Virus record (IMG/VR): IMGVR_UViG_3300037963_003073
Span: 13,047-38,885 of that record
Source of the DNA: a virus
Reading direction: 5' to 3' (one strand)
Length of the DNA stretch: 25,839 nucleotides
Shown: piece by piece, positions 1 through 25,839 of the stretch
Numbering within the stretch: the first letter of the stretch is position 1
Layout of the letters: every line of letters begins with the position of its first letter
Notes under the pieces: model-generated
Seen by the model: only the letters and a program-made list of their open reading frames with translations
What the model was told of the DNA's origin: nothing
Databases searched by the model: none
Position numbers and translations under genes: made by a program

Positions 1-1056
1 GTAGGTAAAGATGGTGTGGTATTAATGGAAGAGTCACCAACTGAAGAAACATACGTCGAAGTAGTTGACGGCGTGCAGGTAGATTCAGGACTCACATCTC
101 CACATTTTGTTACTGATAAGGACAAGCAAGTAGCAGAGCTTGATAACCCATTAGTATTAATAGTATCTTCAGAAATACCTAATATAAGAAGAATACAAAA
201 AATATTAGAGCATGTAATAAAAAATAAACGCTCTTTATTAATAGTAGCTCCAGTTGATCAACAAGTTAAGGCTGCTCTTCTTATGAACAAGGTAAAAGGT
301 AATATAAAGGTAAACATAATTGATTTACCAGGCTTTGGTCCTACTAAAGAAGATACTGTAGCAGACCTTGCGTTTTTAGTTGGTGCTAAAGTAATAAACG
401 AGCAGTTAGGTGATGATCTTGATTTAATAGACATTGATTGCTTAGGTGAGGCATACACATCGATTACTGATAGTAAAAACACTGTTTTAACTATAGATAC
501 TCCAGAAGAAGATATGGATGAAAGAATAGATAGTGTTAAGAAAACTATAGATAAATGGGAGAAAAATCCGTTTATACAAAAGAAACATAGAGAAAGATTA
601 GCAATGTTATCAGGTAGCGTAGGTGTAGTAAAAGTTGGTGCTAACTCTAAAGTTGAGCTTAAAGAAAAGAAGGATAGAGTAGAAGATGCTATTTATGCTA
701 CAAAAGCGGCTTTAAAAGAAGGTATAGTACCAGGTGGTGGTGTAGCTTTGTTAAATGCCTCACAAAGAATTATAGCTAAAAACGTTGGGGAAAACATATT
801 ACTAAAAGCTATTATGGCTCCTTTTTATACCGTACTTGATAATGCTGGTATAACAATGATGGATGGATATGAGGATCATGAAGGTTACGGTATTGATGTA
901 ATAACTGGTGAAAGAGCTACTATGATATCAGCTGGTATTATAGATCCTGTACTTGTAACTAAGTCAGCTCTTAAAAACGCAGTAAGTGTAGTTACAACTA
1001 TTATATCTGCAGATTGTGTAATTTCAAACATGAGATTAAATGAAAGCAATAAATAG
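1..1056 (+). CDS. groEL: Phage chaperonin GroEL (Hsp60), 5'-truncated by window edge
   Basis: ATP-driven folding chamber subunit. The reading frame is open from base 1 and its first codons (VGKDG) match the GroEL segment just before the apical domain, so the gene starts upstream and a GTG at 16 is not the real start. The 351 residues seen cover the apical domain, the descending intermediate domain and the C-terminal equatorial domain. The motif RVEDAIYATKAA carries the Asp equivalent to E. coli D398 (codon 685), followed by PGGGVAL (733-741), and IIDP holds the D495 equivalent (codon 943). The apical surface is changed relative to E. coli: by eye Y199 reads Leu, Y203 His, L234 Gln and L259 Lys, while F204 and L237 are kept. 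The C-terminal Gly-Gly-Met tail of bacterial GroEL is absent. It overlaps groES by 17 bases, so the two are probably co-translated. The family assignment is secure; the substrate is unknown. Confidence 0.96.
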   Translation, partial: VGKDGVVLMEESPTEETYVEVVDGVQVDSGLTSPHFVTDKDKQVAELDNPLVLIVSSEIPNIRRIQKILEHVIKNKRSLLIVAPVDQQVKAALLMNKVKGNIKVNIIDLPGFGPTKEDTVADLAFLVGAKVINEQLGDDLDLIDIDCLGEAYTSITDSKNTVLTIDTPEEDMDERIDSVKKTIDKWEKNPFIQKKHRERLAMLSGSVGVVKVGANSKVELKEKKDRVEDAIYATKAALKEGIVPGGGVALLNASQRIIAKNVGENILLKAIMAPFYTVLDNAGITMMDGYEDHEGYGIDVITGERATMISAGIIDPVLVTKSALKNAVSVVTTIISADCVISNMRLNESNK

Positions 1057-1297
1057 ATATATAATAGTAGATAAAATAAAGACAGAACCTAAAAAGGTTG
1101 CTGGTCTTATAATGACGGATGATACAGATGTAGATAACCGTTATATAAAAGCAAAAATAATATCGTGTGGCAATTTAGTTGAAGGATTAAAAGATGGAGA
1201 CACGATATATTACGATAAACACGCTGGACACGACATATCATGGAAAGATACTCTTTATAGAGTTATTCGTGATGGTGACGTTGTTCTAGTAGATTAA
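1040..1297 (+). CDS. groES: Phage co-chaperonin GroES-like (Cpn10), roof-less
   Basis: This 85-aa protein would be the lid of the GroEL chamber. It has the Cpn10 order: an N-terminal strand (RYIIVDKI), a mobile loop with the hydrophobic tripeptide Leu23-Ile24-Met25 after Ala-Gly (IVL in E. coli GroES), a central strand around KAKIISCGN, the GDTIYY strand and a C-terminal strand ending DVVLVD. It is shorter than E. coli GroES (97 aa). The segment between the central strand and GDTIYY is short, so the roof beta-hairpin appears to be missing, as is known for T4 gp31. Its start lies inside the end of groEL, in a different frame, which implies translational coupling; this order (groEL before groES) is the reverse of the usual bacterial operon. 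Confidence 0.88.
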   Translation: MKAINRYIIVDKIKTEPKKVAGLIMTDDTDVDNRYIKAKIISCGNLVEGLKDGDTIYYDKHAGHDISWKDTLYRVIRDGDVVLVD

Positions 1298-1372
1298 CCA
1301 AAACCAAAAACTTAAACCCCAAAACTTAAAAACGAAAATTAACCTAATTATTAACTAAAAAACAAAAAGACA
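1298..1372 (+). promoter_or_regulatory. G-depleted A/C-rich leader before the 119-aa gene
   Basis: This is the longest gap in the left part of the window. It consists almost only of A, C and T with two G residues, and the motif AAAACTTAAA occurs in it. Such an unstructured leader could help ribosome loading in a Bacteroidetes host, where starts lack Shine-Dalgarno sequences. I see no convincing Bacteroidetes promoter (TTTG and TAnnTTTG) and no hairpin in it. The regulatory role is inference from composition only. Confidence 0.3.
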
Positions 1373-1732
1373 ATGAAAAAATTTTTGTATTTTGCAAGTG
1401 CTGCTCCTGATGGAACAACAAGCACTGAGCAAGTAGCTTGCTTTCCTGCTGACAAATTATCTCATCTTGAAATGCATAACGCAACTACGCTTAGAGCTTA
1501 CTTTCATTCTCACCAAGAAGCTGATGCGGACTCAGGTATAGATTTACCGGTTGTAGTTCTTACTATAAACACTGGTAAGCATAAAGAAGTTATGGAAGCT
1601 ATAGCTGGTGCTGTTGCTAGCGCTAGCGCTATTAATGCTCCTATGATTGTTGTAGCTGACAGTGAGAACTCTAAGTTTTTACACGCTGATATTACAGCTT
1701 GTGCTTCATTAGCAGTAGTTGACGCATCGTAA
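1373..1732 (+). CDS. Conserved-looking 119-aa protein of unknown function
   Basis: I do not recognise a named family. The protein begins MKKFLYF, is rich in Ala and Ser, and has an even strand-helix pattern: a hydrophobic strand PVVVLTI (about residues 59-65), then a basic GKHKEVMEAIAGAVASA helix (about 68-84) and a second strand APMIVVAD (about 89-99). No signal peptide or membrane segment is evident. Small proteins with a VVLTI...GKHK motif are familiar to me from uncultured marine phage genomes near structural genes, always unnamed. It follows a 75-base A/C-rich leader and is 3 bases from the next gene. A virion or assembly role is only a guess from position. Confidence 0.75.
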   Translation: MKKFLYFASAAPDGTTSTEQVACFPADKLSHLEMHNATTLRAYFHSHQEADADSGIDLPVVVLTINTGKHKEVMEAIAGAVASASAINAPMIVVADSENSKFLHADITACASLAVVDAS

Positions 1733-1735
1733 TAA

Positions 1736-2176
1736 ATGCGATTAACCGCGCAAGATCTGCGTGAATTAAACATCCTTAAGTATTACAGGCTCACTAGAAA
1801 GTGGGTCTGTAAAACTTACGGGTTAACTGATGCAGATTTAGAATTATTAATTTATTTAGATTGTAAAAAAAGATTTACACGACAAGAGTTTATAGATGGT
1901 GTTTATACCATGAGTTGGGATAAAAACCGTTGGGAAAGACTTAGAAAAGAAGGGTGGATAGAAGTTTGGAGACAAAGAAACCGTACTACTATAAAGTACT
2001 CTGTGTTTAAAACTTCTTTTAAATGTTCACAGATAATAAGTAGGATATATAGAATACTATTAGGTGAGGAAGACTTACCTACTTCAGATAGAAGTGTGTT
2101 TTACAATAACAAATCATATACTGATAAAGTTTACAATAAAGCTATAGACGATATGATAAAAGATAAAGATAGATAA
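1736..2176 (+). CDS. Winged-helix (MarR-like) DNA-binding protein, putative
   Basis: The 146-residue protein resembles a winged helix-turn-helix: LTDADLELLIYLD (about 30-42) reads as the first core helix, FTRQEFIDG (about 47-55) and WDKNRWERLRKEGWIE (about 61-76) as the helix-turn-helix region, and the basic RQRNRTTIKYSV (about 79-90) as the wing. A helix SQIISRIYRILLGEE with LP follows, which resembles the C-terminal dimerisation helix of MarR proteins. No ligand site can be judged. Its stop overlaps the next start by one base (TAATG). It might act as a regulator of late genes or of the host, or be a DNA-binding packaging factor. The fold is proposed from pattern only. Confidence 0.6.
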   Translation: MRLTAQDLRELNILKYYRLTRKWVCKTYGLTDADLELLIYLDCKKRFTRQEFIDGVYTMSWDKNRWERLRKEGWIEVWRQRNRTTIKYSVFKTSFKCSQIISRIYRILLGEEDLPTSDRSVFYNNKSYTDKVYNKAIDDMIKDKDR

Positions 2177-2607
2177 TGGGATTTAAACTAGGTAGAAATA
2201 AAGGTTTTGAAGCCAATAAAGGTGAAATAAAAAACAAGTTACGTTTTGGCAGAGACCCAAAAGGTCAACAATCTATTCCTGGAACACCTGTTATACCTAT
2301 GCCTTTAGAAGAAGGTGTTTTAGGTGAAGCTAATATGGATGGTAGTATATATATAAATAAAAATATAGACCCTAATAGCCAAGAGTATAGACAAGTGTTA
2401 AATCACGAGATGAGACATGCTACTGATATGAAGATTGGTAAATTGGCTTATACTGACAATAGTGTTACTTATAACGGTGAAGTTTTTGAAAGAAAAGATA
2501 TCAACGGTGTTGACTCTATATTAGTTGATGGAGAGTGGAAAGAAGCTGGAGATACTGGTTTTCCTTGGGAAGACGATGCTAATAACGGAACAGAAACAGC
2601 AATATAA
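2176..2607 (+). CDS. HExxH-motif protein, putative zinc metallopeptidase-like
   Basis: The protein has 143 residues. The clearest signal is His77-Glu78-Met-Arg-His81 followed by Ala-Thr-Asp84, that is HExxHxxD, set in a predicted helix (RQVLNHEMRHATDMK). This is the zincin zinc-binding pattern, with Asp84 a possible third ligand. Before it lies a Gly/Pro-rich stretch and the strand SIYINKNID; after it comes a hydrophilic tail with VTYNGEVFE and FPWEDD. No signal peptide is seen. It sits directly ahead of the membrane/holin cluster, so a role in lysis (peptide cleavage) or in virion protein processing is possible. The start shares a base with the previous stop (TAATG). Catalytic activity is unproven, and the motif could belong to an inactive fragment. 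Confidence 0.65.
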   Translation: MGFKLGRNKGFEANKGEIKNKLRFGRDPKGQQSIPGTPVIPMPLEEGVLGEANMDGSIYINKNIDPNSQEYRQVLNHEMRHATDMKIGKLAYTDNSVTYNGEVFERKDINGVDSILVDGEWKEAGDTGFPWEDDANNGTETAI

Positions 2608-2608
2608 T

Positions 2609-2824
2609 ATGTGGAGTTTATTTAAAGATAAAAACGAGATTAACGAAAAGAATATAGTTGGGTTTGCATCATTTGTAGTAATGTGTTTATTTGCTATAGC
2701 TGATCTTGTAACAGGATGGGTAGGTAAAGATTTAGTAATTAACGAGGTAATATATAATTCATTTGTATGGGTAACATTAGGATGTTTTGGTATTAGCTCT
2801 TTTGAAAAAGTAAAAACAAAATGA
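2609..2824 (+). CDS. Small two-TM membrane protein, holin-like
   Basis: The start is placed at the ATG at 2609, one base after the previous stop; an earlier in-frame start at 2525 would lie inside the HExxH gene. The 71-aa product has a charged N-terminus, a hydrophobic segment at about 16-36, a short loop with a Lys, and a second hydrophobic segment at about 47-64, ending in a basic tail. The C-terminus (GCFGISSFEKVKTK) resembles the end of the 3TM holin encoded at 3180-3566 (GAYFGGRSLEKVKK). This suggests related membrane topologies and a joint role in lysis, such as a holin/antiholin pair. It overlaps the next gene as ATGA. The membrane assignment is firm; the function is inferred. Confidence 0.75.
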   Translation: MWSLFKDKNEINEKNIVGFASFVVMCLFAIADLVTGWVGKDLVINEVIYNSFVWVTLGCFGISSFEKVKTK

Positions 2825-3123
2825 GTGTATTAACGATTATAGCTGGCGTACCATTATATAGTACACCAGAAGAAGCTTTAAATTGGGCTAGAGGTCAAAA
2901 CTGCACAGGTTATCACGTTCATGTTTTCCAGGGACAAACTGGATATATGGGATGTGAAAACCATCTAAACGCAACAGGCGTAACTTTAAATGTGAATACT
3001 CCGCCTGCAACTCCTAATCCAAATCCTAATCCAGCTCCTAATCCAGCACCTGTTGTTAGAACAAGTACTAGCAGCGGTAGTAGCGGCGGTAGTAGTGGTG
3101 GTAGCAGTGGAGGTGGTTATTAA
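2821..3123 (+). CDS. His/Cys motif protein with Pro-Asn and Ser-Gly tail
   Basis: A 100-aa protein in two parts. Residues 1-58 form a compact domain with PEEALNWARGQNCTGYHVH, then GQTGYMGCENHLNATG; the spaced His, Cys and Asn residues (YHVH, GCENH) could be a metal or cofactor site. Residues about 60-79 are Pro/Asn repeats (NPNPNPAPNPAP), and 80-100 are a Ser/Gly tract that ends SGGGY. The domain looks familiar from other marine phage proteins, where it is also unnamed. The flexible tail suggests a virion-tethered or exposed protein rather than an enzyme. It lies between two membrane-protein genes and starts by ATGA overlap. I assign no function. Confidence 0.7.
   Translation: MSVLTIIAGVPLYSTPEEALNWARGQNCTGYHVHVFQGQTGYMGCENHLNATGVTLNVNTPPATPNPNPNPAPNPAPVVRTSTSSGSSGGSSGGSSGGGY
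3013..3120 (+). repeat. Low-complexity coding repeats: Pro-Asn then Ser-Gly tracts
   Basis: Within the 100-aa gene, short units of CCT/CCA plus AAT (Pro-Asn, Pro-Ala) are followed by AGT/AGC and GGT/GGC units coding for Ser-Ser-Gly-Gly. These tandem trinucleotide-like repeats could change length by slippage in frame-preserving steps. That behaviour is an inference; only one allele is visible. Confidence 0.65.
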
Positions 3124-3135
3124 AAAAATATATAT

Positions 3136-3186
3136 ATGAAGATTTGTAAAAAATGTAAACGATTTAAAAAGAATTGCAAATGTTAG
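3136..3186 (+). CDS. Candidate micro-ORF, 16-aa Cys/Lys-rich peptide
   Basis: An ATG at 3136, after an A/T-rich leader, opens 16 codons encoding a peptide with four Cys and eight Lys/Arg, arranged as CxxC and CxC (MKICKKCKRFKKNCKC), ending TAG at 3184. The stop region overlaps the holin start (ATG at 3180). The arrangement could bind zinc, or the ORF could only serve to couple translation to the holin. Very short zinc-knuckle-like ORFs do occur in phages, but chance is not excluded at this length. Confidence 0.35.
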   Translation: MKICKKCKRFKKNCKC

Positions 3187-3566
3187 GTAAAATACTTTCT
3201 GGTGGTGCTGCTGATTTAATAAAAAATGTAGGTGGCGTAATAGACAACCTACATACATCTAAAGAAGAAAAACTTGCAGCTGAACTTAAAATAAAGCAAC
3301 TTATAAGTGACTATGAAGTAGAGATGGAGAAGAATATAACTTCTCGTTGGGAAGCAGATTTAAAATCAGACTCATGGCTTAGTAAAAATGTTAGACCTAT
3401 GGTTTTGATATTTTTGATAGTATGCACCATGCTATTAATATTTATAGATGCTGGTGCAATAAAATTTAACGTAAAAGATTCTTATGTAGATCTTTTACAA
3501 TTAGTATTAATAACAGTGATCGGTGCTTATTTTGGTGGACGATCATTAGAAAAAGTAAAAAAATAA
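3180..3566 (+). CDS. Holin, GTA/3TM-holin-like
   Basis: Probable lysis holin that would permeabilise the inner membrane and release or activate the endolysin. The start is set at the ATG at 3180; a TTG two codons earlier is less likely. The 128-aa protein has an amphipathic helical N-terminal half (1-55), then the signature RW..DL.SDSWLSKNVRP (56-73), a hydrophobic segment (about 74-92), a polar loop, a second hydrophobic segment (about 102-118) and the ending YFGGRSLEK. The RW-D-SWL-xRP and YFGGR-EK pattern is what I associate with the 3TM holin family found in gene transfer agents and phages. It lies in a cluster with another membrane protein and an HExxH protein. No endolysin with a recognisable muramidase or amidase domain is visible nearby. 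Confidence 0.8.
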   Translation: MLGKILSGGAADLIKNVGGVIDNLHTSKEEKLAAELKIKQLISDYEVEMEKNITSRWEADLKSDSWLSKNVRPMVLIFLIVCTMLLIFIDAGAIKFNVKDSYVDLLQLVLITVIGAYFGGRSLEKVKK

Positions 3567-3570
3567 AATT

Positions 3571-3906
3571 ATGGGATTAAATTCAACAGAAACAGCTTAT
3601 GCTTTTGGGCAATTAGGTAGTGGTTTTAGTGATGAAGCTGTAGAGGTTACGCCTCCAACGGGTAAAGTTATAGTAGCTATTACGTTTTTAGAAGACACAG
3701 CGCTCTCTACTCTAGTTGCAGCTACAGATACACCTGACACAGCTTATTTTAGTCATACTACAGCTGTAGCTAACAATGGTGGTGGTGCTGCTGAAACAGA
3801 CTCTGGTACTTCTTTTCCAAAAGGATTAACAATATACGGTAGATGGTCTAGTTTTACACCAGCTGCTTCAACAACTGGCGGTGTAATCTTTTACTTCGGA
3901 TACTAA
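3571..3906 (+). CDS. Small probable virion protein, unknown function
   Basis: A 111-aa protein with no charge-rich or membrane segments, rich in Gly, Thr and Ala, reading as beta-strands: GKVIVAITFLED (about 31-42), then FPKGLTIYGRWSSFTPA (about 83-99) and a final GGVIFYFGY. This composition and the FPKGLTIYGRW motif fit small phage structural proteins such as head decoration or tail-fibre-associated proteins; I know the motif from unnamed marine phage proteins. Its stop overlaps the LamG-like gene start by one base, so the two are probably co-translated and may work together. The exact role is unknown. Confidence 0.7.
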   Translation: MGLNSTETAYAFGQLGSGFSDEAVEVTPPTGKVIVAITFLEDTALSTLVAATDTPDTAYFSHTTAVANNGGGAAETDSGTSFPKGLTIYGRWSSFTPAASTTGGVIFYFGY

Positions 3907-4598
3907 TGTTAGGATTAGGAACTGGTATATGTGCTAATACCTATCCAGGTGGATGGCTTCCATCTGATGAATCTACTTTAGAGGCTTGGTATCGTTATAA
4001 CAAAGGTATTACTTTAAATGGTTCTAAAGTTTCTCAATGGGCAGATAGTTCGTCTAATAGTTTTGACATGGCACAGAGCGATACTGGTGAACAACCAGAT
4101 TTTGAAAATGGAATATTAACTTTCGATCCTGCTACAGATACAGAAAACTTACAATCTAGTAGTTCTATAGAATTAGATGGTGAATTTATAGTTGGTTTTG
4201 TTATTGACCCAGTTGTACATAATGTTATAGTAATAGGCTCTAATTCAGTTCCCAATGAGTTTGTAAAGCTTCAAACAGCTTCTTTGTTTAGGGTTAAAAA
4301 TGATAGCTCTGGAAACGTTGATTATACACTAGAAGCCGGTCATGACACTAAAGACGCGGCTTATTGGGTTTTGTTAAGAGACGGTAGTGATGACCTTTAT
4401 GTGTATAAAGACGGTTTACTTCAAGATAGCGCTAAAAGTGTTGCTGGAACTTTTGATATTAACGCTATTGGTGTTAGAAGAACAGATCAAAACGCTTACA
4501 AAGGTACAGTGAAAGAAATAACTATATTTAAAGGAACTTCAGATTTGAAGTTAAGAGATAGATTACTAAAAAGATTAAGAGATATAAACAGTATTTAA
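3906..4598 (+). CDS. LamG/concanavalin-like lectin-fold protein, putative virion surface protein
   Basis: The 230-aa protein has the pattern of a concanavalin A-like (LamG) jelly roll: LEAWYRYNKGIT and VSQWADSSSNSFDMAQSD near residues 25-60, a variable strand-rich middle, YWVLLRDGSDDLYVYKDGLL (about 151-170), and VKEITIFKG (about 201-209) before a basic C-terminal helix (DRLLKRLRDI). Strands containing W-x-D and Y-V-Y-K-D-G are usual in this fold. Phages use such domains for binding polysaccharide or for capsid or tail decoration, so binding to host surface glycans is plausible. It overlaps the 111-aa gene through TAATG. The ligand is not predictable. Confidence 0.65.
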   Translation: MLGLGTGICANTYPGGWLPSDESTLEAWYRYNKGITLNGSKVSQWADSSSNSFDMAQSDTGEQPDFENGILTFDPATDTENLQSSSSIELDGEFIVGFVIDPVVHNVIVIGSNSVPNEFVKLQTASLFRVKNDSSGNVDYTLEAGHDTKDAAYWVLLRDGSDDLYVYKDGLLQDSAKSVAGTFDINAIGVRRTDQNAYKGTVKEITIFKGTSDLKLRDRLLKRLRDINSI

Positions 4599-4608
4599 AT
4601 TAAATAAA

Positions 4609-4899
4609 ATGGCAAAAAACACAAGTAAAAAAATAAAACAACTTAAAGGTATTAAGCCTGAAAAAATAACTGCAGAACAATTAGAAAAAGTTCAAAACAC
4701 AGTTAACAGTATAAATAGAGCACAATTAGAAATTGGTTCTATGGAGGTAAAAAAACACGAGCTAATGCACAGTATAGCCGGTCTAAGAGATAATCTTACT
4801 TCATTACAAACTGAGTTTGACAAAGAGTACGGTACTTTTGATATTAATATTAATGATGGTACAATAAACTACAAAGAAGATGTCAAAGTTAATTCGTAA
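4609..4899 (+). CDS. Small coiled-coil protein, unknown function
   Basis: A 96-residue protein with a Lys-rich start (MAKNTSKKIKQLKG), a long predicted helix with heptad-like hydrophobic spacing (about residues 20-75) and a short beta-like end (TFDININDGTINY). No enzyme motif is present. Similar small coiled-coil proteins are common upstream of packaging genes in marine phages and have no assigned function. It could be a chaperone-like assembly factor or a virion component. Its end overlaps the next gene by 20 bases. Confidence 0.7.
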   Translation: MAKNTSKKIKQLKGIKPEKITAEQLEKVQNTVNSINRAQLEIGSMEVKKHELMHSIAGLRDNLTSLQTEFDKEYGTFDININDGTINYKEDVKVNS

Positions 4900-5101
4900 A
4901 ATAAGTATAGGTAAAGACTATAAAAACGACGCTATGCACTATGCTGTAGGGCAAGATGTTTATGGTGGTCATGTTATTTGTGATATTATAGAAGAGCAAG
5001 ATAAATATTCTATTTACATTAAAAAAAACAAAGATGTATTACCTTGGAAAGACTTTAACAAAAATATGGCTGTTTCAGTAGAATATAACTTACAATACTA
5101 A
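4880..5101 (+). CDS. Small conserved-looking 73-aa protein, unknown function
   Basis: The 73-aa product begins MSKLIRKISIGKDYKNDAMHY and continues with VGQDVYGGHVICDI, YSIYIKKN and VSVEYNLQY, that is, an almost all-beta pattern. I recall small phage proteins with the same LIRKISIG.DYK.AMHY.VGQ opening, but none with a known role. It is tied to its neighbours by a 20-base overlap upstream and a one-base TAATG overlap downstream with the tandem GroES-like gene, so it may serve the same process. Confidence 0.7.
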   Translation: MSKLIRKISIGKDYKNDAMHYAVGQDVYGGHVICDIIEEQDKYSIYIKKNKDVLPWKDFNKNMAVSVEYNLQY

Positions 5102-5691
5102 TGAAAAGCGTTTACAACTTTGTTGTAAAGCCAAAAGGAGAAAGATATAATAATACTAAAAAGCTAGATGGTGGAGAGTTAATTCTCAATACAGAGATAT
5201 ATAATCATCAGTTTGTTAATAGAGAAGCAGAAGTTATATCAACTCCAATTATTGGCAATACAGATATAAAGCCAGGAGATACCGTTATAGTGCATCATAA
5301 TGTTTTTCGCAGATGGCACAACGTAAAAGGTGTAGAAAAAAATAGTAAAGCTTATTTTGATGAAAATACTTATCTTATAAATAATGATCAAATATTTTTA
5401 TACAAAAGAAAAAATAAGTGGATAACACCAAAAGGATATTGTTTTGTAACACCTTTAAAAGCTACAGATAAGTTTAATACTGAATCTGAAAAACCTTTGC
5501 AAGGTATAGTTAAGTATTCTGACGGTACGGTTAAAGTTGGTGATTTAGTTGGCTTTAGACCGAACAGTGAATATGAGTTTATAGTAGATGGTGAAAGACT
5601 ATTTAGAGTTTTATCTAATTTTATTACAATTAAATATGAATATCAAGGAAACGAAGAAGAATATAATCCAAGCTGGGCACAAAGCAGTTGA
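5101..5691 (+). CDS. Tandem GroES-like (Cpn10-like) two-domain protein, putative second co-chaperonin
   Basis: The 196-aa protein reads as two Cpn10-like repeats. Repeat 1 (about 6-102): strand FVVKPKGE, a loop with Gly24-Gly25-Glu-Leu27-Ile28-Leu29 like the GroES mobile-loop GG-IVL, REAEVIS as the following strand, IKPGDTVIVHH (56-66) matching the VKVGDIVIF strand of GroES, and YLINNDQIFLYK as the closing strand. Repeat 2 (about 111-182): GYCFVTPLK, a short loop without the Gly-Gly-hydrophobic tripeptide, QGIVKYS, VKVGDLVGF (144-152), then RLFRVLSNFITIKY. A tandem Cpn10 layout is known in chloroplast Cpn20. It lies just ahead of the terminase region, 4 kb from groEL/groES. The fold is inferred by eye; it might instead be a structural beta-barrel protein. 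Confidence 0.6.
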   Translation: MKSVYNFVVKPKGERYNNTKKLDGGELILNTEIYNHQFVNREAEVISTPIIGNTDIKPGDTVIVHHNVFRRWHNVKGVEKNSKAYFDENTYLINNDQIFLYKRKNKWITPKGYCFVTPLKATDKFNTESEKPLQGIVKYSDGTVKVGDLVGFRPNSEYEFIVDGERLFRVLSNFITIKYEYQGNEEEYNPSWAQSS

Positions 5692-5911
5692 AGAGTTAAT
5701 TAAAGTAGCTAAAGAAGCTATTGTTGATTCAGACGATGATATATCAGCTGATAGATTAAAAAACGCCGCAGCTACTAAAAAACTAGCTATATTTGACGCA
5801 TTTGAAATACTTAACAGAATTCAAGAAGAAGAAAACATACTCGAGGGCAAAGCACCTGAAGAGGCAAAGGAAAAAACTTTTAAAGGATTCGCAGAAAGTA
5901 GATCTAAGTAA
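5636..5911 (+). CDS. Small protein ahead of TerL, possible small terminase subunit
   Basis: The start is chosen at the ATG at 5636, giving 91 aa; an upstream start at 5588 would only lengthen the overlap. Even so the gene begins 56 bases inside the tandem GroES-like gene, in another frame. The protein is helical and charged: HKAVEELIKVAKEAIVD (about 15-31), then DRLKNAAATKKLAIFDAFEILNRIQEEEN (about 39-67) and an acidic-to-basic tail. Its place directly before terlarge, sharing a TAATG junction, and its size make a small terminase (DNA recognition) subunit plausible. No clear helix-turn-helix is visible, so this is positional inference. Confidence 0.6.
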   Translation: MNIKETKKNIIQAGHKAVEELIKVAKEAIVDSDDDISADRLKNAAATKKLAIFDAFEILNRIQEEENILEGKAPEEAKEKTFKGFAESRSK

Positions 5912-8124
5912 TGTACGAGCAAAGTTTAGTTAAAACAGTTGAGCCTGTTAAGAAAACAACTATTAATCGTCTTAACAAAGGTAAAAAATGGAAATACGGT
6001 TACGATAAAGAACATGATATTGTTGTAATATCTAGAACAGGACAAATAGATGAGATAATAGAAATACAAGGGCTAGTTATTGCGCTACCAAAAGCTCCTA
6101 AACAAATATATAAGCATGCCGATAATAAATGGGTAAGATTCGAGCAACCTAAAGAACTCTCTCGTTTAAAAAATATATTTGATTGGAGAAGTTATCCGGA
6201 AAGCAGTAAAGAAAAATGGTACGATTATATAGACCAAGAGTTCAAGCGACGAGAAGAAGGTTTTTGGTTTACTAATAATGGTAATCCAACCTGGATAACT
6301 GGTACGCATTATATGTATCTACAATGGAGTAAAATAGATGTAGGCGCGCCTGACTTTAGAGAAGCAAACAGATTATTTTATATATTCTGGGAAGCTTGTA
6401 AAGCTGATAAAAGATGTTATGGGATGTGTTACTTGAAAAACAGACGTTCTGGTTTTTCTTTTATGAGTAGTGCTGAAACAGTTAATTTAGCCACGCTTGC
6501 AAGTGATAGTAGGTTTGGTATACTTTCTAAAACAGGTGCTGATGCTAAAAAAATGTTTACAGATAAAGTTGTACCTATTAGTATTAATTATCCATTTTTC
6601 TTCAAGCCAATACAAGATGGTATGGATCGTCCTAAATCGGAGTTAGCGTATAGAGTGCCTGCTAGTAAGTTTACAAGAAAAAAAATTACTTCAAACGAAA
6701 AACTTGAAGACATTAAAGGTTTAGATACAACGATTGACTGGAAAAATACTGGAGACAATAGTTATGATGGTGAAAAATTAGCTTTACTAGTTCATGATGA
6801 ATCTGGTAAATGGGAAAAACCCGATAATATTTTAAATAACTGGAGAGTTACAAAAACATGTTTACGATTAGGTAGTAGAATTATAGGTAAGTGTATGATG
6901 GGGTCAACTTCCAACGCCCTAGACAAAGGTGGAGATAACTTCAAAAAACTATATAATGCATCAGATGTCACTAAGAGAAATAGAAACGGTCAGACAAAGT
7001 CTGGTTTATACTCTTTGTTTATCCCAATGGAATGGAACTACGAAGGATTTATTGACGAGTACGGATTTCCAGTATTCACTACTCCTGACAGCAATGTGCT
7101 TGCCCCAGATGGCGAACTAATAGATATAGGTGTAATAGATAACTGGCAAAATGAAGCTGATGGTTTAAAAGACGATCAAGATGCTTTAAACGAGTTTTAT
7201 AGACAGTTTCCAAGAACTACAGAGCATGCGTTTAGAGATGAGACTAAAAATAGTATTTTTAATCTTATTAAAATATACGAGCAAATAGATTACAACGAAG
7301 AGATGGCTAGAACTCTAGGAATTACAACAGGTAACTTTCAATGGGTTAACGGTATAAAAGATTCACAGGTTATATTTTATCCTGATAAAAAAGGTAGATT
7401 TAAAGTTAGTTGGGTACCACCTCAACAACTGCAAAATAGAGTGGTTTTAAAAAACGGAATAAAATACCCTGGCAATGAACATATGGGAGCGTTTGGTTGT
7501 GACTCTTATGATATATCAGGAACTGTAGATGGAGTAGGTTCGAAAGGAGCACTACACGGTCTAACAAGGTTTAGCATGGAAGATGCTCCCGCAAACAGTT
7601 TCTTTTTAGAGTACTTATCAAGACCACCTACAGCTGAGATATTTTTTGAAGATGTATTAATGGCATTAGTATTTTATGGTATGCCAATATTAGCAGAGAA
7701 CAATAAACCTAGATTATTGTACTACTTAAGAAGAAGAGGATATAGGGGTTTTAGTATGAATAGGCCTGATAAGGTATGGAACAAATTATCTGTTGCAGAG
7801 AAAGAAGTAGGAGGTATACCTAACTCTTCAGAAGATATAAAACAAGCTCACGCTGCGGCAATTGAAATGTACATACAAGATCACGTTGGTATGAAGCAAG
7901 ATGGAACGTTTGGTAATTTATATTTTAACGAATTATTAAACGATTGGAGTAGATTTGATATAACAAAAAGAACAAAGCATGATGCGTCAATAAGTTCTGG
8001 TTTAGCTATAATGGCAAACAATAGACACTTATATAGACCTAACGCAAAGGTTGAAAAACCTAAACTAAATTTAAACATTTCTAAGTATAGTAATACTGGA
8101 ACAAATTCACAAATAATCAAATAA
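5911..8124 (+). CDS. terL: Terminase large subunit (packaging ATPase/nuclease)
   Basis: Motor that drives DNA into the procapsid and cuts genome ends. The 737-aa protein has an N-terminal ATPase part: a deviant Walker A Lys176-Asn-Arg-Arg-Ser-Gly-Phe-Ser183 with the Lys at the front, as in lambda gpA (KSARVGYS), and Walker B LALLVHDE with Asp296-Glu297. The C-terminal nuclease part shows GAFGCDSYD with Asp531, a candidate second acid at Glu596 (MPILAEN) after a hydrophobic strand, and HDASISSGLA with Asp691. The region upstream of Walker A (about 110-140, TNNGNPTWITGTHYMYLQW) is typical of large terminases of marine phages. It starts by TAATG overlap and is followed by portal after five bases. 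The packaging mode (cos, pac or repeats) is not deduced. Confidence 0.92.
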   Translation: MYEQSLVKTVEPVKKTTINRLNKGKKWKYGYDKEHDIVVISRTGQIDEIIEIQGLVIALPKAPKQIYKHADNKWVRFEQPKELSRLKNIFDWRSYPESSKEKWYDYIDQEFKRREEGFWFTNNGNPTWITGTHYMYLQWSKIDVGAPDFREANRLFYIFWEACKADKRCYGMCYLKNRRSGFSFMSSAETVNLATLASDSRFGILSKTGADAKKMFTDKVVPISINYPFFFKPIQDGMDRPKSELAYRVPASKFTRKKITSNEKLEDIKGLDTTIDWKNTGDNSYDGEKLALLVHDESGKWEKPDNILNNWRVTKTCLRLGSRIIGKCMMGSTSNALDKGGDNFKKLYNASDVTKRNRNGQTKSGLYSLFIPMEWNYEGFIDEYGFPVFTTPDSNVLAPDGELIDIGVIDNWQNEADGLKDDQDALNEFYRQFPRTTEHAFRDETKNSIFNLIKIYEQIDYNEEMARTLGITTGNFQWVNGIKDSQVIFYPDKKGRFKVSWVPPQQLQNRVVLKNGIKYPGNEHMGAFGCDSYDISGTVDGVGSKGALHGLTRFSMEDAPANSFFLEYLSRPPTAEIFFEDVLMALVFYGMPILAENNKPRLLYYLRRRGYRGFSMNRPDKVWNKLSVAEKEVGGIPNSSEDIKQAHAAAIEMYIQDHVGMKQDGTFGNLYFNELLNDWSRFDITKRTKHDASISSGLAIMANNRHLYRPNAKVEKPKLNLNISKYSNTGTNSQIIK

Positions 8125-8129
8125 TAAAT

Positions 8130-10550
8130 ATGGCAGAGTCTGGCATTAAAAGTTATTTCCCGAGTCAAACAGTAAGTGATGCTGAAAAGTTAAGCTACGA
8201 TTATGGTTTGAAAGTAGGTAAAGCAATAGAGCAAGAATGGTTTTATGAAGATAGAGCTTCTAATAGATATAGAGCAAACCACAATGATTTTCATAAATTA
8301 AGGCTGTACGCTAGAGGCGAACAGTCTATACAAAAATATAAGGATGAGTTATCTATAAACGGTGATTTGTCCTATTTAAATTTAGACTGGAAACCAGTTC
8401 CAATTATACCTAAGTTTGTCGATATAGTTGTAAATGGTATTTCAGAAAGAACTTATGATATAAAAGCATATTCTCAAGATCCGCATGGTGTTAGTAAAAG
8501 GACTGAGTATATGGAAGACATATTAAAAGATATGAGGTTAAAAGAGTTTAACGAAGCTGTAAAAAGAGAGTTAAACTTAAATGTTAGGAAAAGCCAAGTA
8601 GAAGAATTACCAGAAACTAACGAGGAGTTAGAGCTACACATGCAATTAACGTACAAGCAGTCTATTGAAATAGCAGAGGAACAAGCTATTAATACTTTGT
8701 TAGAAGGCAATAGATATGAACTTACAAAAAAACGTTTTTATTATGATTTAACTGTTTTAGGTATTGGTGCTGTAAAAACATCTTTCAACACATCACAAGG
8801 TGTTGTTGTAGATTATGTTGATCCAGCTAACTTAGTTTACTCATATACAGATTCACCTTATTTTGAAGATATATATTATGTTGGTGAGGTAAAAACTATA
8901 CCCGTTAACGAATTAGCAAAAGAGTTTCCTCATTTAACAGAAGCTGATCTTGAAGATATAATGAAAAACAAACATATTCATAGATCTAATTATAATTCAA
9001 GACATACTTACGATAAAGAAGATACTAATACCATTCAAGTTTTATATTTTAACTATAAAACTTATATGAATGAAGTTTACAAAATAAAAGAAACCGCTAC
9101 TGGTGCTGATAAAATAATACCTAAAGATGATTCTTTTAATCCACCAGAAAACAAAGAAGGTGGTTACTCAAGATTACTAAGATCAATAGAGGTTTTATAT
9201 GATGGAGCTATGATTCTTGGTACAGATAAATTACTTAGGTGGGAAATGGCAAAGAATATGATGCGTCCTAAAAGTGATTTTACAAAAGTAAAAATGAACT
9301 ATGCTATTGTAGCGCCTAGAATGTATGAAGGTAAAATAGATTCGTTAGTTAAACGTATAACTGGTTTTGCTGATATGATACAGCTAACACACTTAAAGCT
9401 TCAACAGGTATTATCACGTATGGTTCCAGATGGTGTTTATTTAGACGCTGATGGTTTAGCCGAAGTAGATTTAGGTAATGGAACAAACTATAATCCACAA
9501 GAAGCTTTAAACATGTTCTTCCAAACTGGTAGTGTTATTGGTAGATCGTTTACAAGTGAGGGTGATATGAATCCTGGTAAAGTACCTATACAAGAAATTA
9601 CATCTGGATCTGGTGGTAATAAAATGCAAGCTCTTATTGGTAATTATAATTATTATTTACAAATGATAAGAGATGTAACCGGACTTAACGAAGCTAGAGA
9701 TGGTAGTATGCCAGATAAAAACGCTTTAGTTGGTGTTCAAAAGTTAGCGGCGGCAAACTCAAACACGGCTACCAGACATATATTACAATCGGGATTATTT
9801 TTAACCGCTGAAATTGCAGAGTGTTTATCGCTTAGAATATCTGATATTATAGAGTACTCTCCAACAAAAGACGCTTTTATACAAGCAATAGGTGTTCATA
9901 ACGCATCTGTGTTAGAAGAACTAAAAAGCTTACACTTATATGACTTTGGTATTTTTATAGAGTTACAGCCAGATGAAGAAGAGAGAATGATGCTAGAAAA
10001 TAATATTCAAATGGCATTGCAGCAACAAATTATTGAATTAGCTGATGCTATTGATATAAGAGAAATTAAAAACGTTAAGTTAGCAAATCAACTTTTAAAA
10101 ATACGTAGAAAAAAGAAGTTAGATAGAGATCAAGCTCTTCAAAAAGAAAATATTCAAATGCAGTCTCAAGCTAATCAACAAGCTGCTCAAGCTAAAGCGC
10201 AGTCTGAAGCTCAAAAAAGCCAAGTGTTAACTCAAAACCAAATACAATTAGAACAAGTAAAAGCTCAACTAGAAGCTCAAAGAATGGCGCAAGAGGTTGA
10301 GATGAAAAAAGAGTTAATGGGATTAGAGTTTCAATATAATATGCAGCTTAAAGGTATTGAGGTTGAAGGGCAAAAAACAAAAGAAAAAGAAAAAGAAGAC
10401 CGTAAAGACGAGAGAACAAGAATACAAGCTACGCAGCAAAGCGAGCTTATAGACCAAAGAAACAGTGGAAAACCACCTAAAAACTTTGAATCTGCAGGTA
10501 ATGATATACTAGGTGGAGGATTTGATTTAGGCGTGTTTGACCCTAGATAA
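8130..10550 (+). CDS. Portal protein
   Basis: Dodecameric head vertex through which DNA enters and to which the neck is attached. At 806 aa it is in the upper range for portals. Evidence is its place between TerL and scaffold/capsid plus portal-like segments: KPVPIIPKFVDIVVNGI (about 88-104) and, in the crown-stem region, RDVTGLNEARDGSMPDKNALVGVQ (from residue 514), ahead of helices that include EIAECLSLRISDII. Residues about 670-775 form a long Gln/Ala/Glu/Lys-rich helix (QANQQAAQAKAQSEAQ and onward), like the extended barrel helix of P22-type portals, followed by a Gly/Asp tail. The barrel comparison is inference; the portal call itself rests on both context and motif. Confidence 0.88.
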   Translation: MAESGIKSYFPSQTVSDAEKLSYDYGLKVGKAIEQEWFYEDRASNRYRANHNDFHKLRLYARGEQSIQKYKDELSINGDLSYLNLDWKPVPIIPKFVDIVVNGISERTYDIKAYSQDPHGVSKRTEYMEDILKDMRLKEFNEAVKRELNLNVRKSQVEELPETNEELELHMQLTYKQSIEIAEEQAINTLLEGNRYELTKKRFYYDLTVLGIGAVKTSFNTSQGVVVDYVDPANLVYSYTDSPYFEDIYYVGEVKTIPVNELAKEFPHLTEADLEDIMKNKHIHRSNYNSRHTYDKEDTNTIQVLYFNYKTYMNEVYKIKETATGADKIIPKDDSFNPPENKEGGYSRLLRSIEVLYDGAMILGTDKLLRWEMAKNMMRPKSDFTKVKMNYAIVAPRMYEGKIDSLVKRITGFADMIQLTHLKLQQVLSRMVPDGVYLDADGLAEVDLGNGTNYNPQEALNMFFQTGSVIGRSFTSEGDMNPGKVPIQEITSGSGGNKMQALIGNYNYYLQMIRDVTGLNEARDGSMPDKNALVGVQKLAAANSNTATRHILQSGLFLTAEIAECLSLRISDIIEYSPTKDAFIQAIGVHNASVLEELKSLHLYDFGIFIELQPDEEERMMLENNIQMALQQQIIELADAIDIREIKNVKLANQLLKIRRKKKLDRDQALQKENIQMQSQANQQAAQAKAQSEAQKSQVLTQNQIQLEQVKAQLEAQRMAQEVEMKKELMGLEFQYNMQLKGIEVEGQKTKEKEKEDRKDERTRIQATQQSELIDQRNSGKPPKNFESAGNDILGGGFDLGVFDPR

Positions 10551-10576
10551 ATTATTAATTATTATTATATTATATT

Positions 10577-11755
10577 ATGGAAGAAGAAAATGAAAAAGTA
10601 GTTGAAGAAACTACACAAGAAACAACTGAAAAAGTTGAGGAAACTAAGTTTAAATCTGCTGATGATGAAAACGTTGTAAAAGTAGATTTAAGCAAACCGC
10701 CAAAACCAAAAGAAGAAAAAGATGAAACTAAAGAAGATAACGCTGACAACGACGGAGTGGTTGCAGAGTCTAAAGATGCCGAGCCCACAGAAAAACAAGA
10801 AGAAATACAACCGGAAGCAGAAACACAAGAAGCACCAGTTTTAGAAGAGGTTACGGAAGAAGAGGCGGATGAAGTTAAAGAAAAAGTTGAAGAGGTTATT
10901 GCAGGTGCGGAGGCAACTGGAAAACCATTACCTGAAAATATACAAAAGCTAGTAGACTTTATGGAAGATACTGGCGGTGATTTAAATGATTATATTCGAC
11001 TTAATCAAGATTATTCAAAGTTAGATGATGAAAGTTTATTACGCGAATATTACAAGCAAACAAAACCTCATTTAGATAACGAAGAAATTAACTTCCTTTT
11101 GGAAGATCAGTTCTCTTACGATGAAGATGTTGAAGATGATAGAGATATAAAAAGAAAAAAATTAGCGTTAAAAGAGCAAGTTGCCAACGCTAAAAGCCAC
11201 CTAGACGGGCAAAAGTCTAAATACTATGAAGAAATCAAAGCTGGTTCAAAGCTAACATCTGAACAACAAAAAGCTATAGATTTTTTTAATAGATATAACA
11301 AGGAATCAGAAGCTACTAAAAAAGCAGCTAAAACAAACACTGAAATTTTTACACAAAAAACTAATGAAGTTTTTAACGACACGTTCAAAGGTTTTGAATA
11401 CAATGTTGGTGATAAAAAGTACAGGTTTAATGTAAACAATGCTGAAGAGATTAAAAATACTCAAAGTGATTTAAGCAACTTTACCAAAAAGTTTTTGGAT
11501 AAAAGAATGGCTTTAAAAGATGCTAGAGGTTATCATAAGTCTTTATACACAGCTATGAATGCAGATGCTGTTGCAAAACACTTTTATGAACAAGGAAAAG
11601 CAGACGCTATGAAAGAAAGCGTTGCTAAAGCTAAAAACGTTAATATGAACCCAAGACAAAGTCATGGTACGGTTGAAGCTGGAGGTATAAAAGTAAGAGT
11701 GTTAGGTAATAACGCTAATGATTTTAAGTTTAAAATTAAAAACAAAAATAAATAA
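10577..11755 (+). CDS. Probable capsid scaffolding protein
   Basis: The 392-aa protein sits between portal and major capsid, the usual scaffold position. The N-terminal third (1-115) is strongly acidic and disordered, nearly all Glu, Lys, Asp, Thr and Val, with a Pro-Lys patch (SKPPKPKEE). The rest is helical and charged with heptad-like stretches (about 190-290) and a C-terminal helix region (QSDLSNFTKKFLDKRMALKDARG, about 296-318). The end is basic (GNNANDFKFKIKNKNK), as is common for scaffolds that bind the inside of the shell. No protease motif is seen. An A/T-only leader precedes the start. The role is inferred from position and composition. Confidence 0.75.
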   Translation: MEEENEKVVEETTQETTEKVEETKFKSADDENVVKVDLSKPPKPKEEKDETKEDNADNDGVVAESKDAEPTEKQEEIQPEAETQEAPVLEEVTEEEADEVKEKVEEVIAGAEATGKPLPENIQKLVDFMEDTGGDLNDYIRLNQDYSKLDDESLLREYYKQTKPHLDNEEINFLLEDQFSYDEDVEDDRDIKRKKLALKEQVANAKSHLDGQKSKYYEEIKAGSKLTSEQQKAIDFFNRYNKESEATKKAAKTNTEIFTQKTNEVFNDTFKGFEYNVGDKKYRFNVNNAEEIKNTQSDLSNFTKKFLDKRMALKDARGYHKSLYTAMNADAVAKHFYEQGKADAMKESVAKAKNVNMNPRQSHGTVEAGGIKVRVLGNNANDFKFKIKNKNK

Positions 11756-11774
11756 CAATTAAAACAATTTAAAA

Positions 11775-13241
11775 ATGGCAATTACTGCAGGAGGAAATTT
11801 AAACAGTGTTGCAACTTCTACTCAGATGACTTTAGTTAATAACTATATTGACTTTACAGCATCTGGTACAGCAGGTTGGGCACAACAATACCTACCTGAT
11901 CTAATGGAGAAAGAAGCTGAAGTGTTCGGTAACAGAACTATTTCTGGTTTCTTATCACAAGTTGGAGCAGAAGAAGGTATGACATCAGACCAAGTAATCT
12001 GGTCAGAACAAGGAAGATTACACTTAAGTTACAATGGTACATTAGATGTATCTGCAAATCAAATTACTATCGGTACTGATTTAGATGGTAATACTGGAGG
12101 TGCTGGTCACGGTATTAGAGTTGGTGATACTATATTAGTATCTAGCTCTCGTGATGGTGCAACTACACAGTGTTACGTTAAAACTAGAACAGCTGGTGCT
12201 GCTACTATTGTAGCTTTACCTTATAAAGCAGCTCTTATGTCTGATGCTGCTGCTGGATCTCTTACTGATGGTTCTTGTACTGTAATGGTATATGGATCTG
12301 AATTTGCGAAAGGTACAGCTGGTCAAACTTCATCTAATGAGCCTGTTCACAAAAGTTTCACTAACAAACCAATTATATTAAAAGATTTTTATCAAATCAA
12401 TGGATCTGATACTTCTCAAATTGGTTGGGTTGAAATTTCAGGTGAAGACGGTCAATCAGGTTACTTATGGTACTTAAAAGCAGAAGGTGATACTAGATCT
12501 CGTTTCGCTGATTATATTGAAATGTCAATGGTTGAGTCTGTTAAAGCATTAGCGGCTTCTACTATTCACGATGATTCAGTATATGATGGAGGTTCTGGTG
12601 TTATAGCTAATACTGATCCTGGTACTGAAGGTTTATTTGCTGCTATCGAAGATAGAGGTAATATGACTTCAGGTGTTACAGGTGTTAACGCTGCTACTGA
12701 TTTAGCTGAATTTGATGCTATCTTAGCTGAGTTTGATAAGCAAGGTGCTATTGAAGAAAACATGATGTTTGTAAATAGAGCTACTAGTTTAGCGATAGAT
12801 GACATGTTAGCTTCTATGAATTCTTATGGAGCTGGTGGTACTTCTTACGGAGTATTTGACAACTCTGAAGATATGGCTCTTAACTTAGGTTTCTCTGGTT
12901 TCAGAAGAGGTTCTTACGACTTCTACAAGTCTGACTGGAAATACTTAAACGACAAAGCTACAAGAGGTGGCGCTGTTGAGGCTTCTAGCGCTATTAGAGG
13001 TGTTATTATACCAGCAGGTGTATCTTCAGTTTATGATCAACAATTAGGAAAGAACCTTAAACGTCCTTTCTTACACGTTAGATATAGAGAAGGTCAAACA
13101 GAAAGCAGAAGAATGAAGACATGGATTACTGGTTCAGTTGGAGGAAACGTTACAACTGATATAGACTCTATGAACGTACATTACTTATCTGAAAGATGTT
13201 TAGTAGTACAAGGTGCTAACAATTTCATGTTAATGAACTAA
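11775..13241 (+). CDS. Major capsid protein (probably HK97-fold)
   Basis: Main shell protein, 488 aa. It is next to scaffold and portal, has the cleanest A-rich leader (TTAAAACAATTTAAAA before ATG) and is followed by a strong terminator. Features: an N-arm (1-60), a strand-rich stretch (about 80-185) with GHGIRVGDTILVSSSRDG and TVMVYGSEFAKGT that looks like an inserted surface domain, a helical spine region (GDTRSRFADYIEMSMVESVKALA, about 237-259), an A-domain-like segment with VNRATSLAIDDML, and a C-terminal block with HVRYREGQTESRRMK and GNVTTDIDSMNVHYLSERC. Few Lys are present compared with the neighbours. HK97 fold is established for tailed-phage capsids; no maturation cleavage site is evident. 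Confidence 0.88.
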   Translation: MAITAGGNLNSVATSTQMTLVNNYIDFTASGTAGWAQQYLPDLMEKEAEVFGNRTISGFLSQVGAEEGMTSDQVIWSEQGRLHLSYNGTLDVSANQITIGTDLDGNTGGAGHGIRVGDTILVSSSRDGATTQCYVKTRTAGAATIVALPYKAALMSDAAAGSLTDGSCTVMVYGSEFAKGTAGQTSSNEPVHKSFTNKPIILKDFYQINGSDTSQIGWVEISGEDGQSGYLWYLKAEGDTRSRFADYIEMSMVESVKALAASTIHDDSVYDGGSGVIANTDPGTEGLFAAIEDRGNMTSGVTGVNAATDLAEFDAILAEFDKQGAIEENMMFVNRATSLAIDDMLASMNSYGAGGTSYGVFDNSEDMALNLGFSGFRRGSYDFYKSDWKYLNDKATRGGAVEASSAIRGVIIPAGVSSVYDQQLGKNLKRPFLHVRYREGQTESRRMKTWITGSVGGNVTTDIDSMNVHYLSERCLVVQGANNFMLMN

Positions 13242-13254
13242 GCATTATCATATT

Positions 13255-13290
13255 AAAAGACCGGGGCTTCGGCCTCGGCCTTTTATTTTA
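13255..13290 (+). terminator. Rho-independent terminator with UUCG tetraloop after capsid gene
   Basis: The left arm 13256-13267 (AAAGACCGGGGC) pairs with the right arm 13272-13283 (GCCTCGGCCTTT) around a TTCG loop. The stem has 12 positions with one A-C mismatch and one G-U pair, and a T-rich stretch follows. C(UUCG)G is an exceptionally stable tetraloop. It starts 14 bases after the capsid stop and is by far the most GC-rich patch in the area. It should end or attenuate the head transcript, limiting expression of downstream genes relative to capsid. Confidence 0.9.
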
Positions 13291-13313
13291 TTAATTTTAT
13301 TATATATTATATT

Positions 13314-14138
13314 ATGGCAAAGAAAAAAGAAACAAAAAAAGAAGAAGTAGTAGAAACTGCACCAGTTGTAGAAAAGGTAGTTGTTAAAGAAAAACCTTTA
13401 CCAACTCCAAAAAAAGACACTTGGGAAATAAAAGATAGACAATATTATTTAAGAGGTAATTTATCACCTTTAAGTTACAGTATCAAGTCATCAAACATAT
13501 ATTGGTTTGACGAAGAAAAAGGGTACGAAAGAGAAATAAAAATTACTTCAAATCAAAGAACTCCTTTTGTTGATGAAATGGTAGGAGATCAAAGACTAGA
13601 GCATGTTATATTTAGAAATGGTACTTTATACGTTCCTAAAAATAAAGTAATTTTACAAAAAATACTATCACTTTATCACCCAGACAAAGGTAGAAGATTT
13701 GATGAAAAAGATTATCAAACAGAAGCTGCTACTGAAGTTGATATTTTAGAACTAGAAATAGAAGCGTTAAATGCTGCTCAATCTATAGATATAGATATGG
13801 CTGAAGCGGTTATGCGTGTAGAGTTGGGTTCTAAGGTGTCAGAGATGAGTTCTAAGGAACTTAAAAGAGATTTATTATTATACGCTAAAAGAAACCCTAG
13901 TTTATTCTTAGACTTAGTTAATGATGAAAACGTAATGTTAAGAAACTTTGGTATTAGAGCAACTGAAATGGGTATATTAAAACTATCTCAAGATCAAAGA
14001 ACTTTTTCATGGGGTTCTAATGATAGAAAACTGATGAATGTTCCGTTTGACGAACATCCTTATTCAGCTTTAGCCGCTTGGTTTAAAACTGACGAAGGAA
14101 TGGAGATTTACTCCAATATTGAAAAAAGATTAAATTAA
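13314..14138 (+). CDS. Post-capsid structural-region protein, unknown function
   Basis: The 274-aa protein has a Lys/Glu/Val-rich disordered N-terminus (1-40) followed by a compact domain: TWEIKDRQYYLRGNLSPLSYSI (about 36-57), YEREIKITSNQRTPFVDE (about 71-88), TLYVPKNKVILQKILSLYHP (about 104-123), then helices with SKELKRDLLLYAKRNPSLFLDLV and a C-terminal PYSALAAWFKTDEG. I recall closely similar unnamed proteins downstream of capsid genes in marine phages. A head-completion, decoration or connector role is possible. It follows the terminator and an A/T-only leader (TATATTATATT before ATG), which resembles the leader of the scaffold gene. Confidence 0.75.
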   Translation: MAKKKETKKEEVVETAPVVEKVVVKEKPLPTPKKDTWEIKDRQYYLRGNLSPLSYSIKSSNIYWFDEEKGYEREIKITSNQRTPFVDEMVGDQRLEHVIFRNGTLYVPKNKVILQKILSLYHPDKGRRFDEKDYQTEAATEVDILELEIEALNAAQSIDIDMAEAVMRVELGSKVSEMSSKELKRDLLLYAKRNPSLFLDLVNDENVMLRNFGIRATEMGILKLSQDQRTFSWGSNDRKLMNVPFDEHPYSALAAWFKTDEGMEIYSNIEKRLN

Positions 14139-14150
14139 TCTAAATGTAGA

Positions 14151-14174
14151 GCGGTCGCCTTAACGGGCGATCGT
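14151..14174 (+). other. GC-rich RNA hairpin without U-tract, after the 274-aa gene
   Basis: GCGGTCGCC (14151-14159) pairs with GGCGATCGT (14166-14174) around a six-base loop; nine pairs include two G-U. No T-run follows, so it is not a standard terminator. It may be an RNA-processing, stabilising or attenuation element just ahead of the 53-aa gene. The next 20 bases hold only an A/T-rich leader. Confidence 0.55.
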
Positions 14175-14195
14175 AAACTACAAAACTTAAATTAT

Positions 14196-14357
14196 ATGGA
14201 AAATAAATCAAAAGGATTAGGTGATTCAATAGAAAAAATTACAAAAGCAACAGGAATAAAAAAAGTTGTAGATACAGTTAGTAAAGCTATTAATAAAGAT
14301 TGTGGTTGTGCTAAAAGAAAAGATACTTTAAATAGATTATTCCCTTATAATAAATAA
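14196..14357 (+). CDS. Small conserved-looking CGC-motif protein, 53 aa
   Basis: ATG at 14196 with an A/T-rich leader opens a 53-codon gene. The protein is a basic helical peptide: GLGDSIEKITKATGIKKVVD (about 7-26), then a short turn with Asp-Cys36-Gly-Cys38 and KRKDTLNRLFPY (40-51). The pairing of a 'TGIKK' helix with a 'DCGC..RK..LN..FPY' end is one I recall from many unnamed small phage proteins, so it is likely real rather than chance. The CxC pair plus basic residues could bind a metal or DNA. It lies between two structural-region genes, but no role is known. Confidence 0.7.
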   Translation: MENKSKGLGDSIEKITKATGIKKVVDTVSKAINKDCGCAKRKDTLNRLFPYNK

Positions 14358-14365
14358 AAGAAATT

Positions 14366-15088
14366 ATGGTAAGCGTAGATACAGTATATCAAAAAGTTTT
14401 AGCTTTAGCTAATAAAGAACAAAGAGGTTATATAACACCTCAAGATTTTAATCTATTTGCTAACCAGGCTCAAATGGAAATATTTGAACAATATTTTTAC
14501 GATATTAATCTAGCTAGAAAAAGTCAAGGTAACGATACAGTTTATGCCGATGTTGACGATATGTTAGAGGAAAAGTTACAAACGTTTGAAAAGGTAGATG
14601 GTCCTATTGATATTTCAAACTATATTGGAGTTGGTAATGGTGGTGTTAACAAAAGAGTTCCTAGTTATATATATAGAATACATAGAGTTGAATACCAGAA
14701 CAATAGCTGTGAGATATTAAATACAAAAGATTTTAATGATGTAAGGCATGGTGGACCATTATTAAAACCGACTAATAATAGACCTATAGTCAACATAAGA
14801 AACAATCAAATAAGATGTGTTGCGGGTGATAATCTTCCTGTAACACCAACAGGTATTTTTTATTTTAAAATACCAGAAAAAGTTAATTGGACTTACGTTG
14901 TTATAAACAAAAAAGCAATGTATAGTGCAAATTCTTCAACTCAAGACTTCGAATTACATCCTTCAGAAGAAAACAACATTATAAACAAAATATTAACGTT
15001 AGCTGGGTTATCAAACCAACAACCAGATATAATGAGAGCTGGTCAAGGTATGGAAGCGATGACAAAACAGCAACAACCTAAAATATAA
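14366..15088 (+). CDS. Probable neck/connector structural protein
   Basis: The 240-aa protein begins VYQKVLALANKEQRGYITPQDFNLFANQAQMEIFEQYFYD (about 7-46), a helical opening common to a family of unnamed phage proteins found between capsid and tail genes. The centre is strand-rich with YIYRIHRVEY (about 101-110), and the end is Gln-rich. In short-tailed phages this interval encodes head-tail adaptor and head-completion proteins, so such a role is likely. It may form a ring under the portal, together with the next gene, which starts three bases later. The assignment rests on order and pattern only. Confidence 0.65.
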   Translation: MVSVDTVYQKVLALANKEQRGYITPQDFNLFANQAQMEIFEQYFYDINLARKSQGNDTVYADVDDMLEEKLQTFEKVDGPIDISNYIGVGNGGVNKRVPSYIYRIHRVEYQNNSCEILNTKDFNDVRHGGPLLKPTNNRPIVNIRNNQIRCVAGDNLPVTPTGIFYFKIPEKVNWTYVVINKKAMYSANSSTQDFELHPSEENNIINKILTLAGLSNQQPDIMRAGQGMEAMTKQQQPKI

Positions 15089-15091
15089 TAA

Positions 15092-15973
15092 ATGTCATTA
15101 TTAAGTAATCAAACTTCAGCTCAATACTACGGTAATTCTGATTTATACGGCGAATATCAATTTGTTAGTCTTACAGACATAATAGATCAGTTTATGTTTA
15201 TATACGTTGGTGAAGATAAAATAATATCAAAAGCAAGTAGAGTAGACGTCGCTTTTCATGCTCAAAGAGGTTTAGCTGAAATGTCTTTTGATACGTTTAA
15301 ATCTACTAAAGCTTTAGAAATAGTAGTCCCTTCAACACTTCAGATGATTTTACCACAAGACTATGTTAACTATGTTAAGCTTAGTTGGGTTGATAACTCT
15401 GGTATAATGCATATTTTGTATCCAGCTTCTAAAACATCAAACCCTACAAAACCAACACAAGATTCTGATGGTAATTATACTTTTAATGGTAGTGATGGTA
15501 CTCTGCTAACTGATTCGCAATCTACTACCTGGACAGACTACAAGTCTTCTATACCTTCAGAAAATGAAAATGACGATTACAAAGATGATATTTATTGGCC
15601 TATTGATGGTAATAGATACGGTTTAGACCCTCAACATGCTCAAGTAAATGGCTCTTTTTATATAGACGAAAATGCAGGAAAAATTCATTTTAGTTCTAAT
15701 ATTAACGGAAAAACTGTGATATTAAATTATATAAGTGATAGCCTAGGAACTGAAGACGAAATGAAAGTACATAAGTTTGCTGAAGAAGCAATGTATAAAT
15801 GGATTTCTTGTGCTATTATATCAGGAAAATCTAACATACCTGAATATCAAGTAAATAGGTTTAAGAAAGAAAAGTTTGCTGCAGTTAGAACTGCAAAATT
15901 AAGATTATCTAATTTAAAACTAGAAGAGTTAACTCAAATTTTAAGAGGTAAATCGAAACACATAAAACACTAG
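15092..15973 (+). CDS. Probable head-to-tail adaptor (gp11/gp4-like ring), putative
   Basis: The 293-aa protein has a helical opening VSLTDIIDQFMFIYVGEDKII (about 25-45), then VDVAFHAQRGLAEMSFDTFK (about 51-70) and a strand run EIVVPSTLQMILPQDYVNYVKLSWVD (about 76-101), a Ser/Thr/Asp-rich variable insert (about 115-180), and C-terminal helices (KVHKFAEEAMYKWISCAI and following) ending in a basic tail. A helical bundle with an inserted beta part is the plan of podovirus adaptor (T7 gp11-like) rings, and 'HAQRGLAE' is familiar from that context. It sits between the 240-aa protein and the giant hub. The role is inference; no direct homology was computed. Confidence 0.65.
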   Translation: MSLLSNQTSAQYYGNSDLYGEYQFVSLTDIIDQFMFIYVGEDKIISKASRVDVAFHAQRGLAEMSFDTFKSTKALEIVVPSTLQMILPQDYVNYVKLSWVDNSGIMHILYPASKTSNPTKPTQDSDGNYTFNGSDGTLLTDSQSTTWTDYKSSIPSENENDDYKDDIYWPIDGNRYGLDPQHAQVNGSFYIDENAGKIHFSSNINGKTVILNYISDSLGTEDEMKVHKFAEEAMYKWISCAIISGKSNIPEYQVNRFKKEKFAAVRTAKLRLSNLKLEELTQILRGKSKHIKH

Positions 15974-15976
15974 TAC

Positions 15977-18900
15977 ATGCCAGAATTTAAGCATAATTTT
16001 ACCGGTGGTAAGATGAATAAAGACGTTAATCAACGTCTTGTTCCAAAAGGAGAATATAGAAACGCAATGAACATACAGGTGTCAACTTCAGAAGAGTCTG
16101 ACGTTGGTACTGTTCAAAATATATTGGGTAATTCTCTTGTGCAAAATTTAAACATAAATAATAATTCTAAATGTATTGGTAGTGTTGCTGATGAAAAAAA
16201 TGATGCTCTTTATTGGTTTGTTTCAGAGCCGCCTGCTATTTTTAGTTTTAACACAAGTTATTCAAGAGATATAATTTTTGAATTAAAAAACGGTCAAGTA
16301 AAACATGTTGTTGTTGATATTAAAAATTTAAGTGTACCTATTTACAGTTTACAAGCCCCTGCATCTGGTAATTTATTGATAAATGATCAACAAAATTTTA
16401 ACAATTTAAACGTTGGAGACACGTTTCAGATTTATCAATTTATAAATGGTGTTGGTCAAAATATAAGCGGTAACGATACATACACAATATTAAGTACGGA
16501 TCCTGGAAATTTAACTGTTAATATAGGTGATTACACAGAAACATCTTGGGCAAATATTCAAACGCAAGGTCCTGGCGAACTTCAAATAGTTTTAACTTCT
16601 GAAAACAATGTACTAAACTTTCAAGGTAATATAATAACAGGAATTAACATTATAGATGATATGTTATTCTGGACAGATAATTATTCTGAGCCTAAAAAAA
16701 TAAACATACCAAGAAGTATAGAGGGTACAAATCCAAACGGCCAAATACAAACACGTTTAATAAACGAAGAAAGAAACATAGATTATAACGATGCTATTAA
16801 TCTTCAAGAAAAACACGTAACAGTTATACGTAAAGGCCCAAATAAAGCTCCAACTATAAGTAGCGTAACTAGTTTTAGAGATGGAGATATATTTGGAAAC
16901 ATTACTAATTCAGTAGGTATATTCAGTTCTAACGGAACTCAACCCCTACCAGTTGGTCATGAAAAGTGGATTGCTATTAACGGTGACTTAAACTATGAAC
17001 CTGGAGACATTTTAAGATTTTCTAGTAATCCTCAGCAACTTGCGCCAGAATACTTTGAGATAAGAGCTACTGTTTTACAAATAGAACAAGGTCCTTATAG
17101 TATTGGTGCTTTTAATTCTAGTTCAGGTCAAACAGCAGTAAAGATTGAAATAGAATCAATGTCAGCCGACGGTTTAACAACTTCTATTAATCCTTTGATA
17201 AGTGATTGGAGTGTTGGTTTAGAAGAGATTGGCAAAACTTTGTTTGAGCAAAAGCTACCAAGATTTTCTACTAGATATAGATATATAGATGGAGAATATT
17301 CTAACATAGGTCCTTTTACTGAAGTAGTTTTTATACCTGGTAATTTTAGATACCATCCTAGAGAAGCTTACAATACTGGTATGGTAAATAGATTAAGGGA
17401 TTTAACAATACAAGATTTTATTCCTAACGATATACCAGAAGATGTAGTTCAAGTAGATATTCTTTATAAAAACGAAGTAAGTCCTAATATTTATGTTGTA
17501 GAAACTATTTCAAGGCAAGATACTTTAGACTCTAACAATGAAAATGCTTGGACAAGACAAGGTTCTTCTGCAGGGTTAAGAGGTTCTTATAAAATTTCTT
17601 CAGAAAATATATATGCTACATTACCTGAAAATCAACTTTTAAGATCTTGGGATAATGTGCCTAGAAAAGCGCTAGCTCAAGAAGTAACAGGAAATAGAAT
17701 AGTATATGGAAATTATACGCAGAACTATAATATAAAAGAAGAAAATTCTAACGAAGTTATAAAGCCAAGTATAAGAACAGTTATTGGTGGTAGAGTAAAT
17801 GAAGATGATAGTAACATAGGTAAAAAGTCTATAAAATCAATGAGAACCTATGATATTGGACTTGTTTGGGGAGATAAGTACGGTAGAGAAACTCCTATAA
17901 TAACACCTAGTTCTGGTTCAACAATAGTTCCTAAAGCACGCTCTACAAGAGCTAACATGCTTAATGTTGAGGTTAGTGATAAACATCCAGATTGGGCTGA
18001 TTATTACAAGATATTTGTAAAAGAAACTTCAAATGAGTATTACAATTTAGCTATGGATAGGCTTTATGACGCTGAAGATGGTAACGTTTGGATTTCTTTT
18101 CCTTCTATAGATAGAAATAAAGTAGATGAAGATACTTATATAATATTAAAAAAAGGTATAGACACTGAAGATGCTATTGTAGAAGAAGCAAGATACAAAA
18201 TAGTAGCTATAGAAAATGAAGCGCCAGAATATATAAAGACATCTTACGATTTATTAGCTCAATCAGTTGATGATGCCGGTGCTGTAATTCATTCTGCTGA
18301 ACTATATGGTGGAAATGATCCTACTGCAGCTGCAACTTTAGGTGATTCAGGTTTACCAAGTAGCGGTCAAAGTGCTCCTATACCAGGCGCTAAAAGCTTT
18401 AGTATAGATATAGAAAGATGGACTAGTGAGTGGTTTGCTGGAAACGCTGCTACTAACACACCATCTAACATGGGTCTTCCAAGATTAGATAAGTTATTTA
18501 CTGATTTAAAGTTAGGCGCAGAAGAAATGTGGGTTGATTTTATTAGAGCTGATGATGATGACTTAGCAAACCCAGTTCATGGTACTAGTGGTAGATATAG
18601 AATAACACAATTATTGTTAGATGATCCTGATCAAGATTTTAGTAATTCAACTCACTACGAAATAAAAATACATAGACCAATAGCTATAGAAGATGGATTT
18701 ATAACTGAAGATTTAAATGTAGGAAATGATTTTGTAAGAGTTCGTTTTTGGAAAAAATCAATTGAAAACTTACCACAATTTGATGGTAGATTTTTTGTTA
18801 AAATACTTAGAGATAATATTGTTGATGAAAAGCTAGTTAACTATGTTACAACCGTAAGAAATTGGACAATAACCTCTTCAACCACATTTCATAGAATTAA

Positions 18901-21900
18901 AGACAGTTCTTTAAATCAAAGTGATCCATTGTCTTTTTATCAACTTTACCAACCTCTTAATAGCTATCCAACTTCACCAACATCAACAGGTAATAATCCA
19001 CCTATAAACAACAGTAGCTCAACAAGATCAGCTAGTGATTGGGCTACACTTTTAAAGTTTGGCGGTACTCAATTAACTTCTAAATGGTTTATTGATGGAG
19101 CTTCATTTGCTAGTGTTATGCCAGGGACAAGTAGAGATATTAATGCTATTAACGATACTCAAAATATAGGTAATAGCGTTATAGAAACTTGTGATACTAC
19201 TAGTACTATTAATTATACTTTTAATGGTACTGGAAATTGCGTAGAAGCAGCGCCAACTACTGGTTCAGAAAATACTGGTAATGGTTTGTCAAGAGCTGTT
19301 TTAGGTATGAAAGGTGTTCATGATTCAGGTGGTAATCATTATTTTGATTTTGCTTATTCTGTTATAGGTCCAAACACAAGTGGTAGTCAAACAAATTTTA
19401 CTGTAGGTGAAGATGATGGTAATAATCCTACTAACTCTTTCACAGATCAAGAAGAACAAATTGTCAGTAGACTCGGTGTTAATGAGCGTTTTAAAATCGA
19501 GGGAGATCCTACTATTTATAGAATACTTGGCGTTCAAAAAAGACGTTTATTTAATTTTAGAGGAGTACCAACTACGCCTGCTCCTGAAAGGGAGAATTGT
19601 ACTGTTCCTTGTCCAACTTACAACTCTAACTGTGATTTTCAAGGGTGTAACGATGGGCAGTATGATGAGTGTTGTGATTGTCCAAATCAATTTGTAACAT
19701 ACAACGATTATTTTGTTGCTAGTAATTATTACTCGCAAGAAGATCAAATGCACGCTAATTACAATAGAAGAAAGACTTATAGAATACAATACGAAGTTGA
19801 TCAGCTTTCTTTACCAAATCCAGATATTACAGTTGCTCAAAACGGATGGTCAGAAACTCTTCCAGACAATCCTGCTTTTGCTAGTGTTTACGCTTCTGGT
19901 GTAGATTCTTCAAGTAGTACTACAGCAACAATACAGTTTGTTTCTCAGTTTGATTCTGACTTACCAAATCTAATAAGTAATAATCCAGCTATATTTGAGA
20001 CAGAACCTAAAGAAGATGTAGATTTAGATATATACTACGAGGCTACTGGAAGTATACCTACAAGAATAAACGTAAACAATAGAGAGTTATATATACCTAT
20101 TGGAGCTACATTAGAATTTGCTCAAGAATTACAAGCGGCAATACCAAGTGGTATTTTTGTTACGCAATGGCAAGGTTTAAACTCAGTTATTCTATCTACT
20201 TCTTTAAGCTCTTTAGATTTTCAAGCAATTGAGCAAATGTACCCTGAGATTAAGTTCGTTAGAGACGATGGCAGTTATTTAGAAGTAACAATTACTGGCT
20301 CGTTATCTTCTGGTAGCGTTGTTTATGGATTAACATTTAACCCATTAAATTTTGGTAAAATTGGATTAAATTGGTTTAACTGTTGGTCTTTTAATAATGG
20401 TGTTGAGTCTAATAGAATAGGAGATACTTATAATAAACCATACATAGTAAATGGTGTTAAAGCGTCTAGCGTTATAATAGGTGATTACGAAGAAGAAGAA
20501 AGAACAAATGGTTTAATATACTCTGGTATATATAATCCAAATAGCAATACAAACAATTTAAACCAATTTATAACAGCTGAAAAAATAACAAAAGATATTA
20601 ATCCAACTTACGGTAGTATTCAAAAACTATATTCTAGATCTACTGCTGATGGTGATTTAATTACTCTTTGTGAAGATAGAGTTTTAAAAATACTAGCAAA
20701 TAAAGACGCTGTATTTAACGCTGATGGTAACACACAGTTAACAGCTACAAATAAAGTTTTAGGTCAAGCTATACCTTATGCTGGTGATTATGGTATATCT
20801 AAAAATCCAGAATCTTTTGCTGCTGAATCTTATAGAGCTTACTTTTCTGATAAAGTTAGAGGAACTATATTGAGATTATCAAAGGACGGTTTAACACCAA
20901 TATCATTTTTTGGTATGAAAGATTGGTTTAGAGATAATCTAAAACTTGGTGATAATATTATTGGTAGTTACGATGATAGAAAAGACGAATACAATGTTAC
21001 TATAAAAGGTGGTGTTATTGATAAAACAGTTACATTTAAAGAAGATGTAAAAGGTTGGGTTAGTTTTAAATCGTTTACACCAGAAAACGCTATTAGTTGT
21101 GCTAATGAATATTATACGTTTAAAGATGGTTCAGCTTGGAAACACCACGATGAAACCGCTAACAGAAATACTTTTTATAGCGAAAACCTTGTACCATCAA
21201 CTTTAGAGGTTGTATTTAATGAAATACCTGGTAGTGTTAAATCTTTTAAAACAATAAACTACGAAGGCTCTCAAGCTAAAGTTACTTCAAAAGATGAAAA
21301 TGGTGTAACGCTAGTAGATGGTGAGTACTTTAATTTAACAGAAGAAAAAGGTTGGTATGTTCAAGATATTGTTACTAACTTAGAACAAGGCGGTATAACT
21401 GAATTTATTAAAAAAGAAGGCAAATGGTTTGGTTATGTTACGGGTAATGACGTTACTTATACGGTTGACGGTGATATATCTGGAAATTACGATACAGAAG
21501 ATTTTAGTATACAAGGTATAGGCGTTGTATCTAGCGTAGTTAGTAGCATTGTTTATGGTTGTACAGATCCAACCATGTACAATTATAATGACTCAGCAAC
21601 AAATGATGATGGTAGTTGCCTTCCTCATATTTATGGTTGTACAGATAGTACTTCTGACAATTATAATAGCTCTGCTACTACAGATGATGGTAGTTGTGTT
21701 TGGTACGGATGTACGCAAGGACCTCTTGCTGACTGGACTACTGAATTATCTGGAACGTCAACATTAAACTATAATCCTATTGCTACTGTGGATGATGGAA
21801 GTTGTATTCCAGCTATATATGGCTGTACTATTTCTGGTAACTTTAATTACGATCCTTTAGCAAACTTTGGTTCTAGTTACTTGAGCGATGGAACTCTTTG

Positions 21901-24508
21901 TGGCTACGTTAACTGTATGTGTATTCCATTTATATATGGTTGTACAGATCCAAATGCAAGTAATTACTTCTCACCTAACAGTCCTGACGATGCTATAAAC
22001 ACAGATGATGGATCTTGTCTTTATTCTGGATGTACTGATCCTTTAGCAGAAAACTATAGCTTTATGGGTTCTACTGTTGATAGTAATAACGGTAGTTTTT
22101 CTTATCTAAACGGTACTGCTGTTGATGATGGGTCTTGTACTTATATCGGTGGATGTATGGATTCAACTGCATGTAATTATGATGCTACAGCAACTCAAGA
22201 CGATGGGTCTTGCTACTATTGTGGTGACACAAACGCTGTTAATTATGACGCACCATTTTCTGATGCTAGCTGTACTTCTAATTGCGTTTACTGTGAACCA
22301 CCAACAAGTCTTATGGTGTTATCAAATACTACATCTGATGCAAATTTAAACAATGGAACAGTTACTTTACAATGGCCAGTTTCACCAACGGCTAGCGAAT
22401 ATTATATTTATGCTAACAACTCTCCAATTGCTGGGCCAATATTACCTTCTGGAAATAATATAGAAACGTATACTGTTACAGGTTTAGCTACAGGTACTTA
22501 CAACTTTATGATATTTAACCTTTGCGTTTCAACACAAGGTGCTACTTTAATTAGCTATGACATAACAGGTCCAATATCTGGTCCAACCGCTACATCAACA
22601 ATAACATCAACACCAATACCTGGTTGTACAGATAATACTGGCGTTAACAATAATATAGGAGCTTGGGGTGCTTGTAATTATAATCCGGCAGCTACAGTAG
22701 ATGATGGAAGTTGTGTTTACGATATATGTATTGGTTGTACAGATCCTTCTTATTTAGAATACTGTGGAGATTGTTGGGATCCTGTTAATTTAGTTGCTGT
22801 AGCTAGTGGAGGAAACCCTTGGGTTGCTGATGATGGAAGTTGCTCAACTATTGTTGTAAATGGTTGTACTGATTCAAACGCGTTTAACTACGATCCAAAC
22901 GCAAATGTTGATGATGGTAGTTGTATAGCAGTAGTTTTAGGCTGTACAGACTCTACGTTAAATTACAATGGAACTTACGCTGCGTCAAACTACGATCCTT
23001 TAGCCAACACAGATGACGGAAGTTGTTTACCATACAACTGCCCATTTGGACCTAATGTAATCTTAACAGGTAATGATAGTATTCAGGTTAGCTTTGGTAT
23101 TGGTAACACGCCGTTTAGCGGTAATATTAACCCTGGTGGTTTTCCAAACGATTTTACTTTAGGTTTAATAGTATCTGACAACAACAATAACGCTATATTT
23201 GCAGACGCTAATTTAGGTGGTTTTAGCACTATTAATAATACTATATTTAGTAATATAAATCCATCTTTAGTTAGTTCTTGGACTCAAGGGCAAACTTCTA
23301 TAACTGTAATATTTACTGTTAATTCTAACAATGGGACTTGCTCTATTTCTCAAACTGAAACTTTCAGTGTTGGGTGTTTAGATACAAACGCTGATAACAG
23401 TGGTACTTATGATCTTGAAGATAATACTCAGTGTATTTACACTGGTTGTATGGACGCCACAATGAATCCTGACGGAAATCAGTTTGCCGCGGACAATTAC
23501 GATCCAAACGCTAACGTTCCTTGTAATGATGGTACTGGAGATAATAGTTGCTGTGTTTATACTGGTACTCCATCAACCTATTTAACACCTACAGTAACGT
23601 CTAGTTCATCGCCTATTCGTTATACAATACTACAGCTTACAGTTGATTATCTAAACACGCCTTATAGTGATGTTCAAACTAACGTTGTGTCTCTTGGTAC
23701 TGGAACTAATACGCAGGTTTATTCTGGAACAATTTATACTAGTTGGAACCAAACAAACATGAGTAATCCTAGTGGTACAGAAAATTTACCTTCTCCTCTA
23801 TTTCAAGGTGACTGGACGCCGTATATAAATAACAACGGTGCTTATGGTCTTAATAGTGGTGATTTAACAGTTACAATTAGTAGCACTTGGACAGGCACTA
23901 TAGATAATGCTTCTCAAAACAACACGATTACAACAAACGTTCAAGAGACTCACGTTTATACTGCTGGTTGTAAAAACGGTGATAGTAGTCACATAAATTA
24001 CGATCCAAACTTAGATTTTCATATAGACAATAGTTGTGTTGATAGTAATCCAGGTTGTATGTCCCCTACAGCAACTAATTATAATTCTGCGTTTAACCAA
24101 GATTGTACTGCTACTGGAAGTACTAATGCTACAGACTGTTGCTGTTATACTTGCGACACACCTACGTTTGAAACAAGCTTTTTAGCTGTTAATGCTTCGG
24201 CAACTAACTCTAGTGGTAATGTTTATGCTACTCAAATCACGTTTAGCTTTGCAGCAGTTTCTACAGCCGCCTCTTATACTATCACTGTAACGGATGCTAG
24301 TGGAATCTCCTTAACCATCAATAACTTTGTACCTACCTCTATAAGCAATGGTGTTGCTAGCTACGTTTATTATAACAATGGTACAAATTGGTTCTTAGAT
24401 GAAAGCTCTTACACTTTTGAAATAATAGCTAACTGTGAAAATGGAGATGGAAACAGCTGTGGTAGTTCTACGTCAGATACTGAAAGTAACTTTACAATAA
24501 ATATTTAA
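15977..24508 (+). CDS. Giant tail hub/nozzle protein fused to Cys-Asp repeat adhesin region
   Basis: At 2843 aa this is the largest gene. N-terminal part (1-1850): FTGGKMNKDVNQRLVPKGEY (8-27) and VGTVQNILGN (43-52), motifs I associate with P22 gp10/T7 gp12-type nozzle or stabilisation proteins; beta-propeller-like strands include DEKNDALYWF (residues 72-81) and DDMLFWTDNYSEPKKINI (about 227-244). A Cys cluster (about 1208-1240) lies in the middle, and a conserved block with LGQAIPYAGDYGISKNPESFAAESYRAYFSD and GMKDWF begins near 1594. The C-terminal part (1860-2843) holds about 16 GCTD...DDGSC-like repeats broken by FN3/Ig-like segments at about 2107-2210, 2351-2465, 2528-2663 and 2729-2843. 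The likely role is a tail nozzle extended by a cell-surface-binding arm. No signal peptide or T9SS sorting domain is seen. Confidence 0.85.
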   Translation: MPEFKHNFTGGKMNKDVNQRLVPKGEYRNAMNIQVSTSEESDVGTVQNILGNSLVQNLNINNNSKCIGSVADEKNDALYWFVSEPPAIFSFNTSYSRDIIFELKNGQVKHVVVDIKNLSVPIYSLQAPASGNLLINDQQNFNNLNVGDTFQIYQFINGVGQNISGNDTYTILSTDPGNLTVNIGDYTETSWANIQTQGPGELQIVLTSENNVLNFQGNIITGINIIDDMLFWTDNYSEPKKINIPRSIEGTNPNGQIQTRLINEERNIDYNDAINLQEKHVTVIRKGPNKAPTISSVTSFRDGDIFGNITNSVGIFSSNGTQPLPVGHEKWIAINGDLNYEPGDILRFSSNPQQLAPEYFEIRATVLQIEQGPYSIGAFNSSSGQTAVKIEIESMSADGLTTSINPLISDWSVGLEEIGKTLFEQKLPRFSTRYRYIDGEYSNIGPFTEVVFIPGNFRYHPREAYNTGMVNRLRDLTIQDFIPNDIPEDVVQVDILYKNEVSPNIYVVETISRQDTLDSNNENAWTRQGSSAGLRGSYKISSENIYATLPENQLLRSWDNVPRKALAQEVTGNRIVYGNYTQNYNIKEENSNEVIKPSIRTVIGGRVNEDDSNIGKKSIKSMRTYDIGLVWGDKYGRETPIITPSSGSTIVPKARSTRANMLNVEVSDKHPDWADYYKIFVKETSNEYYNLAMDRLYDAEDGNVWISFPSIDRNKVDEDTYIILKKGIDTEDAIVEEARYKIVAIENEAPEYIKTSYDLLAQSVDDAGAVIHSAELYGGNDPTAAATLGDSGLPSSGQSAPIPGAKSFSIDIERWTSEWFAGNAATNTPSNMGLPRLDKLFTDLKLGAEEMWVDFIRADDDDLANPVHGTSGRYRITQLLLDDPDQDFSNSTHYEIKIHRPIAIEDGFITEDLNVGNDFVRVRFWKKSIENLPQFDGRFFVKILRDNIVDEKLVNYVTTVRNWTITSSTTFHRIKDSSLNQSDPLSFYQLYQPLNSYPTSPTSTGNNPPINNSSSTRSASDWATLLKFGGTQLTSKWFIDGASFASVMPGTSRDINAINDTQNIGNSVIETCDTTSTINYTFNGTGNCVEAAPTTGSENTGNGLSRAVLGMKGVHDSGGNHYFDFAYSVIGPNTSGSQTNFTVGEDDGNNPTNSFTDQEEQIVSRLGVNERFKIEGDPTIYRILGVQKRRLFNFRGVPTTPAPERENCTVPCPTYNSNCDFQGCNDGQYDECCDCPNQFVTYNDYFVASNYYSQEDQMHANYNRRKTYRIQYEVDQLSLPNPDITVAQNGWSETLPDNPAFASVYASGVDSSSSTTATIQFVSQFDSDLPNLISNNPAIFETEPKEDVDLDIYYEATGSIPTRINVNNRELYIPIGATLEFAQELQAAIPSGIFVTQWQGLNSVILSTSLSSLDFQAIEQMYPEIKFVRDDGSYLEVTITGSLSSGSVVYGLTFNPLNFGKIGLNWFNCWSFNNGVESNRIGDTYNKPYIVNGVKASSVIIGDYEEEERTNGLIYSGIYNPNSNTNNLNQFITAEKITKDINPTYGSIQKLYSRSTADGDLITLCEDRVLKILANKDAVFNADGNTQLTATNKVLGQAIPYAGDYGISKNPESFAAESYRAYFSDKVRGTILRLSKDGLTPISFFGMKDWFRDNLKLGDNIIGSYDDRKDEYNVTIKGGVIDKTVTFKEDVKGWVSFKSFTPENAISCANEYYTFKDGSAWKHHDETANRNTFYSENLVPSTLEVVFNEIPGSVKSFKTINYEGSQAKVTSKDENGVTLVDGEYFNLTEEKGWYVQDIVTNLEQGGITEFIKKEGKWFGYVTGNDVTYTVDGDISGNYDTEDFSIQGIGVVSSVVSSIVYGCTDPTMYNYNDSATNDDGSCLPHIYGCTDSTSDNYNSSATTDDGSCVWYGCTQGPLADWTTELSGTSTLNYNPIATVDDGSCIPAIYGCTISGNFNYDPLANFGSSYLSDGTLCGYVNCMCIPFIYGCTDPNASNYFSPNSPDDAINTDDGSCLYSGCTDPLAENYSFMGSTVDSNNGSFSYLNGTAVDDGSCTYIGGCMDSTACNYDATATQDDGSCYYCGDTNAVNYDAPFSDASCTSNCVYCEPPTSLMVLSNTTSDANLNNGTVTLQWPVSPTASEYYIYANNSPIAGPILPSGNNIETYTVTGLATGTYNFMIFNLCVSTQGATLISYDITGPISGPTATSTITSTPIPGCTDNTGVNNNIGAWGACNYNPAATVDDGSCVYDICIGCTDPSYLEYCGDCWDPVNLVAVASGGNPWVADDGSCSTIVVNGCTDSNAFNYDPNANVDDGSCIAVVLGCTDSTLNYNGTYAASNYDPLANTDDGSCLPYNCPFGPNVILTGNDSIQVSFGIGNTPFSGNINPGGFPNDFTLGLIVSDNNNNAIFADANLGGFSTINNTIFSNINPSLVSSWTQGQTSITVIFTVNSNNGTCSISQTETFSVGCLDTNADNSGTYDLEDNTQCIYTGCMDATMNPDGNQFAADNYDPNANVPCNDGTGDNSCCVYTGTPSTYLTPTVTSSSSPIRYTILQLTVDYLNTPYSDVQTNVVSLGTGTNTQVYSGTIYTSWNQTNMSNPSGTENLPSPLFQGDWTPYINNNGAYGLNSGDLTVTISSTWTGTIDNASQNNTITTNVQETHVYTAGCKNGDSSHINYDPNLDFHIDNSCVDSNPGCMSPTATNYNSAFNQDCTATGSTNATDCCCYTCDTPTFETSFLAVNASATNSSGNVYATQITFSFAAVSTAASYTITVTDASGISLTINNFVPTSISNGVASYVYYNNGTNWFLDESSYTFEIIANCENGDGNSCGSSTSDTESNFTINI
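21554..24160 (+). repeat. Cys-Asp repeat array (GCTD...NY...DDGSC), about 16 units
   Basis: Degenerate protein repeats of about 21-38 residues with the consensus G-C-T-D-x(2)-A-x-N-Y-[ND]-x(2)-A-x(2)-D-D-G-S-C. Ten units end in exact DDGSC; others are degenerate (one lost the final motif, several have Cys-Cys ends). At DNA level the recurring piece is GATGATGG followed by AGTTG or similar. Units run 1860-2105, 2216-2350, 2466-2526 and 2664-2728 by residue, with globular segments between. The acidic pairs suggest Ca2+ binding as in thrombospondin type 3-like repeats (inference), and each unit's two Cys may form a disulfide. Confidence 0.88.
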
Positions 24509-24510
24509 AT

Positions 24511-24891
24511 ATGGCATACGTACAAACATTAACCTTTGACTATGATATAAATAGTTCTTTACAAATAGGAGATCAAGTTTATATGACAAATACATCTTCG
24601 CTTGGTGGTTTTGATCAAAACTTAAACTCTACACCAATACATGTGGGTGAGGTTTTAAATATATTGTCTTCTACAGAAATAGAGGTTTACAGTGTATACG
24701 TAGACTCTATAGGAAATGCTCTTCCATATAATCAACCAACTGGAGGAGAATATATATCATTTTCAAAAAATAGAGTTGTTAATAACAATGATTTATTAGG
24801 ATATTATGCTTCAGTAAACTTTGTAAATGATTCTCCTTATGAAGCTAAACTGTGGTCAACTGCAAGTGTTGTAACTGAAAATAGTAAATAA
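24511..24891 (+). CDS. Small tail-region protein, unknown function
   Basis: The 126-aa protein starts two bases after the giant hub gene. It reads as beta-rich: VQTLTFDYDINSSLQIGDQVYMT (about 4-26), HVGEVLNILSSTEIEVYSVY (about 43-62), then YISFSKNRVVNNNDLLGYYASVNFVN (about 81-106). The pattern of 'IGDxVY' and 'GEVLxI..TxIEV' is an SH3-like or OB-like small barrel found in phage tail proteins; the C-terminus AKLWSTASVVTE resembles virion proteins too. Position suggests attachment to the hub or fibre. No named family is recognised. Confidence 0.7.
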   Translation: MAYVQTLTFDYDINSSLQIGDQVYMTNTSSLGGFDQNLNSTPIHVGEVLNILSSTEIEVYSVYVDSIGNALPYNQPTGGEYISFSKNRVVNNNDLLGYYASVNFVNDSPYEAKLWSTASVVTENSK

Positions 24892-24892
24892 A

Positions 24893-25839
24893 ATGGCAAT
24901 AATACAAGAATTTAATATAAACTTATCTGATTTACCAGCTGTTAGCGAACGTAGAGATTTTACTATATTTGGCAACGGTTTGGCTGAGTTTAGATTAGAA
25001 GTTAAAGATAACACAACTGGTTATTACTATAATTTTGTTAAAAAAACCTTTTCATCAAGACAAAGTTTTTTAGAGGATGCAACTTTTAACGGTCGTTACG
25101 ATGGTAGTATAACCTTTCCAGCTGTAACAGGTTCTGATGATCAGTATGATATATATCTTTATGCAATAAACGATACCATACACACTAGATATCAAGAAGC
25201 TAGATTTGGCGATGGTACTTTAGATATAAACAATTCTATAGGTTCTAATTCTTTAGTAATGCAAAAGGTTATATATCAATACGCGGCTTTAACATTAACA
25301 TTAACAGGTTATTCACCTAATAGTACTGTATCTGGTACAGCAGGCACAGACACTGTATCTATAAACAGAGGAAAAGCTAAAGTTAAAACTGCTTTTTCTT
25401 TCACATATACGGCTGGAGCAACAGCTGCGTATAGAGTTTTAAGGCAGCCTACATCAGATGATTTTATAGCCTTTGTTCAGCCCGTGGTTGGAACACAACC
25501 AATAAACTTGCCAAACGAAAATATATACCCAACAGTTAATAATACTGATACCACTAACGCTACAATGAGTAGCACTGATTTAGTAACAATGACTTCAGAC
25601 GTTGCTGATAAAATGAAGGAAGGAGATAGGGTTACTGGGACTGGTATAAGTAGTAGTGACGTTGTAACTGTTTTAAATATAACAGTTGGAACTGCAAAGC
25701 AGTTTAGAGCCTCGCAAAACGTTAGCATAAGTAGCGGCGTAACTTTAAGTTTTAGCAATAGAATGAATTATAGTTGGCCTATTACTAATTTTGCACATTT
25801 ACTTAAAAAAGGTATGATAGTTGTGCCTGACGGTTTGAA
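24893..25839 (+). CDS. Tail protein, partial, runs off window end
   Basis: The ATG at 24893, two bases after the previous stop, opens a frame that stays open for 315 codons to the window edge. The N-terminal part is strand-rich (DFTIFGNGLAEFRLEV, SITFPAVTGSDDQYDIYLYAI, ALTLTLTGYSP). Near the visible end (about 226-283) come LVTMTSDVADKMKEGDRVTGTGI, DVVTVLNI and SISSGVTLSFSN, a small beta-repeat I recall from several marine phage virion proteins. It then continues with YSWPITNFAHLLKKGM. Probably a tail or fibre-associated structural protein in the same operon as the hub; its full length and C-terminal domain are unknown. Confidence 0.75.
   Translation, partial: MAIIQEFNINLSDLPAVSERRDFTIFGNGLAEFRLEVKDNTTGYYYNFVKKTFSSRQSFLEDATFNGRYDGSITFPAVTGSDDQYDIYLYAINDTIHTRYQEARFGDGTLDINNSIGSNSLVMQKVIYQYAALTLTLTGYSPNSTVSGTAGTDTVSINRGKAKVKTAFSFTYTAGATAAYRVLRQPTSDDFIAFVQPVVGTQPINLPNENIYPTVNNTDTTNATMSSTDLVTMTSDVADKMKEGDRVTGTGISSSDVVTVLNITVGTAKQFRASQNVSISSGVTLSFSNRMNYSWPITNFAHLLKKGMIVVPDGL

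Follow-up and report, generated by a model that had tools for sequence, protein, structure and literature searches.

A phage-encoded GroEL/GroES pair with a basic apical collar, a roofless lid and a predicted single-ring GroEL

For a phage that encodes both a GroEL and a GroES, the question is what kind of machine the two genes make and which proteins it serves. Here, this question was addressed for a stretch of viral DNA of 25,839 nucleotides (the window), which corresponds to bases 13047 to 38885 of the 38,885-base IMG/VR virus record IMGVR_UViG_3300037963_003073. The window opens inside groEL. An earlier note, written from the sequence alone, had advised obtaining the upstream contig, and there the start of the gene was located at record base 12567 (G000:C1:12567). 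Because 10 Ns immediately precede window base 1, the window starts at a scaffold gap and not at a gene boundary. The two chaperonin genes, which overlap by 17 bases, are as follows:

1 to 1056, plus strand: 3' two thirds of groEL (351 aa in the window); PF00118 over its cut-off and PHROG "chaperonin groEL" at E=4.1e-79.
1040 to 1297, plus strand: groES, the co-chaperonin lid (85 aa); PF00166 at 32.3 bits against a cut-off of 21.1.

The pair was compared with three sets of relatives. The family sample consisted of the best 80 of 191 IMG/VR relatives; after removal of L083, which has a fused pair, 79 GroELs and 78 GroES proteins were used, L069 having no groES on its contig. The nearest relative among these 80, L004, is 97% identical and has an unbroken 522-aa groEL. 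The cellular sample was the best 80 of 594, from which L099, L147, and L164 were dropped owing to stops or unreadable letters in the stated frame (L147 was still used in the tree), leaving 77 GroELs; 78 cellular GroES proteins were available, as L137 and L139 yielded none. Among related phage clades, the MW202828-like sample was the best 80 of 442, with groES found at 65 of the 80 loci, and the elemo-like sample comprised 14 of 14, with groES found at 13 and one protein (L347) cut before the ring-ring sites. The 79 family and 77 cellular GroELs were aligned with those of eight other phages, and E. coli numbering (Met=1) is used throughout.

By sequence family and by modelled three-domain fold, the window GroEL is a group I chaperonin. 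The model of the L004 GroEL (522 aa, pLDDT 81) matched GroEL-ADP (4ki8_A) with a Z score of 40.5 (rmsd 4.3, 506 aligned) and the single-ring mitochondrial Hsp60 (9shk_A) with a Z score of 37.8 (rmsd 4.4, 507 aligned). The ATPase residues, which the earlier note had judged intact, are indeed kept, and the D52, D87, D398, and D495 equivalents are identical in all 79 family GroELs:

685 to 687, plus strand: catalytic Asp (E. coli D398), intact by alignment.
943 to 945, plus strand: nucleotide-site Asp (E. coli D495), intact by alignment.

Identity to the best 80 of 594 cellular GroELs did not exceed 43%. The tree placed the family in one group with phi38:1, MW202828, elemo, and Panino (100/98), separate from every cellular sequence included, on a long stem branch of 2.34 changes per column. 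An origin from a host groEL was not read from this tree, because the phage branches are very long and their joins unsafe. Position 33, which lies upstream of the window, is A in 79/79 family proteins, Y in 14/14 elemo-like proteins, and P in 77/77 cellular proteins. Nine residues precede the A3 equivalent in family proteins and two precede A3 in E. coli; since the cellular sequences were trimmed to where the match begins, this length is not comparable with that of cells, and any role of the extended N terminus would be a guess.

The order of the two genes had been described in the earlier note as the reverse of bacterial groESL, and this is true of the whole lineage. Among the best 80 of 191 relatives, groES lies directly 3' of groEL at 79/79 loci with groES on the contig, with overlaps of 17 bases (44 loci), 14 bases (30 loci), or 1 base (4 loci) and one fused pair, whereas in 76 of 78 cellular pairs groES comes immediately before groEL. 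The two other cellular pairs, with groES downstream, belong to planctomycetes (L154 and L171). The groEL-then-groES order is also found in the elemovirus-like and MW202828-like clades. In the fused pair (L083:2203-3936), groEL continues in frame into groES from residue 25, so that the first half of the mobile loop is lost; this is either a deletion or an assembly chimera.

The constancy of the pair was assessed at 80 terminase loci, 59 of which were too short to tell; 16 of the other 21 had groEL and/or groES. For two of the five pair-less loci (L203 and L241), the full records have the pair further upstream. The records of the remaining three (L209, L249, and L251) gave no groEL/groES match, and these are fragments of 13 to 19 kb, so no true absence of the pair is shown; among the 80 terminase loci, no record was long enough to show the site and yet lacked the pair. 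Compared with the window, the distance from the pair to the downstream terminase is much greater in L241 (record G003) and L203 (record G001), and in L203, genes for 508-aa and 1299-aa proteins lie between holin and terminase. That groEL and groES are decaying passengers without a folding role is scarcely credible: the frames are open and the ATP sites intact in 79/79 family GroELs, none of the terminase records long enough to show the site was found to lack the pair, and no support for decay was found, the one rearranged pair among 80 relatives being that of L083.

Downstream of the pair, a holin-like protein, a terminase, a portal, an acidic 392-aa protein, a 488-aa protein, and a 2843-aa protein are encoded in one gene run. 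By both the terminase and the 488-aa protein, the named relatives are phages of Flavobacterium, Cellulophaga, and Maribacter, together with MW202828 (Manatee Spring); a Tenacibaculum phage is related by the terminase only. Given the hosts of these phages, a flavobacterial host is likely, and the lineage, which is marine and widespread, probably infects Flavobacteriia.

The client-binding face of GroEL was then compared with that of cells. Fenton et al. 1994 reportedly described eight apical residues (199, 203, 204, 234, 237, 259, 263, and 264) as forming the pocket. In the window, the corresponding segments and the basic surroundings discussed below are as follows:

85 to 108, plus strand: segment under the client groove, SGLTSPHF, by alignment (R197S, Y199L, L200T, and Y203H; F204 kept).
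181 to 231, plus strand: helix H (E. coli 229-245), with L234Q, E232R, and G244K; net charge +5 against a cellular mean of +0.45.
250 to 297, plus strand: helix I and the preceding acidic turn (E. coli 252-268), by alignment, with E252P, D253 deleted, E257Q, L259K, V263L, and V264M; net charge +2 against a cellular mean of -2.2.
565 to 582, plus strand: second acidic cluster (E. coli 359-363), by alignment, with D359N, D361I, and E363K.

The same eight residues are included in a list of GroEL functional residues in the available part of PMC2741606. Four of the changes (Y199 to Leu, Y203 to His, L234 to Gln, and L259 to Lys) had been noted earlier by eye, and all four were confirmed in the GroEL alignment. 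Y203H, L234Q, and L259K are fixed in 79/79 family GroELs, and position 199 is L in 76, M in 2, and V in 1; cellular GroELs retain Y199, Y203, L234, and L259 in 75, 75, 63, and 75 of 77. Of the remaining positions, F204 is retained in 78/79 and L237 in 79/79, while V263L occurs in 73/79 and V264M in 79/79. Thus, five of the eight groove positions (199, 204, 237, 263, and 264) stay hydrophobic and three (203, 234, and 259) become H, Q, and K.

The changed residues are real, but rewiring specific to the pocket was tested against the rest of the apical domain and rejected. At the 90% conservation level, 41/80 cell-conserved apical positions are changed, compared with 24/94 equatorial and 8/35 intermediate ones, and the pocket (4/6) is not enriched over the apical domain (hypergeometric P=0.36). 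The result at the 80% level was similar (6/8 versus 56/105, hypergeometric P=0.18); against the whole protein, P was 0.11 at the 90% level and 0.05 at the 80% level. Within the family, conservation averages 98% in the pocket and 91% in the apical domain, and the pocket chemistry mapped across these 79 phage GroELs is near-invariant. Judged from the alignment, remodelling affected the entire apical domain, and strong constraint now acts on the new pocket.

The most distinctive apical feature is a basic collar formed by helices H and I. Their net charge is +6.41 in the family (range 5 to 7, n=79) and -1.78 in cells (range -3 to 1, n=77). In related clades, it is +1.10 (MW202828-like, range 1 to 2, n=80) and +0.14 (elemo-like, range -1 to 1, n=14), and in the eight other phage GroELs, -1.0. 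Only 0.26% of pairs of non-overlapping 17-residue segments shift as far as H and I or further, and the largest single 17-residue shift (+6.8) lies at 351-367. The charge of the whole apical domain was also considered as a candidate difference and set aside; it is about unchanged (-6.0 in the family versus -5.1 in cells) because other parts became more acidic. Two acidic clusters are altered. Residues 252/253/255 become P/deleted/D or E, and 359/361/363 become N/I or L/K; we take these to be the chamber-wall charge clusters of Tang et al. 2006. Chamber contacts of GroEL given in the available part of PMC10723157 are E255, K226, and Y360.

Two further ideas about charge were tried and rejected. 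Total mobile-loop charge gave no sign of complementarity between lid and groove, the loop being not more acidic in the family (-1.95) than in cells (-2.64); its C-flank is more acidic in the family (-3.0 versus -0.2), and its N-flank is similar in E. coli (+2) and the family (+2.2). A conserved D83-K327 charge swap is not claimed either: many family members carry R or K at 83 and D at 327, yet the protein of the window itself has S at 327.

The lid had been suspected in the earlier note of having lost its roof hairpin, as T4 gp31 has, and this is what was found. The relevant segments, together with the end of groEL, are as follows:

1030 to 1056, plus strand: groEL C terminus without a GGM tail, from the sequence.
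1085 to 1129, plus strand: groES mobile loop (residues 16-30), in which GLIM (1103 to 1114) replaces GIVL.
1169 to 1201, plus strand: 11-residue turn (G44-D54) replacing the 20-residue roof hairpin stretch, by alignment and model.

In the AlphaFold2 model of the lid (pLDDT 81), no strand lies between residues 43 and 55, and residues 16-30 have a pLDDT under 50, as for a mobile loop. The model matched Cpn10 (1wnr_C) best, at a Z score of 10.4 (rmsd 1.9, 73 aligned), and E. coli GroES (1aon_O, Z 8.9) and gp31 (1g31_A, Z 8.7, rmsd 3.7, 83 aligned) were tied. By family and modelled fold, the window protein is a Cpn10 lid, roofless like the gp31 type. The E. coli stretch G44-D63 (20 residues) is replaced by 11 residues in 78/78 family lids, in 65/65 MW202828-like lids, and in 13/13 elemo-like lids found; T4 gp31 has 13. 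The Y71 equivalent, a tyrosine in the ceiling of the lid and a client contact according to the available part of PMC10723157, is H in 78/78 family lids and Y, W, or F in 78/78 cellular lids. At least 6 G or M among the last 16 residues of GroEL occur in 0/79 family proteins versus 70/77 cellular ones. In E. coli, this C-terminal tail divides the cavities, as stated in the same part of PMC10723157.

Roof loss was rejected as a hallmark of phages. Among the 78 cellular lids, the stretch measures 20 residues in 48, 19 in 10, 21 in 1, 15 in 14, 13 in 2, and 11 in 3. The 15-residue lids are from Bacteroidota by title, except for L096, a record titled Rokubacteria with a GroEL that the tree places among Flavobacteriaceae; a shortened roof thus exists in the likely host groups. 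The 11- and 13-residue lids are from Campylobacterota. Since short lids occur in both kinds of cells, lid shortening is neither phage-specific nor unique. Three of these cellular lids (L100, L119, and L145; Sulfurovum, Helicobacter, and Campylobacter) have a turn as short as that of the phage.

A lid of this type could serve a different ring. T4 gp31 works with host GroEL, as noted in the T4 record, and the window lid retains a GroES-like tripeptide, LIM (69/78 family lids; other hydrophobic triplets in 9/78). Nevertheless, it is quite improbable that host GroEL is a further or even the main partner of the phage lid, or that phage subunits join host rings and so redirect the host chaperonin: the phage's own GroEL adjoins the lid in 79/79 visible family loci, and distances among the lids correlate with those among the GroELs (Mantel r=0.49, 0/999 permutations as high), as expected for partners.

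The ring-ring segments of the window GroEL are as follows:

760 to 795, plus strand: seven-residue deletion (E. coli 429-435; window position approximate), removing D435, the partner of K105 across the rings.
826 to 879, plus strand: right-hand ring-ring segment (E. coli R452 to V464), by alignment, with R452Y, E461T, S463M, V464D, and 465-469 deleted; it includes the 9-residue stretch that varies most in the family (L004 456-464).

The left pair, K105-D435, is lost in 79/79 family GroELs, D435 being deleted in all of them, and the right pair, R452-E461, is lost in 78/79, although in the region of E. coli 425-470 the exact position of the gaps is uncertain for individual residues. Both inter-ring bridges are therefore lost in 78/79 family GroELs versus 0/77 cellular ones, of which 74 keep both. 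The positions concerned also vary. Family conservation at 105, 109, 452, 461, 463, and 464 is 0.36, compared with 0.90 at equatorial positions matched for conservation in cells, and none of 20,000 draws was as low. The two most variable 9-residue segments in the family are ring-ring segments (L004 456-464, 0.35; 111-119, 0.59), and L004 425-433 (0.65) ranks fourth. In the MW202828-like clade, both bridges are lost in 61/80, one is kept in 15, and both are kept in 4; an acidic residue at 435 is mostly present (E in 81%), and ring-ring conservation is 0.43 versus 0.80 at matched positions (0/5000 draws as low). The elemo-like clade has lost both bridges in 13/13 full-length proteins. Bridge loss is no general phage rule: among the eight other phage GroELs, both bridges persist in one and a single bridge in three. 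The R197-E386 bridge is also gone, with S or V at 197 and K at 386 in the family; in the available part of PMC2741606, it is the bridge of the T state.

Absence of both bridges has been linked to single-ring mitochondrial Hsp60 (PMC5575113, in part), and single-ring GroEL has been made with R452A/E461A/S463A/V464A (same source), sites that PMC2741606, in its available part, names as well. We read the pattern as a loss of selection for ring stacking. With both salt bridges gone and the ring-ring segments free to vary, we predict a GroEL that functions as one heptameric ring. Bridge loss in the sequence may still be compatible with a double ring that other contacts keep together; by analogy, mitochondrial Hsp60-Hsp10 forms double-ring footballs too (PMC7174398, in part).

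An ordinary, host-like double-ring GroEL/GroES, in which the apical and interface changes are long-branch drift that left the mechanism unchanged, would account for part of these observations. The fold is the same at a Z score of about 40, the stem branch is long, and 41/80 conserved apical positions are changed with no enrichment in the pocket. Drift does not explain why the changed pocket is near-invariant in the family (98%) or why ring-ring positions vary (0.36) when equatorial positions equally conserved in cells do not (0.90). In addition, the family's collar charge is not reached in the 77 cellular GroELs or in the 8, 80, and 14 other phage GroELs. We consider drift within an ordinary double ring unlikely, if still worth weighing. 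The reading that we prefer, and hold to be probable, is that the locus encodes a complete functional group I pair with a basic groove and a roomier chamber, working as a single ring with its own lid.

The clients of such a pair were sought among the phage's own proteins. Net charges are -25 for the 392-aa protein, -22 for the 488-aa protein, -21 for the portal, and -179 for the 2843-aa protein, and the terminase (+11), a 426-aa protein encoded upstream (+9), and a 146-aa protein (+10) are basic. With acidic portal, 392-aa, 488-aa, and 2843-aa proteins and a basic terminase and two others, a basic rim that favours acidic clients is plausible and unproven.

The earlier note had gone further and suggested a chamber tuned to the 488-aa capsid protein or to the 2843-aa hub, and neither suggestion fared well. 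The 488-aa protein matches "virion structural protein". In its favour as the one tuned client, as gp23 is for gp31 in T4, the gene pair precedes the structural genes, the roofless lid resembles gp31, and the protein is acidic, with a mass of 52 kDa. Against this, GroEL distances across the window and seven contigs correlate with those of terminase (r=0.85), portal (0.88), the 392-aa protein (0.79), and GroES (0.81), but poorly with those of the 488-aa protein (0.32; 8 genomes only, and the distances of this protein disagree with those of all the others too). The roofless lid is also common to clades whose 488-aa homologue is only 40 to 48% identical. Tuning to this single protein is thus improbable in our view. 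The 2843-aa protein, at 310 kDa, lies far above the size limit of the GroE cage, roughly 60 kDa, and should not fit, so it could be helped only without encapsulation.

Several observations concern these two proteins themselves. The 488-aa protein (window 11775 to 13241) is out of step with terminase and portal as well as GroEL (r about 0.3, 8 genomes), as if it had been swapped between lineages. The 2843-aa protein (window 15977 to 24508) matches the crAss muzzle C-terminal domain weakly, below threshold (26.7 bits against a cut-off of 27; residues 1729-1821), and beyond this match carries many copies of a GCTDPxxxNYNxxAxxDDGSC repeat; it resembles a tail-tip or muzzle protein more than a hub. 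When the 488-aa, portal, and 2843-aa proteins were compared with solved structures, no match was found at E 0.1.

Phage chaperonins are already known. According to Marine et al. 2017 (ISME J), GroEL/GroES of virioplankton, phage-encoded group I chaperonins like the present one, are reportedly common in marine viruses and far diverged from the bacterial protein, and their gene order goes with phylogeny; to our knowledge, that work holds no analysis of ring-ring contacts, collar charge, or roof. The annotated Flavobacterium elemoviruses (MT497075; L089) and the podovirus MW202828 (L090), each taken together with its IMG/VR relatives, share with the window the groEL-then-groES order, the 11-residue lid turn, mostly lost bridges, and homologous terminase and 488-aa proteins. 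Their GroELs are 36 to 37% identical to that of L004 and differ in the pocket (Y199 mostly kept; G or L at 203, L or E at 234, M or V at 259) and in the collar, which is about neutral (+0.1 and +1.1, against +6.4 in the window family). T4 gp31 is roofless like the window lid, at 18% sequence identity, but it works with host GroEL, on the major capsid protein, whereas the window phage has a GroEL of its own. Bacterial GroEL/GroES (E. coli; Flavobacteriaceae) has the same fold and ATP site and differs in gene order, roof, tail, collar, and ring interface.

Single-ring states, as predicted for the window GroEL, are known for the chaperonins of Pseudomonas phages EL (gp146) and OBP (gp246) and for human mitochondrial Hsp60/Hsp10 (PMC5934643, PMC7185714, and PMC5575113, each in part). 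The EL and OBP proteins, described as phage chaperonins in the available part of PMC5934643, work without a known co-chaperonin, whereas the window phage has a lid gene; mitochondrial Hsp60, unlike the window GroEL, is a cellular protein. The phage AR9 has a further chaperonin, known by name. The groEL-first order and the roofless lid were thus already to be seen in annotated elemoviruses, and what the present comparison of sequences adds is evidence, from three clades, that ring contacts have been released, together with the strongly basic collar seen in the window lineage.

In the mechanism that we propose, the pair, encoded ahead of the head and packaging genes, would fold phage proteins, and perhaps host proteins, during infection. 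GroEL would bind and hydrolyze ATP in the usual way, judging from its residues. The groove would take up clients and the GLIM loop through the retained F204, L237, and large aliphatic residues at 263/264, with Q234, K259, and the basic residues of helices H and I added, and would favour acidic chains, including several of the phage's virion-side proteins. With neither roof hairpin nor tyrosine ring, the lid would close over a chamber that also lacks GGM tails; the space inside should then be larger, and its wall should carry less acidic charge. With a single heptameric ring and its own lid predicted, lid release would be independent of a second ring, unlike in E. coli. The debate over whether group I chaperonins can cycle as lidded single rings has drawn on mitochondrial Hsp60 and on engineered E. 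coli mutants (PMC5575113 and PMC5934643, in part).

More tentatively, and with less confidence than in the reading above, a whole marine phage lineage may run a single-ring, cis-only GroEL with a private roofless lid and a basic collar, exchanging no parts with the host GroE. If so, it would be a natural answer to how a single-ring GroEL/ES escapes the lid-locked state of the engineered E. coli mutant. The family is large and natural, and with ring contacts seemingly unselected and ATP site and lid intact, it offers many sequences for testing. The basic collar makes a clear and easily measured prediction on client choice. In general, a chaperonin of their own may free these phages from the limits of host folding capacity.
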